Shown here: piece by piece, positions 1 through 64,000 of the stretch | Layout: the number at the start of each line of letters is the position of its first letter | Position numbering within the stretch: the first letter of the stretch is position 1 | DNA from: an uncultured Caulobacteraceae bacterium | GTDB lineage: Bacteria > Pseudomonadota > Alphaproteobacteria > Caulobacterales > Caulobacteraceae | Length of the DNA: 64,000 nucleotides | Direction: 5' to 3' | Assembly (NCBI GenBank): GCA_903872075.1 | Contig: CAIQJF010000086.1 | Coordinates: forward strand, 1 to 64,000 | Made by a program: the position numbers and the translations under genes | Notes under the pieces: model-generated | The model's database searches: none | The model's input: the letters and a program-made list of their open reading frames with translations, nothing else | What the model was told of the DNA's origin: nothing

Positions 1-689
1 AGCTCCAGGGTCCACTTGGTCACCTGATCCAGGAAGTAGCGGTCGTGGGTCACCAGGATCACGCAGCCCGGGAAGTTCTCCAGGTGATGCTGCAGCCAGG
101 CCACCGACTCGGCGTCCAGGTGGTTGGTCGGTTCGTCCAGCAGCAGCATGTCGGGCTTCGACAGCAGCAGCCGCGCCAGGGCCACCCGGCGCCGCTCGCC
201 GCCCGACAGCTTGTCCACGGGGGAATCGTCCGGCGGGCAGCGCAGGGCGCCCATGGCCATCTCGATCTTGGAATCGATGTCCCACAGGTCGCCGGCGTCC
301 AGCTTCTCCTGCAGCGCGGTCATCTCCTCCATCAGCTCGTCGGTGTATTCCTCGCCCATCTTGGCGGCGACGGCGTTGTAGGCGTCGAAGACCTTCTTCT
401 CTTCGCACCAGGAGATGACATTGCCCCACACGTCCAGGCTGGGGTCGAGATGCGGCTCCTGCTCCAGATAGCCCATCTTGGTGCCGTCCAGCGCCTTGGC
501 CTCGCCGTTGAACTCCTTGTCGATGCCGGCCATGATTTTCAGCAGGGTCGACTTACCCGAGCCGTTCACCCCCACCACGCCGATCTTGGCGTCGGGATAG
601 AAGCTCAGCCAGACGTTCTCGAACAGCTTCTTGCCACCGGGGAAGGTCTTCGACAGACCCTGCATCTGGAATATGTATTGAGCAGCCAT
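1..689 (-). CDS. ettA: ABC-F translation factor EttA, 3' part cut by the window edge
   Basis: The first 229 residues of an ABC-F ATPase are readable; the rest lies left of the window. Walker A (GVNGSGKST), the signature LSGGERRR and Walker B followed by DEPTNHLD are all visible in the first ATPase domain. The N-terminal stretch ([14 protein letters not shown]) and the arm-like insertion between Walker A and the signature are typical of EttA, which binds the ribosomal E site and gates early elongation according to the ATP/ADP ratio. There is no membrane segment, as expected for ABC-F. The start ATG is preceded by GGAG. It is transcribed away from the amidase gene. A second ABC-F gene (uup) lies at the other end of the window. 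Confidence 0.93.
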
Positions 690-787
690 GCGGGCTCCGC
701 GGCGGAATTTGGTTGTAAGGAGGTAGGGCGGGACATAGCGAGGGCGGCGCCCCTTGCCAAGTCGGCCACGCCGTTCAAGGTGCGCCC

Positions 788-2359
788 ATGACCAAAAACA
801 CCCTTCTGACGCCGGGCTTATTCCTGGCCGCGAGTCTGATATTGAGCGGAGCGGCCCAGGCGGCCCCCGGAGACAGTTCGACCATGCCGCAAGGCGCCCG
901 CCCCCGCGATCTCACCGTCGAACAGCTGCGCAGCCAGTTGTGGGCCGGCCGCGTCACCAGCGCCGCCCTGGTGGCCCGCTATCAGGCCGCCATCGCCGCC
1001 GCCGACCGGCAGGGACCGGCCTATCGCGCCGTGGTCGCCCTCAATCCCCAGGCCGGCGCCCAGGCCGCCGCGCTGGACGCGGCGCGCCGTCCGCGCCAGG
1101 CCGCCGCCGCCCTCGACGGGGTGCCGATCCTGATCAAGGACAATATCGATTCCGACGACGGCCTGCCCACCACCGCCGGCTCCCTGGCCCTGAAGGACAA
1201 TATCACCGGCCGCGACGCCCCCGTGGTCGCCCGGCTGAAGGCGGCCGGGGCGGTGATCCTGGGCAAGACCAATCTCTCCGAGTGGGCCAATTTCCGCTCG
1301 ACCCACTCCAACAGTGGCTGGAGCGGCGTCGGCGGCCAGACGCGCAACGCCCGCGACCCCTTGCGCAATCCCTGCGGCTCCAGCTCCGGTTCGGCCGTGG
1401 CCGTGGCCGCCGGCTTCGCCCCCGCCGCCATCGGCACCGAAACCGACGGCTCCATCGTCTGCCCCTCCGCGGTCAACGGCGTCGTCGGCCTCAAGCCCAC
1501 CGTCGGCCTGGTGCCGCGCACCCACATCGTGCCCATCAGCCACAGCCAGGACACCGCCGGGCCGATCACCCTCACTGTCCGCGACGCCGCCATCCTGCTC
1601 ACCGCCATCGCCGGGTCCGATCCCTCCGATCCCGCCACCCGCGACGCCGACGCTCACAAGACCGACTACAGCGCCCGGCTCGATCCCGGCGCCCTGCGCG
1701 GGGCCCGAATCGGGGTCATGCGCTTCTGCGCCGGCTTCCATCCGGCCACCGATGTGGTGTTCGAGGCCGCCCTGGACCGCCTGCGCGCCGCCGGCGCCGT
1801 GCTCGTCGAACTCACCGACTCGCCCGACCGCAAGGCCCTGGGCGCGGCCGAGGAGAAGGTGCTGCTCACCGAGTTCAAGGCCGATCTGGAGACCTATCTG
1901 GCCTCCACCTCCCCCGACCGGGTGAAGACCCGCACCCTGGCCGACCTGATCGCCTTCAACAAGGCCCACGCATCCGAGGAGATGCCCCTGTTCGGCCAGG
2001 AGCTGTTTGAAATGGCCGAGAAGACCGGCGGCCTCGCCGACCCCGACTATCTGGCCGCCCTGGCTGCCGGCAAACGCCTGGCCGGACCCGAGGGCATCGA
2101 CCGCCTCCTGGCCCAGGGCGGAGTCGTCGCCCTTGTCGCTCCGACCATGGGGCCGGCCGGCCTGATCGATCCGCTGCTGGGCGATCATTTCGTCAGCGGC
2201 AACACCGACGGCCTGCCCGCGATCGCCGGCTATCCCCATCTCACCGTGCCCATGGGCGCGGTTCAGGGGATGCCCGTGGGCCTGTCGTTCATCGGCCCGG
2301 CCTGGTCCGAGGCGAGCCTGCTCGCCCTGGGCTACGCCTTCGAACAGGCGGCGCGATGA
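788..2359 (+). CDS. Exported amidase-signature family hydrolase
   Basis: 523 residues. The first 26 form a signal peptide ending AQA-A, so the enzyme is probably periplasmic. The amidase-signature Ser-cisSer-Lys triad can be assigned: Lys117 in GVPILIKDN, Ser198 in the GSSSGS loop and the nucleophile Ser222 in TDGSI. The spacing (24 residues between the serines) is standard for the family, which hydrolyses carboxamides. It is longer than GatA (about 490) because of the leader. The stop overlaps the queC start by 4 bases, so the genes are cotranscribed, though no functional link to deazaguanine synthesis is obvious. AAGGTG lies 5 bases before the ATG. The substrate cannot be told from sequence. 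Confidence 0.9.
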
Positions 2360-3081
2360 GTCTGTCCGACCGCGGGGCGCTTGTTCTCTTTTCCGGCGGT
2401 CAGGATTCCACCGCCTGCCTCGCCTGGGCCCTCGACCGCTACACCCATGTGGAGACCCTGGGCTTCGACTACGGTCAGCGCCACGCCGTGGAGCTCACCG
2501 CCCGGATCGCCGTGCGCGACGCCATCGCGGTGGCCTTCCCTGGGTGGACGCCGCGCCTGGGCGCCGACCATTCCCTCGACATCCGCGCCTTCGGGGCCAT
2601 CGGCGAGACGGCCCTGACCACCGATCAGGCCATCGTCATGACCGCCCGCGGCCTGCCCTCCACCTTCGTCCCCGGCCGCAACCTGGTCTTTCTCACCTAT
2701 GCCGCCGCCCTGGCCGATCGGCTGGGTCTGTCGGACCTGGTCGGCGGCATGTGCGAGACCGACTTCTCCGGCTATCCCGACTGCCGGCGTGACACCCTCG
2801 ACGCCCAGGAGACCGCCCTGCGCCTGGGCCTGGACCGGGACGTCCGGATCGTCACGCCGCTCATGCGCCTGACCAAGGCCCAGACCTGGGCCCTGGCCCA
2901 GGGCCTGGGCGGCGAGGCCTTGATCGAGATCACGGTGAGAGACAGCCACACCTGCTACCAGGGCGCGCGTGAGCCCCTGCACGCCTGGGGCGCGGGCTGC
3001 GGCGCCTGCCCGGCCTGCGAGCTGCGCGCCAAGGGGTTCGACGCGTGGATGGCCGAGGGAAAGCCGGGACTTAAGCCATGA
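2356..3081 (+). CDS. queC: 7-cyano-7-deazaguanine (preQ0) synthase QueC
   Basis: 241 residues, normal length. QueC is an ATP-dependent enzyme that converts 7-carboxy-7-deazaguanine and ammonia to preQ0 in queuosine biosynthesis. The N-terminal PP-loop SGGQDS (residues 13-18) binds ATP. The C-terminal zinc site is complete with Cys200, Cys215, Cys218 and Cys221 (CGACPAC). The gene overlaps both the amidase upstream and queE downstream by 4 bases (ATGA), indicating translational coupling. No preQ1 riboswitch is seen upstream, because the leader is coding. Confidence 0.97.
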
Positions 3082-3710
3082 CCTATACGGTGAAGGAGAT
3101 TTTCCTGACCCTGCAGGGCGAGGGAGGCCAGGCCGGCCGGGCGGCCGTGTTCTGCCGCTTTTCCGGCTGCAACCTGTGGTCGGGCCGCGAGTCCGACCGC
3201 GCTTCGGCCGTCTGCAACTTCTGCGACACCGACTTCGTCGGCACCGACGGCGAGGGCGGTGGCAAGTTCGCCACGGCGGCGGACCTCGTGGCGGCCGTGG
3301 CCGAACGGTGGCCGATCGGCGCGGGCGACCGCCTGGTGGTGTGCACCGGCGGCGAGCCGCTGCTGCAGCTCGACCAACCGCTGATCGACACGTTCCACGC
3401 CGCCGGTTTCGAGATCGCCGTGGAGACCAACGGCACCCTGCCCGCCCCGCCCGAGATCGACTGGATCTGCGTCAGCCCCAAGGCCGCCGCCGTCGTCCTG
3501 CAGACCTGGGGCCAGGATCTCAAGCTGGTCTATCCCCAGCCCGGCGTCGATCCGGCCAGTTTCGAGCACCTGGATTTCGAGCGCTTCTATCTTCAGCCCA
3601 TGGACAACCCGAACCGGGGCGCCAACACCGACGCCGCCATCGCCTACTGCCTGGCCAACCCCAAATGGCGCCTGAGCATGCAGACACATAAGTATCTGGG
3701 CCTGCCGTAG
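3078..3710 (+). CDS. queE: 7-carboxy-7-deazaguanine synthase QueE (radical SAM)
   Basis: 210 residues. It rearranges 6-carboxy-tetrahydropterin to 7-carboxy-7-deazaguanine. The [4Fe-4S] ligands are Cys31, Cys46 and Cys49, a C-X14-C-X2-C pattern instead of the canonical radical-SAM CX3CX2C. This longer loop is known from one QueE subclass. The substrate motif LQGEG (residues 12-16) and the SAM-contacting TGGEP are present. It lies between queC (4-base overlap) and queD (51-base gap). Confidence 0.96.
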
Positions 3711-3761
3711 GGACACGCCCCGGATTGAATCCCGGGCCAAAAGGTGGTCCATGCCGCCGCC

Positions 3762-4136
3762 ATGTCCGAGCCCCTGTTTGAAATCACCAAGGCCGCCACC
3801 TTCGACGCGGCCCACCGCCTGCCCAATGGTCCGTCGGACAGCCCCTATACGCGCCTGCACGGCCACTCCTTCCAGGTCGAGGCCAGCGTGCGCGGTCCGG
3901 CCGTGGGTCCTGTCGGCTGGGTGGCCGATCTCGCCAGCCTCGATCAGGCGCTGAAGGCCGTGGCCGCCGAACTCGATCACTCCCTGCTCAATGAGCATGA
4001 GGGTCTGGCCAGCCCGACCCTCGAAGCGATCTGCCTGCTGTTCGCGGGGCGGCTGAAGCCCGCCTTCCCCGGCCTCTGCCGCATCGTCGTCTCCCGCCCC
4101 ACCGTCGGCGAGCGCTGCGCCCTGGCCGTGGAGTAG
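3762..4136 (+). CDS. queD: QueD-like 6-carboxy-tetrahydropterin synthase, catalytic Cys replaced by Tyr
   Basis: 124 residues from the ATG that begins MSEPLFE; an in-frame GTG lies 18 bases upstream. It belongs to the PTPS/QueD T-fold family, which makes 6-carboxy-tetrahydropterin from dihydroneopterin triphosphate. The zinc histidines are present (His18 in FDAAH, His33 and His35 in LHGH) and so is the Leu-Asp-His motif. The residue aligned with the catalytic cysteine of E. coli QueD (CGRLHGH) is Tyr29 here (YTRLHGH), and the C-terminal Glu-Thr of E. coli aligns with Pro-Thr. Its place right after queC-queE supports a QueD role. The changed residues leave open an altered mechanism or a different pterin reaction. 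Confidence 0.82.
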   Translation: MSEPLFEITKAATFDAAHRLPNGPSDSPYTRLHGHSFQVEASVRGPAVGPVGWVADLASLDQALKAVAAELDHSLLNEHEGLASPTLEAICLLFAGRLKPAFPGLCRIVVSRPTVGERCALAVE

Positions 4137-4180
4137 GGCTGGCGCCAATGGGCGGAATTGCCTCATATCTCCGGTAACGA

Positions 4181-4202
4181 GGGCGCGGACCAAATCGCGC
4201 CC
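4181..4202. repeat. GC hairpin between queD and an acyl-CoA synthetase gene
   Basis: Perfect 7-base inverted repeat GGGCGCG / CGCGCCC with an 8-base loop, 45 bases after queD and just before the next gene. There is no T-run, so it is at best a weak terminator or an mRNA-end stabiliser for the que operon. Confidence 0.35.
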
Positions 4203-4232
4203 CGGGATTGAGACACCGGGAGCTTCGCTGAG

Positions 4233-5774
4233 ATGAGCTACATCGCCGACCATGCGCGCCTGACGCCGGACAAGCCGGCCCTGATCTCGGCCGACACCGG
4301 GGCGGCGGTGACTTACGGGGAGCTTGAGGAGCGCTCCAACCGCCTGGCGCAGTTCCTGTATGCCCAGGGCCTGCGGCGCGGCGACCACATCGCCGTGCTG
4401 ATGGAGAACAACCTCGCCTTCATGGATCCGGTCTGGGCGGCCTTCCGCTCGGGGCTCTATGTCACCGCCGTCAACCGCTACCTGCCCGCCGACGAGGTCG
4501 CCTATATCGTCCACGACTGCGGGGCCAAGGCGGTGATCACCTCCTACGCCAAGCGCGAGACCGCCGAGGCCCTCACCGACCTGATCCCCAATGTCACCAT
4601 CCGCCTGATGGTCGACGGCACGATCCCCGGCTGGGACGCCTATGAGGACGCCCTCGCCGCGGGCGCGCCAGAGCCCCTGGCCGAGGAGTGGATGGGCGAT
4701 TCCATGCTCTACAGCTCCGGCACCACCGGCCGGCCCAAGGGCATCCTGCGGCCCCTGCCCCCGGTGAGCCCGGGCGAGGGTTTCGCCGCGCGCCAGCTGA
4801 TGAACCGCTACGGCCTCAGCCCCGAGGCGGTCTACCTCTCCCCCGCCCCGCTCTATCACGCCGCGCCCCTCGGCTATGTCACGACCGTGCAGTCCTGGGG
4901 CGGGACGGTGGTGATGATGGAGCGTTTCGACGCGGAGGCATCGCTCGAACTGATCGAGCGCTACCGGGTCACCCACAGCCAGTGGGTGCCGACCATGTTC
5001 GTGCGCATGCTGAAATTGCCGGAGGAGGCGCGGAGCCACCACGATCTCTCCAGCCACCTCGTCGCCGTCCACGCCGCCGCCCCCTGCCCGGTGGAGGTCA
5101 AGCGCCAGATGATCGGCTGGTGGGGCCCGATCCTCTATGAATACTACGCGGGCACCGAGGCTTCCGGCTCGACCTTCATCACCAGCGAGGAATGGCTGGA
5201 GCATCCAGGCTCCGTGGGTCGCGCGGCGCTGGGCGTGCTGCATATCTGCGATGAGCTGGGCAATGAGCTGCCCGTGGGCGAGACGGGTCTGGTCTATTTC
5301 GAGCGCGAGACGCCGACGTTCGAATATCACAACGATCCGGCCAAGACGGCCTCGGCGCGCCATCCGCTGCACCCCGGCTGGAACGCCCTGGGCGACGTCG
5401 GCTACCTGGACGACGAGGGTTATCTCTACCTCACCGACCGTCAGGCCTTCATGATCATCTCAGGGGGGGTGAACATCTATCCCCAGGCCATCGAGGACGC
5501 CCTGGTCACCCATCCCAAGGTTCACGACGTGGCCGTATTCGGCGTGCCCGATCCGGAGATGGGCGAGGCGGTGAAAGCGGTGATCGAGGCGGCGCCGGGC
5601 TGCGAGCCGAACGACGCTCTCGCGGCCGAGCTGATGGAATTCGCGCGCTCGAAGCTGGCCCACTACATGGCCCCGCGCTCCATCGACTTCATCGCCGAGA
5701 TGCCGCGGCTGCCCACCGGCAAGCTCTATAAGCGCCTGCTGAAGGACGCTTACTGGAAGGATCGGAAAATCTAG
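4233..5774 (+). CDS. AMP-forming acyl-CoA synthetase (ANL superfamily)
   Basis: 513 residues. It activates a carboxylic acid to an acyl-adenylate and then a CoA thioester. The P-loop-like YSSGTTGRPKG near residue 162, the adenylate motif YYAGTEASG near residue 305, the hinge region with DVGYLDDEGY and TDRQAFMI, and the C-terminal catalytic lysine motif PTGKLYKR are all present. It closely resembles the enzyme encoded at 47162-48715 (shared YLSPAPLYHAAPLG, TPTH/MFVRMLKLPEEAR-type segments, and similar C-termini), so the two are paralogues. The acyl substrate is not predictable; the family includes long-chain fatty acid and steroid side-chain ligases. It is a single gene, convergent with the HiPIP gene. 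Confidence 0.88.
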   Translation: MSYIADHARLTPDKPALISADTGAAVTYGELEERSNRLAQFLYAQGLRRGDHIAVLMENNLAFMDPVWAAFRSGLYVTAVNRYLPADEVAYIVHDCGAKAVITSYAKRETAEALTDLIPNVTIRLMVDGTIPGWDAYEDALAAGAPEPLAEEWMGDSMLYSSGTTGRPKGILRPLPPVSPGEGFAARQLMNRYGLSPEAVYLSPAPLYHAAPLGYVTTVQSWGGTVVMMERFDAEASLELIERYRVTHSQWVPTMFVRMLKLPEEARSHHDLSSHLVAVHAAAPCPVEVKRQMIGWWGPILYEYYAGTEASGSTFITSEEWLEHPGSVGRAALGVLHICDELGNELPVGETGLVYFERETPTFEYHNDPAKTASARHPLHPGWNALGDVGYLDDEGYLYLTDRQAFMIISGGVNIYPQAIEDALVTHPKVHDVAVFGVPDPEMGEAVKAVIEAAPGCEPNDALAAELMEFARSKLAHYMAPRSIDFIAEMPRLPTGKLYKRLLKDAYWKDRKI

Positions 5775-5810
5775 GGGGCGAGCCGCGCCCCCTCCGGCCC
5801 TTTGGGCCAC

Positions 5811-5884
5811 CTCCCCCGTAAACGGGGGAGGAGGAGGGCAGCTCTCCTCCCCCGCGAAGCGGGGGAGGTGTCACCGAAGGTGAC
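5811..5884. repeat. Cluster of three palindromes, REP-like, between convergent genes
   Basis: Three adjacent hairpins fill the gap between two convergent genes: CTCCCCCG-TAAA-CGGGGGAG (5811-5830), a perfect 10-base stem CCTCCCCCGC-GAA-GCGGGGGAGG (5846-5868), and GTCACC-GAA-GGTGAC (5870-5884). The pattern resembles dispersed GGGGGAGG palindromes common in Caulobacterales genomes, which often sit at gene ends. It may act as a bidirectional transcription or mRNA-end element. A related palindrome lies at 28691-28730. Confidence 0.75.
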
Positions 5885-5917
5885 GGAGGGGGCGCGACCA
5901 CGCCCCCACCATTCAAC

Positions 5918-6202
5918 TTACGCCGGCTTCGGCGCGAACATGGTGCACCAGCCGGTGGCGTCGATCGGACCGGCGATGATCTTGCAGAGGTTGGTGCCGT
6001 TCGGGCCCTTGCCGGCCAGGAAATAGTTGCACTTGCTGCACTGCTGCGCGCCCTTGGGGGTGGCCTGATATTTCACATTGGTCTTGGGCATGGTGCCCGC
6101 CGCGTTGGCGGCGCCGGCTGCGGCGATCAGGGGCAGAGCTGCGGCCGTGGCTGCGCCGATGAGGATCGTGCGCCGGGTGGCCGGCAGGGATTTTTCAGAC
6201 AT
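5918..6202 (-). CDS. High-potential iron-sulfur protein (HiPIP), Tat-exported
   Basis: 94 residues. A twin-arginine-type leader (RRTILIG, residues 10-16, ending about Ala35) exports the folded protein. The mature part holds Cys55, Cys58, Cys73 and Cys86, the C-X2-C-Xn-C-Xn-C pattern of HiPIP, with the conserved Tyr45. HiPIPs carry electrons at high potential in the periplasm, from the bc1 complex to terminal oxidases or photosystems. No photosynthesis genes are nearby, so a respiratory role is more likely. It is a single gene. Confidence 0.92.
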   Translation of the reverse strand: MSEKSLPATRRTILIGAATAAALPLIAAAGAANAAGTMPKTNVKYQATPKGAQQCSKCNYFLAGKGPNGTNLCKIIAGPIDATGWCTMFAPKPA

Positions 6203-6322
6203 TCAGTCACCTTTCAAAGCGAACGCGAGCGAATCCTCGCTGGCGCCCAGTTAATGCACCGAACCTGAATACAAAATGACAGCCGCGCCCCGGTCAAGCC
6301 CGCGCGGCCGCGCTGGCTCGGA

Positions 6323-6736
6323 TCATAGAGACGCATCCACCGCCTTCAGATGCTCCGCCGCGGCATAGGCCAGGATCATGCGGTCGGCGGTCAGCAGCGG
6401 CCAACCGTGATGGCGGGCCGTGGCGACCAGAATTCTGTCGGCGGGATCGGCGTGAAGCGAACCCGGCAGCGCTACGCTGCCGACGGCGATGGCCGGCTCC
6501 AGCGGCGCCACGGCGACACCCGGCGTTTGAAGAACGCGGTCGATCCAGGCCAGCGTATCCCCGCCGAGCGAAATCCGTCCACGGGCCGCCAGAAGCGCGA
6601 TTTCCCAAGGCGTGATCGCGGAGACAAAGACGCCCCGCGCCTCGGTCTCGCGATCGATCCTTCGGCGGGCGTCTGGGCCCAGACGGCGGTCGTTGTTCAC
6701 AGCCCAGATGAGAACATGGGTGTCCAGCAGGATCAC
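6323..6736 (-). CDS. vapC: PIN-domain VapC-type toxin
   Basis: 137 residues from the GTG that overlaps the antitoxin stop by 4 bases (GTGA); a GTG 15 bases upstream is less likely. The PIN fold carries the acidic residues of a ribonuclease: Asp in LLDTHVLIWA, Glu in TPWEIALL, and two Asp in HADPADRILVATA. VapC proteins cleave RNA, often tRNA. The coupling to the Phd-type antitoxin gene upstream supports the call. Confidence 0.9.
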   Translation of the reverse strand: MILLDTHVLIWAVNNDRRLGPDARRRIDRETEARGVFVSAITPWEIALLAARGRISLGGDTLAWIDRVLQTPGVAVAPLEPAIAVGSVALPGSLHADPADRILVATARHHGWPLLTADRMILAYAAAEHLKAVDASL

Positions 6737-6972
6737 GCCAGAGCGTCCCACTCCGAAGGCTCAACGACGGGCGCGAACGGATCGTCATAGCCGGAGACGG
6801 AGCCTTCCATCAGGCCGATCAGCGATCGCTGCGGCGCGTCGACCGGCGTGAGAACGGCCACGGGACGGCCGCGCTTGGTGATGGTCACGGGCAGGTGATC
6901 CCGAGCCATCTCATCGATGAGTTTCAGGCACTCGGCCTTGAACTGCGCGGCGCCTACGGTCTTGCCCGACAC
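6733..6972 (-). CDS. Phd/YefM-family antitoxin
   Basis: 79 residues. The chosen start is the GTG preceded by GGGAGG with 5-base spacing; longer readings have no ribosome site. The N-terminal part (GKTVGAAQFKAECLKLIDE) and the following TITKRGRPVAVL are the Phd/YefM dimerisation and DNA-binding fold. The C-terminal acidic tail (YDDPFAPVVEPSEWDALA) is the likely toxin-binding segment. It should neutralise the PIN toxin encoded downstream and repress their shared promoter. Confidence 0.9.
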   Translation of the reverse strand: MSGKTVGAAQFKAECLKLIDEMARDHLPVTITKRGRPVAVLTPVDAPQRSLIGLMEGSVSGYDDPFAPVVEPSEWDALA

Positions 6973-6993
6973 GGAAACCTCCCACACCCCGAC

Positions 6994-7006
6994 ATGTACA
7001 GGACAT
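6994..7006. promoter_or_regulatory. Possible antitoxin operator palindrome
   Basis: ATGT-ACAGG-ACAT, 22 bases before the antitoxin start, in an AT-richer stretch where the promoter should lie. Phd-type antitoxins bind short palindromes at their own promoter. The short half-sites make this tentative. Confidence 0.3.
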
Positions 7007-7058
7007 ATGGCCACTTCGACCCTTCGATCAAGGCGAGGGCGCGAGCCGAACCCGCAAC

Positions 7059-8168
7059 CTAAGCGCCGGGAACATGGCTCCCGCCGCCCGTTTGGCCGCG
7101 ATGGCGCAGGAAGGCGTCGGCCAGGACGCAGGCGGTCATGGCCTCGACCACCGGCACGGCGCGGATACCGACGCAGGGATCGTGACGGCCCTTGGTGCGC
7201 AGTTCGATCTCCTCCCCGGCCTCATTGATCGAGCGGCGCGGCGTGAGGATCGAGGAGGTGGGCTTGAAGGCGACCCGGGCGACGACGGCCTGACCGGTGG
7301 AAATGCCGCCCAGCACGCCGCCGGCGTTGTTGGCCAGGAACACCGGGCCGTCATTGCCCAGGCGCATCTCGTCGGCGTTCTCCTCGCCGGTGAGGGCGGC
7401 GGACGCGAACCCGGCGCCGATCTCCACGCCCTTGGCGGCGTTGATCGACATCAGGGCGGCGGCCAGTTCGGCGTCGAGCTTGCCATAGATCGGCGCCCCC
7501 CAGCCGGCGGGCACGCCCTCGGCCTCGACCTCCACCACCGCGCCGGTGGAGGAGCCGGCCTTGCGGATGGTCTCGAGATACTCTTCCCAGACCGGCACCA
7601 TGGCCGCGTCGGGCGACCAGAAGGGGTTGCGCGCCGTCTCGGCCCAGTCCCAGCGGGACCGGTCGATCCTGTGCGGGCCGATCTGCACCAGGGCGGCGCG
7701 GACGGTGACCCCGGCGATGACCTTGCGGGCTATGGCGCCGGCGGCCACCCGCGCGGCGGTCTCGCGGGCCGACTGACGCCCGCCGCCGCGATAGTCCCTC
7801 ACCCCGTATTTGGCGAAATAGGCGTAGTCGGCGTGGCCGGGCCTGAAGGCCGTGGCGATCTCCGAATAGTCGCGCGAGCGCTGATCGACGTTCTCGATCA
7901 TCAGGGAGATCGGCGTGCCGGTGGTCACCTGCCCATTGGTGCGCGCGTCCTCGAACACCCCGGAGAGGATCCGCACAGTGTCCGGCTCCTGGCGCTGAGT
8001 GACGAACTTGCCCTGCCCCGGCCGGCGCAGGTCGAGCCAGGTCTGAATCTCGGCGGCTGTGAGCTGGATGCCGGGGGGACAGCCGTCAACGACGCAGCCC
8101 AGAGCCGGCCCATGGCTCTCGCCCCAGGTGGTGACGCGGAAGAGATGTCCGAAGGTGTTGTGCGACAT
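7059..8168 (-). CDS. aroC: Chorismate synthase
   Basis: 369 residues, full length. It converts 5-enolpyruvylshikimate-3-phosphate to chorismate with reduced FMN, the last step of the shikimate pathway. The N-terminal signature ([16 protein letters not shown]), the FRPGHADY motif and [16 protein letters not shown] are all intact. It is divergent from pdxH with 55 bases between the starts. No other aro gene is near. Confidence 0.98.
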
Positions 8169-8223
8169 GACCGGGTTTCTAATGGCGAATGCCGCGCGAT
8201 GGAAATGGGCCTATAATCATCCC

Positions 8224-8889
8224 ATGACCGACACCACTCTCATCCCCCCGTCCCCGGCCGAGGACGACTATGTCCGGCAGGTTCAGGCCGCCGAGCCCCT
8301 GCCCCTGCTGCCCGAGCACGATCCCTTCGAGATCTTCCAGGAATGGCTGCGCGAGGCCGGCAAGTCCGAACCCAACGATCCGCACGCCATGACCCTGGCC
8401 ACCGTCGACGCCGACGGCCTGCCGGACGCGCGCATGGTGCTGCTCAAGGGCGTGGACGACCGCGGCTTTGTCTTCTTCACCAACACCCTGAGCGCCAAGG
8501 GCCGGGCCCTGAGCGCCAATCCCCGCTGCGCCCTGATGTTCCACTGGAAGTCGCTGCGACGGTCGGTGCGTATCCGGGGCGACGTCGAGCGGGTCACCGA
8601 CACGGAGGCGGACGCCTATTTCGCCACCCGCGCGCGCTCCGCTCAGATCGGCGCCTGGGCCTCGGAACAGTCCCAGCCCCTGCCCGACCGCTTCGCCCTG
8701 GAAAAGCGCGTCGCCAGCATCGGACTGAAGTTCGGGGTCGGTCCCGTGCCTCGCCCGCCGCACTGGTCGGGCTACCGCGTCCTGCCGTCCACCATGGAGT
8801 TCTGGCGCGACCGGCCGTTCCGCCTGCACGAGCGGCTGAAGTACCACCATGCGGCGGGGGGCTGGACGACCGAGCGTCTCTATCCCTAA
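8224..8889 (+). CDS. pdxH: Pyridoxine/pyridoxamine 5'-phosphate oxidase
   Basis: 221 residues from the ATG beginning MTDTTLIPP; upstream in-frame sequence overlaps aroC and is not conserved-looking. This FMN enzyme makes pyridoxal 5'-phosphate. FMN-binding RMVLLKG and [10 protein letters not shown], the substrate-site [10 protein letters not shown] and the C-terminal FRLHERL with its catalytic Arg are present. The C-terminus WTTERLYP matches the family. Confidence 0.97.
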
Positions 8890-8927
8890 GAACCTCGCCT
8901 GAGCCGACAAAGACCGGGGAGACACCG

Positions 8928-10571
<1,644 letters not shown>

Positions 10572-10589
10572 CGCCGGCGGAGTCCGGCG
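10572..10589. repeat. Hairpin at a convergent gene end
   Basis: CGCCGG-CGGAGT-CCGGCG begins at the base after the stop codon and lies between convergent genes. It has no T-run, so termination is possible but not shown. Confidence 0.35.
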
Positions 10590-10593
10590 GCCC

Positions 10594-11484
10594 TTACCCC
10601 GCCAGGCGGTAATCCGAATCCAGCCCCGGCGGGCCGTCGCAGAGAACCTGGCCGGTCTTTACCAGTTCGATGACCTGGGCCAGGACCGAATGGGCGGCGG
10701 GGCCGTAGAGGCGCGGATCCACGGCGGCGTAGATGGTCGGGACCATGGCCTTGATGCGCACATCGCCGGCCGCCAGCCGCTCGAGGATCTGCCGCTCGCG
10801 ATCCTTGCGATGGGCGATGTAGGCGCCGATGAAGGGATCGACCTCGCGGATCGGCGGGCCGTGGGTCGGCCAGACGGTGGAAAAGCCCCGCGCCCGCACG
10901 GTCTCGAGGCTGCGCAGATAATCGCCCATGTCACCGTCCGGCGGGGTGATCACCGTGGTCGACCAGCCCATGATGTGATCGCCCGCGAACAGGGCGTTCT
11001 CTTCCTTCAGGGCATAGCAGATGTGGTTGGAGGTGTGGCCGGGGGTATGGATCGCCTCCAGAGTCCAGCCGGGACCGGAGAACACCTCGCCACCGGCGAC
11101 CGGCTCGTCGGGGACGAATACGTCGTTGCCGGCCTCCAGCACGATCTCGTCCTCGGCATGGGCCGTGGTTACGGCGCGGCCGTAGACGCGGGCGCCGGTG
11201 ATCGCCGCCAGCGGGCGGGCCAGGGGCGAATGATCCAGGTGATGGTGGGTGATGAGGATGTGGCTGACCCGCTCGCCGGGAATGGCCGCCTGGATCGCCG
11301 CCAGATGGTCGGCCAGGTCGGGACCCGGGTCGATCACCGCCACCTCGCCGTGGCCGACGATATAGGTGCCGGTGCCCATGTAGGTGAACGGGCCGGGGTT
11401 CTTCGCCGTGACCCGCCGGATCAGGGGCGAGACTACGTCGCAGCGGCCGTAGTCGATATCGATCTCGCGGACATAGGGGATCAT
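10594..11484 (-). CDS. MBL-fold metallohydrolase, LACTB2-like
   Basis: 296 residues from the ATG starting MIPYVREIDI. The metallo-beta-lactamase signature THHHLDHS, the GHTSNH histidine and the FAGDHIMGWSTTV aspartate motif coordinate two metals. The overall layout, including VITPPDGDMGDYL, is like LACTB2-type hydrolases. Bacterial members are usually of unknown substrate (glyoxalase-II-like thioesterase or nuclease). It follows the DUF442-type gene by 8 bases. In several bacteria a DUF442 domain is fused to an MBL domain (Blh), so a paired function is plausible. Confidence 0.88.
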   Translation of the reverse strand: MIPYVREIDIDYGRCDVVSPLIRRVTAKNPGPFTYMGTGTYIVGHGEVAVIDPGPDLADHLAAIQAAIPGERVSHILITHHHLDHSPLARPLAAITGARVYGRAVTTAHAEDEIVLEAGNDVFVPDEPVAGGEVFSGPGWTLEAIHTPGHTSNHICYALKEENALFAGDHIMGWSTTVITPPDGDMGDYLRSLETVRARGFSTVWPTHGPPIREVDPFIGAYIAHRKDRERQILERLAAGDVRIKAMVPTIYAAVDPRLYGPAAHSVLAQVIELVKTGQVLCDGPPGLDSDYRLAG

Positions 11485-11492
11485 GGGTGCGC

Positions 11493-11894
11493 TCAGCGGA
11501 CCACGGGCGAGAGATCGTAGCCGGCGGCGGCGCCGAGCCGCAGCAGCTCGTCGCTGTCCATGGTCGCCGCCTGGGCGAGAGCCCAGGTCATGATCGAGCG
11601 GGTGCCGGAGCGGCAATAGGCCAGGACCTTGCCCGGCGCGGCGGCCGTGGCCTGCCGCATGGCCTCGATCTGCGCGGCGCCCGGCATGCCCATCACCGGG
11701 GCGTGCACATAGGCGAGGCCCGCGGCGTGGACCGCGGCCTCCATCTCGGCGCTGGTCGGCTGGCCGGGGGCCTCGCCGTCGGGCCGGTTGTTGATGATGA
11801 CGGTGAACCCCTGGGCGGCGGCGGCGGCCACATCGTCTAGGGAAATCTGGGGACTGACTGAGAAACGGTCGGTCACGGTGCGGAATTCAGTCAT
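11493..11894 (-). CDS. TIGR01244/DUF442 family phosphatase-like protein
   Basis: 133 residues. The CX5R-type active-site loop is AYCRSGTRS with Cys94, as in cysteine phosphatases and in the DUF442 domain of Blh. The segment TVIINNRPDGEAP is a family hallmark. Related domains act as sulfurtransferases or phosphatases; which applies here is unclear. It is the first gene of a two-gene unit with the MBL hydrolase. Confidence 0.88.
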   Translation of the reverse strand: MTEFRTVTDRFSVSPQISLDDVAAAAAQGFTVIINNRPDGEAPGQPTSAEMEAAVHAAGLAYVHAPVMGMPGAAQIEAMRQATAAAPGKVLAYCRSGTRSIMTWALAQAATMDSDELLRLGAAAGYDLSPVVR

Positions 11895-11971
11895 GGAAAG
11901 CCCTGATCAGCCGGGCTCGCAGCCCGCGTCCGCATCATCGGCGCCCGCCGGGCGTTTCGCAAGCGATCAGA

Positions 11972-13594
11972 TCAGCCCTGACCGTAGCCGAACCGTTCGA
12001 TCCAGGGCGCGAGATGCGGCAGGGCCGGCGCCAGCTGGTCGGCATAGCGGCGCCACTGCCCGCCGCCGTCATAGAGACCGCGGGCCACCTGGGTGGCGCT
12101 GGGGGTGGCGATCGAGCGCCGCGTGCCGCCCGCGTCGAAGCGGCGCAGGTCCTCGCTCCAGCCCAGGCCGATGAAATCGCAGACCGCCCGCGTCGCGCCA
12201 TCGAAGTCGCCCACCAGGTCCTCGTAGCGGTGGCGGTGGATGCGCAAATCGAAGCGCTGCTCATAAAGCGCCGAGAGGCTCATCACCTGGGCGTAGAACC
12301 GGGCGGACCCCTCCAGCGTGAGGAACTCGAACATCGACGGGTTCACCCGGAAGCGCTGGCGAAAGCAGCTGAGCACCACGTCGCGGGGATCGCGCACCGC
12401 AAAGAGGATGCGGGCCTCCGGGAACAGCTTGGCGATCAGAGGCAGTTTGATGGAATTGAGCGGCAGCTTGTCGATGAAGATCCGCCCGGCCGGATCGCCG
12501 CCGAGCTCGCGCACCCGGGCCCAGTAGAGCGCGCGGTGACGTTCGGCGTCCGCCTCGGAGATCGCGGCCAGACGGTCGAGGGTCGCGGGGCCGCGCATGA
12601 ATTCCATGGTGGCGTCGGTAAGGGTCTCGCGCTCCTCGGAGGCGCTGACGCGGGGCGAGGTGGTCAGGACGCGTTCCAGCAGGGTGGTCCCCGATCGCGG
12701 GAATCCGAGCAGGAAGACATGGGCGGCGGGATCGTCGGAGGTCGGTCGGGCCGGCGCGCCACGCCAGGCCTCGGGCGGCGCTGTCTCAAAATAGCGGGCG
12801 ACCCAGGTCAGCATGGCCGGCACGGTCTGCACGCCGGGGCCGGCGAAGCGAGGGGCGTAGAAGGCGCGAAGGGCGGCGTTGGCTGCCGTGAAGCGCGCGA
12901 AGGCGTCGGCAGGACGGCCAAGTCGTTCGAGGGCGTCCCCGAGCTGGCCCTGGGCCTGCGCCTGGTCGATGGGCGAGAGGGTCGCGTCGCTGAGCAGGGT
13001 CAGCAGCCGCAGTCGGGCTGCGTCGGGGGCGCCTTCGGCCGTCTCGGCGGCGGCGAGCGCCAGGGCGGCGGTCGGATGGCGCGGCTGCATGGCCAGCGCG
13101 CGCTCGGCCAGGGACCGCGCCGTGGGCCAGTCGGCCGCCCGCGCCGCCAGGGCCGCCAGCCGGGCCACCGGGGTCGGATCGCGGGGCTCGATGCGCGCGG
13201 CGGCCTCGAAACTGGCGCGAGCGTCGTCGAGCTCGCCGACGTCTTCGGAGACCCAGCCGCGGTTGAAATGGGCCGGGCCGAAATCGGGATTGACCGCCAG
13301 CGCGGCCGCGAAAGCCTCGAGGGCCTCGAAGGGCCGCTGAAGATTGGCCAGGCACAGGCCCAGGGCGTTGAGGGTCGGCACGTCGGCCGGGGCGAGAACG
13401 CGGGCGCGCTGAAGATCGGCGAGCGCGGCGTCCAGGCGCCCGGCGGTCTCGGCGCGCCAGGCCCGGAGGTTCAGGAACAGGGGATGCTCCTCGCCCCGCG
13501 CGAGAGCGGCCTCCGCCAGATCCACCGCGCGCTCGATGGTCTGGGCGCGCAGGGCGTCCATGACCGGCCCGAGGGCGGGCGGCGCGGCCGTCAT
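11972..13594 (-). CDS. TPR-containing sulfotransferase
   Basis: 540 residues from the ATG beginning MTAAPPALG. Residues about 20-240 are TPR-like helical repeats (for example LNALGLCLANLQRPFEALEA, then FNRGWVSEDVGELDDA). The C-terminal half is a Sulfotransfer_3-type domain: the 5'-phosphosulfate loop FPRSGTTLLE near residue 300 and the 3'-phosphate loop FAVRDPRDVVLSCF near 405. Such enzymes move sulfate from PAPS to an alcohol or phenol. No signal peptide is seen, so it is cytoplasmic. It shares its whole architecture and many segments with the gene at 22476-24101. It lies 10 bases after the DUF1295 gene. Confidence 0.87.
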   Translation of the reverse strand: MTAAPPALGPVMDALRAQTIERAVDLAEAALARGEEHPLFLNLRAWRAETAGRLDAALADLQRARVLAPADVPTLNALGLCLANLQRPFEALEAFAAALAVNPDFGPAHFNRGWVSEDVGELDDARASFEAAARIEPRDPTPVARLAALAARAADWPTARSLAERALAMQPRHPTAALALAAAETAEGAPDAARLRLLTLLSDATLSPIDQAQAQGQLGDALERLGRPADAFARFTAANAALRAFYAPRFAGPGVQTVPAMLTWVARYFETAPPEAWRGAPARPTSDDPAAHVFLLGFPRSGTTLLERVLTTSPRVSASEERETLTDATMEFMRGPATLDRLAAISEADAERHRALYWARVRELGGDPAGRIFIDKLPLNSIKLPLIAKLFPEARILFAVRDPRDVVLSCFRQRFRVNPSMFEFLTLEGSARFYAQVMSLSALYEQRFDLRIHRHRYEDLVGDFDGATRAVCDFIGLGWSEDLRRFDAGGTRRSIATPSATQVARGLYDGGGQWRRYADQLAPALPHLAPWIERFGYGQG

Positions 13595-13604
13595 GGCGAT
13601 GGTC

Positions 13605-14408
13605 TCAGGCCTTCTTGGGCGGCAGGGGAATGAAGCCCGAGGTCCGTTGGACATAGGCTTCGTACTCCGGCCGCTTGCGCCGCATCCGCCCTTCAACGGT
13701 GGGCACCCCACTCCACTTGGTCAGCAGGGTGGTGATCAGGATCGGCCCCGGCATCGACCAGATGGCGACATCGAAACCCGCGTCCACACAGATCACCCAC
13801 AAGCCCCACCAGACGCAGGCGTCGCCGAAATAGTTGGGATGGCGCGTGTAGCGCCACAGGCCGCTCTGCAGAACCTTGCCGGCGTTGGCCGGATTGGCCT
13901 TGAAGGCCACCAGTTGGAAGTCGCCGATGCTCTCGAACAGGATACCGAAGACAGCCAGGGCGATTCCCGCCCAGGCCACCGGTCCGAGGTGCTGCGACTC
14001 GCCTAGCTGACCGACCTGCACCGGCAGGCTGACGATCATCTGGAGCGGCAGTTGCAGGGCGAAGACCAGCAGCAGCGAGGCCTTGGCGTAACCCCACCCG
14101 CGTTCCTTCTGGGCCAGGGCCATCATGGTGGCGTAGCGACGGTCCGGCCCGTGCCTGCGCCAGCGCCACAGCAGATAGGACCCCAGACGCACGCCCCAGA
14201 CCGAGCACAGGACGGTCAACGCAAGGGCGTGCGGGCCGACGCCGCCCACGAACAGGAAGCTGGCCCAGGCGTTGACCACCATCCCCAAACCCCACCAGCT
14301 GTCGATGAAGGACGGGTCCCGGGTGGCCAGATTCACCAGCCACAACAGGACGAACAGCACGGTGGAGATGGCCAGATTCTGAAGCAGCAGCTGGGCGTAG
14401 TCGGGCAT
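13605..14408 (-). CDS. DUF1295 / steroid 5-alpha-reductase-like membrane protein
   Basis: 267 residues, with about six or seven membrane segments starting at residue 10. The C-terminal part carries the isoprenylcysteine-methyltransferase/5-alpha-reductase-like motif GLWRYTRHPNYFGDACVWWG and ends RPEYEAYVQRTSGFIPLPPKK, both hallmarks of DUF1295. Family members are thought to be NADPH-dependent lipid reductases or methyltransferases of the membrane; the substrate is unknown. It sits 10 bases after an SDR gene, so the pair may act on one lipophilic substrate. Confidence 0.88.
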   Translation of the reverse strand: MPDYAQLLLQNLAISTVLFVLLWLVNLATRDPSFIDSWWGLGMVVNAWASFLFVGGVGPHALALTVLCSVWGVRLGSYLLWRWRRHGPDRRYATMMALAQKERGWGYAKASLLLVFALQLPLQMIVSLPVQVGQLGESQHLGPVAWAGIALAVFGILFESIGDFQLVAFKANPANAGKVLQSGLWRYTRHPNYFGDACVWWGLWVICVDAGFDVAIWSMPGPILITTLLTKWSGVPTVEGRMRRKRPEYEAYVQRTSGFIPLPPKKA

Positions 14409-14418
14409 GGGAACTTTC

Positions 14419-15177
14419 TCAGCGGCCGGTGGAGATCGTGGCGGCGGACAGCATGCGCGCCATGCCGCGTTCCAGGGCCTTCGGGTCTCGGGCCAGGGAG
14501 GCGCGAACCTCAATGGCCATATAGTCGGTATCGACCTCGTCGACACCGCGTTTGATCGCATTCAGCCCAGCGGCGGCGATGTCCTCGGGGCGCTCCTTGC
14601 GGCCGGCCACATGGGCGGCCATGCGCGTATCCACAGACCCCACGATCAGGGCCGTGACCTGCGTCCCCTGGCCGGCCAGTTCGGCGCGGATGCAGGTGGT
14701 CGCGGCCCGGCCGGCGAACTTCGAAGGGCTGTAGCCCCCCATGGCCGGAACGGCGACAAGGCCGCCCGACGACAGCACGTTGACGATCGCCCCGCCGCCG
14801 TTGGACGCCAGGATGGGGGCGAAGGCCCGCGCCATGCCCACCGGGCCGAAATAGTTGACCTCCATCTCCTCGCGGGCGGCGTCGAGGCTGTCCGCGCCGA
14901 TCAGCCGCTGATTGAGGAAGGCGCCGGCGTTGTTCACCAGGATGGAGGCATCTCCGCACCGCGCCGCGGCCGCGGCGATCTGCTCGGGCCGGGTCACATC
15001 GAGGCGCAGGGGAACCGCGCGGCCCGGCTCCTCGGCGGCCAGGTGCGCGGCGGCGTCAGGATCGCGCGAGCCGACCCAGACCCTGGCGGCGCCGGCCGCG
15101 AGCAGGGCCCGTACGAAGGCCTCGCCGATCCCGCGATTGCCGCCGGTCACCACGGCGACGCTGTCTTCGATCTTCAT
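14419..15177 (-). CDS. SDR-family NAD(P)-dependent oxidoreductase
   Basis: 252 residues, classical short-chain dehydrogenase. The dinucleotide motif TGGNRGIG (residues 11-18), NNAG, a serine in LSSGG and the catalytic YSPSKFA are present. The substrate is not predictable. The order SDR then DUF1295 then TPR-sulfotransferase with 10-base gaps suggests one transcript. Confidence 0.9.
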   Translation of the reverse strand: MKIEDSVAVVTGGNRGIGEAFVRALLAAGAARVWVGSRDPDAAAHLAAEEPGRAVPLRLDVTRPEQIAAAAARCGDASILVNNAGAFLNQRLIGADSLDAAREEMEVNYFGPVGMARAFAPILASNGGGAIVNVLSSGGLVAVPAMGGYSPSKFAGRAATTCIRAELAGQGTQVTALIVGSVDTRMAAHVAGRKERPEDIAAAGLNAIKRGVDEVDTDYMAIEVRASLARDPKALERGMARMLSAATISTGR

Positions 15178-15204
15178 GCGCGCGCCGTCTTCTCTTTCCA
15201 GATG

Positions 15205-15633
15205 CTAGATGGCCGGCCGGTCCGACAGGGCCAGGACCCAGGCGCTCGGCGCCCCGCCCGCCTGCTGGGCCTCCATGACCCCCACGTCCACATAGTCACG
15301 CCAGCCGACGATCAGATCACCGTCGAAGTCCAATACGCCGGCATAGGGCGCCCGGACCACCGCCCCGTCGGCGGCGACATATTCATCGACACCTTCCACG
15401 AACAACCGGTCGCCGGTCTCCGCGAAGTCGAACAGCCGCCAGTTCACCGAGGTGATGCGCGCCTTGAACCCTTCGAGGAAGCGTCGCGCCTTGGCCTTGC
15501 CCCGCGCGGGCGGAGCCACGGCGGCGGCGTAATGCCAGACAATATCCTCGTGCATGTGGGTCAGGGCGCCGTCGATATCCCCCGCCGTCCAGGCGGCGAT
15601 GACGCTCTTGAGCACCTCGAGTTTACGGCTCAT
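15205..15633 (-). CDS. SnoaL-like / NTF2-fold protein
   Basis: 142 residues from the ATG starting MSRKLEV. The pattern LKSVIAAWTAGDIDGALTHMHEDIVWHY, followed by a mixed beta sheet (WRLFDFAETGDRLFVEGVDEY), is that of the cone-shaped SnoaL/limonene-epoxide-hydrolase superfamily. Members are isomerases, cyclases, hydrolases or binding proteins. It lies 27 bases upstream of the SDR gene on the same strand. Confidence 0.82.
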   Translation of the reverse strand: MSRKLEVLKSVIAAWTAGDIDGALTHMHEDIVWHYAAAVAPPARGKAKARRFLEGFKARITSVNWRLFDFAETGDRLFVEGVDEYVAADGAVVRAPYAGVLDFDGDLIVGWRDYVDVGVMEAQQAGGAPSAWVLALSDRPAI

Positions 15634-15733
15634 GGACGGACGGGTCTCCAGGGCGCGACGGTGAGCCTGCGCGGGGAGGCACAAAACACGGAAACCGCGG
15701 CGATGTCAGCAGGACGGCGCGCGCCCGCGGCAT

Positions 15734-16267
15734 TCAGTTGTCGCGATGCACCCGGATGGAACTCTCTCCAGCCAGCTTCAGCATGAAGCTGCCGAGCGCC
15801 GCGCGCCGGATGACGGCCTTCTGGCCGGCCTTCGGCGACGCATCCAGCGGCTCGCTGTCGATCTGCCGCCAGACCGCGCCGTCGTCGAGCACAACGACCC
15901 ATTTGCCGGCATTGTTACGCTCCGCGTGCGACACCGTGACGGCGATATGGTCGTTCTCCTCGACCTTCTCACCCCGGTCGAACATCGACAGCGAGGGAAG
16001 GGAGAGACCAAAGGCCTGACGGCGGACCGTCCGGCGCTGCTCGCGATCGATGGTGATGAGGTCGCCGGTCTGATCCGCCTGGGCCAGGGTTCCCACGGCC
16101 TTATCGAAACAGGCGAGGCGCTGGGTGTTGTCGGCGACCGCCCGGCAATCGAGCACCTCCTGCATAACCGGAGCCCGTTTGGGCGATTCCACCGCCTGGG
16201 CGGCAAAGGCGGAAAAAATCACCGCCAGACCGCAAACTTTCGCGAATTCAATCCCTTTGGCGCGCAC
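15734..16267 (-). CDS. Exported protein of unknown function
   Basis: 177 residues from a GTG with GGAG 7 bases upstream. A signal peptide (residues 1-21, ending FAAQA) predicts export. The mature part starts with a paired-cysteine segment, CRAVADNTQRLACFDKAVG, seen in various small periplasmic proteins. The rest is predicted beta-rich (VVVLDDGAVWRQID) with a basic end. I do not recognise a function. It is divergent from the TonB receptor gene. Confidence 0.75.
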   Translation of the reverse strand: MRAKGIEFAKVCGLAVIFSAFAAQAVESPKRAPVMQEVLDCRAVADNTQRLACFDKAVGTLAQADQTGDLITIDREQRRTVRRQAFGLSLPSLSMFDRGEKVEENDHIAVTVSHAERNNAGKWVVVLDDGAVWRQIDSEPLDASPKAGQKAVIRRAALGSFMLKLAGESSIRVHRDN

Positions 16268-16499
16268 CGTGGTTCTCCGTCTCAACGTTTGCTGGCCCGT
16301 GATTAGACTCACCCGCCTCTCGCCACGCAATCTGTGACCGTAAAGTAACAGGGGCGCCACGAATGGGTTACGGCGACGTAATGATCGTTGACCGCCTCGC
16401 GCGAGCGACCCTAACTGATGGGAACCGGGGGGTTTTCACCGGGATTCATTCACGCTCACGGCCCATCGCCCCATCCCAGGACGGCGATTCGGCCTGTTC

Positions 16500-16505
16500 G
16501 GAGGA
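16500..16505 (+). promoter_or_regulatory. Ribosome-binding site that favours a TTG start for the TonB receptor
   Basis: GGAGGA lies 7 bases before TTG at 16513 and 13 bases before the in-frame ATG at 16519. The spacing favours TTG; the protein differs by two residues only. The 245-base leader from 16268 holds no gene and no clear sigma-70 promoter that I can assign. Confidence 0.6.
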
Positions 16506-16512
16506 CTAACAT

Positions 16513-19500
16513 TTGACCATGTCGACCACACGCGCCAGGCTGCTGGCGTCGTCCATGATTACCGGGGCCGCCTTCGCGGCCGCCTCCACGACCGGAGCCT
16601 ATGCGGCCAACGCCACGGCCGATGCCGCCGCCGCCGCCCCGGTCGTGCAGGAACTGGTTGTCACCGGATCGCGCATTCCGCAACCGAACCTGACCAGCGT
16701 CAGCCCGCTGACGACGGTCACCAGCGCCGAAGTCCGGCTCACCGGCACCTCGAACGTCGAATCGCTTCTGAACAACCTGCCCGCCGCCTTCGCCTCCCAG
16801 TCGGGCGAAGTCTCCAACGGCTCGAACGGCACGGCCCAGGCCGACCTTCGTAACCTCGGCTCCAGCCGCACCCTGGTGCTGGTCGACGGCAAGCGCATGA
16901 TGCCCGGCGACCCCGGCAGCGTCGTTCCCGACCTGAACAACATCCCGGCCGCCCTCGTCGACCGCGTCGACGTGGTCACCGGCGGCGCCTCGGCCGTGTA
17001 CGGCTCCGACGCCGTGGCCGGCGTGGTGAACTTCATCCTGAAGAAGAACTTCGAAGGCATTCAGGTCGACTACCAGTACAGCTTCGAGAACCATCAGCAG
17101 GGCAACAAGGACGCCCTTGGCTTCCTGACCGCCTTCAAGACGCCGATCCCGCACGACGTCGGCGCGGACGGCGGCAAGCACAGCGTGTCGATCATCCTCG
17201 GCGCCTCGTCGCCGGACGACAAAGGCAACGTCACCGCCTACCTGACCTATCGCCACAGCGACCCGATCCTGCAGAAGGCCCGTGACTTCGCCGGCTGCGG
17301 CATCGCGACCGTCAACAACAACACGCACATCTGCGTGGGTTCGTCGAACAGCGCCTACGGCCGCTTCGACTCCACGGCCGCCAACCCCGACGCGCCGGTG
17401 CCGAAGTTGAAGAAGCAGAACCTGGCCGACAATCCGGACGGCTCGAAGACCTTCGTGCCCTACACCAGCGCCCTGGCCTATAACTTCAACCCGCTGAACT
17501 ACATCCAGCGGGAAGACGAGCAGTACACCGCCGGTTTCTTCGCCCACTATGAAATCAACAAGATGGCGGAAGTCTATTCCGACTTCATGTTCATGGACGA
17601 CCAGACCAACGCCCAGATCGCCCCGTCCGGCCTGTTCCGGAACTCGGGTCCGAACCTGGCCACCGGCTACACCATCAACTGTAATAACCCGCTGATGGGC
17701 ACCACCCCCGACTTCCACGGCCTGACCCAGGCCCAGGAACTGGGGTGCACCAATCCCGTCCCCGGCGCCACCGGCGGCCAGTACGTCCAACTGCAGTCCA
17801 TCGGCTACCGCTTCGCCGCCGTGCCGCGCGTCTCCGACATCAACCACACCGACTACAAGATCGATGTGGGCCTGAAGGGCGACCTGGGCAGCGGCTGGTC
17901 CTACGACGCCTTCCTGCAGCTCGGCGTGGCGCGTCTCAACACGCACATCACCGGCTACGGTTCGGTCAACAAGATCGCCAACGCCCTGAACGTGGTCTAC
18001 GGCTCCGACGGCAAGACCCCGGTCTGCGTCAACGGCGGCAGCGCCTGCGTTCCGCTGGACATCTTTGCGGCCCAGAGCGCCAACATCAGCCAGGCGGCCT
18101 ATAACTACGTCCTGGCCAGCGCGTTCACCGCCGGTGAGACCACCCAGCAGATCGCCAGCGTCAACCTGACCGGCGACCTCGGCCGCTACGGCGTCAAGAG
18201 CCCCTGGGCCGATGAAGGCGTGGGCGTCAACTTCGGCGCGGAATATCGCCGTGACTTCCTGAAGCAGAACTTCGACGTCGAACAGCAGCAGGGCGACCTG
18301 TCGGGCGGCGGCGGTCAGGCTCTGGACGTCCGGGGTGCGACCAACGTGAAGGAAATCTTCATGGAAGCCCGGGTCCCGCTGGCTCATAACCAGCCCTTCA
18401 TCAAGGACCTGACCCTCGACACAGGCTACCGCTTCTCGCACTACAGCCTCGCCGGCGACACCAACACCTACAAGTTCGGCCTGGAATACCGGCCGATCGA
18501 CGACGTGCTGATCCGCGCCAGCTTCAACCACGCGGTTCGCGCGCCGAACGTTCAGGACCTCTACGCCCCGAACGTCGCCGGTCTCACCACCTATCAGGAC
18601 CCCTGCGGCCTGGACGATAAGAACCACGTGGCCGCCAGCCTCGCCGCCTGCCAGAACACCGGCATGACGGCCGCCCAGTACGGGGTGACCAACAACTGCC
18701 CCTCCAACCAGTGCTCGGCTCTGTTCGGCGGCGGCGCCATCTCCGGTCTGAAGCCGGAAGACGCCGACACCTACACCGTCGGCGCCGTCTATCAGCCCAG
18801 CTGGCTGCACGGGTTCAGCATGTCGATCGACTATTTCGACATCAAGGTGAACAACGTGATCTCCGCCGGCGTGGCTTCGCCGTCGACGATCATCAACGAC
18901 TGTCTGTCCAACGCCGCCAGCGCGTTCTGTAAGCTGATCCATCGTGACCCGACCACGGGCGGTCTGAACACCGCCCAGGGCTATGTGCTTCAGACGCAGG
19001 CCAACGCCGGCTTCATCGCCACCGACGGTATCGACTTCTCGGCCAACTACCGGTTCACCCTCCCGAACTGGTACAAGGGCGAAAGCCTCGGCTCGCTGGC
19101 CGTCGCGTTCGTGGGCACCTGGACCGATCACCTGACGGCTCAGCCCAGCCCCGGTGGCGGCACCTACGACTGCGCCGGCCTCTATGGCGCGGCCTGCTCG
19201 AACCAGTTCGGTTCGCCGGTGACGCCGCACTTCAAGGCCGAGACCCGCTTCACCTGGGTCACCCCCTGGAAGCTCACGGCCTCTCTGAACTGGCGCTACC
19301 TGGGCCCCGTCACCCTGGACTACCTCTCCTCGAACCCGCTGCTCAACAACCTGTCCTCGGACTCGGTTGAAGGCCGCCTCCATGCCTACAACTACTTCGA
19401 TCTGGCCTTCACCTATAAGGTCAAGGACGGTCTGGTGCTGCGCGCCGGTGTGAACAACCTGTTCGACATCGACCCGCCCGTCATCGACGGCAACAACATC

Positions 19501-19599
19501 GGTATCGCCGGCCCGCCCTACGGCAACGGCAACACCTTCCCCGGTGTTTACGACTCCCTGGGCCGCAAGATCTTCGTGGGTCTGACCGCGAACTTCTAA
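16513..19599 (+). CDS. TonB-dependent outer-membrane receptor
   Basis: 1028 residues. A signal peptide of about 35 residues (ending AYAANA) is followed by a TonB-box-like QELVVTGSRI, a plug domain (about 45-175, with LRNLGSSRTLVLVDGKR and GGASAVYGSDAVAGVVNF) and a beta barrel ending in Phe (LTANF), as outer-membrane insertion requires. The barrel has 14 cysteines in seven close pairs, mostly in regions that look like surface loops. There is no N-terminal FecA-type signalling domain. These receptors import large ligands such as glycans, peptides or chelates. It is followed by a strong terminator and then by the oxygenase/sulfotransferase cluster, whose product or substrate might be its ligand (inference). 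Confidence 0.95.
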   Translation: MTMSTTRARLLASSMITGAAFAAASTTGAYAANATADAAAAAPVVQELVVTGSRIPQPNLTSVSPLTTVTSAEVRLTGTSNVESLLNNLPAAFASQSGEVSNGSNGTAQADLRNLGSSRTLVLVDGKRMMPGDPGSVVPDLNNIPAALVDRVDVVTGGASAVYGSDAVAGVVNFILKKNFEGIQVDYQYSFENHQQGNKDALGFLTAFKTPIPHDVGADGGKHSVSIILGASSPDDKGNVTAYLTYRHSDPILQKARDFAGCGIATVNNNTHICVGSSNSAYGRFDSTAANPDAPVPKLKKQNLADNPDGSKTFVPYTSALAYNFNPLNYIQREDEQYTAGFFAHYEINKMAEVYSDFMFMDDQTNAQIAPSGLFRNSGPNLATGYTINCNNPLMGTTPDFHGLTQAQELGCTNPVPGATGGQYVQLQSIGYRFAAVPRVSDINHTDYKIDVGLKGDLGSGWSYDAFLQLGVARLNTHITGYGSVNKIANALNVVYGSDGKTPVCVNGGSACVPLDIFAAQSANISQAAYNYVLASAFTAGETTQQIASVNLTGDLGRYGVKSPWADEGVGVNFGAEYRRDFLKQNFDVEQQQGDLSGGGGQALDVRGATNVKEIFMEARVPLAHNQPFIKDLTLDTGYRFSHYSLAGDTNTYKFGLEYRPIDDVLIRASFNHAVRAPNVQDLYAPNVAGLTTYQDPCGLDDKNHVAASLAACQNTGMTAAQYGVTNNCPSNQCSALFGGGAISGLKPEDADTYTVGAVYQPSWLHGFSMSIDYFDIKVNNVISAGVASPSTIINDCLSNAASAFCKLIHRDPTTGGLNTAQGYVLQTQANAGFIATDGIDFSANYRFTLPNWYKGESLGSLAVAFVGTWTDHLTAQPSPGGGTYDCAGLYGAACSNQFGSPVTPHFKAETRFTWVTPWKLTASLNWRYLGPVTLDYLSSNPLLNNLSSDSVEGRLHAYNYFDLAFTYKVKDGLVLRAGVNNLFDIDPPVIDGNNIGIAGPPYGNGNTFPGVYDSLGRKIFVGLTANF

Positions 19600-19627
19600 G
19601 CCAAAGGCGCAAGCCAAAAACAAATCG

Positions 19628-19659
19628 GGCGGCGGAGTGAAAACTCCGCCGCCTTTTTT
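19628..19659 (+). terminator. Rho-independent terminator after the TonB receptor gene
   Basis: Perfect 10-base stem GGCGGCGGAG / CTCCGCCGCC with loop TGAAAA and six T. It lies 28 bases after the stop and separates the receptor transcript from the downstream genes. Confidence 0.95.
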
Positions 19660-19707
19660 ATTGATCCGAACAGCGACGCCGACGGCGTGCTGGATCGCTG
19701 GCCGAGC

Positions 19708-20007
19708 CTACCGCTCAGGCGCGCGCGGCACGTCTTCGATCTTGTCGGTCTTGTTGCGCGCCGCGACAGCCATATCAGTCCACTCCTGACGCGTGTGGCA
19801 GATCTTGTGAACACCGAGCCGGGTGCCCGTCTCTTCCTGCCGCTTGCAGATGACCACGTCCGGGTCGAGGCGCGATGCGGCAGTCGGCGCGGCGGGGGCC
19901 GGCAAAGGCGGCATCGGCGCGGGCGCGGCGGGGTCACCGGCCGCGAAAGCCGGCGCGCCGCAGAACAGCTGAACGGCGGCGAGAGCCGCGGCGAGCATGG
20001 GTCTCAT
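19708..20007 (-). CDS. Small exported protein with two cysteines
   Basis: 99 residues. A signal peptide (ending AFAA near residue 23) is followed by a Pro/Ala-rich linker (residues 24-45) and a conserved-looking core VICKRQEETGTRLGVHKIC then HTRQEW. Similar small proteins occur in Caulobacterales and sphingomonads, without known function. It sits alone on the minus strand between the TonB receptor terminator and the hydroxylase gene. Confidence 0.75.
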   Translation of the reverse strand: MRPMLAAALAAVQLFCGAPAFAAGDPAAPAPMPPLPAPAAPTAASRLDPDVVICKRQEETGTRLGVHKICHTRQEWTDMAVAARNKTDKIEDVPRAPER

Positions 20008-20059
20008 GGCGAAATCTCCGAGGGTCGACTAAAGTGGTTCCCGTCAATTCCTTTTAACG

Positions 20060-20078
20060 CGCCTTGATTTGCAAGGCG
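20060..20078. repeat. Inverted repeat upstream of the beta-hydroxylase gene
   Basis: CGCCTTG-ATTTG-CAAGGCG, 7-base half-sites, between the small exported protein and the hydroxylase gene, which diverge here. It could be an operator or a hairpin in the leader. Confidence 0.4.
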
Positions 20079-20130
20079 ACGGCGGGGGCCGGCGAATCCT
20101 TTCAGTTTGGTTCAAATTCAGAGGCAAAAC

Positions 20131-21321
20131 GTGTCCCACCCCCACAGCGCGACGGTTCACAACGCCGAAGCCGTCGCGGCCATGAAGGCCGGCCAGCCCA
20201 TCCAGGCCCGGGCCATGGCCGAGGAGGCGCTTCAGGACCATCCCGAGGACGCTTCGCTCTGGCTCAACCTGGCGGCGGCCTGCCGGGCCCTGGGCGACAT
20301 AGACGCCTCGCTCGGCGCGGTGGAAGGCGCGTTACGGGCGGAGCCGCGATCGTTTCTCGCCCTGCTGATGAAGGCCTCTCTGCTGGAGCGGCGGGGCGAC
20401 CTGCGACAGGCCGGCATCGGCTACGGGATCGCCCTGACCCAGGCGCCGCCGCCGGAACTTCTCGACCAGCCCACCCGCCGGGCCCTCGAGCACGCCCGCG
20501 CCTTCCACGCCGACTATGTGAGGGGCTTTCGCGAACGCCTCCTCGATGAGGTCTCCGACGCCAAGGGCCTGGGAAGAACGGCCGAGAGTCGTCGCATTGC
20601 CACCTTCGTCGACCATGTGATCGGACAGCGTCGAATCTTCCATCAGGCGCCGACGGCCTTCTACTACCCCGGCCTGCCCTCGATCGAATTCTATCCCCGC
20701 GAGGACTTCCCCTGGCTGGACGCCATCGAGGATGCGACCAACGCCGTGCGGCGCGAACTGCTCGAGGTCATGGCCGACGACTCGATCGCCGACCGCTTCA
20801 CGCCCTATGTGTCCTATCCCGACGGCGTGCCGCTGGACCAGTGGGCCGAGCTGAACCGCTCGCCGCGCTGGAGCGCGTTCTTTCTCAAGGATCAAGGGCT
20901 GCCCGTCGCGGGGAACGCCGAGCGGTGCCCGGCCACCATGGCCGCCCTGGCCGGCGCGCCGCAGCCGCAGGTGGTCCATCGCTCGCCGGCGGCCATGTTC
21001 TCCCAGTTGAAGCCGCGCACGCGCATTCCGCCGCACACAGGGGTCAGCAACACGCGTCTGGTGGTTCACCTGCCCCTGATCATCCCGTCGGACTGCGGCT
21101 TCCGGGTGGGCAACGACAGTCGTCCCTGGCACGAGGGGCAGGCCTGGGTGTTCGACGACACGATCGAACATGAGGCCTGGAACCTGAGCGACGTTCCGCG
21201 AACGATCCTGATCTTCGACATCTGGAGCCCGTTCCTGTCGCAGGTCGAGCGCGACCTCATCTCCCGCGTCACGGCGGCGGCGGACTCCTTCAACGAGGCC
21301 GCGCCCGACTCCAGCCTTTGA
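20131..21321 (+). CDS. TPR-containing aspartyl/asparaginyl beta-hydroxylase-like protein
   Basis: 396 residues from a GTG with GAGG 6 bases upstream. Residues 10-125 are TPR-like (MKAGQPIQARAMAEEALQDH, then LWLNLAAACRALGDIDASL). The C-terminal 190 residues form the AspH double-stranded beta-helix. The iron ligands of AspH are two histidines only; here these are His302 (PPHTG) and His347 (DDTIEHEAWN), with Arg357 for 2-oxoglutarate. The human enzyme has the same TPR-catalytic layout and hydroxylates Asp/Asn in EGF domains. No signal peptide or membrane segment is seen, so it acts in the cytoplasm. It is the first of four co-directional genes (gap to the next, 91 bases). Confidence 0.9.
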   Translation: MSHPHSATVHNAEAVAAMKAGQPIQARAMAEEALQDHPEDASLWLNLAAACRALGDIDASLGAVEGALRAEPRSFLALLMKASLLERRGDLRQAGIGYGIALTQAPPPELLDQPTRRALEHARAFHADYVRGFRERLLDEVSDAKGLGRTAESRRIATFVDHVIGQRRIFHQAPTAFYYPGLPSIEFYPREDFPWLDAIEDATNAVRRELLEVMADDSIADRFTPYVSYPDGVPLDQWAELNRSPRWSAFFLKDQGLPVAGNAERCPATMAALAGAPQPQVVHRSPAAMFSQLKPRTRIPPHTGVSNTRLVVHLPLIIPSDCGFRVGNDSRPWHEGQAWVFDDTIEHEAWNLSDVPRTILIFDIWSPFLSQVERDLISRVTAAADSFNEAAPDSSL

Positions 21322-21412
21322 CGGCGCCAGACGAGACCTCCGCAATGGCCCGCATGGACACTCGCGCGGCAAGTCGGCAGACTCGCGTCCCTATCTTCGA
21401 GGTGTTGGTCCC

Positions 21413-22378
21413 TTGACGCAGACAACCGACGTGACAGCGCCGCGCAACGCCGCGGACATGGCCGATCTCGGCGGCCGATTGTTGATCGGCCGCGACGCCC
21501 CCCGCAACCCTGAGCGCGGCCTGACCATGCTCAAGGCGGCGGTGGCCGCCGGAGACGCCGGGGCGGCGAGCCTGATGGCCGTTCTGCACGGCGCCGGCGC
21601 CTGGATGCCACAGAGCTGGGACCGCGCCCTGGATATGCTGGAGACCGCAGCCGTCCTGGGCGGCGCCGGCGCCCGGGGTCAGCTCCGCCTGCTGGGTGGC
21701 CCCGCGGGCGGCGAATCGCCCGACCACTGGCGCGCGCTGCGCCGGCGCATCGACCTGGCGCCCTGGCTGGCGGCGCCCAACCGCCGGGTGCTGTGGGAGG
21801 AGCCGCGCGTGCGGATGTCGGACGGCTTCGCGCCGGCCGGCGTCGGCCCCTGGATCATCAACAGCGTGCGCGGCAAGATGCGGCAAGCTCTGATGTACCA
21901 CGGCGACACCAAGACCGAGGTCGTCGATCCGCACCGCTCGTGCAGCGATTATGAGTTCGACCTGCTGGCGTCGGACCTGGTCCTGACCCTCGTGCGCCAC
22001 AGGATCGCCGCCGCAACAGGCCTGCCCGAGGCGGCCATGGAACCGCCCCGCGTGTTCCACTACGCGCTCGGCCAGGACATCAAGGCCCACTACGACCGGC
22101 TCAACGACGGCATCGGCAACTATGCCGGCAGCGGCTATCAGGGCGACCGGATCGTCACCTTCCTGCTCTATCTGAACGACGATTTCGACGGCGGGGAACT
22201 GGAGTTCCCCCTGGTCGGGCAAAGGTTCAAGGGCCATGAGGGAGACGCCATCTATTTCGCCCATGTCGATCAGACCGGCGGACCGGATAAAAAGAGCCTG
22301 CACGCCGGCCTGCCGATCCGGCGGGGCGAGAAATGGGTCCTCTCTCAGTGGATTCACGACCGGCCGTTGACCACGTGA
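21413..22378 (+). CDS. 2OG-Fe(II) oxygenase, prolyl-4-hydroxylase type, with Sel1-like N-terminus
   Basis: 321 residues, starting with TTG 8 bases after GAGGTG. Residues 30-95 resemble two Sel1/TPR-like repeats (GLTMLKAAVAAGDAGAASLM and ALDMLETAAVLGGAGARGQL). The catalytic domain (about 200-321) has the facial triad His226-x-Asp228 (AHYDRL) and His297 (SLHAGLP), with Lys307 to bind 2-oxoglutarate. The family hydroxylates proline or other residues in peptides, or free substrates. It lies between the AspH-like and sulfotransferase genes. Confidence 0.9.
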   Translation: MTQTTDVTAPRNAADMADLGGRLLIGRDAPRNPERGLTMLKAAVAAGDAGAASLMAVLHGAGAWMPQSWDRALDMLETAAVLGGAGARGQLRLLGGPAGGESPDHWRALRRRIDLAPWLAAPNRRVLWEEPRVRMSDGFAPAGVGPWIINSVRGKMRQALMYHGDTKTEVVDPHRSCSDYEFDLLASDLVLTLVRHRIAAATGLPEAAMEPPRVFHYALGQDIKAHYDRLNDGIGNYAGSGYQGDRIVTFLLYLNDDFDGGELEFPLVGQRFKGHEGDAIYFAHVDQTGGPDKKSLHAGLPIRRGEKWVLSQWIHDRPLTT

Positions 22379-22475
22379 CGGCCGACGCCTTTGCGGCCCT
22401 GCCGAATGATGCGAAGCCCTGGCTTCGCGCCAGAATCCCAAGGTTTGCCTCCATGTTCCAGATCGCGGCCCGGCC

Positions 22476-24101
22476 ATGAGCCTGCTCGACGACGTCAACA
22501 CCGCCATCTCCGCCGGCGCCTTCGATCGGGCCGCGGATCTGGCCGCGACCGCGCTGGACGAGGGCGAGCGCGACGCCGCCCTGTTCAACATCCTGGGCTT
22601 TCGGGAGTCCGAGGCGGGCCGCTACCGACCGGCCCTGGCGCTGCTGGATCAGGGTCTGGCCCTGGCGCCCCAGGACGCCAACCTGCTCTATTCGCGCGGT
22701 TTCTGCCTGTTCCGGCTAGGACGCGACGAAGAGGCCCTGGGCGCCTTCAACGCCGCCCTGGATGTGCGGCCACACTATGCAGCCCCCCTGCACCACAAGG
22801 GGATGATCTATGAGCGCAACGGCCAGGACGACGCAGCCGAACGCTTCTACGCCGAGGCTCAGGCCTGTGATCCGCGCTACGAGGACCCCTATGCGGGCCT
22901 GGCCTCCGTCGCGGCCACGCGTGGCGATTTCGTCCGGGCGCGAGACCTTGCCCAGCGCGCCCTGGCCATCAGCCCTGGCCACACCACCGCTCACCTCGCC
23001 CTGGCCAAGGCCGAGTTCGACGAAGGCCGGTTCGAGACCGTCGTCGCCCGGCTGGAGCCCATCCTCGCCGACCCCGGCCTCGACAACGCCGACCGTCCGG
23101 CCTTCCTGGCCCTGCTCGGCGACGCCCTCGATGGCCTGAAGCGACCCGACGAGGCCTTCGCCGCCTGGACGCAGGGCAAGGCCCTGTCACAGGCGCAATA
23201 TGCCGGCACGCCGCTGGCCGAGACCGCCCATCGCCATCTTGCGCAACTCGCGGCGTTGAGACCCGTCGTCGACACGCTGGGGGCGTTTCCGCCCGGCGAC
23301 CTGGCGCCCGCTCCCGGCGGCCCGAAAGCCCATATCTTCCTCGTGGGCTTTCCGCGCTCCGGCACGACCCTGCTGGAACAGGTCCTGGCCAGCCATGACG
23401 AGGTGGTGACCCTTGAGGAGCGGCCTTTGCTGGAGACGGCGGAGCTGGAGTTCCTGAGCACGCCCGAGGGGCTCAGCAGGCTGATGGCGGCCGGGGACGA
23501 CCTGCTCGACCCCTACCGGGAACTCTACTGGCGGCTTGTGGCGGACCATGGCCTCGACGTGCGCGGCAAGGTGTTCATCGACAAGCTGCCGCTGGCCAGC
23601 CTACTGATCCCCCTGATCGCCCGGCTGTTCCCCGGCGCGCGATTCCTGTTCGCCGAGCGCGATCCCCGGGACGTGGTCCTGAGCTGCTTCCGCCGGGCCT
23701 TCAAGATCAACCCGGGCATGTACCAGTTCGTCACCCTCGACGGCGCGGCGCGGTTCTATGACGGGGTCATGAGCCTCGCACACGTGTATCGGGGCCTGGT
23801 CGCCGACCGCGTGCATGCGGTCCGCTACGAGGCCCTCGTGGCCGATTTCGAGGGCGAAACGCGGGCCATCTGCGACTTCATCGGCCTGCCCTGGACGGAA
23901 AGCCTGCGCGACTTCGCCGCCACCGCGCGAGGCCGCACTATCCGCACGCCCAGCGCCGCGCAAGTTCGCAAGGGGCTTTACGCCACGGGCGCCGGCCAGT
24001 GGCGGCGCTACGAGAGCCAGCTGGCGCCGGTGTTGCCGATCCTGGCGCCCTGGGTTTCGGCCCTCGGCTATGACACGTCGGATGAAGAGGTCGCCCCATG
24101 A
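22476..24101 (+). CDS. TPR-containing sulfotransferase
   Basis: 541 residues. About six TPR-like repeats fill residues 5-240 (for example LYSRGFCLFRLGRDEEALGA, LHHKGMIYERNGQDDAAERF). The sulfotransferase domain has FPRSGTTLLEQ near residue 292 for the PAPS 5'-phosphosulfate and AERDPRDVVLSCF near 395 for the 3'-phosphate. It is a paralogue of the gene at 11972-13594, with the same layout and a shared C-terminal segment (RTIRTPSAAQV here; RSIATPSATQV there). TPRs suggest that the acceptor is a peptide or protein. It overlaps the next gene by 4 bases (ATGA). Confidence 0.9.
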   Translation: MSLLDDVNTAISAGAFDRAADLAATALDEGERDAALFNILGFRESEAGRYRPALALLDQGLALAPQDANLLYSRGFCLFRLGRDEEALGAFNAALDVRPHYAAPLHHKGMIYERNGQDDAAERFYAEAQACDPRYEDPYAGLASVAATRGDFVRARDLAQRALAISPGHTTAHLALAKAEFDEGRFETVVARLEPILADPGLDNADRPAFLALLGDALDGLKRPDEAFAAWTQGKALSQAQYAGTPLAETAHRHLAQLAALRPVVDTLGAFPPGDLAPAPGGPKAHIFLVGFPRSGTTLLEQVLASHDEVVTLEERPLLETAELEFLSTPEGLSRLMAAGDDLLDPYRELYWRLVADHGLDVRGKVFIDKLPLASLLIPLIARLFPGARFLFAERDPRDVVLSCFRRAFKINPGMYQFVTLDGAARFYDGVMSLAHVYRGLVADRVHAVRYEALVADFEGETRAICDFIGLPWTESLRDFAATARGRTIRTPSAAQVRKGLYATGAGQWRRYESQLAPVLPILAPWVSALGYDTSDEEVAP

Positions 24102-25813
24102 CGACTGCCGCCCCCACCCTCGGTGAAATCCAGAACCGGCTCGAGACCGCGAGCAAGCTGCTGCGCGACGGCCGCCGGGCCGAGGCCGTGGCCGCCCTGC
24201 GCGTGCTCATCGCCATGGCGCCCCGCGTCTCCGAGGCGCACCGCCTGCTGGGCGTGGCCCTGGGCGAGATGAGCGAACTGCCGGCGGCCGAGGCCGCCTA
24301 TCGCGCCGCCCTGGCCCTGGACCCGCGCTCGGCCCGCGCCGCCACCGGCCTGACCGAGGTGCTGCTGGCGGTGGATCGGGGTCCCGAGGCCATCGCCCTG
24401 CTTGAGCCGTTCGTGAACGATCAGACCAGCAATCTGAGCCTTCTGACCTATCTGGGCCTGGCCTTGCAGGCGGCCAACCGCGCTGAAGAAGCGGTGCCGA
24501 TCCTTCGCCGGGCCACCTGGGCCGCGCCGGACAGCGCCGTGGCCGACCATAACCTGGCCAGCGCGCTGGGCGACGTGCAGAACTTCGTCGAAAGCGAAGT
24601 GGCGATCCGCCGCGCCCGCGCCCGCGGCCTCGACGCCCCGGAGATGTGGCTGGTGTGGGCCAGGTCCGTGTGCGGCCAGGGCCGTCTCGGCGAGGCCGAG
24701 GCGCTCTATGTCGAAGCGATCAAGCGCAAACCCAACTTCGAGAAGGCCATCGCCGAACTGGCCCATACCGTGTGGATGCACACCGGCCAGCGCGAGCCGA
24801 CCCTGAAGGTGTTCGAGGACGTGTTCTCGCGGACGCCGGCGGCGCCGGAACTTCTGCTTCAGAAAGCCAAGCTGCTGGACACCATGGGCGATGTCGCCGG
24901 CGCCTATGAGGTGCTGATGCAGGCCCTGGCCCTGAGGGACGACGCGGCCATCCACCTGCCCGCGGCCCAGCTCGCCGTTCACTTCGATCCGGAGAAGGCC
25001 CTGCACCACGCCCAGCGCACCCTGGCGCTGCAGCCTGACGTCCCCTCGCACAGCGCCGCCCTGTGCCAGGTCAACCTGGCCCTTGGCCGCGCCGACGAGG
25101 CGGCGGTCATCGCCGAGGACCTCTGCCGCCGCCTGCCGGACGATCAGTACTCCATCGCTCTGCTGGCCACGGCCTGGCGGATGATGGGCGACCCGCGCTA
25201 CCGCCGACTCTACGACTATGACACTTTCGTCGGCCGGTCGATGATCGACACGCCGCAGGGCTGGCCGAACCTTGAGAGCTATCTCGCCGACCTGCGCGAG
25301 GCGCTGCAGCCGCTGCACAGCTTCAGGGGACATCCGGCCGGCCAGTCCCTGCGCCACGGCTCACAGACCCAGCAGGACCTCACCCGCTCGGACCACCCGG
25401 CGATCCGGGCCTTCTTCAAGGCCATCGACTATCCGATCCGCCGGCACATCAAGTCGCTCGGTCCTGGCGCCGATCCGGTCCGGCGGCGGCAGACCAAGGC
25501 CTATGACTTCAACGGCGTCTGGTCGATCAAGCTCCAGCCGGTGGGATTCCACGTCAACCACCTGCATTCCAAAGGCTGGTTCTCGTCGGCTTGCCACATC
25601 GAACTGCCCCGGGCCATCGACCGTGAGCCGGAGGGCTGGCTGAAGTTCGGCGAGCCGGGCATCCCCACCAAGCCGCACCTCGATCCGGAAATGATGGTGA
25701 AGCCCAGGCCGGGCCAGCTGGTGTTGTTCCCCTCCTATATGTGGCACGGCACCGTGCCCTTCACCGGCGACGAGGAACGTCTGACCATCGCCTTCGACGT
25801 CGTACCGGCCTGA
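24098..25813 (+). CDS. TPR-containing 2OG-Fe(II) oxygenase (PF13759-like)
   Basis: 571 residues. Residues 5-350 are a long TPR array (EAHRLLGVALGEMSELPAAE, LTYLGLALQAANRAEEAVP and more). The C-terminal 200 residues match the putative 2OG-Fe(II) oxygenase group that includes TIGR02466: GFHVNHLHSKGW near residue 488 gives the first iron ligands, and MWHGTVPF near 548 followed by RLTIAFDVVP gives the second histidine and the 2OG arginine. There is no export signal. It is translationally coupled to the sulfotransferase, so both probably act on the same target. It ends one base from the convergent sppA stop. Confidence 0.88.
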   Translation: MTTAAPTLGEIQNRLETASKLLRDGRRAEAVAALRVLIAMAPRVSEAHRLLGVALGEMSELPAAEAAYRAALALDPRSARAATGLTEVLLAVDRGPEAIALLEPFVNDQTSNLSLLTYLGLALQAANRAEEAVPILRRATWAAPDSAVADHNLASALGDVQNFVESEVAIRRARARGLDAPEMWLVWARSVCGQGRLGEAEALYVEAIKRKPNFEKAIAELAHTVWMHTGQREPTLKVFEDVFSRTPAAPELLLQKAKLLDTMGDVAGAYEVLMQALALRDDAAIHLPAAQLAVHFDPEKALHHAQRTLALQPDVPSHSAALCQVNLALGRADEAAVIAEDLCRRLPDDQYSIALLATAWRMMGDPRYRRLYDYDTFVGRSMIDTPQGWPNLESYLADLREALQPLHSFRGHPAGQSLRHGSQTQQDLTRSDHPAIRAFFKAIDYPIRRHIKSLGPGADPVRRRQTKAYDFNGVWSIKLQPVGFHVNHLHSKGWFSSACHIELPRAIDREPEGWLKFGEPGIPTKPHLDPEMMVKPRPGQLVLFPSYMWHGTVPFTGDEERLTIAFDVVPA

Positions 25814-25814
25814 G

Positions 25815-27599
25815 TTAGTCCGACAGGCCGGGCGCCAGCACAGTCGCCCCGGCGGCGCGCAGGCGGGCTTCGCCGACATGGGCGGCGATCGCCCGGGCGG
25901 CGGGGTCGTCGGCGAGCCCGGCCATGGCGGCCAGAATGTGCGCGCCCTCAGCCGCGCCGCCGAACATTCGCCTCAGGGAATTGAAGGGTGAGGACTCGCT
26001 GTTGAAGGACTTCAGCCGCGCCAGGCCCTTGATCCCGCCAAGCCGCTTGGCCTCGTCAACGGCGTCGTAGAAGCCGCCGAGGCGGTCGACGAGGCCGAGG
26101 CCCCGCGCCTGAGCGCCCGTCCACACCCGGCCCTGGGCGATCTCGCGCACGCGCGATTCGGGCAGGTGACGGCCTTGGGCCACGCGACGAACGAAACCGT
26201 TATAGATGCCGTCCATCCAGGCGGAGAAGGCGGCGCGCTGAGCCGGATTCATGACCGCGCGCGACGAGAAGGCGTCGGCATAGTCGCCGCCGACCTTCAC
26301 CCCGCGCATATCGACCCCGAATTTCGAAAGGGCCTCGCCCAGCGCGAACTTGCCGCCGAAGACACCGATGGAGCCGGTGAGCGTCGCGGGCTGGGCGATG
26401 ATTTCGGAGGCCTGGGAGGCGATCCAGTAGCCGCCAGACGCGCCATAGGCGCCCATGGAGACCACCACCGGCTTCCCGGCCGCCTTGGCCGCGCGGACCG
26501 AGGCGAGAATCTGTTCCGAGGCCGTGTCCGATCCCCCCGGCGAGGAAACCCGGAAGACGATGGCCTTGACGTCCGAATCGTCGATCGCCGCCTGAAAGGC
26601 CTTCTCCACATCGTCGGACCGGATCGTCGCGCCGCCGCCCAGCGGGCTCGGCGCGGAGGGGCCTTCGCCTGTCATGATCGCGCCCTCGACCGAGATCACC
26701 GCCACCGTCGGCTTGCCGCCGACGCCACCCGGCGTGCGATCGACCTGGCTTGCGTAGTCGTCGAAGGGCACGAGTTTGGCGCCCGCGCCGGCCCTGGCGA
26801 GGGTGGCGGCCTGGGCCTCCTTCACCTGGCCCACATGATCGATCAGGCGCTTGTCCAGGGCGACCTCGGCGGCGTAAGGCCCGGCCTCGATCACCGCCCG
26901 CAGGTCGGCGGGCGCGCGACCGCGATCCTGGGCCACGGCCGCCAGGGTGGAGCCATAGATCGAGCCCATCCACGACAGTTCCGACTCGCGGTGCGCCGGG
27001 GTGTAGTCGTCGTAGAGGAAGGGATTTACGGCGGTCTTGTAGCCGTAGCGCTGCTGATAGTCGGGCCGGATGGCGTGGCGGTCGAAGAAGCCCTTGAAGA
27101 ACATGTCGTCGTGGGAGATCCCCACGGCCTGGAAGCTGGACGCCGGCTGCATCCAGATCTCGTTGGACGCCGCCGCCAGTTCGTAGGTCGAAAGGGCGCT
27201 GCCCTCGGCGTAGAGGCCCTGGCCGTGCGTCACGATGGTCTTGCCGGCCGCCCGGAAGCGCTTGAACGCGCCGCGCAGTTCGTCGGCCGCGGCCGGCTGC
27301 AGGCCCCCTTCGGGCAGGCGCACGAAGAGGCCCTTGATATGGTCGTCCTTCTCGGCGGCGCGCAGGATCTGCTCAATCCCGATCACCGAACCGGTATGGC
27401 CCGAAAAGACGGCAAACGGGTTCTGGCCCGGCTGGTCGGTGAGGCCGCTCCGCAGATCCAGGGACAGCACGGTGTGGTCGGCCAAAGGCGCCGGCCGCGA
27501 CGCCGCGGTCGCCCAGGCGATCAACAGAATCGGAACCCCGACAAAGAACAGGGCGAGGCCCACGAACACGCCGGCAATGGTGGTGAGAAACGACTTCAT
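25815..27599 (-). CDS. sppA: Signal peptide peptidase SppA, 67K type
   Basis: 594 residues from the ATG (an in-frame GTG lies 9 bases upstream). One N-terminal membrane anchor (residues 3-32) holds the protein at the inner membrane with its bulk in the periplasm. It is a tandem ClpP-fold protease with a Ser-Lys dyad: Lys near residue 188 in YGYKTAVNP from the N-terminal repeat and Ser near 386 in GAYGASGGYW from the C-terminal repeat, the same arrangement as E. coli SppA. It degrades cleaved signal peptides. No operon partner is seen. Confidence 0.95.
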   Translation of the reverse strand: MKSFLTTIAGVFVGLALFFVGVPILLIAWATAASRPAPLADHTVLSLDLRSGLTDQPGQNPFAVFSGHTGSVIGIEQILRAAEKDDHIKGLFVRLPEGGLQPAAADELRGAFKRFRAAGKTIVTHGQGLYAEGSALSTYELAAASNEIWMQPASSFQAVGISHDDMFFKGFFDRHAIRPDYQQRYGYKTAVNPFLYDDYTPAHRESELSWMGSIYGSTLAAVAQDRGRAPADLRAVIEAGPYAAEVALDKRLIDHVGQVKEAQAATLARAGAGAKLVPFDDYASQVDRTPGGVGGKPTVAVISVEGAIMTGEGPSAPSPLGGGATIRSDDVEKAFQAAIDDSDVKAIVFRVSSPGGSDTASEQILASVRAAKAAGKPVVVSMGAYGASGGYWIASQASEIIAQPATLTGSIGVFGGKFALGEALSKFGVDMRGVKVGGDYADAFSSRAVMNPAQRAAFSAWMDGIYNGFVRRVAQGRHLPESRVREIAQGRVWTGAQARGLGLVDRLGGFYDAVDEAKRLGGIKGLARLKSFNSESSPFNSLRRMFGGAAEGAHILAAMAGLADDPAARAIAAHVGEARLRAAGATVLAPGLSD

Positions 27600-27680
27600 G
27601 CGACGCACCCCGCCATGACCCTGGGTCAGGATGCAAGCCTCACCGGGCCGATTCGGCCAAGGAAAGATGGGCGGGAAGGA

Positions 27681-27757
27681 TGGTCGGAGTGGCAGGATTC
27701 GAACCTGCGACCCCCGCGTCCCGAACGCGGTGCTCTACCAGACTGAGCCACACTCCG
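27681..27757 (-). tRNA. tRNA-Pro (anticodon CGG)
   Basis: 77 bases including an encoded CCA. The acceptor stem CGGAGTG / CACTCCG closes the molecule. The anticodon stem CCGCG / CGCGG encloses loop TTCGGGA, giving anticodon CGG. The T arm GCAGGTTCGAATCCTGC is perfect. Confidence 0.97.
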
Positions 27758-27901
27758 ATTGAAGAGCGGGCCTTATAGAGGACGCCCCCCGGGGTCGCAA
27801 GCGGCTCCGGAAGATAGAAAACACCCAGGCGTTGCATGCGCCGCCGCGCCGCGCTATCTGAGCGCCCTCGCGAGCCCGGACGGCTAAGCCGCCCTCGCCG
27901 C

Positions 27902-27975
27902 TGGGGAATGGTGTAATGGTAACACAGCGGTTTTTGGTACCGTCGTTCTAGGTTCGAGTCCTAGTTCCCCAGCCA
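27902..27975 (+). tRNA. tRNA-Gln (anticodon TTG)
   Basis: 74 bases including CCA. Acceptor stem TGGGGAA / TTCCCCA; anticodon loop TTTTGGT reads TTG (codon CAA); the T arm CTAGGTTCGAGTCCTAG is perfect. It is divergent from tRNA-Pro, with 144 bases between them and no gene in the gap. Confidence 0.96.
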
Positions 27976-28072
27976 CGCGCGGCCCTTGATCGGGCGGTCG
28001 CAAACATCCCTCGGATGACCCCGATGAACCTCCGCCCGCCCAGGGCGTTAGATGAACGGCTCACAACAGCCT

Positions 28073-28094
28073 GTTCAAGGCCGGTTCAGCGCCG
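28073..28094 (+). promoter_or_regulatory. 11-base tandem direct repeat upstream of an exported-protein gene
   Basis: GTTCAAGGCCG is followed directly by GTTCAGCGCCG (9 of 11 bases identical), one helical turn apart, 61 bases before the start of the next gene. In-phase direct repeats are the usual form of OmpR-type response regulator sites. The regulator is unknown. Confidence 0.4.
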
Positions 28095-28155
28095 GGCCTT
28101 TAGATCAGACCCACGGACCGACACCGGCCCGCCTGATCAATCTGGGAAAACGACC

Positions 28156-28674
28156 ATGAAGAAGATGACTCTCGCCCTGCTGGCCGGCCTGTCCGCCGTC
28201 ACGGCCCTGGCCGGCCCCGCGCTCGCTCAGCCCTATGGCGGCCCTCCCCCCCCGCCGGGCGCCTATCGCCCCGACATGGACCGCAGCGAGATGAACCGAG
28301 GCGACCCGAACCGCGGCCCGGATTATCGCGATGGCGACAGGCGCGACGGCGATCACCGGGATTGGGACCGTCATGACGGCGACCGCCAGGATGGCTACCG
28401 CCAGAATGTGGGTCAGGATCAATGGAACCTCGACCGTCGTATTCAGTGGACCCAGGAACGTCTGAACCGCGGCCGTCAGAACGGCACGCTGCGGGCCCGC
28501 GAGTTCTATCGCGTGCAGACCGATCTCAACAAAATCCGCGCGGAAGAGGCCGGGACCCTCCGCTACAAGGGCTTCGTTCCGCCGCGGACGATGGCCAATC
28601 TGCAGGCCCACCTGGACCGGTTGAACGCGCAGATTCACTGGATGCGGCCGAACGACGACCGCCGCCCCTGGTAG
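28156..28674 (+). CDS. Exported Asp/Arg-rich protein of unknown function
   Basis: 172 residues from the ATG after GGGAAAACGACC. A signal peptide ends at ALA-Q (residue 25). A proline stretch follows, then a low-complexity section of about 45 residues built on repeats like DRRDGD, DHRDWD and DRHDGD. The C-terminal 85 residues are helical with two related segments (RIQWTQERLNRGRQNGTL; HLDRLNAQIHWMR). Periplasmic proteins of this kind are common in Caulobacterales and sphingomonads; their role is unknown. The charged repeats could bind metal or polyanions (inference). It is convergent with the S10 peptidase gene. Confidence 0.8.
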   Translation: MKKMTLALLAGLSAVTALAGPALAQPYGGPPPPPGAYRPDMDRSEMNRGDPNRGPDYRDGDRRDGDHRDWDRHDGDRQDGYRQNVGQDQWNLDRRIQWTQERLNRGRQNGTLRAREFYRVQTDLNKIRAEEAGTLRYKGFVPPRTMANLQAHLDRLNAQIHWMRPNDDRRPW

Positions 28675-28690
28675 GCTGAACCTGCGGAAC

Positions 28691-28730
28691 GCCCCTCCCT
28701 CACCAAGGTGAAGGAGGGGCGCAGCTGCGC
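28691..28730. repeat. REP-like palindrome between convergent genes
   Basis: A 14-base stem with one mismatch, GCCCCTCCCTCACC-AA-GGTGAAGGAGGGGC (28691-28720), runs into a perfect palindrome GCGCAGCTGCGC (28719-28730). As at 5811-5884, it fills a convergent gap. It may end transcripts from both sides. Confidence 0.65.
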
Positions 28731-28742
28731 GTTGGAGGGGCT

Positions 28743-30413
28743 CTACCGCCCCATCGCCTCGTCGTAGAACCGCGCCAGGTCGGCCTTCATGGTCTTCAGG
28801 GCGTCGGTGTTGAGATAGACCATGTGGCCCGAGGGATAGTAGGCGAAGCGGACGTGGCCCTTGAGCGCCGGGTCCAGCTGCATGTGGCCGACATCGTATT
28901 CAGTGCCGAAGAACGGCGTGGCGAAGTCATAAATTCCGTTCAGCGAATAGACCAGCAGGTGCGGGTTCTGTCGCATGGCCGCCGAGAGATCGAGCGCCGT
29001 GTCGGCCGGGCTGGTGTCGTACTCGCTGCGCGAGCCAGGCGACTTGTGCCGCAGATCCCACTGCAGGCCGGAGCCGTAGTAGGTCGGCCGATAGGCGAGG
29101 TCGCTGGTGAAACCGAGATCCGCGGTCAGATAGTGATGGAAGGCCGAGACGAACGCGCCGGTGATGCCTGTGTCCGAGGCGTCATACTCCGGGCTCTCGC
29201 CGGCCGCGTCCACGTCCTGGCCCGTGAACCGCGCGTCATAGCGGCCGATGGTCAGGCGCTGCTCGCGCAGCAGTTCCTTCCGGAAGCGTTGGGGCGTGAC
29301 CCGCAGGTCGGCCTGCAGCAGATAGTCCACGGGAAGACCGATGAAGCCAGACAGCTTCTGGGCCATGGCCAGCCGTTCCGGCTGACCGAGATCCTGCCCC
29401 TCGGCCAGCGCCTGGGCGTAGGGGCCCCGCGCGAAGGCGCGCGCCTCACGCAGGAAGGCTGGAATGTCGGCCGGCGGGTTGGCCAGGCGGTGGTGGTAGG
29501 CCGCCGTCGCCGCGTAGGTCGGCAGATAGTTGAGCAGTTCCTGATCGAACCCAGGATCGCGCCGGCCGTAGTTGAGGATCGACGACAGCAGGATCACGCC
29601 GTTGAGTTGAACCCCGTCCTGCTGCAGCCGGTAGGAGAGCCCCGCGGAGCGGGCGGTGCCGTAGGACTCGCCGAAGATGAACTTGGGGGAGTTCCAGCGA
29701 TCGTAGAGCGTCAGATACCGCTCCACGCCGCGCGCGAAGGCGTCGATGTCGGCGTCCACGCCCCAGAAGGCGCTGAGCCTGGTGTCGCCCACGGGCCGGG
29801 AGAAGCCGGCCCCGGGCGCGTCGATGAACACCAGATCCGACTTGTCGAGCAGGCTCTCATTGTTGTCGACGATGGAGAACGGGGGATTGTGGGTGGCGGC
29901 GGGACTGTCAGTCGCGACGCGCACTGGCGCCACCGAGCCCATGTGCAGCCAGAGGCTCGAGGACCCGGGGCCGCCATTGTACAGGAAGGTCACCGGCCGG
30001 GCCGGGTCGCGGCCCTCGCCCGCGGTGTAGGCGACATAGAACATCGACAGGGTGGGCTTACCCTCATCATCTCGCACGGTGAGCGTCCCGGCCGTGGCCG
30101 TATAGGCCAGCGAATGTCCGCCGATCACCGCCGCGTGGCGGCTGACCTTGCGGACCTCGACGATGGGCGCCGTGGCGATCTCGGCATCGGTCAGCTTGTG
30201 GCAACGGGCCCGGTCGGCGCGGGGATTGCGCGAGGCGTCGGCCGCGGCGGGCGAGTCGCAGGCCGGATCGGGCTTGCCGGCCCCTTCGGGCGCGGGGGCG
30301 GATGCCAGGCCGGGCGGCGGCGCGTCGGCGGCGGCGGGTTTTGCCTGGCTGAAGGCCTGACCGCCCCACACCCACAGCACAAATGCCGCCGCGATGCTCA
30401 AGCCTCTACGCAT
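28743..30413 (-). CDS. Exported S10 family serine carboxypeptidase-like protein
   Basis: 556 residues from the ATG with GGGGAG upstream. A signal peptide (residues 1-23) predicts periplasmic or outer location. The S10 oxyanion segment NGGPGSSSLWLHMG lies near residue 146, the nucleophile in GESYGTARS near 247, an Asp in NGIYDFATP and a His in YPSGHMVYLN, which complete the triad. S10 enzymes remove C-terminal residues at acidic pH. It is the last gene of a peptidase group with the GNAT (49-base gap) and oligopeptidase B genes. Confidence 0.9.
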   Translation of the reverse strand: MRRGLSIAAAFVLWVWGGQAFSQAKPAAADAPPPGLASAPAPEGAGKPDPACDSPAAADASRNPRADRARCHKLTDAEIATAPIVEVRKVSRHAAVIGGHSLAYTATAGTLTVRDDEGKPTLSMFYVAYTAGEGRDPARPVTFLYNGGPGSSSLWLHMGSVAPVRVATDSPAATHNPPFSIVDNNESLLDKSDLVFIDAPGAGFSRPVGDTRLSAFWGVDADIDAFARGVERYLTLYDRWNSPKFIFGESYGTARSAGLSYRLQQDGVQLNGVILLSSILNYGRRDPGFDQELLNYLPTYAATAAYHHRLANPPADIPAFLREARAFARGPYAQALAEGQDLGQPERLAMAQKLSGFIGLPVDYLLQADLRVTPQRFRKELLREQRLTIGRYDARFTGQDVDAAGESPEYDASDTGITGAFVSAFHHYLTADLGFTSDLAYRPTYYGSGLQWDLRHKSPGSRSEYDTSPADTALDLSAAMRQNPHLLVYSLNGIYDFATPFFGTEYDVGHMQLDPALKGHVRFAYYPSGHMVYLNTDALKTMKADLARFYDEAMGR

Positions 30414-30462
30414 GACATGTCTCCCCTCGTATCCAAGCCCAAAACCCACCCCGGAGGGGGCA

Positions 30463-31008
30463 TCAGACCCCGATCAAATCCAACCCCGCTGCATCGGGTA
30501 GCGCGTCCGAGCCGCCATTGAGCGTCCGCTGCATCCACACGATATCTACCCAGCGGCCGTGCTTGAAGCCCACCGCCGGCATGACGGACTTCAGGTCGAA
30601 ACCTAAGGATCGATGCAGGCCGATCGAGCCGGCGTTGCCGGAGTCGCCGACGATGGCGATCATCTGGCGAAGGCCCAGCGCCTCGCAGCGGGCGATGACC
30701 TCGGCCAGGAGAAACTTGCCGATCCCCTGCCCGGCGCGGCCCGGCGCGATGTAGACGCTGTCCTCGACCGTGTAGCGATAGGCCGCCCGCAGGCGGAACG
30801 GCGAGGCATAGGCAAAGCCGGCCACGCCGTCCTCATCCGCCGCCACCAGGTATGGCAGGCCTCGGGCGCGCACGGCGGCCAGGCGCGCGGCCATGTCGGC
30901 CGCCTCGGGCGGCGCCTCCTCAAAGGTGCCGAGACCATGCACAGCGTGATGACCGTAGATGGCGGCCAGATCCGGGACGTCATCGGCCGCGGCGTCGCGG
31001 ACGATCAC
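30463..31008 (-). CDS. GNAT N-acetyltransferase, phosphinothricin-acetyltransferase-like
   Basis: 181 residues from a GTG that overlaps the stop of the upstream peptidase gene by 4 bases (GTGA). The acetyl-CoA-binding motif is GRAGQGIGKFLL. The N-terminus (VRDAAADDVPDLAAIYGHHAV), GTFEEAPP and GLHRSLGFDLK match the PAT/bar-like subfamily, which acetylates amines such as phosphinothricin, methionine sulfoximine or amino acids. The true substrate here is unknown. Translational coupling to oligopeptidase B is clear. Confidence 0.87.
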   Translation of the reverse strand: MIVRDAAADDVPDLAAIYGHHAVHGLGTFEEAPPEAADMAARLAAVRARGLPYLVAADEDGVAGFAYASPFRLRAAYRYTVEDSVYIAPGRAGQGIGKFLLAEVIARCEALGLRQMIAIVGDSGNAGSIGLHRSLGFDLKSVMPAVGFKHGRWVDIVWMQRTLNGGSDALPDAAGLDLIGV

Positions 31009-33086
31009 AGCGCGCCCTCCCCCTCCACCGCCCAGACGGCGAAGGCGTAGTCCATGGCGACCTCCTTGAGGTGGTCGAAACGCCCGGACGCCCCGCCGTG
31101 TCCGGCTTCCAGGTTCATGCTGAGCAGGATCGGCCGGCCGCTGGTGGTGTGCTCGCGCAGGCGGGCCACCCACTTTTCCGGTTCCCACCAGGTGACACGG
31201 GGATCGGTGAGGCCGCCCCGGCTGAGGATGGCCGGGTAGGCGACATCGGCGATGTTGTCATAGGGGCTGTAGCTGGCGATGTAGTCGTAGGCGGCGGGAT
31301 CCTCCAGCGGATTGCCCCACTCGGGCCATTCCGGCGGGGTGAGCGGCAGGCTGAGATCGCTCATCGTATTGAGCACATCGACGAAGGGCACGGCGGCGAT
31401 GACGCCGCCCCATAGATCCGGCCGCATGTTGACCGCGGCGCCCACCAGCAGCCCACCGGCCGAGCCGCCGTAGGCGACGATCTTTCCAGCTGTTCCGTAG
31501 CCCTGGGCGACAAGGTGTTCCGCGCAGGCGATGAAGTCGGTGAAACTGTTCTTCTTGGCGAACTTTCGTCCGTCGAGGAACCAGCCCCAGCCCTTGTCCG
31601 AGCCGCCGCGCACATGGGCCGCGGCCCAGATCCACCCCCGATCCACCAGGCTCAGGCTCTGGGTCGAGAAGCTGGCGGTGTGCGGATAGCCGTAGGAGCC
31701 GTAGCCATAGAGCATCAGGGGCGCCGTACCGTCGAGCGGGGTCCCGCGTTTCAGGAGCACGGTGACCGGCACCGTCTGGCCGTCCGGCGCCGTCGCCCAT
31801 AGGCGGCGGGTCTCGTAGGCGGCCGGATCGTGGCCGGAGGGAACCTCCTGGGTCTTGCGCAGGGTCCGTTCGCGGGTGGTCATGTCGTAGTCGAACCACT
31901 GCCGGGGCGTGGTGGGCGACTGGTAGATGAACCGGGTCAGGGTGGTGTCGTACTCATAGCCGCCCATCAGATGCAGGGCGTAGGCGTCCTCGGCGAAGGC
32001 TATCTCGTGCTCGGCCCCGTCCCGGGCCATGACCACCAGCCGGTCGCAGGCGTTCTCGCGTTCAAGACGCACCAGATGGCCCTTGAAGGCGGCAAAGCCG
32101 GCGATGAGGCGGCCTGGACGGTAGGCGATCCACTCGGCCCACGTTGGCCGCCCCGGAACCTGGGCGGTCGAGGTCATCAACTGGAAATCCACCGCCCCGC
32201 CGGCGTTGGTGCGGATCACCCAGCGATCGCCCCAGCGATCGAGATCGTAGCGAACGCCGACCTCGCGGGCCTCGACGAGAACCGGCATGGCGGTGGGATC
32301 GGCGGCCGGGATCAGCCAGTCCTCGCTGGTCTCCTGGTTCTGGACGCCAATCAGGATGTGGGTGTCGTCGGCCGTGACCCCGACACCGAGGAACATGCCG
32401 TCGTCGGCCTCCTCATACACCAGCACATCGGGTCCTCCGCGCGCCGGCCGGCGATAGACCCGGGCGGGCCGCGCGTTCTCGTCGCGCCAGACCCAGAACA
32501 GCCAGGCGGAGTCGGGTGAGAAGGCGAAGGAGCCCGATGCGCTCTCGGGCCCGCCGGACAGGACCTCGCCGGTCGCCAGGTCACGGATCAGGATGCGGTG
32601 ATACTCCGAGCCCTGATCGTCCTCGGCCCAGGCGTAAAGCGTATGATCGGGCGAGTGCGAGGCGGCGTCGACGCTGTAATAGGCCTTGCCCTTGGCCGCG
32701 GCGTCCTCGTCCAGCAGCAGGGTCTCGGCGCCGCCGCCGCGCGGCTGCCGGAGATAGCGGGGATGCTGGGCGCCCAGTTCGTAGCGGCTGAAATATTCGA
32801 AGGGACCGTCGGGCGTGGGGACGGAGGCGTCATCCTCCTTGAGCCGGCCTTTCATCTCCGCGAAGAACCGCGCCTGAAGCGCCTCGCTGGGCGCGAGGAC
32901 GGCCTTCAGATAGGCGTTCTCGGCTTCCAGATGGGCGCGGATCTCGGGGTTCACCTGTGAGGGATCGCGCAGCACCGCCTGCCAGTTCGCGTCCTTCATC
33001 CAGGCGTAGTCGTCGGTGCGGACGCGGCCGAGCTGTTCGATCCGGCGGGGATCCTTGCGGGGGCGGGGCGGTTCAGGAAACGTCAT
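31005..33086 (-). CDS. ptrB: S9A prolyl-oligopeptidase family, oligopeptidase B-like
   Basis: 693 residues. Residues about 70-400 form the seven-bladed propeller that restricts entry to small peptides. The alpha/beta-hydrolase domain follows, with the nucleophile in YGGSAGGLL near residue 540 and the active His in GHGGASGRFD near 660. RGGSDKGWGWF is a hallmark of oligopeptidase B, which cuts after Lys/Arg. No signal peptide is seen, so it is cytoplasmic. Confidence 0.92.
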   Translation of the reverse strand: MTFPEPPRPRKDPRRIEQLGRVRTDDYAWMKDANWQAVLRDPSQVNPEIRAHLEAENAYLKAVLAPSEALQARFFAEMKGRLKEDDASVPTPDGPFEYFSRYELGAQHPRYLRQPRGGGAETLLLDEDAAAKGKAYYSVDAASHSPDHTLYAWAEDDQGSEYHRILIRDLATGEVLSGGPESASGSFAFSPDSAWLFWVWRDENARPARVYRRPARGGPDVLVYEEADDGMFLGVGVTADDTHILIGVQNQETSEDWLIPAADPTAMPVLVEAREVGVRYDLDRWGDRWVIRTNAGGAVDFQLMTSTAQVPGRPTWAEWIAYRPGRLIAGFAAFKGHLVRLERENACDRLVVMARDGAEHEIAFAEDAYALHLMGGYEYDTTLTRFIYQSPTTPRQWFDYDMTTRERTLRKTQEVPSGHDPAAYETRRLWATAPDGQTVPVTVLLKRGTPLDGTAPLMLYGYGSYGYPHTASFSTQSLSLVDRGWIWAAAHVRGGSDKGWGWFLDGRKFAKKNSFTDFIACAEHLVAQGYGTAGKIVAYGGSAGGLLVGAAVNMRPDLWGGVIAAVPFVDVLNTMSDLSLPLTPPEWPEWGNPLEDPAAYDYIASYSPYDNIADVAYPAILSRGGLTDPRVTWWEPEKWVARLREHTTSGRPILLSMNLEAGHGGASGRFDHLKEVAMDYAFAVWAVEGEGAL

Positions 33087-33131
33087 GCGCCCAATGTGCG
33101 GGGAGCGTTCGTCACACGCAACGGCGGATGG

Positions 33132-33758
33132 CTATCGCCAAGCGTAATTGAAGCTGACGCTTATCCTGGGTGTCTTGGCGGCGTTGGCCAGCACCTCGTG
33201 GCGAAGCCAGCTCTCCCACAGGTAGATCACGCCCGGCGACGGCTGAAGCGTGACGAAGCTGCGAGCTGTTTCCGGCGCGTCCGAACGCCGGCGCGGCGCG
33301 GCCATCATCAGGGGCAAGCGCGGGTCCTCCAGCCGAAGGGCTCCGGCGCCAGGCGGCGTGGCCACATAGATCGTGCCGGAAACGACGCTGTGCGGATGGA
33401 TGTGGCCCGAATGCGCCGCGCCGGGCTTGAGGACATTGACCCACAGGCTGTCGAGCACCAGCCGTCCCGTCGGCCCGAGATCCAGCTCGGCCCCCTCGGC
33501 GAAGCTCTTCACGTGCCTGTCCAGGCGGGTCTTGAGCTGGCCGAAAACCGTCGCCCGCCGCGGCAGATCGTCGAGCGAGGCATAGGAGGTGTAGCCGCCG
33601 TAATTGTTGGCCTTGCACCAGGCCCGTCCGGCCTTGTCCTCCGCCGCCAGCATGCCGCAGGCATCCTCCAGTTCGGCGTTGAAGTGGGCGAACCCGCGTT
33701 CTCCGGCCAGGGAGGCCTCATAGACGCGGGTGACGAAGAGATCGCGGAACGCGGACAT
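33132..33758 (-). CDS. TIGR02466 family 2OG-Fe(II) oxygenase
   Basis: 208 residues from the ATG starting MSAFRDLF. The iron-binding region is HSGHIHPHSVVSGTIYV, and the distal half has WESWLRHEV with a histidine and RISVSFNYAW with the 2OG arginine. This is the TIGR02466/PF13759 layout. The catalytic domain is related to the C-terminus of the TPR-oxygenase at 24098-25813. The substrate is unknown. It lies 28 bases after an MFS transporter gene on the same strand. Confidence 0.88.
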   Translation of the reverse strand: MSAFRDLFVTRVYEASLAGERGFAHFNAELEDACGMLAAEDKAGRAWCKANNYGGYTSYASLDDLPRRATVFGQLKTRLDRHVKSFAEGAELDLGPTGRLVLDSLWVNVLKPGAAHSGHIHPHSVVSGTIYVATPPGAGALRLEDPRLPLMMAAPRRRSDAPETARSFVTLQPSPGVIYLWESWLRHEVLANAAKTPRISVSFNYAWR

Positions 33759-33786
33759 GGCGAGGCTTCCAGATGGGCGTCGGGAG

Positions 33787-35085
33787 TCAGGACGCGGCCA
33801 GTTCCTCCAGCACCTTGGCGTCACCGGCCGGGTTGGCCTGGCCGTCGGCGGTGGCGAGGATCTCCTTGGGGATCAGCAGCAGGACCGGCAGCATCAGGGC
33901 GTAGACCACGGTGATGGCGATGACGCAGTACAGAAAGCCGTGCTCAGGGCTGCTGGTGTAGATCTTCGAGCCCAGCAGGTCACCGACGCGGGTGGACAAC
34001 AGATTCCCCGACTCGACCATCATCATGAGGGTCCCCTGAAGTCCCGGCGGGCATGAGCGCATGGCCAGATCAAACAGCGACGCGGCGGCGATGCCCCCCA
34101 TGGCCCCGATCGGCGCAGCGGCCCAAAGCGCATCGGTGGCGGAGTGGATCAGCGCCAGGGGCACCATCTGCGGAATGGTGATGATGATCCCCCAGAACAG
34201 CAGCTTGCGAAGCGACACCCGCTTGCACAGCCAGCCGTAGAGAAAGAACACCGGGATGAAGGAGGCGACAAAAATACCCTGGAAATCGCCGTAGATCTCG
34301 TCCGAGGCGTGCAGGTGGTTGGTCAGATAGTACTGCAGCGGCGTGTTCGCGCCCGGCGCGAACTGGAACATGAAAATCAGCAGGACGGCCGGATAGATCG
34401 CCTTGTGGCGGAACAGCCGCTTGATGTCCCCGACGATGTCCGCGCCGCGCGCCAGCGGTTGGTCATAGGTATGGGTGAACACCGCGCGGGGCTTCCAGAA
34501 ACCCAGCAGGCCGATGCCGCCGGCGAGAACCGCCAGCAGGACGAAGGTCTGAGACGTGCGCAGATGTTCGGAAATCCAGCCGGACGCAAAGGCGCCGGCG
34601 AGCACCGGCAGGCTGCTGACGATTTGCCAGAGCGCGCTAAGACGCCCGGACATCAGACGTTCCTGGCTGACGAGGGCGAGAAGCCCCTGATAGGCGGCCG
34701 CGACAAACCGCGAGGCGGCCATCACCAGTAGCATGCCGATGAACAGCGACTGGTAGCTGAGATGGGACAGCGCCATCCAGACGAACACCGCGGCGGTCAG
34801 GGGCGCGAAGATCAGGAAATAGCCGCGGTCCCTCAGGCCGAACGGATTCCAAAGGTCTCGGGCGAACCCGAAAAGAAAGGCCAGGAACAACGGGATCGCG
34901 GTGAGCACGCGGAACACCGACACGTCCGTGGCGGTGGCGTGGAGGTTGTTCTTGAGCATGTAGGAGGTGGTGATGTCGACGAGATAGCCGCTCGGGGACG
35001 ACAGATAGACGAGCAGGGTCAGGGCGCCGAAATAGCCGTAGGTCTGGCCGACGCCCGAGGCGCCCCGCTCAGGCGAATCCGTCAT
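33787..35085 (-). CDS. MFS-type transporter, BT1/folate-biopterin-like
   Basis: 432 residues with about twelve hydrophobic segments. A charged loop near residues 205-225 separates the two halves. Segments such as APGANTPLQYYLTNHLHASDEIYGDFQGI recall the folate-biopterin (BT1) transporter branch of the major facilitator superfamily, but the match is by eye only. The substrate is unknown. Its coupling to the TIGR02466 oxygenase gene (28-base gap) suggests they handle the same compound. Confidence 0.72.
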   Translation of the reverse strand: MTDSPERGASGVGQTYGYFGALTLLVYLSSPSGYLVDITTSYMLKNNLHATATDVSVFRVLTAIPLFLAFLFGFARDLWNPFGLRDRGYFLIFAPLTAAVFVWMALSHLSYQSLFIGMLLVMAASRFVAAAYQGLLALVSQERLMSGRLSALWQIVSSLPVLAGAFASGWISEHLRTSQTFVLLAVLAGGIGLLGFWKPRAVFTHTYDQPLARGADIVGDIKRLFRHKAIYPAVLLIFMFQFAPGANTPLQYYLTNHLHASDEIYGDFQGIFVASFIPVFFLYGWLCKRVSLRKLLFWGIIITIPQMVPLALIHSATDALWAAAPIGAMGGIAAASLFDLAMRSCPPGLQGTLMMMVESGNLLSTRVGDLLGSKIYTSSPEHGFLYCVIAITVVYALMLPVLLLIPKEILATADGQANPAGDAKVLEELAAS

Positions 35086-35329
35086 TCAATCCAGCTCCCC
35101 GGGCGAAACTGCTTAAAATGCTGTCGCACCGTCGCGGGCCACTGAGGCGCAATTCGAAGCCGTCTGCAACGCCAAAGCGCCCTTCGAGGACGGGCGATGA
35201 TGTCGCGGCGCTTGTCCAGACGGCGCCGAAACCAAGAATCCGTATCGCGGTACAGGAATGGCTCTCGCCACGGCGCCCCTTGGCTTGTTAGGTTAGGTCA
35301 AAGGCGTCGTCAGCGCCGAGGGAGGTCTC

Positions 35330-36199
35330 TTGTCCAACGTAGAATTCATCGCGCCCACCAGCCCCGAGCAGGCGGCCAAGGCGCTTCTCGCCGGCGGCCC
35401 CGGCGCGCGCCCGCTTGGCGGGGGCACCGATCTGCTCGTTCAACTGAGGTCCGGCCGCCTGCCGGCCGGCCTCATCGTCGACCTGAAGCGGATCCCGGAA
35501 GCCATAGGCATCCGCCAGGATGGCGGCGCCTTCGTCATCGGCGCTTCGACCCCCGGCATCACCTTGAGCGAACACAAGGCGCTGGGCCTGGCCTGGCCGG
35601 GTGTCGTCGAGGCGACCAATCTGATCGGCTCCACCCAGGTTCAGGGCCGCGCCTCCATGGCCGGCAATCTGTGCAATGCCTCGCCGGCCGCCGACAGCGT
35701 GCCGGCCCTGGTGGCGGCGCGGGCCACCTGCCTGATCGTCGGCCCAGATGGCCGCCGCACGGCGACGGTCGAATCCATCGCCGTCGCCCCGGGCAAGACC
35801 TCGCTTGCGCCCGGTGAGTTCGTGCTTGAGATTCGTCTGCCGGCGCGTCCCGGCCGCTCGGGTGACGCCTATCTGCGCTCGATCCCGCGCACGGAAATGG
35901 ACATCGCCGTTGTCGGGGCCGGGGTGAACCTGACTCTGGACGCCGCCGGCGTGATCACCGAGGCCCATGTGGCTCTGGGCGCGGTCGGTCCGACGGTGAT
36001 CCTGGCCACGGCCGCCGCCGCCGCCCTGGTCGGCACCAAAGCCGACGAGGCCGCCCTGGCCAATCTCGATGCGGCCGCCCGGGCCGCCTGCAACCCCATC
36101 AGCGACAAGCGCGGCACGGCTGAGTTCCGCACCAAGATCGCCGGCGTGCTCGCCCGACGCGCCGCCACGATCGCCTACGGCCGCGCCGAGAAGAGATAG
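35330..36199 (+). CDS. Molybdenum hydroxylase FAD-binding (medium) subunit
   Basis: 289 residues. The TTG start is preceded closely by GAGGGAGG; no ATG fits the conserved N-terminus. CoxM/XdhC-type FAD motifs are visible: GGGTDLLVQL near residue 35 and QVQGRASMAGNLCNASPAAD near 105. It passes electrons from the iron-sulfur subunit to an acceptor. It starts a three-gene operon in the order medium, small, large. The 244-base gap upstream (35086-35329) holds no gene that I can see. Confidence 0.92.
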   Translation: MSNVEFIAPTSPEQAAKALLAGGPGARPLGGGTDLLVQLRSGRLPAGLIVDLKRIPEAIGIRQDGGAFVIGASTPGITLSEHKALGLAWPGVVEATNLIGSTQVQGRASMAGNLCNASPAADSVPALVAARATCLIVGPDGRRTATVESIAVAPGKTSLAPGEFVLEIRLPARPGRSGDAYLRSIPRTEMDIAVVGAGVNLTLDAAGVITEAHVALGAVGPTVILATAAAAALVGTKADEAALANLDAAARAACNPISDKRGTAEFRTKIAGVLARRAATIAYGRAEKR

Positions 36200-36204
36200 A
36201 GATC

Positions 36205-36690
36205 ATGAGCAAGCGACAGCACATCTCCGCCACTGTGAACGGCGATCCGGTGGAATTTCTTGCCGAGCCGGGCGCGACCCTGCTCGACGCCCTGCGCGAC
36301 GACCTGGGCCTGACCGGCTCCAAGGAAGGCTGCGGCTCCGGCGACTGCGGCGCCTGCAGCGTCATCCTCGACGGACGGCTGGTCTGTTCCTGCCTGGTCC
36401 TGGCGGTGGAAGCCGAAGGCCGGCGCGTCGAGACCATCGAGGGCATGGCCGAAGGATCGAAGCTGCACCCGTTGCAGCAAAAATTCCTCGAACATGCCGC
36501 CCTTCAGTGCGGATTCTGCACCCCGGGACTGCTGGTGTCGGCGAAAGCCTTGCTCGACGCCAATCCCGATCCTACGGAAACCGAAGCCCGCTACTGGCTG
36601 GCGGGGAACCTCTGCCGGTGCACCGGCTACGACAAGATCATCCGGGCCGTCATGGATGCCGCGGCCGAACTTCGGCAGGAGAAAGTCTGA
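36205..36690 (+). CDS. Molybdenum hydroxylase 2Fe-2S (small) subunit
   Basis: 161 residues. The N-terminal plant-ferredoxin-type cluster has CGSGDCGACSV plus a distal Cys in RLVCSC. The C-terminal cluster has CGFCTPG and CRCTGY. Both [2Fe-2S] sites are intact. The stop overlaps the large-subunit start (TGATG). Confidence 0.95.
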   Translation: MSKRQHISATVNGDPVEFLAEPGATLLDALRDDLGLTGSKEGCGSGDCGACSVILDGRLVCSCLVLAVEAEGRRVETIEGMAEGSKLHPLQQKFLEHAALQCGFCTPGLLVSAKALLDANPDPTETEARYWLAGNLCRCTGYDKIIRAVMDAAAELRQEKV

Positions 36691-38981
36691 TGAGCGATGT
36701 GCTTGAGCGGCGCGACGCCGCACCTCTCGACGACGGCCACCTGAAGGTCGTCGGCACCCGTCCCGTCCGCCCGGACGGCGCGGACAAGGTGACGGGCAAG
36801 GCCATGTACGGCGCGGACCTCGCCATGCCAGGCATGGTGGTGGGCAAGATTCTGCGCAGCCCCCACGCCCACGCCCGGATCGTCTCCATCGACACCCGCA
36901 AGGCCCGCGCCCTGCCGGGCGTCAAGGCGATCGTCACCGCCGCCGACTTCCCCGATCTGGCCTCGGAGGAATTCGAGGCCGGCGAGAGCGCCGGCAACCT
37001 GCGCGACCTGTCGCAGAACGTCATGGCGCGCCACGTCGTCCTGTATGACGGCCACGCGGTCGCCGCGGTCGCCGCCACCTCGTCCTCCATCGCCGACGAA
37101 GCGCTGGCCCTGATCGTGGTGGATTACGAGGTGTTGCCGCACGTGACAGAGGTGGAGGCGGCCATGTCGCCCGACGCCCCCGTCCTGCACGCCCACATGT
37201 TCACCCAGGGCCTGGCCGTCACCCCGGACAAACCCTCGAACATCGCCAAGCGCAACGAACTCACCCGCGGCGATCTGGCGGCCGCCTTCGCCGAGGCGGA
37301 CGTTACCGTCGAGGGCCGCTACACCACCGCCGCCGTGCACCAGGGCTATATCGAGCCCCACGCCTGCGTCGCCAGCTACGCCGCCGACGGCCAGTGCCAG
37401 GTGTGGAGCTCCAGCCAGGGTCAGTTCATGATCCGCACCTACTGCGCCAAGGTGCTGAACCTGGAATCCTCCAACATCCGCGTCACCCCCGCCGAGATCG
37501 GCGGCGGCTTCGGCGGCAAGACCACCGTTTATCTGGAACCGGTCGCCCTGGCCCTGTCACGCCAGTGCGGTCATCCGGTGAAGATGGTCATGACCCGCGA
37601 CGAGGTGTTCCGCGCCAGCGGTCCGACCTCCGCCGGGGTGATGACCGTGAAGCTGGGCGCCAAGGCCGACGGCACGATCACCGCCGCCGATGTGGTGCTG
37701 AAGTTCCAGGCCGGCGCCTTCGAGGGCTCCCCGGTCGGGGCCGGCTCGATGACGGCTCTCGCCTGCTACGACATCCCCAACTTCTCCATCGTCGGCTATG
37801 ATGTGGTGACCAACACCCCCAAGGTGGCGGCCTATCGCGCGCCCGGCGCCCCGATCTCGGCCTTCGCGGTCGAAACGGCGATGGACGAACTGGCGGCCAA
37901 GCTCGGCATGGACCCTCTCGCCCTGCGTGAGAAAAACGCTGTGCGCGATGGCATGAAGGCCTCCTACGGGCCGGTGTTCAAGAACATCGGCTATGTGGAG
38001 ACCCTGGAAGCCATCCGCTCCCACCCCCACTACACCGCGCCGCTCGGCCCCAATCAGGGCCGCGGCCTGGCCGTCGGCTTCTGGTTCAATATCGGCGGCG
38101 AATCCACCGCCGCGGTGAACATCAACGAAGACGGTACGGCGGTGGTCATCAGCGGCAATCCGGACATCGGCGGCTCGCGGGCTTCGATGGCCATGATGGC
38201 CGCTGAGGTCCTGGGCCTGCCGGTGGAAAAGGTCAGGCCGATCGTGGCCGACACCGCCTCCATCGGCTTCTCCATGCTCACCGGCGGTAGCCGCACCACC
38301 TTCGCCACGGGCATGGCGGTGACCCAGGCCTCGCAGAAGATCGTCGAGGACCTCAAGCGCCGCGCGGCCATGCTCATGGACGTGTCGGTCGACCAGGTGG
38401 ACTGGGTGGACGGCGTGGCTGTCTGCCGCGACGCCTCGAAGGGCAAGGCCGACCTCAGCCTCGCCCATATCGCCGAGAAGTCCGGCCAGACCGGCGGCCC
38501 GATCGGGGCGCAGGTGTCGCTCAACGCCCAGGGCGCGGGTCCGGGTTTCGGCGTCCACCTCTGCGATGTGGAAGTCGACCCCGAGACCGGTCACGTGACG
38601 GTGCTGCGCTATACCGCCGCCCAGGACGTCGGCAAGGCCATCCACCCGGCCTATGTGGAAGGCCAGATCCAGGGCGGCGTCGCGCAGGGCGTCGGCTGGG
38701 CGTTGAACGAGGAATATATCTTCGACCGCACCGGCCACATGGAGAACGCCGGCTTCCTCGACTATCGCGTGCCGGTGGCCTCGGACCTTCCCATGATCGA
38801 CTCGATCCTCGTGGAAGTCGCCAACCCGCGGCATCCCTTCGGGGCCAAGGGCGTGGGCGAGGTGCCGATCGTGCCGCCGCTGGCGGCCGTGGGCAATGCG
38901 GTCAGCGCCGCCATCGGCAAGCGGCTGACGGACCTTCCGATGGCGCCGCCGAAGATCCGCGCGGCCATCGACGCGGGGTAG
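36690..38981 (+). CDS. Molybdenum hydroxylase molybdopterin-binding (large) subunit
   Basis: 763 residues from the ATG overlapping the small-subunit stop; upstream in-frame sequence is the small-subunit gene read out of frame. Cofactor-contact motifs include GGGFGGKT near residue 270 and AYRAPGAP near 382. The catalytic Glu lies in GAKGVGEVPIVPP near the end. The CO dehydrogenase loop AYxCSFR is absent, so this is an aldehyde/xanthine-type oxidase of unknown substrate (aromatic aldehydes, purines and N-heterocycles are possible). Confidence 0.93.
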   Translation: MSDVLERRDAAPLDDGHLKVVGTRPVRPDGADKVTGKAMYGADLAMPGMVVGKILRSPHAHARIVSIDTRKARALPGVKAIVTAADFPDLASEEFEAGESAGNLRDLSQNVMARHVVLYDGHAVAAVAATSSSIADEALALIVVDYEVLPHVTEVEAAMSPDAPVLHAHMFTQGLAVTPDKPSNIAKRNELTRGDLAAAFAEADVTVEGRYTTAAVHQGYIEPHACVASYAADGQCQVWSSSQGQFMIRTYCAKVLNLESSNIRVTPAEIGGGFGGKTTVYLEPVALALSRQCGHPVKMVMTRDEVFRASGPTSAGVMTVKLGAKADGTITAADVVLKFQAGAFEGSPVGAGSMTALACYDIPNFSIVGYDVVTNTPKVAAYRAPGAPISAFAVETAMDELAAKLGMDPLALREKNAVRDGMKASYGPVFKNIGYVETLEAIRSHPHYTAPLGPNQGRGLAVGFWFNIGGESTAAVNINEDGTAVVISGNPDIGGSRASMAMMAAEVLGLPVEKVRPIVADTASIGFSMLTGGSRTTFATGMAVTQASQKIVEDLKRRAAMLMDVSVDQVDWVDGVAVCRDASKGKADLSLAHIAEKSGQTGGPIGAQVSLNAQGAGPGFGVHLCDVEVDPETGHVTVLRYTAAQDVGKAIHPAYVEGQIQGGVAQGVGWALNEEYIFDRTGHMENAGFLDYRVPVASDLPMIDSILVEVANPRHPFGAKGVGEVPIVPPLAAVGNAVSAAIGKRLTDLPMAPPKIRAAIDAG

Positions 38982-39007
38982 GACAAAGGCGGCGCGGCGG
39001 AGCTCAC

Positions 39008-39256
39008 ATGCCCCATGTCGTCGCCGCCTGTTCGTCCTGTCGCGCCTTCACCGGCGACGTGGCCGCCTTCGACGTCGAGGCGGCCACGGTGCGTGAGATG
39101 ATCCGTGAACTCGACCGCCGCTATCCCGGTTTCGGCGAACATATCGAGCGCCGCATGGCCATCGCCATCGACGGCGAGATTCATCAGGACGCGCTCTTCG
39201 CGCCGTTGCCTCCCGGCAGCGAGGTCGTGCTGATCCCGAGGATCGGCGGCGGCTGA
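39008..39256 (+). CDS. MoaD/ThiS-family beta-grasp protein
   Basis: 82 residues with the C-terminal double glycine (RIGGG) needed for thiocarboxylate formation. PLPPGSEVVLIPRIGGG is typical of MoaD/ThiS sulfur carriers. Two nearby cysteines (CSSC) occur at residues 8-11. It starts 26 bases after the molybdoenzyme large subunit, so a role in molybdopterin supply or maturation of that enzyme is likely. No moaE is adjacent. Confidence 0.82.
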   Translation: MPHVVAACSSCRAFTGDVAAFDVEAATVREMIRELDRRYPGFGEHIERRMAIAIDGEIHQDALFAPLPPGSEVVLIPRIGGG

Positions 39257-39448
39257 GCTCATCGCCGGCGGTTAATGCTGGCCGCAACGCTGCGTCGGCT
39301 CGACATCACTCGGTAAAATTCTCTCGAATCTTCATTGTTACGTTGACATCCGGGCAAAATGGGGCGAGTTTTTGGCGTAGTTTCTTGCGTACCGCGTACC
39401 CACGTCTCGGACAGCCTTGCCGCCCCTTCGCAACAGGAAACCTTCCCA

Positions 39449-40093
39449 ATGTCCTCCACGCTGAAAGCCTTCGCCGGCGCGGCTTTGGCCGCCGCCACCC
39501 TGGCCGGGGCGTCCGCCTCCGCCCACGTCGCCACAATCTCCGGCGCCTATGACTATCCGGTCTATGACACCCCCAGCCTGACGTTCAACAACACCAGCGC
39601 CTTCAACTTCACGGGCATCACCCTGAAGCTGACCGGCTACCAGGGCCTCAACAACGGTATCGTCCAGTCGATCACCCTGCCCGACATCACCGCCGGTTCC
39701 AGCTTCACCTATGTCTGGCTGGGCGCGACGACGGGCGGGAACCTGTTCGCCTATGACTATGATGACGAATATGGCGTCTACCCCGCTCAGGTCGGCAACT
39801 TCGCGGTGACGTTCACGGCAACGTGGAACAGCCAGTCGATCTATTCGCAGTTCACCCCCGCGGTGAACGCCAGCGGTGGGTTCGTGGGCTGGGAAGGTCT
39901 CGATCCCGCCGGCTACGCCGAATCCGCCTACGATTTGCACTCCGGCACCTTCCCCGGCGTTCTGGCCTATATCGACGTCGGCACGCCTCCGCCGCTGCCG
40001 GAACCCTCGACCTGGGCCCTGATGCTGGTGGGCTTCGCCGGTCTCGGCGGCGCGCTCCGCATGGCCGGACGCAAGGCCGCCGCCGCGGCCTGA
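39449..40093 (+). CDS. PEPxxWA-type PEP-CTERM secreted protein
   Basis: 214 residues from the ATG starting MSSTLKAF. Signal peptide residues 1-25 (ASASA-H). The mature part is Thr/Asn/Tyr-rich, cysteine-free and predicted all-beta. The C-terminal sorting signal is PEPSTWALMLVGFAGLGGALR followed by a basic AGRK: motif, hydrophobic helix and positive tail. Exosortase cleaves such tails and the protein is usually linked to extracellular polysaccharide. No exosortase lies in the window. A TTGACA is at 39343, but no convincing -10 follows it. Confidence 0.88.
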   Translation: MSSTLKAFAGAALAAATLAGASASAHVATISGAYDYPVYDTPSLTFNNTSAFNFTGITLKLTGYQGLNNGIVQSITLPDITAGSSFTYVWLGATTGGNLFAYDYDDEYGVYPAQVGNFAVTFTATWNSQSIYSQFTPAVNASGGFVGWEGLDPAGYAESAYDLHSGTFPGVLAYIDVGTPPPLPEPSTWALMLVGFAGLGGALRMAGRKAAAAA

Positions 40094-40120
40094 GGTCTCG
40101 TTCGACTGCACTCAATGAAG

Positions 40121-40150
40121 CGCCGTCGCCCTCGCGGGTGACGGCGTTTT
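40121..40150 (+). terminator. Probable intrinsic terminator after the PEP-CTERM gene
   Basis: CGCCGTCGCC-CTCGCG-GGTGACGGCG has a 10-base stem with one G-T pair and is followed by TTTTAATTT. It lies 27 bases after the stop. Confidence 0.82.
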
Positions 40151-40210
40151 AATTTGCGCCACGCCGGGGGCGCTCGCTATCGACCGCACGACCGCCGATG
40201 GAGAGCCTCT

Positions 40211-41164
40211 ATGCCCGGAAGCCTGGTTCGCCGTCTTGGATGGCTGGTGCTGGCCGCGATTCTGATCTCGCCCGCTTTGGCTGAGGCCGCCCCGCCGCCG
40301 GTCGACCGCGAGGCGACAATTGTCGACGAACTGGTGGTGACGTCGGCGGCCGGCGGGCCGGCGTGGTGGCGCGTCTCCAGCGCGACCACGACAATCTATG
40401 TGATGGGCGTCCCCGAAGCCCTGCCCAAGGGCCTGAAGTGGGACCAGACCTTGCTGCGCCGGCGCCTGGTCGACGCCAATGTGCTCATCGGTCCGCCGAT
40501 CGTCACCGCCGGCCTGGGCGACGTGTTCGCGTTGATCAACGCCCGCAAGCATTTCCGATCCAGGGGCCGGATGGAGGACACCCTGCCGCCCGGCCTGCGG
40601 GCGCGGTTTCTGGCCGACAGGCCAGCCCTGACCAGCGACACGCGCGCCTATTCGGGCTGGACGCCCCTGGTGGCCGGCCTGCTCATGGTGTCGGACTTCC
40701 GCAAGAAGGCGGGACTTGAGCCGCGCGAGCCCGCCGGCATGATCACGCGCCTGGCCCGGGACAAGGGCGTGAAGGTGATCCCCGCCGGCAGCTACCGGGC
40801 CGTCCCCCTGCTGAAGGCGGCGGAAGCGGGTCTGACCGCCTCGGGTCCGACCTGTCTGACCGACGCTCTCGACGAGATCGACGCCGGCGCGGCGCGGGTC
40901 AAGACGGCCGCCCAGGGCTGGGCGCGCGGCGATGTGGCCGCGGCGCTGTCGGCCCAGCGCGGCTACGAGAAGTGCCTCAACAGCCTGCCGGAAGGCGCGG
41001 ACTTGGTGTCGCGGTCCATGAACGACACCACCGATACGCTCGCCAAAGCCCTTATAACGCCTGGGCACAGCGTCGCCGTGGTCAATCTTCGCACCCTCCT
41101 GGCTCAGGGCGGCGTGCTTCAGCGCCTGCAGGCGCGTGGTTACAAGGTCACAAGGCCGGAGTAG
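40211..41164 (+). CDS. TraB/GumN family exported protein
   Basis: 317 residues from the ATG starting MPGSLVRR. A signal peptide ends near residue 27 (ALAEAA). The family's C-terminal segment, SVAVVNLRTLLAQGGVLQRLQARGYKV, is clear, and the N-terminal part has WWRVSSATTTIYVMGVPEALP. TraB/GumN (Tiki-fold) proteins are related to metal-dependent proteases, but here the usual GxxH of the first motif reads GVPE, so a catalytic histidine may be missing. Convergent with the GIY-YIG gene. Confidence 0.82.
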   Translation: MPGSLVRRLGWLVLAAILISPALAEAAPPPVDREATIVDELVVTSAAGGPAWWRVSSATTTIYVMGVPEALPKGLKWDQTLLRRRLVDANVLIGPPIVTAGLGDVFALINARKHFRSRGRMEDTLPPGLRARFLADRPALTSDTRAYSGWTPLVAGLLMVSDFRKKAGLEPREPAGMITRLARDKGVKVIPAGSYRAVPLLKAAEAGLTASGPTCLTDALDEIDAGAARVKTAAQGWARGDVAAALSAQRGYEKCLNSLPEGADLVSRSMNDTTDTLAKALITPGHSVAVVNLRTLLAQGGVLQRLQARGYKVTRPE

Positions 41165-41167
41165 GCC

Positions 41168-41524
41168 TCAACCGACGAGAGCCGTCGCACCGAGGGCCTC
41201 GCGCCAGTGCGCGGCGCGAGCCTTCAGCTGGTCCCTCAGTCCCAGAGGAGTCAGGTCGGCGCCGTCGATCTTTTCGACGACCTCATAGGTGAAGGCGTCC
41301 GCGCCATGCGCGCTCCAGGCCGCCTGCACGACCTTGTTCGGATGGCCGCCACTCCGCAAGGCGAACCAGACGCTGTTCTGCTGGGTGTCGAGATTCGGGC
41401 TCGACGCGACCCAGGCCTGGCCGGTGGCGGCGCAGCGCACGACGAACACGCCCTGGCTGCGCGGACGCTCGGTCCAGGCCCTGGCGATTTCCTTGCGGCG
41501 GTCCCTGCCGGGCGCCTGGCTCAC
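41168..41524 (-). CDS. GIY-YIG-like protein, probably degenerate
   Basis: 118 residues from a GTG that overlaps the P450 stop by 4 bases (GTGA). The fold is recognisable from GVFVVRC (for GIY) and WVA (for YIG), then NLDTQQNSVWFALRSGGHP. The catalytic arginine that usually follows YIG is not seen (ASSPNLD), so nuclease activity is doubtful. Similar proteins occur widely in Caulobacterales. Coupling to a P450 may be accidental. Confidence 0.75.
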   Translation of the reverse strand: MSQAPGRDRRKEIARAWTERPRSQGVFVVRCAATGQAWVASSPNLDTQQNSVWFALRSGGHPNKVVQAAWSAHGADAFTYEVVEKIDGADLTPLGLRDQLKARAAHWREALGATALVG

Positions 41525-42795
41525 CCGGAGATCCGAACCGGCAGGACCTCGTAGCCCTTCACGAAGCTGGAGCGCACGCGGGTCGGCTCGCCGACCACCT
41601 CCACATGGCTCCAACGCTTGAGAATCTCCTCCCAGACGATGCGCAGCTGCATCTCCGCCAGGCGGTTGCCCACGCAACGATGGATGCCGAAGCCGAAGGA
41701 GAGGTGCTGGCGCGGACGTTCGCGATCGATGATGAAGGCGCCCGGATTGTCGATGGCCGTTTCGTCGCGATTGCCCGAGACATACCACATGACCACCTTG
41801 TCGCCCTTGCGGATGGTCTTGCCGCCCAGTTCATAGTCGGCCGTGGCCGTGCGCCGCATATGGGCGAGCGGCGTCTGATAGCGCACGATCTCCGGCACCA
41901 TGTTGGGGATCAGATCGGGGTTGTCGCGCAGCTTTTGGTACTGTTCCGGGTTCTGGTTGAGCGCCAGGAGACCGCCGCTGATCGAATTGCGCGTGGTGTC
42001 GTTACCGCCCACGATCAGCAGGATCAGATTCCCCAGAAGTTCGTCGTGGCTCATGTTCCGGGTCGACGCGCCGTGGGCGAGCATGGACACTAGGTCGCCG
42101 CGCGGCGGGGCGTTCACCCGCTCGTTCCAGAGAACCAGAAACGCGTTCAGGCATTCGGCCAGTTCGGCCTGACGCTGCTCCTCGGTCTCCACCAATCCGC
42201 CCGGATAGGGAATGGTCGTCGCCACGTCCGACCAGTGGGTCAGCTTGCGGCGTTCGTCGAAGGGAAAATCGAACAGGGTCGCCAGCATCTGGGTGGTCAG
42301 TTCGATCGACACCCGGTCGACCCAGTTGAAGGTCTCGCCGATCGGCAGTTCGTCGAGGATGCGGGCGGCCCGTTCGCGGATGATCGGCTCCATGGCCGCC
42401 AGATTGTGCGGCGCGACCACAGGGCTGACCACCTTGCGCTGATCGTCGTGCCGCGGCGGGTCCATGGCGATGAAACTGGGCCGGCGAAGATCCGCACGGG
42501 CGTCGCGGATGGTGATGCCGCCGAGCGCCGCGTCGGAGGAAAAGACGGCGTGATTGGTGTCGACCGCCATGATGTCGTTGTACTTTGTCACCGACCAATA
42601 GGGGCCGAATTCGCTGTCTCGACACCAGTGCACGGGATCCTCGGCCCGCAGGCGCTCGAACCAAGGCCAGTGCGTGTCGGTCTGGAAGAGTTCCGGGTCA
42701 CCGACGTGGAAGTCTTCCAGCGGCGTGGCGTAGGCGCGCTCGCGGGCCGCCTTCAGGCGCTCCTCCGCGGCGATCGGGGTCGAGCCGTCGGCCAT
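41521..42795 (-). CDS. Cytochrome P450, CYP153-like
   Basis: 424 residues, soluble bacterial P450. The heme-cysteine loop is FGFGIHRCVGNRLAE near residue 372, and the I-helix oxygen motif is GGNDTTRN near 264. The N-terminal FQTDTHWPWFERLRAEDPVHW, PYWSVTKYNDIMAV and the C-terminal VEVVGEPTRVRSSFVKGY are characteristic of the CYP153 family of terminal alkane/fatty-acid hydroxylases. CYP153 needs a ferredoxin and a reductase; neither lies in this window. A divergent gap of 226 bases separates it from the helicase gene. Confidence 0.9.
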   Translation of the reverse strand: MADGSTPIAAEERLKAARERAYATPLEDFHVGDPELFQTDTHWPWFERLRAEDPVHWCRDSEFGPYWSVTKYNDIMAVDTNHAVFSSDAALGGITIRDARADLRRPSFIAMDPPRHDDQRKVVSPVVAPHNLAAMEPIIRERAARILDELPIGETFNWVDRVSIELTTQMLATLFDFPFDERRKLTHWSDVATTIPYPGGLVETEEQRQAELAECLNAFLVLWNERVNAPPRGDLVSMLAHGASTRNMSHDELLGNLILLIVGGNDTTRNSISGGLLALNQNPEQYQKLRDNPDLIPNMVPEIVRYQTPLAHMRRTATADYELGGKTIRKGDKVVMWYVSGNRDETAIDNPGAFIIDRERPRQHLSFGFGIHRCVGNRLAEMQLRIVWEEILKRWSHVEVVGEPTRVRSSFVKGYEVLPVRISG

Positions 42796-43021
42796 GGGCG
42801 TTATCTCCTCTGGTCCCGCACGCCTCCGCCGGGACTCCGCGCGGGCCCGTCGTTGAAGCCCTTGCTGAAGTTAGAGCGCAGACAGAGTCTTTCGTCCACG
42901 ACCTCCGGACGCCGGGGGCCGCATTTCCCCCGGGTTTGCCGCAGAGAGGCGGGACCGCTAGAAGGACGCCAAGGTCCACGGCGGCGCCCGCCGCGATCGC
43001 GACCACCCGAACTGGATCCCC

Positions 43022-44779
43022 ATGCCTTTCCCCGAGATGCACCCTGCCCTTTCGCGCGCCCTGACAGAACAGGGCTATGAGGAGCCGACACCCGTCCAGG
43101 CGGCGGTCCTCGAGGCTGGGGCGGCCGATCGCGACCTGCTGGTCTCCGCCCAGACCGGCTCGGGCAAGACCGTGGCCTATGGCCTGGCCATGGCCTCGAC
43201 CATCCTGGGAACCGCCGAACGGCTGCCTCAGCCGGGCCCGCCCCAGGCCCTGGTCATCGCCCCCACCCGTGAACTGGCCATGCAGGTGGCGCGGGAACTG
43301 GCCTGGCTCTATGGCCGCGCGGGCGGGCGGGTCGAGACCTGCGTCGGCGGCATGGACTCACGGCGCGAGCAGCGCGCCCTGGCCGCCGGGGCGCAGATCG
43401 TCGTCGGCACGCCCGGCCGCCTGCGCGACCACCTTGAGCGCGGTCACCTGGATCTGAGCGTTCTGGAAGTGGTGGTCCTGGACGAGGCCGACGAGATGCT
43501 CGACCTCGGTTTCAAGGAAGACCTTGAGTTCATCCTCGAGGCCGCGCCGCCCGAGCGGCGCACCCTTCTGTTCTCGGCGACGATCGCCCGGGACATTGCC
43601 GCCCTGGCCCATTCCTATCAGAAGGCCTCGGTGCGGATCGACACGGCCCGCTCGAACGAGCCCCATGGCGACATCGAATACCGCGCCATCCGGGTCGCGC
43701 CCAACGAGATCGAACACGCCGTGGTCAATGTGCTGCGCTTCTTCGAAGCGCCGGGCGCCCTGGTGTTCTGCGCCACCCGCGAAGCGGTGCGCCACCTGCA
43801 CGCCGCCCTCCGCGAGCGCGGCTTCGAAGCCGTGGCCCTGTCGGGCGAAATGACCCAGCGGGAACGGACCGACGCCCTGCAGGCGCTGCGCGACGGCCGG
43901 GCCCGGGTCTGCGTCGCCACCGATGTCGCCGCGCGCGGCCTCGACCTTCCGGACCTCGGCCTGGTGATTCACGCCGACCTTCCCGCCAACCGCCAGGGGC
44001 TTCTGCACCGCAGCGGCCGCACCGGCCGCGCGGGGCGCAAGGGCGTCTCGGTGCTTCTGGCCCCCTACACCCGCCGGCGGCGGGTGGAACAGTTGCTCGC
44101 CTCGGCCGGCGTCGACGCCACCTGGAGCGGCCCGCCCAGCGCCGAGGTCATCCGCGCCGGCGACCAGGCGCGGCTCCTCACCGATCCCATCCTCACGGAA
44201 CCCTCCACGGACGAAGATCTGGCCCTCGGCCGGCTGCTGATCGACCAGGCCGGTCCTGAAGCGGTCGCCGCCGCCCTGATCCGGCTGCATCGCGCCAAGC
44301 TTCCGGCGCCCGAGGATCTGTTCGATCCGGGCGAGCCGCGAGGCGGAAACGCGACCGGGCGCGATCGCGACCGTCGCGAAGATCGCCCGCGCCCGGAGCG
44401 CGGCCCGCGTGAACCACGCGAGTCGTTCGAGCGTGCCGAAGGCGAAGGCGTCTGGTTCCGTCTGGCCGTGGGGCGCAACAGCAACGCGGATCCCAAATGG
44501 CTGATCCCGATGATCTGCCGCAGGGGACATGTGACCAAGAAGGACATCGGCCAGATCCGTATCTTCGACCGCGAGACCAAGTTCGAGATCACCCGCGAGG
44601 CGGTGGACCGGTTCAAGGCGGCGGTGGCGTCGGCGCCCGGCGAGCCGATCCGCATCGAGGCGGCGGGCGCGCCCGGCCTGCGGCGCGAACCGGAGGCGGG
44701 ACAGGGCGCTGAGCGTGGGCCGCCGCGCAAGGGTCCGCCGCCCAAGTTCAAGAAGAAGTCCAACGACGCCCGGCGATAG
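43022..44779 (+). CDS. DEAD-box RNA helicase with DbpA-type RNA-binding domain
   Basis: 585 residues. Motif I AQTGSGKT, Ia PTRELA, II DEADEMLDLGF, III SAT and VI HRSGRTGRAG are intact. Residues about 435-470 are a charged Arg/Glu/Pro linker, and residues 475-540 (VWFRLAVGRNSNADPKWLIP) are a DbpA RNA-binding domain, which in DbpA targets 23S rRNA hairpin 92. The basic tail ends PPKFKKKSNDARR. It probably assists ribosome assembly. Convergent with the FAD oxidase gene, 17 bases apart. Confidence 0.92.
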   Translation: MPFPEMHPALSRALTEQGYEEPTPVQAAVLEAGAADRDLLVSAQTGSGKTVAYGLAMASTILGTAERLPQPGPPQALVIAPTRELAMQVARELAWLYGRAGGRVETCVGGMDSRREQRALAAGAQIVVGTPGRLRDHLERGHLDLSVLEVVVLDEADEMLDLGFKEDLEFILEAAPPERRTLLFSATIARDIAALAHSYQKASVRIDTARSNEPHGDIEYRAIRVAPNEIEHAVVNVLRFFEAPGALVFCATREAVRHLHAALRERGFEAVALSGEMTQRERTDALQALRDGRARVCVATDVAARGLDLPDLGLVIHADLPANRQGLLHRSGRTGRAGRKGVSVLLAPYTRRRRVEQLLASAGVDATWSGPPSAEVIRAGDQARLLTDPILTEPSTDEDLALGRLLIDQAGPEAVAAALIRLHRAKLPAPEDLFDPGEPRGGNATGRDRDRREDRPRPERGPREPRESFERAEGEGVWFRLAVGRNSNADPKWLIPMICRRGHVTKKDIGQIRIFDRETKFEITREAVDRFKAAVASAPGEPIRIEAAGAPGLRREPEAGQGAERGPPRKGPPPKFKKKSNDARR

Positions 44780-44796
44780 GATTTCCGAGCGGCGCC

Positions 44797-46602
44797 TCAA
44801 GCCAGGCGGGTGAAACCGTCCGGGCTCCAGGCGTCGCTGCCGACGCCGTGGTGAACGGTGAACAGGCCTTCGGGGTCGTATCTGGCCTTCACACCGCTGA
44901 GGCGAGCGTAGTTCTCACCCCAATAGGCGTGGCGCCAGTCGGCGTTGAAATAGCTGCTTTCGGAGAGATAAGAGCCGGCGGTCGGCGCCAGTTCGCGAAG
45001 CGCCGAGGCGGCCGCGGCCACGCGTTGGGCGTTGCGATGGGCGAAGTCCATGTCCGGTCTCATGCCTACAAGGCCCACGTATTGCGGCGGGCCTCCGGTG
45101 GCGATGATCACCAGGGCGAACGCGGAGAGAGCCTCGGGGTTCATCGCCGTATTGCGGCTGGCGGCGATCATCTCCGGCGCGGCGCCGGACAAGCCCTTGT
45201 TGACATGCAGGGTTACGGTCAGGCTACGGCTCGCCTTGATCAGGGCGCCGGCCAGAGCGTCTCGCCGACCGGTCTCAAGCAACTCTTCGGACAGCCATAT
45301 CGAGTCGTAGCCGTGCAGAAACGCGCTGACCTGCCCCTGATCGCCCGCCCACCAGCCCTGGACCGAGGAGACATTCGGCCGGCTGTCGAAGTGCATATCC
45401 GTCGAGCCACTCCGGCGGTACGCCGCCACATCCCACGTGCCGCGCCCCAAGCCCGAATCCACCCGAAAGGGTTCGATAAACCGATAGTCACCGGGCAACG
45501 CGACCACCCAATCGACGAACGGTCGCCAAAGCGCCAAAGCAATCCGGTCGTCGAGACCCTGGCTGGCCATCGATATCTTGAGCACATTGTCCGGCTGAAT
45601 CGCGACCTCTTCGCCCCAGTTGGGATTAAGCAGGGCCTCGGAATAGAAGGCGAGGAACCGCGAAACCAGCCTTCGGAAGGCGTCGTCCGAGGTGGCCTTG
45701 ATGACCCCGTTCGCGCCGCCCATTCGCGCCGGCAGGTCGTGGGTGCGCAGGGTCACCCGGGTGATCACCCCGAGGCTGCCGCCGCCGCCGCCCTTCAGCG
45801 CCCAGAACAGGTCCGGGTCCCTGTAGGCGTTGACCGTGCGAATCCGGCCGTCCGCTGTCACCACCTCGGCCTCCAGGAGGTGCGCCGAGGATGTTCCGAA
45901 CCCCTTCGAATAGGAGCCGAAGCCGCCGCTCTGGATATGGCCGGCCACGCCGACGGTCGTGCAGCCACCGCCCTGCACATAGCGCCCAGCCCGGGTGGTC
46001 ACGGCGTCATAGAGGTCGATCCAAACGGCCCCCGCGCCGGCGGTCACGGCCGGGACCGGCGCCACGCCGGCGGGCGCGCCCCGCGGCGTGAAAGCGTCGA
46101 CGACGGTCACCGCCCGCATCGGGCGGGTCCAGATCATCAGGGAATCCGGCGCATTGGATGTGCCCAGATAGCTGTGGCCGCCGCCCTTCACCACCAGGCG
46201 CAGGCGATGGCGTCGGGCGAAGCTCACCGCGGCGGCGACGTCGGCGGCCGAGTGCGCGGCGACCACATAGGCGCTTGGCGCCGGCGCCCAGGCGTCGAGA
46301 TAGCCCGAGACCTGGGTTCCGGAGGGCTGATCACCGATGAAGAAGGGGTTCTGCAGGTTCTTGTAGAGCGTCCGGCAGCTGTCGCTCTTGGCGTCGGTTT
46401 CGCACGGCGCGAGGAGCGGTTCCGGACGGACTAGGTTCCCGCCGACGCGCTCGGCCAGGCTCTTCCAGGCCTGGGGCGAGGGCCAGGCCGAATCGCTTGG
46501 CCGAACCCTCCGGAACGAAGACGGCGCCGCGAGGGTTCGCCCCGCGACGCCGAATGTCATCGGGATGGCAGCGGCCATCCCCAGCAGTGCGCGTCTGTGC
46601 AT
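44797..46602 (-). CDS. Exported berberine-bridge-type FAD-linked oxidase
   Basis: 601 residues. A short Tat-like leader (HRRALLGMAAAIP) predicts export. The VAO/PCMH FAD domain has GGGHSYLGTSN, whose His is the usual covalent FAD site, and GGGCTTVGVAGH, whose Cys can form the second bond, so FAD is probably bicovalent. The C-terminal BBE motif is YWGENYARLSGVKARYDP. Such oxidases act on sugars, alkaloids or alcohols and make H2O2. It is 64 bases downstream of maoC in the same direction. Confidence 0.88.
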   Translation of the reverse strand: MHRRALLGMAAAIPMTFGVAGRTLAAPSSFRRVRPSDSAWPSPQAWKSLAERVGGNLVRPEPLLAPCETDAKSDSCRTLYKNLQNPFFIGDQPSGTQVSGYLDAWAPAPSAYVVAAHSAADVAAAVSFARRHRLRLVVKGGGHSYLGTSNAPDSLMIWTRPMRAVTVVDAFTPRGAPAGVAPVPAVTAGAGAVWIDLYDAVTTRAGRYVQGGGCTTVGVAGHIQSGGFGSYSKGFGTSSAHLLEAEVVTADGRIRTVNAYRDPDLFWALKGGGGGSLGVITRVTLRTHDLPARMGGANGVIKATSDDAFRRLVSRFLAFYSEALLNPNWGEEVAIQPDNVLKISMASQGLDDRIALALWRPFVDWVVALPGDYRFIEPFRVDSGLGRGTWDVAAYRRSGSTDMHFDSRPNVSSVQGWWAGDQGQVSAFLHGYDSIWLSEELLETGRRDALAGALIKASRSLTVTLHVNKGLSGAAPEMIAASRNTAMNPEALSAFALVIIATGGPPQYVGLVGMRPDMDFAHRNAQRVAAAASALRELAPTAGSYLSESSYFNADWRHAYWGENYARLSGVKARYDPEGLFTVHHGVGSDAWSPDGFTRLA

Positions 46603-46666
46603 TGGCCCCGCCTCCGTTGGGCGATCAGGATAGACCCTGATCGCGCCAACGGGGAGAGGCGTCGGA

Positions 46667-47116
46667 TCAGCCGCCGTAGATGACCGACATCGTCTCGGCG
46701 ACGCAGGCCGGGCGGGCTTCGCCTTCGATCTCGATGGTGCATTCGTTCTTGATCTGCAGGCCGCCGGCCTTGGCTTCCACGCCGATCAGTTTCTGACGCA
46801 GACGCACGCGCTTGCCGACGCGCACCATGTTGGTGAAGCGCACCTTGTCGGAACCGTAGTTGATGCCGCGGGTGACGCCCTTCACGGGCAGCATGCCGGC
46901 CGAGAGGAACGGGATCAGCGACAGGGTGAGATAGCCGTGAGCGATCGGGCCGCCCATTTCCTTGTTCGCGCGCTCGACATCGACGTGGATCCACTGGTGA
47001 TCGCCGGTCGCCTCGGCGAACTGATTCACGCGTTCCTGGGTGATCTCGAGCCAGTCGGACACGCCGACTTCCTGACCCACGAGACCGGGCAGATCCTTCA
47101 TTTCCACGGGCGCCAT
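46667..47116 (-). CDS. MaoC-family (R)-hydratase
   Basis: 149 residues from the ATG 8 bases after GGAG. A hot-dog fold with the hydratase-2 motif FAEATGDHQWIHVD (Asp and His catalytic) and GPIAHGYLTLSLIP. It hydrates enoyl-CoA to 3-hydroxyacyl-CoA. It lies 45 bases after an acyl-CoA synthetase gene, consistent with degradation of a CoA-activated acid. Confidence 0.92.
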   Translation of the reverse strand: MAPVEMKDLPGLVGQEVGVSDWLEITQERVNQFAEATGDHQWIHVDVERANKEMGGPIAHGYLTLSLIPFLSAGMLPVKGVTRGINYGSDKVRFTNMVRVGKRVRLRQKLIGVEAKAGGLQIKNECTIEIEGEARPACVAETMSVIYGG

Positions 47117-47161
47117 GGCCACGTCTCCTTTGTTGGTGGATGAAATTGCGAACGCAGAGGC

Positions 47162-48715
47162 CTAGCGGCCCCGCACGATGGGCGCCTCGGCCTTGCCCCA
47201 GTAGGCGTCGCGGATCAGACGCTTATAGAGCTTGCCCGTGGCGTGACGGGGCAGTTCCTGCATGAAATCGATCCGCCGCGGCGTCTTGACGTGGGACAGG
47301 TTGGCGCGGGCGTAGGCGTTGAGTTCGGCCGCGAGCTCCTCGCCGATATCGTTCCAGTCCGCCGGCTGGATGACGGCGACGACCTCCTCGCCCATCTCCT
47401 CGTGCGGCGCGCCGATCACGGCCACATCCGCCACCTTGGGATGTCCGATCAGCAGGTTCTCGATCTCCTGCGGATAGATGTTCACCCCGCCGGAGATGAT
47501 CATGAAGCTCTTGCGGTCGGTCAGGAACAGATAGCCGTCCTCGTCGACCCAGCCCACGTCGCCGAGCGTCGTCCAGCCATGGCGATTGCGGCTCTCGGCG
47601 GTCTTGGCCGGATCGTTGTGGTATTCGAACTCGCCGCCGCCGGCGAAATAGACCGTGCCCTCGGTGCGGGGCGGGACGGGATCGCCGTTCTCGTCGCAGA
47701 TCTTCAGTTCGGCCGTCATGCTGCGGCCGACCGAGCCCTTCTTGTTCAGCCACTCCTCGGAGGTGATGACGCAGAAGCCGTTGCCTTCAGTGCCGGCGTA
47801 GTACTCCTGCACGATGGGGCCCCACCAGCCGATCATCGCTTCCTTCACGGGCACCGGGCATGGCGCGGCGGCATGGAAGACCTTCTTCAGCGAGGAGACA
47901 TCGTAGCGGGCCCGTGCCTCCTCGGGCAGCTTAAGCATGCGCACGAAGTGGGTCGGCACCCACTGGGCGCAGGTCACCTTGTACTGTTCGATGTAGCCCA
48001 ACGCCTGCTCGGCGTCGAAGCGCTCCATCAGGATCACCGTGCCTCCGAGCGCATGCACGGCCATCGTCCACCCGAGCGGCGCCGCGTGATAGAGCGGCGC
48101 GGGCGAGAGGTAGACCATGTCCGGCTCATAGCCGAACAAGGCCTGGCCGATCATGGCCAGGCCGTTGGGCGCGTCGATCGGTTGCGGGCCATCGACCCCG
48201 GCGCGCTTCACGCCCTTGGGACGGCCGGTGGTGCCGGACGAATAGAGCATGGCCGAACCGGCGCTCTCATCGGCGATGGGCGTGACCGGCATCGGCGCGC
48301 GCGCCGCCTCGAAGTTTTCGAACGGCGCCTTGGCGCCCTCGACCATATAGAGCTTCACGCCGGGGATCAGGGGCGCGACCTCAAGGGCCACGTCCGCCAC
48401 GGCCGCGGAGGCGATCAACACCTTCGCGCCGCTGTCCTTCACGATGTACTCGACCTCGCCGACGGTGAGCTTCGAGGAGATACAGGTGAATCGCAGGCCC
48501 GATCGCTGGGCCGCCCACAGCACCTCGTAGTAGCGCGGACTGTTGTCCATGAAGATCGCGATGGCGTCGTTCGGCTGGACACCGAGGGCGCGGAACAGGT
48601 GGGCGCCCTGGTTCGAGCGTTCGTCGAGTTCGCGATAGGTGACCGTCTCACCCGAGGCGGCCATGATATAGGCGGCCTTGTCCGGCGTCGCCTTGGCGTG
48701 ATGGAACGGATGCAT
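47162..48715 (-). CDS. AMP-forming acyl-CoA synthetase
   Basis: 517 residues. YSSGTTGRPKG near residue 162, YYAGTEGNG near 308, GDVGWVDEDGYLFLTDRKSFM and the lysine motif ATGKLYKR are intact. It is a close paralogue of the enzyme at 4233-5774. It starts 2 bases after the GMC oxidoreductase stop, which ties alcohol/aldehyde oxidation to CoA activation. The acyl chain is unknown. Confidence 0.9.
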   Translation of the reverse strand: MHPFHHAKATPDKAAYIMAASGETVTYRELDERSNQGAHLFRALGVQPNDAIAIFMDNSPRYYEVLWAAQRSGLRFTCISSKLTVGEVEYIVKDSGAKVLIASAAVADVALEVAPLIPGVKLYMVEGAKAPFENFEAARAPMPVTPIADESAGSAMLYSSGTTGRPKGVKRAGVDGPQPIDAPNGLAMIGQALFGYEPDMVYLSPAPLYHAAPLGWTMAVHALGGTVILMERFDAEQALGYIEQYKVTCAQWVPTHFVRMLKLPEEARARYDVSSLKKVFHAAAPCPVPVKEAMIGWWGPIVQEYYAGTEGNGFCVITSEEWLNKKGSVGRSMTAELKICDENGDPVPPRTEGTVYFAGGGEFEYHNDPAKTAESRNRHGWTTLGDVGWVDEDGYLFLTDRKSFMIISGGVNIYPQEIENLLIGHPKVADVAVIGAPHEEMGEEVVAVIQPADWNDIGEELAAELNAYARANLSHVKTPRRIDFMQELPRHATGKLYKRLIRDAYWGKAEAPIVRGR

Positions 48716-48717
48716 CG

Positions 48718-50388
48718 TCAGGCCGCCAGCGCGCTGGCCGGCGCTTTTCCGAGAATCATATCGGCTGCTTTCTCCGCAATCATGATGGTGGGCGCGTTGG
48801 TGTTGCCCGAGACCAGGCGCGGCATGACCGAAGCGTCGACGACCCTCAGCCCTTCTACGCCGTGCACGCGAAGTTGGGCGTCCACGACGGCCATCGGGCC
48901 ACGGCCCATCTGGCAGGTGCCGACGGGGTGATAGATCGTCGAGCCGGCCATGCGGGCATAGGCCAGCAGCGCCTCATCGCTGTCGAGCGACGGCCCCGGC
49001 ATCATCTCATGGTCGATATAGGGCGTCAGGGCCGCCTGACCGGCAATCCGCCGACCCCACTTCAGAGAGGCCACCGCCACCTCCTGGTCGAGCGGGTCGG
49101 ACAGGTAGTTGGCCGTGATGCGCGGGTAGACCGACGGATCGGGTGACGCAATCTGGATGTGGCCGCGGCTCTCGGGCCGCACCTGGCAGGGCGCGATCGT
49201 CAGGCCCGGCTGGCTTTCGAGCTCCATCTTCTGTTCGGTGACCATCTTCTGCGTGTCCGAGGTGGCCGGCAGAATATGGAACTGGATGTCTGGACCGGCG
49301 AGATCGGGCCTGGACTTGCAGAAGGCGGCGATGTGGGCGGCCGAGAGGGTCAGGAGGCCTTTACGCTGGAAGACATATTTGAACGTCTCGCCGATGAAGC
49401 GGGCGCCCTTGGTCAGTTCGTTCACCGAAATGACGCCGGCCTTGAGCCGCCAGGTCATGGCGATCACATAGTGATCCTGCAGATTGCCGCCGACGCCGGG
49501 CAAATCGCTGACCACCGCGATGCCATGGTCCGCGAGGAGCTGACCTGGGCCAACACCGGACAGCTGAAGCAACTGGGGCGAGTTGATCGCCCCGCCGGAG
49601 AGGATCACTTCCTTGTTCGCGCGGGCAATCCGCTTCACGCCGTTCTGGGTGAACTCGACGCCGACCGCCTTCTTGCCCTCGAAAATCACCCGGGTGGTGA
49701 GCGCATTGGTCTCCACACGCAGGTTCGCGCGGCTCATCACCGGATGGAGGTAGGCCACGGCCGAGGAGCAGCGCTGACCGTTCTTAACCGTGAGCTGATA
49801 GTAGCTGACACCTTCCTGCTCAGCGCCGTTGACGTCGGCGTTCCGCGGCAGGCCGGCCTCGACACAGGCTTCGACAACCGCGTCGGACACCGGGTGGGTC
49901 TGTGTAACGTCAGAGACATTGAGCGGCCCGCCCACGGCGTGATGCTCTCCGGCGCCACGTTCCTGGTTCTCGGCGCGCAGGAAATAAGGGCGGACGTCGT
50001 CCCAGCCCCAGCCTTCGCAGCCCAGCTGGCGCCAGCCGTCATAGTCGGCGTGCTGGCCACGGATATAGAGCAGGCCGTTGATCGAGGATGAACCGCCGAG
50101 GACCTTGCCCCGTGGCCATACATGAGTGCGTCCGCCGGTGCCCGGGTCCGGCTCGGTCTCGTACAACCAGTTGACCTTCGGGTCCTTCAGGGTCTGCGAG
50201 TAGCCGACCGGCACGTGGATCATCAGATTGGAGAAGAACTGTCCCGGGTTCTTCGTCGGGCGGTCGTCGCCGCCGGCTTCCAGCAGTAACACCTTGTTGG
50301 CGGAATTGGCTGAGAGACGGTTCGCGAGCACGCACCCGGCCGACCCCGCGCCGACCACGATGTAATCCGCGCTCAAAGACTCGGCCAT
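48718..50388 (-). CDS. GMC-family FAD oxidoreductase, choline/alcohol dehydrogenase-like
   Basis: 556 residues from the ATG after CGGAGGAG. The N-terminal FAD motif is VVGAGSAGCVLANRL, followed by GGSSSINGLLYIRG. The C-terminal active His is in YHPVGTCQMG, with the Asn/His partner region in VSGNTNAPTIMIAEK. This layout covers choline dehydrogenase, AlkJ-type alkanol dehydrogenases and polyethylene-glycol dehydrogenase. With an acyl-CoA synthetase, a hydratase and a nearby CYP153-like gene, an aliphatic alcohol substrate is the best guess. First gene of the minus-strand operon. Confidence 0.92.
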   Translation of the reverse strand: MAESLSADYIVVGAGSAGCVLANRLSANSANKVLLLEAGGDDRPTKNPGQFFSNLMIHVPVGYSQTLKDPKVNWLYETEPDPGTGGRTHVWPRGKVLGGSSSINGLLYIRGQHADYDGWRQLGCEGWGWDDVRPYFLRAENQERGAGEHHAVGGPLNVSDVTQTHPVSDAVVEACVEAGLPRNADVNGAEQEGVSYYQLTVKNGQRCSSAVAYLHPVMSRANLRVETNALTTRVIFEGKKAVGVEFTQNGVKRIARANKEVILSGGAINSPQLLQLSGVGPGQLLADHGIAVVSDLPGVGGNLQDHYVIAMTWRLKAGVISVNELTKGARFIGETFKYVFQRKGLLTLSAAHIAAFCKSRPDLAGPDIQFHILPATSDTQKMVTEQKMELESQPGLTIAPCQVRPESRGHIQIASPDPSVYPRITANYLSDPLDQEVAVASLKWGRRIAGQAALTPYIDHEMMPGPSLDSDEALLAYARMAGSTIYHPVGTCQMGRGPMAVVDAQLRVHGVEGLRVVDASVMPRLVSGNTNAPTIMIAEKAADMILGKAPASALAA

Positions 50389-50582
50389 GGAACTCCTCCG
50401 GCGCCGGGGGGCGCTCCTGTGGGACGCCTTATGACGCCCCTTCCCCAAGGTCGTAAAGGGCGCACCGGCCCGCGCCCGAGGCCCGGCGGCGATGCGCCGC
50501 AATCATTGCTTGGTCTCCTCGCCGGCTTTCTGATTTAACCCGCCCCGGAAACGTCCTCTCAATGGTCCGCGAAGGAAACCCC

Positions 50583-51467
50583 ATGGCCAGTCCCACGTTC
50601 GAAACCCTGCTCTATTCGGTGGAGGAGGGGATCGCCACGATCACGCTCAACCGCCCCGAGAAACTCAACGCCTTCACCACCAAGATGATGTCCGAGATGA
50701 TCGAGGCCTTCGACATCACCGACGCTGACGACTCGGTGAAAGCCGTCATCGTGACAGGTTCCGGCCGCGCCTTCTGCGCCGGGGCGGATCTGTCTGCCGG
50801 CGGGGCGACGTTCGACTACGCCAAGTCCAGCGATCCTGCTCGTCTTGAGGCCCGCGTCGAAGGTGTGCAACGCGACGGCGGCGGCCGGGTCACCCTGCGC
50901 ATCTACGACAGCCTCAAGCCTGTCATCGCGGCGATCAACGGGCCGGCGGTGGGCATCGGCGTGACCATGCAGCTGGCGATGGACTTCCGGCTTGCATCGA
51001 CGGCGGCCCGTTTCGGCTTCGTGTTCGCCCGTCGCGGCATCAATCCCGAGGCCGCCTCGTCCTGGTTCCTGCCCCGCCTGGTAGGCATTCAGACCGCTCT
51101 GGAGTGGTGCTACACCGGCCGCGTGTTCCCGGCCCAGGAAGCCTTCGACAAGGGCCTGGTGCGTTCGCTGCACGAACCTGATGACCTCCTGCCGGCCGCC
51201 CGCGCGCTTGCTCGCGAGATCATCGACAACACCGCGCCAGTCTCCATCGCCCTGACGCGTCAGATGATCTGGCGCATGGCGGGCGCCGATCACCCCATGG
51301 AAGCCCACAAGGCCGATAGCCGGGCCATTCAGGCGCGGGGCGCCTCGGCGGATGCTCGGGAGGGCGTAACATCGTTCCTGGAGAAGCGTCCGGCAGCCTA
51401 TCCGAATCAGGTTTCATCTGACTTGCCTGATATCTGGCCAAACTGGGTCAAGCGTGACTTTATTTAA
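50583..51467 (+). CDS. Enoyl-CoA hydratase/isomerase family protein
   Basis: 294 residues from the ATG 7 bases after AAGGA; another ATG lies 21 bases upstream. The crotonase oxyanion segments GRAFCAGADLS and INGPAVGIGVTMQLAMDFRLAS are present. The catalytic acid region reads FARRGINPEAASSW, with one Glu in the place of the usual acid pair. It is divergent from the GMC gene over a 194-base gap and may share its regulation. Confidence 0.9.
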   Translation: MASPTFETLLYSVEEGIATITLNRPEKLNAFTTKMMSEMIEAFDITDADDSVKAVIVTGSGRAFCAGADLSAGGATFDYAKSSDPARLEARVEGVQRDGGGRVTLRIYDSLKPVIAAINGPAVGIGVTMQLAMDFRLASTAARFGFVFARRGINPEAASSWFLPRLVGIQTALEWCYTGRVFPAQEAFDKGLVRSLHEPDDLLPAARALAREIIDNTAPVSIALTRQMIWRMAGADHPMEAHKADSRAIQARGASADAREGVTSFLEKRPAAYPNQVSSDLPDIWPNWVKRDFI

Positions 51468-51506
51468 CAGTCTCACACACCGAACCCGCATTGAAGACCA
51501 AGCGTG

Positions 51507-51528
51507 GGCGGCGTTTTGACGCGCCGCC
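51507..51528. repeat. GC hairpin downstream of the enoyl-CoA hydratase gene
   Basis: GGCGGCG-TTTTGACG-CGCCGCC has 7-base stems and no T-run after it. It is a possible transcript end before the mucR promoter. Confidence 0.4.
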
Positions 51529-51530
51529 AA

Positions 51531-51653
51531 TTCACTTGTCGTTTATAGCGTAGTTCTACGACTTGTATTAATCACGCCATTTCCATAGAAGCCGTGGAAT
51601 CGGAACGGTACTCGGCCCTTCCGAAGCGTAAATTTAGGATCAGAGAATTCACC
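51531..51653 (+). promoter_or_regulatory. AT-rich mucR leader with a palindrome
   Basis: This stretch is strikingly AT-rich for the window. It contains CGTAG-TT-CTACG (51549-51560), TATTAAT (51566-51572) as a possible -10, and GAATC (51597-51601), which matches the GANTC methylation site of CcrM. MucR proteins bind AT-rich DNA with T-A steps and repress their own genes, so autoregulation is likely. Confidence 0.5.
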
Positions 51654-52079
51654 ATGAGCGACAAGGCTGAAATTATCGAGTTAACCGCGGAGATCGTGGC
51701 CTCCTATGTGGAGAACAACACGCTCACCACCAGCGACCTGCCCGCCCTGATTCAAAGCGTGCACCGCGCCCTCACGTCCATCTCTACCGGCGGCGAACCC
51801 GTCGAAGTTGCGCCCAAGGAACCTGCCGTTCCCGTTCGTCGTTCGATCACACCCGACTATCTGGTGTGCTTGGAAGACGGCCGCAAATTCAAGTCCCTGA
51901 AGCGTCACCTTCGCACCAAGTACAACCTGAGCCCTGAAGACTACCGGGCCAAGTGGGGTCTGGCGAAGGATTACCCGATGGTTGCCCCGAACTACGCCAA
52001 GGCTCGCTCGGACCTGGCCAAGCAGATGGGCCTCGGCCAAGGCGGCCGTCAGGCCCCCAAGGCTACCAAGCGCCGCTAA
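51654..52079 (+). CDS. mucR: MucR/Ros-family transcriptional regulator
   Basis: 141 residues from the ATG beginning MSDKAEIIEL. The N-terminal oligomerisation part (LTAEIVASYVENN) and the Ros-type finger (CLEDGRKFKSLKRHL, then SPEDYRAKWGL) are clear. Of the four Ros zinc ligands only Cys72 and His85 remain; the other positions are Asp75 and Lys89/Tyr90, so zinc binding is doubtful. In Caulobacter, MucR proteins work with SciP on cell-cycle promoters. An isolated gene. Confidence 0.93.
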   Translation: MSDKAEIIELTAEIVASYVENNTLTTSDLPALIQSVHRALTSISTGGEPVEVAPKEPAVPVRRSITPDYLVCLEDGRKFKSLKRHLRTKYNLSPEDYRAKWGLAKDYPMVAPNYAKARSDLAKQMGLGQGGRQAPKATKRR

Positions 52080-52171
52080 GCGACGGGTTCCCGCGTCTGC
52101 CTTTCGGCCGGGTCACCAGCCGACGGGGGAGGAAGCAGGCGCGGGCCCGATCGATTGTCCGGCGTGTGGTG

Positions 52172-52612
52172 TCAGACCGCGCCGGCCGCATCCCGCCGGA
52201 TGCGTTCGACCATGGAAAACAGGCCGTTGGATCGCTGTTGCGACAGGGCCCCGGTCAATCCAAGACGCCCCAGGGCGCTCTTCACATCGAATTCAAGTAT
52301 GTCGCTGACCTTGCGTCCCGAATACAGGCGCATCAGCACCGCGATCAGTCCACGCACGATGTGTGCGTCGGAATCACCGCGAAAGGCCAGTACGCCGGGC
52401 GCCACAGACTCCGTCACCAGCCAGACCTGACTCGCACAGCCTCTGACCTTGTTGACATCGGACCGCTCGGCGTCCGACAGCGGCGACAGGTCGCGTCCGA
52501 GATCGATCACATGCCGATACCGTTCCTCCCAGTCGCCCAATATGTCGAACTCATCCTGCAGTTCGGCCAGGGCAAGTTCGATCGTGGACGGAGATACAGG
52601 CAGGGTGCTCAT
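52172..52612 (-). CDS. sufE: SufE family sulfur acceptor
   Basis: 146 residues from the ATG starting MSTLPVSP. The acceptor cysteine lies in VRGCASQVWL. SufE takes the persulfide from SufS and passes it to the SufBCD scaffold. No other suf gene is in the window. Divergent from a histidine kinase gene, 77 bases apart. Confidence 0.95.
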   Translation of the reverse strand: MSTLPVSPSTIELALAELQDEFDILGDWEERYRHVIDLGRDLSPLSDAERSDVNKVRGCASQVWLVTESVAPGVLAFRGDSDAHIVRGLIAVLMRLYSGRKVSDILEFDVKSALGRLGLTGALSQQRSNGLFSMVERIRRDAAGAV

Positions 52613-52689
52613 GGCGCGGCTTTTGGCCCGAAGGCGTCCCGGTGGCAACCACCCTCCCCCGGACGCCCGCGGCGGGCCATAGTAGGCCT

Positions 52690-53355
52690 GTGACTGAATC
52701 CCCGCCCTCGACCGACGCCGCCGCCGCGGCTCATCCGCTTGCGCTGCTGGCGCATGAGCTTCGCACGCCGCTCACCGCCCTGATCGGCTATGCGGAAGCC
52801 ATGCGCGACGCCGCCTTTGGCCCGGTCAATCCGCCGTATGATGCCCACGCGGCCACCATGACCAAGGCCGCGCGCCATTTGCTGGCCTTGGTCGACGATC
52901 TGACAACTATTGCCAAAGCAGACTCCGGAATCTGGACACGGGCCCCGGACCAGGTTGACCTGGCGATGCTGGGCCGTGAGGTCCTGGACCTGCTCGCACC
53001 ACGGGCGGCAGTCGCCGACGTCACGCTACGTCTTGAGTCGGCTGGCGCCGTGGGCGAACTATCCGCCGACCGTCGTGGCCTGACCCAGATCCTGCTGAAC
53101 CTCCTCGACAATGCCCTGAAACACACGGGCGGCGGGGGGACGATAACGCTCTCGCTCTCGCAGAGCGTCGAGACCCTGTTCATCGTAGTGTCCGACACGG
53201 GCAGGCAGGCGGAAGCTCCCGTGACCGGCGAAGGCATTGGCCTTCGCCTCGTTCGCGCCTTGTGCGCGGCGCAGGGCGGGACCATGACCCTGACGCACCT
53301 GCCCGAGGGCGGCGCCCGGGCGGAGCTGGTCCTGCCGGTCAATCTGGAAGGCTGA
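52690..53355 (+). CDS. Small soluble histidine kinase without a sensor domain
   Basis: 221 residues from a GTG; the start is not certain. The H box LLAHELRTPLTALIGYAEAM begins near residue 20, the N box is LLNLLDNALKHTG, and the ATP lid has SDTG then GEGIGLRLVRAL. There is no membrane segment, PAS domain or receiver, and no response regulator nearby. It must sense through a partner or act as part of a phosphorelay. DUF1491 follows 4 bases later. Confidence 0.88.
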   Translation: MTESPPSTDAAAAAHPLALLAHELRTPLTALIGYAEAMRDAAFGPVNPPYDAHAATMTKAARHLLALVDDLTTIAKADSGIWTRAPDQVDLAMLGREVLDLLAPRAAVADVTLRLESAGAVGELSADRRGLTQILLNLLDNALKHTGGGGTITLSLSQSVETLFIVVSDTGRQAEAPVTGEGIGLRLVRALCAAQGGTMTLTHLPEGGARAELVLPVNLEG

Positions 53356-53359
53356 AGCG

Positions 53360-53692
53360 ATGCGGCTGTCGAGCGATATCTGGGTCTACGCCCTGATCCG
53401 CCGGGTGGAACTCGCCGGATCGTTCGCCACCGTGGCGCGCAAGGGTGACGCCCGCGGCGGAGCGGTGCTGGTGAAGACCCTCGATCGCAAGACCGGCAGG
53501 ACGAACCTGTGGTCGGAAACGGTGGGCGGCGATGGCGAGACCTTGTGGATGCGGCCGGTGACCAGCGAGGCGGAAGCCGACGTCGACGCCTATGTTGGCC
53601 GCGCGGCCCGGATCGACCCGGACATCTGGGTGGTCGAAATCGAGGACGCCGACGGCAAACGTTTCTTCACCGAGCCGACCGCGGACTCCTAA
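53360..53692 (+). CDS. DUF1491 family protein
   Basis: 110 residues. The family pattern is clear: WVYALIRRVELAGSFATVAR, then KGDARGGAVLVK, and a C-terminal DPDIWVVEIED. DUF1491 proteins are conserved in alphaproteobacteria, with unknown function. It follows the histidine kinase gene by 4 bases and precedes prfC by 54. Confidence 0.9.
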   Translation: MRLSSDIWVYALIRRVELAGSFATVARKGDARGGAVLVKTLDRKTGRTNLWSETVGGDGETLWMRPVTSEAEADVDAYVGRAARIDPDIWVVEIEDADGKRFFTEPTADS

Positions 53693-53746
53693 GATCGGCC
53701 GAGCGACGCATTTGCCTCGCGCGGCTACGCAAGGTATCGCCCGCCC

Positions 53747-55345
53747 ATGTCAAATTCCCCCGCCGCCGAGGCCGCCCGCCGGCGCACCTTCGCGATCATC
53801 AGCCATCCGGACGCCGGTAAGACAACGCTGACGGAGAACCTGCTCCTGGCCGGCGGCGCGATCCGGGCCGCTGGCGCGGTGCGGGCGCGCGGCGAGCAGC
53901 GCCGGACCCGGTCGGACTGGATGAAGATCGAGCGGGAACGCGGCATCTCCGTGTCGGCCAGCGCCATGACCTTCGACCACGCCGGCCTGATGTTCAATCT
54001 GCTCGACACGCCAGGTCACGAAGACTTCTCGGAGGACACCTACCGCACCCTCACCGCCGCCGACGCCGCGATCATGGTGCTGGACGCGGCGCGTGGCATC
54101 GAACCTCAGACCCTCAAGCTGTTCGAGGTCTGCCGCCTGCGTGACATCCCGATCATCACCTTCATCAACAAGATGGACCGTGAGGCGATGGATCCCTTCG
54201 CCCTGCTGGACGAGATCGGCTCGAAGCTCGCGCTCGACCCGGCCCCGCTCTATTGGCCGGCCGGCTCGGGGAACCGCTTCAAGGGCATGATCGACCTTCG
54301 GCACGACACCTTCCTGCCGTTCCAGCGGGTTGCGGCCGGCGAAGAGGCCGCGACACCGAGGCCCATCCCCCTGGGCTCCAACGCCCTCGACAGCCTGCTG
54401 GACCCCGAGGAGCAGGAGGAGGCGCGCGAGGGCGCGATGCTGGTCAAGGAGGCCTCGAAGCCGTTCGATCCGCAGAGCTTCCTCGAGGGCCACATGACGC
54501 CGATCCTGTTCGGCTCGGCGCTGCGCCACTTCGGCGTGGATCAACTGCTGGAAGGCCTGGGGGCCTATGCGCCGCCGCCGAAACTGGTCCGCGCCACGCG
54601 GTCGGGCGAAGAGACCCATGTGGCCCCCGGCGACGAGGAGGTCTCCGGCTTCGTCTTCAAGATCCAGGCCAATATGGATCCCAACCACCGCGACCGGATC
54701 GCCTTCGTGCGGCTGACGTCGGGGCGGTTCACCCGGGGCATGAAGCTGAAGGTGCAGAACACCGGTCGCCAGATGAGCGTCAATGCGCCGATCCTGTTTT
54801 TCGCCTCCGACCGGGAGCTGGCCGAGGAGGCCTTCGCCGGCGATGTCATCGGCATTCCCAACCACGGCGTGTTGCGGGTGGGCGACAGCCTTTCCCAGAC
54901 AGGCCTGCTGCGCTTCGCGGGGCTGCCCAATTTCGCGCCGGAAATCCTGCGCCGGGTGCGGGTCACCGACCCCCTGAAGGCCAAGCATCTGAAGAAGGCG
55001 CTGGAAGGCCTGGCCGAGGAAGGCGTCACCCAGCTGTTCCGGCCGACCCTTGGTTCGGACTTCGTCGTCGGCGCGGTCGGCCAGCTGCAGTTCGAAGTCA
55101 TGGCTGACCGCCTGGGCGGGGAATACGCCCTGGATGTGATCTTTGAACCGGCGCCCTATGCCGAAGCCCGGTGGCTCAGCGGCGCCAAGGCCGACATCGA
55201 GGATTTCGGCGGCAAGCACCGCACGGCCATGGCCACCGACATCGACGGCCAGCCGGTGTTCCTGGGTAAGTCGGCGTGGGAGATCAACTATCTGGCCGAG
55301 CGGTTCTCCAAGGTCGGGTTCGAGCGGACCAAGGAACGGGGCTAG
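53747..55345 (+). CDS. prfC: Peptide chain release factor 3
   Basis: 532 residues, full length. A translational GTPase that recycles RF1/RF2. G1 SHPDAGKTTL, switch-I-type ERGISVSASAM, G3 DTPGHEDF and G4 NKMD are intact, and the C-terminal RF3 domain has HRTAMATDIDG. The rsmC-like gene starts at the base after its stop codon. Confidence 0.97.
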   Translation: MSNSPAAEAARRRTFAIISHPDAGKTTLTENLLLAGGAIRAAGAVRARGEQRRTRSDWMKIERERGISVSASAMTFDHAGLMFNLLDTPGHEDFSEDTYRTLTAADAAIMVLDAARGIEPQTLKLFEVCRLRDIPIITFINKMDREAMDPFALLDEIGSKLALDPAPLYWPAGSGNRFKGMIDLRHDTFLPFQRVAAGEEAATPRPIPLGSNALDSLLDPEEQEEAREGAMLVKEASKPFDPQSFLEGHMTPILFGSALRHFGVDQLLEGLGAYAPPPKLVRATRSGEETHVAPGDEEVSGFVFKIQANMDPNHRDRIAFVRLTSGRFTRGMKLKVQNTGRQMSVNAPILFFASDRELAEEAFAGDVIGIPNHGVLRVGDSLSQTGLLRFAGLPNFAPEILRRVRVTDPLKAKHLKKALEGLAEEGVTQLFRPTLGSDFVVGAVGQLQFEVMADRLGGEYALDVIFEPAPYAEARWLSGAKADIEDFGGKHRTAMATDIDGQPVFLGKSAWEINYLAERFSKVGFERTKERG

Positions 55346-56254
55346 ATGACCGCCGAAGCCGTCTATGGCGCACCGCCCCGGGAACTGGCCGCGGCGGCGT
55401 TCGACGCCCGCCAGGTGTCACCCCTGGTCCCGGAATCCGAGGCGATCGAGGATCTGGCGGACGCATCGCTCGACCGCGCGGTGATCCTGGCGCCGCCGGG
55501 AACGCTCGAGCGGCGATATGTCCTGGCCCAGGCGCTGCGCGCCCTCAGGCCGGGCGGCGAGATGACGGCTCTGGCGCCCAAGACCAAGGGCGGAACGCGG
55601 CTGGGCAAGGAACTGGCGGCCTTCGGCTGTACGGTCCACGAGGACGCCCGGCGCCATCACCGGATCTGTCGCCTGACCCGCCCCGAGCATCCCGTCGGCA
55701 TCGCGGCGGCCGTCGCCGACGGCGCGCCGCGGCTCGTCACGTCGCTCGGCCTGTGGTCGCAGCCCGGCGTGTTCAGCTGGGACCGGCTGGACACAGGCAC
55801 GTCACAACTTCTGCTTCACGCCAAGGGCCTCAAAGGCGCCGGTGCGGATCTCGGGTGCGGGGTGGGCGTCCTGGCCCGGGCCGTCCTCGAAAGTCCGGAC
55901 GTGACCGACCTTGCCTGCATCGACCTGGACCGGCGCGCGCTGGAGGCGGCGGCGAAAAATGTCACTGACCCACGCGCCCGGCTGCTGCACCGCGACGTCC
56001 GCCTGGGCTGCCCCGACCTCACCGGCCTGGATTTCGTGATCATGAATCCGCCGTTTCATGATGGCGGCCATGAGGATCGCGGACTTGGCCTGACGTTCAT
56101 CTCCACCGCCGCCCGCCTTCTGCGCAAGGGCGGGATCTGCCGCCTGGTCGCCAATATCGCCCTGCCCTATGAGGGCCGCCTGAACGCCGAATTCTCCCGG
56201 ACCGCGGTCCTCGCCCAGACCAGCGGCTACAAGGTCTATGAGGCCGTCAAATGA
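55346..56254 (+). CDS. rsmC: RsmC-like rRNA (guanine-N2) methyltransferase
   Basis: 302 residues. The C-terminal half is a class I SAM domain with GADLGCGVGVLAR near residue 168 and the amino-methyltransferase motif MNPPFHDGG near 232. The N-terminal half (LVPESEAIEDL, APPGTLERRYVLAQALRAL) is the degenerate duplicated domain seen in RsmC/RlmG. RsmC methylates G1207 of 16S rRNA. It overlaps the pseudouridine synthase gene by 4 bases, so this is an rRNA-modification pair. Confidence 0.88.
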   Translation: MTAEAVYGAPPRELAAAAFDARQVSPLVPESEAIEDLADASLDRAVILAPPGTLERRYVLAQALRALRPGGEMTALAPKTKGGTRLGKELAAFGCTVHEDARRHHRICRLTRPEHPVGIAAAVADGAPRLVTSLGLWSQPGVFSWDRLDTGTSQLLLHAKGLKGAGADLGCGVGVLARAVLESPDVTDLACIDLDRRALEAAAKNVTDPRARLLHRDVRLGCPDLTGLDFVIMNPPFHDGGHEDRGLGLTFISTAARLLRKGGICRLVANIALPYEGRLNAEFSRTAVLAQTSGYKVYEAVK

Positions 56255-56988
56255 AGACCCCGACCATGCGCCTGGACCGGCTGCTGGCCAATCTGGGCTA
56301 CGGCTCGCGCCGCGAAGTGGCGCAGATGGTCGCCGCCGGGCTCGTCACCGGCAACGCCGGGCGGCTCCGCGACGCCGGCGAGCGGCTGGCGATCACGCCC
56401 GACCTGCCCAACTGGCTGAAGATCAACGGCGCGCCCGTGGACCCGCCCCCGCCCCTGACCCTGATCTTTCACAAGCCTGTCGGCGTGGTCTGTTCGCACA
56501 AAGAGCCGGGCCGCAGCGTCTATGAACTCCTGCCGCCGCGCTGGCGCCGGCGCGATCCGGTCCTCTCGACGATCGGACGGCTGGACCTCGAAACCTCCGG
56601 CCTCCTGCTCATCACCGACGACGGCGGTCTGCTCCACCGGGTGATCTCGCCGCGCAATCATGTGACCAAGCGCTATCTGGCCATCCTCGACCGGCCGCTG
56701 AGCGGCGGTGAGGCCGCGGTGTTCGCCGCCGGCGATCTCGTGTTGGAGGGCGAGACCGATCCCCTCGCCCCGGCCGTGCTTGAGCCGCTTTCGCCCACCA
56801 GCGCCTGGCTGACCGTCACCGAGGGCCGCTACCATCAGGTGCGCCGGATGTTCGCCGCCGTGGGAAATCATGTGGTCGCGCTGCACCGTGACCGTATCGG
56901 CGGGCTCGATCTGCCGGAAGATATCGACGCCGGCGCCTATCGCATCGCGACACCGGAGGAGCTTGCGGCGGTATTCGCCGGACCCTGA
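56251..56988 (+). CDS. rsuA: RsuA-family 16S rRNA pseudouridine synthase
   Basis: 245 residues. An S4 RNA-binding domain (RLDRLLANLGYGSRREVAQM) comes first, then the catalytic domain with the active Asp in IGRLDLETSGLLLIT and the EGRYHQVRRMFAAVG motif. RsuA makes pseudouridine 516 in 16S rRNA; RluE/RluF-type specificity cannot be excluded. Translationally coupled to rsmC. Confidence 0.9.
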   Translation: MKTPTMRLDRLLANLGYGSRREVAQMVAAGLVTGNAGRLRDAGERLAITPDLPNWLKINGAPVDPPPPLTLIFHKPVGVVCSHKEPGRSVYELLPPRWRRRDPVLSTIGRLDLETSGLLLITDDGGLLHRVISPRNHVTKRYLAILDRPLSGGEAAVFAAGDLVLEGETDPLAPAVLEPLSPTSAWLTVTEGRYHQVRRMFAAVGNHVVALHRDRIGGLDLPEDIDAGAYRIATPEELAAVFAGP

Positions 56989-57001
56989 CCCGCGGGCGAT
57001 T

Positions 57002-57745
57002 TCAGCCCAGGGTCTCGTCCAGCAGCCTGAGCAGCGCCTTCCAATGCCGCTCGGACGCGGTCTCGTCATAGACGGGCATGTCCGGCGGGGCGTAACCGTG
57101 GCGCGCGCCCTCATAGATCTCGACGGTGTTGTCGACCCCGGCGGCCGTCAGCGCATCACGCAGGCGGTCGGCCTGTTCCGGCGGGAAGCCGGCGTCCATG
57201 TCGGCCCCGCCCTGATAGACCTTGGCCTTGATCCGCGGGGCCAGCAGGTGCGGACTGTCGGGCTCGTCCGTGGCAAGACGCCCGCCATGGAATCCGGCCG
57301 CGGCGACAATGCGCTCGGGGTAGGTCCCGGCGGCGCGAAGTGAAAGACCGGCGCCCATGCAATAGCCGGTGCAGCCGACGGCCTCTCCGTTCACCTCCGG
57401 CCGGGTGGCGAGCCAGTCGAGACAGGCGCCGGTGTCGGCCATCGACCGCACCGGGTCGGTGGAACTCATGAACTTGCCGAAAATCTCGCGCCGGGCCGCC
57501 TCGTCGCGGAAGGCCGCCTTGATATCGATCGGGTCATAGGGCCCCGCGCGCCAGAACATGTCGGGCAGCAGCACCGCATAGCCATGGCCGGCCAGGCGTT
57601 CGCACATGGAAAACAGCGCCGGACGGATCGCCGGCGCATCCATGAAAAAGATCACCGGCGGCCAGGGACCCTCGCCTTCCGGCGTGAAGAAGAAGGCGCG
57701 GGCGTCGCCATCGGTGGTGGGGATCGCGACCTGGGTCATCGGCAT
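57002..57745 (-). CDS. Dienelactone hydrolase family protein
   Basis: 247 residues, ATG 6 bases after GGAG. An alpha/beta hydrolase with a Cys nucleophile in GYCMGAG near residue 128, as in true dienelactone hydrolases; Asp in GGADMDAGFPP and His in ARHGYAPP complete the triad. The family opens chlorinated or other lactones in aromatic degradation, but many members have unknown substrates. It follows the aldo/keto reductase gene by 50 bases. Confidence 0.9.
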   Translation of the reverse strand: MPMTQVAIPTTDGDARAFFFTPEGEGPWPPVIFFMDAPAIRPALFSMCERLAGHGYAVLLPDMFWRAGPYDPIDIKAAFRDEAARREIFGKFMSSTDPVRSMADTGACLDWLATRPEVNGEAVGCTGYCMGAGLSLRAAGTYPERIVAAAGFHGGRLATDEPDSPHLLAPRIKAKVYQGGADMDAGFPPEQADRLRDALTAAGVDNTVEIYEGARHGYAPPDMPVYDETASERHWKALLRLLDETLG

Positions 57746-57795
57746 GGAGGGCTCCGTTCAGCTGCGGCTATCGGGCCTGACCTTGGGGTCAGCGT

Positions 57796-58731
57796 CTACT
57801 TCGCCAGGGCCGTGGCCTCGGCGACCTCCGCGGGCGTCAGGCGCCAGACCCCGGCGGCGGCGTTGGCCGCCACCTGTTCCGGCGACGTAGCGCCGGCGAT
57901 CACCGAGGACACGGCCGGATGGCCGAGCAGCCAGGCAAAGGCCAGTTCCAGGATCGTGTGTCCTCGCGCCTCGGCCCAGGCGGTCAGGGCCTCAACCCGG
58001 GCGAGGTTGCGCTCGCTGAGCGCCTCGGCGCCGCGGGCGCCCCACACCGCCAGACGGGTGCCGGCGGGCGGCGGCGCGCCACGGCGATACTTGCCCGACA
58101 GCAGGCCAGAGGCGAGGGGGAAGAACGGCAGGAAGCCGAGCCCGAACCTCTCGCAGGCTGGCAGCACCTCGTGAGTCGCCGTGCGCTCCAGCAGAGAGAG
58201 GTTGTTCTGGGCTGATACGAAGCGGTTCAAACCCTCCGAGCGCGCCGTCCAGTCGGCGTCGGCGATCTGCCAGCCGGCGTAGTTGGAATTGCCGATGTAG
58301 CGCACCTTGCCGGAGGCGATCAGATCGTCCAGGGCGCGCAAGGTCTCGTCGAGCGGCGTCTCAGGGTCCGGCCGGTGCATCTGGTAGAGGTCGATATAGT
58401 CGGTCCCCAGGCGGGTCAGGCTCGCCTCCACCGCGCGGACGATGTAGCGGCGCGAGCCGCCGCCGAAGTAAGGCGCGGGCCCGGCGGGAATGCCGAACTT
58501 CGTCGCCAGGACGATGTCGTGGCGGCGTTTGCCAAGCGCGGCGCCGAGCATGACTTCAGACTGTGTCCCGCCATACACATCGGCCGTGTCGAACAGGGTG
58601 ATTCCGGCTTCCAGCGCCGCGTCGACCACCGCTGTGGTCTTCTCCTGATCGATCCGCATGCCGAAATTGTTGCAGCCGAGGCCGATCTCGCTGACCTTGA
58701 GGCCACTGGTTCCAAGCCGCCGGTATTGCAT
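57796..58731 (-). CDS. Aldo/keto reductase
   Basis: 311 residues, ATG 8 bases after GGAG. A TIM-barrel NADPH reductase with catalytic Asp and Tyr in LFDTADVYGG, Lys in VLATKFG, and YIDLYQMHRPDPETP. It lies 36 bases downstream of the ABC permease gene, in the same direction. The substrate is unknown. Confidence 0.93.
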   Translation of the reverse strand: MQYRRLGTSGLKVSEIGLGCNNFGMRIDQEKTTAVVDAALEAGITLFDTADVYGGTQSEVMLGAALGKRRHDIVLATKFGIPAGPAPYFGGGSRRYIVRAVEASLTRLGTDYIDLYQMHRPDPETPLDETLRALDDLIASGKVRYIGNSNYAGWQIADADWTARSEGLNRFVSAQNNLSLLERTATHEVLPACERFGLGFLPFFPLASGLLSGKYRRGAPPPAGTRLAVWGARGAEALSERNLARVEALTAWAEARGHTILELAFAWLLGHPAVSSVIAGATSPEQVAANAAAGVWRLTPAEVAEATALAK

Positions 58732-58767
58732 GTTCAGGTCTCCTCGCCGCCGGACCGGCCGTTTCGT

Positions 58768-59532
58768 CTAGCGTCCCCGCCACCAGACCAGGGCCCGCTT
58801 TTCCAGGGCCTGGAAGAGCACGTGCACAACCGCCGCCATCAGCGCCAGGGTGACGATGGCGGCGAACATCTCGGCGGTGCGCAGGCGGTTGCCCGCCTCA
58901 AGGATGCGCCAGGCCAGGCCTTCGGCGCCGCCGGATCCGGCCACGAACTCCGCCACCACAGCCCCGATGATCGCCAACCCGGAAGCCACCTTGTGCCCCT
59001 CGACGATGAACGGCAGGGCCGAGGGTAGGCGAAGGCGCGTCAGGCGCTGCAGCGGGCGCGCGCCATACAGATCGAACAAACGCTCGAGATCCGGATCGGC
59101 GGAGGTCAGACCGCGCACCGTGCCGGAGAAGATCGGGAAGAACGCGACGATTGCGGCCAAGGCGATGATGGCCCGGTCCGGGTGATCGACCCCGGCCCAG
59201 ATCACGAACAGCGGTGCGATGGCCACGACCGGAGTCACCTGCAGGGCCACGGCCAAAGGCCGCACCGCCTGGTCGAGCGTGCGGCTCAGGGTGACCATGA
59301 GGGCCAGAAGACCGGCGAAGACGCTGGCCGCCACCAGCGCCTCCAGCGCCATGGCCAGGGTGCGCCACGCCGACAGCGCCAGCTTGGGGGCGTTGTGAGC
59401 CAGAGCCGAAGCGATGGCTGTGGGCGGCGGCAGCAGGTATTCCGGCGTGTGCAGCACGGCGCAGGCGACTTGCCAGACGACGAGAATGGCGCCGATCAGG
59501 GCCGTCGGCGCGAGGAACCCAAGCCGGTTCAT
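58768..59532 (-). CDS. ABC importer permease, SsuC/TauC-like
   Basis: 254 residues with about six membrane segments. The EAA-like loop is LFDLYGARPLQRLTRLRLPSA near residue 155. It belongs to the permease group for sulfonates, nitrate and pyrimidine precursors. Its start overlaps the ATPase stop by 4 bases. Confidence 0.92.
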   Translation of the reverse strand: MNRLGFLAPTALIGAILVVWQVACAVLHTPEYLLPPPTAIASALAHNAPKLALSAWRTLAMALEALVAASVFAGLLALMVTLSRTLDQAVRPLAVALQVTPVVAIAPLFVIWAGVDHPDRAIIALAAIVAFFPIFSGTVRGLTSADPDLERLFDLYGARPLQRLTRLRLPSALPFIVEGHKVASGLAIIGAVVAEFVAGSGGAEGLAWRILEAGNRLRTAEMFAAIVTLALMAAVVHVLFQALEKRALVWWRGR

Positions 59533-60278
59533 GCGGCGGCCCGCGTGGCGGAGGCCAGACGCTCGGAGATTTCCTCGGCGGCGTTGCGGAACAGCGCCGT
59601 CGTGCGGAAGCCGTGAGGCCGGGGAACCGGGGCGTCGATCACGGTCTCGCCGGCCGACCGGCCAGGGCCGGGGCTCATGACGATCACCCGGCTGGCCATA
59701 TAGACCGCCTCTTCCACATTGTGGGTCACGAAGACGATCGCCGGGCGCGCCTCGCGCCAGATCGCCAGCAGGTCGTCGGCCAACGCCCGGCGGGTGATCT
59801 CGTCGAGGGCGGCGAAAGGCTCATCGAGCAACAGTAGCTTGGGGCCGGTGACCAGGGCCCGGGCCAGAGACGCGCGCATGGCCATTCCGCCGCTGAGCTG
59901 AGCTGGGCGAGCGTCTACGGCCGCGGCGAGACCGACCCGTCCCAGGGCGGCCTTGGCGCTGGCGCGGGCCTCCTGGCGCGCGACACCGGAGAGTTCGAGG
60001 GGCAGGGCCACATTGGCCGTAGCGCTGAGCCAGGGCGCCAGGGTGGGGGACTGGAAGACCACGGAGGTCTCGCCCCGGCCGGCGGCGCGGCGCACCTCAC
60101 CTCGTGTAGGCCCTTCAAGTCCGGCCAAGAGCCGCAGGGCCGTGGATTTGCCGCAGCCCGACGGCCCCACGAGACTGACGATCTCGCCTTCGGCAAGCGC
60201 CAGGTCGAACGGGCCCAGAGCCTGACCGCGGCCGGGATAGACGACCTCGACAGCCTTGAGGGAAGCGACCGAACTCAC
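59529..60278 (-). CDS. ABC importer ATP-binding protein, SsuB/TauB-like
   Basis: 249 residues from a GTG; longer readings enter the substrate-binding gene. Walker A GPSGCGKST, Q-loop FQSPTLAPW, signature LSGGMAMR and Walker B LLLLDEPFAALD are present, and VTHNVEEAVYMA gives the switch histidine. It lies 13 bases after the binding-protein gene. Confidence 0.93.
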   Translation of the reverse strand: MSSVASLKAVEVVYPGRGQALGPFDLALAEGEIVSLVGPSGCGKSTALRLLAGLEGPTRGEVRRAAGRGETSVVFQSPTLAPWLSATANVALPLELSGVARQEARASAKAALGRVGLAAAVDARPAQLSGGMAMRASLARALVTGPKLLLLDEPFAALDEITRRALADDLLAIWREARPAIVFVTHNVEEAVYMASRVIVMSPGPGRSAGETVIDAPVPRPHGFRTTALFRNAAEEISERLASATRAAA

Positions 60279-60291
60279 GCGCGCGTCGGTC

Positions 60292-61293
60292 CTATTTCGC
60301 GATCGAGGGGGTGAAACCCAGGGCGTAGGCCGCCTTGTAGTCGGTGTCCTTCGGATAGACGCCCTTGTCGGAGGCCATCTTGAAGAACGACTCCCACCGC
60401 GCATCGGTCATGACGCCCAGACCGCCGGTCTTGGCGTCGCCGGAGTCGATGATGCCGTAGCTGCGCATCTTGTCCCGCGCCTGGGCCAGAACATCCTCGG
60501 TCATCTCAGGGTTGCTCTTGAGGATCAGGGCGTCACCGGGGGCGGGATCGCCGTGCAGGTAGGCCTGCCAGCCGGCGGCCGAGGCCTCGACGAAGGCCTT
60601 CACCACCGCAGGATTGTCCGAGATCATCTTCGCCGAGGCGAGCACCATGCCGCCGTATCCGGGATAGCCCTCGTCGGCGAGCAGGAACACGGCCGGCTTG
60701 AGATGGGCTTCCTTCTCCAGGGTGTAGGGTTCGCTTGTCACATAGCCCTGCTGGACGATGCGCTTGTCGGCCAGGAACGGGGCATTGTTGAAGGTGTATT
60801 TGCGGACCTGATCGTCGGTGAAGCCGTACTTGGCTTTCAGCCACACCCAGAAGGCGGTGACCGAGGCGTCGGACAACAGGATCGGGTGGCCCTTCATGTC
60901 TGCCAACGATTTGATGCCGGCGTCAGGGTGGGCCATCAGAACCTGGGGGTCCTTCTGCATGAAGGCGGCCACGGCCTTCACCGGCACCTTCTCGGCCGCC
61001 AGATTCATGACGATGAAGCTGTTGGAGCCGATGCCCATCTCCACCGCGCCGGAGGCGACGAGCTGGGGCACGTTCACACCGGGCCCGCCCGGCACAATGG
61101 TGACTTTCAGACCTCGCTTTTCGTACTCGCCGTTGGCCACGGCTTCGAAAAAGCCGCCCTGCTCCGCCTCGGCTCGCCAGTCGGTGGCAAAGCGGACGGG
61201 TGTTGGACCGGAGGCGGCGGGCTTGTCCGCCGGCTTGGAGCAGGCGGCTGCCAAAAGCGCCAGGGCCACGGCGGCCAGGACGGATCTACGCAT
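60292..61293 (-). CDS. ABC importer substrate-binding lipoprotein, NMT1/THI5-like
   Basis: 333 residues. A lipoprotein signal (VALALLAAACS, lipobox Cys near residue 19) anchors it to a membrane. The NMT1/THI5-like fold is seen in FATDWRAEAEQGGFFEA and SGAVEMGIGSNSF. This family binds thiamine precursors, sulfonates, nitrate or aromatic acids. No TPP riboswitch is seen in the 84 bases upstream, which argues weakly against a thiamine role. It leads an operon with the ATPase, the permease and probably the aldo/keto reductase and hydrolase. Confidence 0.9.
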   Translation of the reverse strand: MRRSVLAAVALALLAAACSKPADKPAASGPTPVRFATDWRAEAEQGGFFEAVANGEYEKRGLKVTIVPGGPGVNVPQLVASGAVEMGIGSNSFIVMNLAAEKVPVKAVAAFMQKDPQVLMAHPDAGIKSLADMKGHPILLSDASVTAFWVWLKAKYGFTDDQVRKYTFNNAPFLADKRIVQQGYVTSEPYTLEKEAHLKPAVFLLADEGYPGYGGMVLASAKMISDNPAVVKAFVEASAAGWQAYLHGDPAPGDALILKSNPEMTEDVLAQARDKMRSYGIIDSGDAKTGGLGVMTDARWESFFKMASDKGVYPKDTDYKAAYALGFTPSIAK

Positions 61294-61377
61294 GGTCTCA
61301 GGTCTCCCCCAGAAGATAGGGAGACCCTTAAGCCGGGCCGCCCGCCGCGCCAAGCCGCCCCGTCGGAGGCGGCTCAA

Positions 61378-62133
61378 TCAGGGCCGCTTGAACACATAGA
61401 CGAACTGATCGGTCTTCCCGCGAATCGACTTGTCGAACACCAGCTTGTCACGCTTGTCGTCCGGATTGCGCAGCACGTTGCTTTCGCCCACGAACTTGAA
61501 GCCCGCGGCGGCCATGTCCTTCTTCACCACGGCAGCGTCGATGCGGTGGGTGGTGTTGGCGCCGGCGAGGCCAGAGCCGTCAGGCGCGGAATGGTCGATG
61601 ATCACATAGAGACCGCCATGCTTGAGGGTGTTGAACACCGTCTTGTTGAACGCCGGCACGTCAGCCGGCCCCATGAAGGGGTCGTAGAGGTCATGGTAGT
61701 TCTGGCGGATCCAGATCACGTCGGCCGGCACATTGATCGGGAATTTGTTCACCGGGGCGACCACGGCGGTGATGTTGGGATTCGCGGCATCCGGGTGAGA
61801 GCCATTGGCCGGTGCAGCCACGTTCTCGGCCTTGACCATCTCGGCGGGCCAGAAGGCGAACACCTTGCCTGTGGGGCCGACGGCCTTGGCGAACAGGCGC
61901 TCCCAATAAGCGCCCGGGAACACATCGACTACCGTCATCCCGGGCTTGATCCCGGCGAACGTCAGAAGTTCGGCCGGCTTGCGGCCCGCGTCGAGGGCGG
62001 TGTCGGCGGCGGGACGGCCCGCGTCGGCGACTGCCGCGGCGATGTTCGCCGGCGGGGCGGCGGCCGTCGCGGCGGTCGCCGCTGCGAGAAGAACACCAGC
62101 GCCAATCGCGCCGGTGAGTGATTTGAAGCTCAT
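61378..62133 (-). CDS. Exported class I SAM methyltransferase-like protein
   Basis: 251 residues from the ATG starting MSFKSLTG. A clear signal peptide (residues 1-28, ending TAAA-A) precedes a Rossmann methyltransferase-like domain: TVVDVFPGAYWERLFAKAVG in place of motif I, and LKHGGLYVIIDHSAP for the later strands. Motif I lacks the usual glycine-rich ExGxGxG (DVFPGAYW). SAM is cytosolic, so an exported enzyme is puzzling; it may bind another ligand. The genes on both sides are in the same direction but seem unrelated. Confidence 0.82.
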   Translation of the reverse strand: MSFKSLTGAIGAGVLLAAATAATAAAPPANIAAAVADAGRPAADTALDAGRKPAELLTFAGIKPGMTVVDVFPGAYWERLFAKAVGPTGKVFAFWPAEMVKAENVAAPANGSHPDAANPNITAVVAPVNKFPINVPADVIWIRQNYHDLYDPFMGPADVPAFNKTVFNTLKHGGLYVIIDHSAPDGSGLAGANTTHRIDAAVVKKDMAAAGFKFVGESNVLRNPDDKRDKLVFDKSIRGKTDQFVYVFKRP

Positions 62134-62191
62134 GTGCGCGACTCCTGAAATGACTTTGGTTCGCAATAGATAGGGCGCCGGCGAAGCAATG

Positions 62192-63988
<1,797 letters not shown>

Positions 63989-64000
63989 GGGGGGTAGGTG

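Follow-up and report, generated by a model that had tools for sequence, protein, structure and literature searches.

AspH-, P4H- and TPST-like enzymes beside a TonB-dependent receptor: a modular gene neighbourhood in Proteobacteria

Related systems and layout of the locus

The closest precedent for the locus described here is CciT-CciO of Caulobacter crescentus, together with Fiu-YbiX and PiuA-PiuC. PMC12004947 shows that the Caulobacter receptor CciT strictly requires the cytoplasmic dioxygenase CciO, although CciT protein is still made in its absence; it leaves open by what means a receptor in the outer membrane comes to need a dioxygenase in the cytoplasm. The present family is a richer form of this arrangement: it has oxygenases of several types as well as sulfotransferases, includes candidates for exported substrates, and is linked in part to an oligopeptide importer. 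Searches of the open-licence PMC literature found no paper on this gene composition.

The stretch of DNA analysed (64,000 nucleotides from an uncultured Caulobacteraceae bacterium), hereafter the window, carries the following features.

11972-13711, minus strand: second TPR-sulfotransferase of the same neighbourhood (PF13469, E 3e-32)
15734-16360, minus strand: VasI-like secreted protein, divergent from the receptor gene (PF11319, E 5e-5, under the cut-off)
16513-19599, plus strand: cysteine-rich TonB-dependent receptor (TBDR; Pfam PF07715, E 2e-18, and PF00593, E 1e-30); alternative start ATG 16519
19627-19654, usable from both strands: terminator-like stem-loop 3' of the TBDR gene
19708-20007, minus strand: small secreted two-cysteine protein, convergent, between TBDR and AspH
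20107 or 20182 to 21321, plus strand: AspH-type 2OG oxygenase with N-terminal TPRs (Asp_Arg_Hydrox, PF05118, E 1e-41); likely start ATG 20182, conserved part from about 20170
21413 or 21458 to 22378, plus strand: prolyl-4-hydroxylase (P4H)-type 2OG oxygenase (PF13640, E 6e-12); alternative start ATG 21458
22476-24101, plus strand: TPR-sulfotransferase (ST; TPR and PF13469, E 9e-35)
24098-25813, plus strand: TPR-2OG oxygenase (OG5, 2OG-FeII_Oxy_5; TPR and PF13759, E 7e-22)

The open reading frames and Pfam matches bear out the preliminary description of four co-directional enzyme genes, the last two of which overlap by 4 bases, and by eye none of the four N-termini has a signal sequence, as had been claimed. 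The enzymes had also been said to follow a cysteine-rich TonB receptor; position and cysteines agree with this, although the stem-loop and the convergent small gene lie between. The stem-loop has a 12-pair stem followed by a T run on the plus strand and an 11-pair stem on the minus strand, with a folding energy of -26.6 kcal/mol (z -5.3). Such a strong terminator directly after the TBDR gene means that the receptor and the four enzymes are probably separate transcripts. A minus-strand ST upstream of the receptor also occurs in the loci L084 and L085.

A TBDR and a 2OG oxygenase stand together at one locus, recurrently across Proteobacteria, a trait shared with the CciT-CciO kind. In both systems a TonB receptor shares its locus with a cytoplasmic Fe(II)/2OG dioxygenase; for CciT-CciO, functional dependence and iron uptake are shown (PMC12004947). 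The window TBDR probably belongs to another receptor group, CciT being described there as related to Fiu. CciT-CciO has one dioxygenase whereas the window locus has several oxygenase families, and a sulfotransferase is never mentioned in PMC12004947. No PiuC/YbiX-type dioxygenase is labelled in the window, the oxygenases of which are PF05118, PF13640 and PF13759.

Two further parts of the window were considered and set aside. An ABC operon at about 58.7-64 kb, Dpp-like by cluster membership, was rejected as an oligopeptide importer because Pfam assigns it to the NMT1/BPD type beside a two-domain ABC ATPase. A TIGR02466 gene (33132-33824) was left out of the module because it adjoins an MFS gene and because 104 of 118 relatives have PF13759 matches. 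Several clusters have no Pfam match, and at least one (c37) is the opposite-strand shadow of a real gene.

Enzymes, receptor and small secreted proteins

Candidate catalytic residues are intact in alignments of all four enzymes, in agreement with the preliminary description. AspH H289 and H334 are invariant in alignments of 27 and 41 rows (three loci with an in-frame stop, L034, L037 and L041, were left out of the former), and the surrounding stretches align with human AspH. The P4H-type protein keeps H226, D228, H297 and K307 in 10/10 rows (HxD...H...K), ST keeps R294, G296 and E315 in 83/83, and OG5 keeps H488, H490, H550 and R561 in 29/29. We take these conserved residues to include those that bind metal, 2OG or PAPS, and those of ST to represent a PAPS-binding motif and a catalytic Glu. 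Two structure alignments consist of the window and named loci only, and one of them contains L114, a contig labelled Klebsiella pneumoniae.

The AspH gene is the sole PF05118 match in the window's own genome, and its product combines a TPR part with PF05118, in which both conserved His are present. Among solved structures (PDB), human AspH is the closest to the oxygenase domain, both by sequence and by model, and all ten top fold matches of the AspH-TPR model are structures of AspH. In the predicted model, the oxygenase domain superposes fairly well on human AspH 5apa (TMt 0.83, rmsd 3.5), whereas the whole chain superposes poorly on AspH structures (TM 0.42-0.48, rmsd about 13). The order of domains, TPR then oxygenase, is the same in the human enzyme. 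Human AspH acts on EGF-like domains inside the ER lumen, whereas the bacterial protein has no export signal by eye.

Prolyl 4-hydroxylases are the best PDB matches of the P4H-type protein (E 2e-18). Protein-tyrosine sulfotransferases are those of the catalytic part of ST (E 2e-12), whose P-loop and Glu315 stretch align with TPST; TPST1/2 are thus the closest solved relatives by sequence, from which this predicted sulfotransferase differs in its TPRs and in the lack of an export signal by eye. OG5 has only weak PDB matches (E 0.03). Sel1 repeats had been ascribed to the P4H-type protein, but no Pfam Sel1 match appears at E up to 0.01 or up to 1, a range in which HMMER filters drop most weak matches. 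By eye, the N-terminal part looks Sel1-like.

A polypeptide substrate is predicted, indirectly, because the nearest solved relatives (human AspH, TPST1/2 and P4H) act on polypeptides; the earlier proposal of peptide or protein targets is backed to this extent, through three of the enzymes. The proposed sequence of hydroxylation and then sulfation finds no support: nothing points to a common substrate or a fixed order, and the enzymes occur in different subsets across loci: Massilia, Duganella and other loci labelled Betaproteobacteria have AspH without ST, and L167, L176 and L179-L181 have ST without AspH.

The TBDR was placed in a tree with 85 relatives, and its plug is nearest to BtuB and CirA (PDB). 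Cys is the majority residue in 12 columns, and 10 of these hold Cys in 65 or more of the 66 module-linked rows. Among Asp, Asn, Pro, Tyr, Ser, Thr and Cys columns that are 90% conserved in the 66 module-linked receptors, only T650 falls below 60% in 13 enzyme-less paralogues. With this single residue separating the two sets, there is no sign of the receptor being an enzyme target, and its candidacy as substrate is left without support.

The close relatives L084 and L085 have the frame of the small two-cysteine protein as well, and in the window's genome this protein is the single match. Of 90 rows of its family from 118 genomes, 14 are within 2 kb of an AspH gene, against 0.1 expected, and 71 have no AspH within 10 kb. 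These 90 rows, at E up to 1.1e-9, were taken from 115; among the 25 others, two, both in G074, are near AspH. The VasI-like protein was examined as the VasI of type VI secretion and rejected, with PF11319 scoring 23.6 bits against a cut-off of 26.5 and covering model positions 1-27 of 184. Its AlphaFold model (pLDDT 79) gives no PDB fold match at E up to 0.001.

Recurrence and the link to an oligopeptide importer

Enzymes and receptor are genuinely associated, but in a modular way. In 118 related genomes that were not selected by AspH, the TBDR subfamily lies within 10 kb of AspH-TPR in 21 of 78 cases, against about 0.4 expected. A neighbourhood analysis of co-occurrence had been named by the preliminary description as a check that could refute it. 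It was run on the window plus 79 named loci from Alpha-, Beta- and Gammaproteobacteria, taken as the best 80 among at least 597 stretches with a match, a sample that leans towards the query because it holds the best-scoring matches. Among these best 80, the exact four-gene set is rare (5/80: L084, L085, L096, L153 and the window, all labelled Caulobacteraceae), and only 3/80 add a window-type receptor at more than 1000 bits. AspH with a TBDR within 10 kb is common (64/80), and AspH loci of this kind with a TBDR nearby are present in named strains of Nitrospirillum, Caulobacter, Phenylobacterium, Massilia and Duganella. Within the same best 80, 53 loci have at least 6 kb on both sides, of which 43 have a TBDR within 10 kb and 10 have none. 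A sulfotransferase lies within 10 kb of AspH in 32 of the best 80, an OG5-type oxygenase in 27, AspH, ST and OG5/TIGR02466 jointly in 21, and PiuC/YbiX-type genes in 7. Gene order and orientation are shuffled across alpha, beta and gamma loci and gene content recurs. A further 20 stretches were picked for a receptor without AspH nearby. Gene labels were assigned with home-made profiles unless Pfam or NCBIfam is named.

The main gene pairs are linked at least 50-fold above expectation, and OppA is linked with TBDR or AspH about 15- to 25-fold, where expectation assumes uniform genomes of 3.5-3.6 Mb and ignores relatedness. These counts use 80 of 93 AspH rows (13 weak or fragmentary rows were left out, one of which, G062:C82, is beside a receptor), all 78 TBDR rows, 99 of 108 OppA rows (eight weak or fragmentary rows were left out, as was G113:C1:2328173, which is near none of the other genes) and 108 of 124 VasI-like rows (the other 16 are mostly further pieces at the same place).

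The VasI-like family is common to receptor and importer. Across the 118 genomes it lies within 2 kb of OppA in 35/108 rows (0.11 expected) and within 2 kb of this kind of TBDR in 22/108 (0.09 expected); OppA, TBDR and AspH are all absent within 3 kb in 46/108. The OppABCDF importer itself adjoins TBDR/AspH in several loci. In the gammaproteobacterial loci L088, L092, L094, L098 and L105, opp genes follow TBDR and AspH, and OppA there is the sole PF00496 match of the genome in four cases, whereas the fifth genome has three such matches. OppB labels in some beta loci may belong to other transporters: at L151 and L161, the single PF00496 match of the genome could not be placed at the locus. The importer is not seen beside the window receptor, and the window's own genome has no OppA match. 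Partial sets recur beside the same receptor kind in many Proteobacteria, at times together with a peptide importer, and this suggests that peptide uptake and protein modification are connected in a way that has been little explored.

Proposed function and alternatives

Given which genes are present, that their candidate catalytic residues are intact, that the linkage recurs and that it extends in part to the importer, we infer, at a probability of about 0.4, that the locus is one form of a modular proteobacterial system in which a peptide-type TBDR is served by cytoplasmic enzymes that hydroxylate and sulfate polypeptides before export. The TBDR would take up a peptide or peptide-like ligand. 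AspH, the P4H-type enzyme, OG5 and, elsewhere, PiuC/YbiX would hydroxylate polypeptides and the TPST-like ST would sulfate them, with targets engaged in the cytoplasm through TPR or Sel1-like N-terminal parts. Putative targets are exported polypeptides of the same locus, namely the receptor, the VasI-like protein and the small two-cysteine protein, and their modification before Sec export would make the uptake system work. The need of CciT for CciO agrees with this reading; linkage by itself does not point to a mechanism. The dependence of a receptor on a dioxygenase thereby becomes a question that can be tested by proteomics in this family. If the proposal is true, protein aspartyl hydroxylation and tyrosine sulfation would be a widespread bacterial process before export, performed by enzymes that resemble those hydroxylating and sulfating proteins in animal cells. 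A bolder version, which we hold to be improbable, would see in many Proteobacteria a cytoplasmic counterpart of eukaryotic secretory-pathway modification, with AspH-, P4H- and TPST-like enzymes modifying small Cys-containing polypeptides before Sec export and the products working with, or as ligands of, dedicated TonB-dependent peptide uptake.

A possible but doubtful reading is that the enzymes act on an imported peptide or peptide siderophore, brought in by the receptor and an inner-membrane importer and then oxidized and sulfated in the cytoplasm, so that iron is released, the compound is detoxified or a gradient is maintained. Oxidation of an imported substrate is Model 3 in the CciO paper (PMC12004947), and the OppA linkage, direct or through the VasI-like gene, agrees with it; it is hard to see what sulfation of an imported nutrient would serve, no OppA match occurs in the window's genome and the small exported protein beside AspH would go unexplained. 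We consider it unlikely that the enzymes make the ligand, a ribosomal peptide derived from the small two-cysteine protein that would be hydroxylated, sulfated and exported, bind iron or signal, and return through the receptor. A secreted precursor candidate is present, with tandem copies beside AspH in G106 and G074, and a table in PMC10040529 has clusters with consecutive numbers that include a lasso-peptide B2 protein, sulfotransferases and an aspartyl beta-hydroxylase. No maturation protease or dedicated exporter was recognised among the annotated neighbours, which are part of all neighbours, several tandem arrays of the small protein stand in ordinary surroundings without AspH (L203-L211), and 74 of the best 80 AspH loci, some on short contigs, have no small protein within 10 kb.

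Modification of lipids or other small envelope molecules, as by the PF05118 relatives OlsC and LpxO, is rather improbable: these are the best NCBIfam matches of the AspH protein, at 87.5 and 56.5 bits far under their cut-offs, whereas human AspH is the closest PDB relative of its oxygenase domain by sequence and fold, and the TPRs and three unrelated enzyme types point to polypeptides. It is very unlikely that abundant families merely adjoin without shared function. Sulfotransferases are numerous in the window's genome (12 matches), but the linkage excess described above speaks against hitchhiking. Stretches around eight other ST loci of the same genome were examined: a TBDR is present in two of them, neither AspH nor OG5 in any, and at L050 the ST and a P4H-type gene are about 12 kb apart.

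Composition of the receptor-enzyme locus

Pfam searches recover the TonB receptor and four co-directional enzyme genes named in the preliminary description, and a small protein gene lies between receptor and enzymes:

16513-19599: TonB-dependent receptor (TBDR)
19627-19654: terminator-like stem of 12 pairs plus a T run, 3' of the receptor stop
between receptor and AspH, minus strand: small-protein gene (99 residues; signal-like N-terminus; two conserved Cys)
enzyme gene 1: AspH-type 2OG oxygenase with TPRs (AspH)
enzyme gene 2: PF13640 oxygenase, prolyl-4-hydroxylase type (P4H)
enzyme gene 3: TPR plus Sulfotransfer_3 (sulfotransferase, ST)
enzyme gene 4: TPR plus 2OG-FeII_Oxy_5 (OG5)

The reported 4-base overlap of the last two genes was borne out, and none of the enzymes has a visible export signal, as claimed; Sel1 repeats ascribed to the P4H-type protein were unconfirmed by Pfam. 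Because the terminator-like stem and T run follow the receptor stop, the receptor and the four enzymes are probably separate transcripts. In the window's genome (4.36 Mb, 100 contigs), AspH is the only PF05118 match, alongside 12 Sulfotransfer_3 and two PF13759 matches. A TIGR02466 2OG oxygenase gene adjoining an MFS (BT1-like) transporter (33132-35085, minus strand) is probably ordinary, since PF13759 matches are present in 104 of 118 relatives. Caulobacteraceae MAGs (L084, L085) are the closest named relatives of the window among the matches listed.

The nearest PDB structures are human AspH for the AspH domain (E about 6e-45 by profile, 2e-22 by single sequence), TPST1/2 for the ST domain (E 2e-12) and prolyl 4-hydroxylases for the P4H domain (E 2e-18); OG5 matches are weak and to uncharacterised structures (E 0.03). 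All ten best fold matches of an AspH-TPR model built from 41 sequences (pLDDT 88.7) are AspH structures; next, at a far lower score, comes L-proline cis-4-hydroxylase. Superposition is fairly good for the isolated oxygenase domain (5apa, TMt 0.83) and poor for the whole chain (rmsd about 13). Alignments of 41, 10, 83 and 29 rows show no variation at the candidate catalytic positions, in keeping with the intact residues first described.

Recurrence and modularity

An AspH-alignment scan of the genome collection matched at least 597 stretches, from the best 80 of which 79 distinct loci were kept; by record title they span Alpha-, Beta- and Gammaproteobacteria. Counting these and the window, the proposed co-occurrence holds for AspH with a TBDR within 10 kb (64/80), but only 5/80 carry all four genes of the exact set. 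In 50 of the 80 a TBDR scores >1000 bits against the profile of the window-type receptor. Within the same radius lie sulfotransferases (32), OG5/TIGR02466-type oxygenases (27), VasI-like secreted-protein genes (23), OppB-type genes (12), P4H (8), OppA (8) and PiuC-type genes (7), with wide variation in gene order and orientation. Among the 53 loci with 6 kb or more of sequence on either side of AspH, 43 have a TBDR and 10 have none; the TBDR-less ones inspected are for the most part orphan genes among unremarkable neighbours.

In the 118 related genomes, which were not chosen by AspH, 21/78 receptors of the window subfamily (E up to 1e-150) have AspH within 10 kb, versus about 0.4 expected, expectations here and below assuming uniform genomes of 3.5-3.6 Mb and ignoring relatedness. 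The pair is linked in 20 of the 37 genomes holding both. The association is real, recurrent and modular, and wider than originally noted. In a tree of 85 receptors, made by one quick method from loci partly chosen by AspH, enzyme-less rows mostly correspond to paralogue groups of two genomes, G024 (six matches) and G025 (five); most of these paralogues (L163-L172) have no labelled modification enzymes nearby. The receptor carried by L114, a MAG contig with a Klebsiella pneumoniae label, clusters with the one from L117 (Proteobacteria UBA964), and the contig is probably mislabelled or misbinned. A family of about 330-350 residues also adjoins the receptor (L093:5387-6427, L118:1837-2838, L112:13279-14337); two of three members tested have a weak, below-cut-off C-terminal Sulfotransfer_3 match, and the family is perhaps a divergent sulfotransferase.

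Small exported proteins and a possible link to peptide uptake

The small two-Cys protein is the sole match to its family in the window's genome; the family is broad (64/118 genomes), and five members from other loci gave no convincing Pfam family. Of its rows, 14/90 have AspH within 2 kb versus 0.1 expected, and tandem copies adjoin AspH in G106 and G074. Other tandem arrays in genomes of the same order (L203-L211), each with two to five secreted small proteins of the two-Cys kind, stand in mostly ordinary surroundings without AspH, so the protein is at most a candidate substrate of the enzymes.

Five gammaproteobacterial loci (L088, L092, L094, L098, L105; titled Nevskia, Stagnimonas, Nevskiaceae or Gammaproteobacteria) carry co-directional opp genes downstream of TBDR and AspH, with oppA, oppB and an oppD-type gene in 5/5 and oppC labelled in 4/5. 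NCBIfam models nearest to the proteins tested are OppA, OppB, OppC and OppD, all under cut-offs. The locus OppA is the sole PF00496 match in four of these genomes and one of three in that of L094. Across the 118 genomes, 4/99 OppA rows have a receptor within 10 kb (0.2 expected) and 5/99 have AspH (0.3 expected). The VasI-like protein (15734-16360, minus strand, in the window) is a stronger bridge between receptor locus and OppA than this direct linkage: 35/108 of its rows have OppA within 2 kb and 22/108 have the receptor, with median gaps of 376 and 358 bases (pairs within 3 kb), but for 46/108 rows the 3 kb around contain neither OppA nor TBDR nor AspH. Counting against an Opp link, the window's 93% complete assembly has no PF00496 match, and for the Massilia loci L151 and L161 the lone PF00496 match of the genome could not be assigned to the locus.

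Proposed mechanism and precedents

What the data show directly is gene content, residue conservation and linkage; the mechanism that follows is inferred from these. A polypeptide substrate is suggested by the three types of enzyme together with their repeat regions, and linkage to Opp points to a peptide as receptor ligand. Modification would precede export, because the neighbours are exported and the enzymes have no visible signal sequence. In a table of PMC10040529, clusters with consecutive numbers, which may or may not be neighbours, include an aspartyl beta-hydroxylase, sulfotransferases and a lasso-peptide B2 protein, hinting at ribosomal peptides as the targets of enzymes of this sort. 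The closest precedent is the Caulobacter receptor CciT, which, as reported in PMC12004947, depends strictly on the cytoplasmic dioxygenase CciO although it is still made without it, for a reason left open there. The present locus shares this receptor-plus-cytoplasmic-dioxygenase theme and is a multi-enzyme version of it, new as a variant rather than a wholly new kind.
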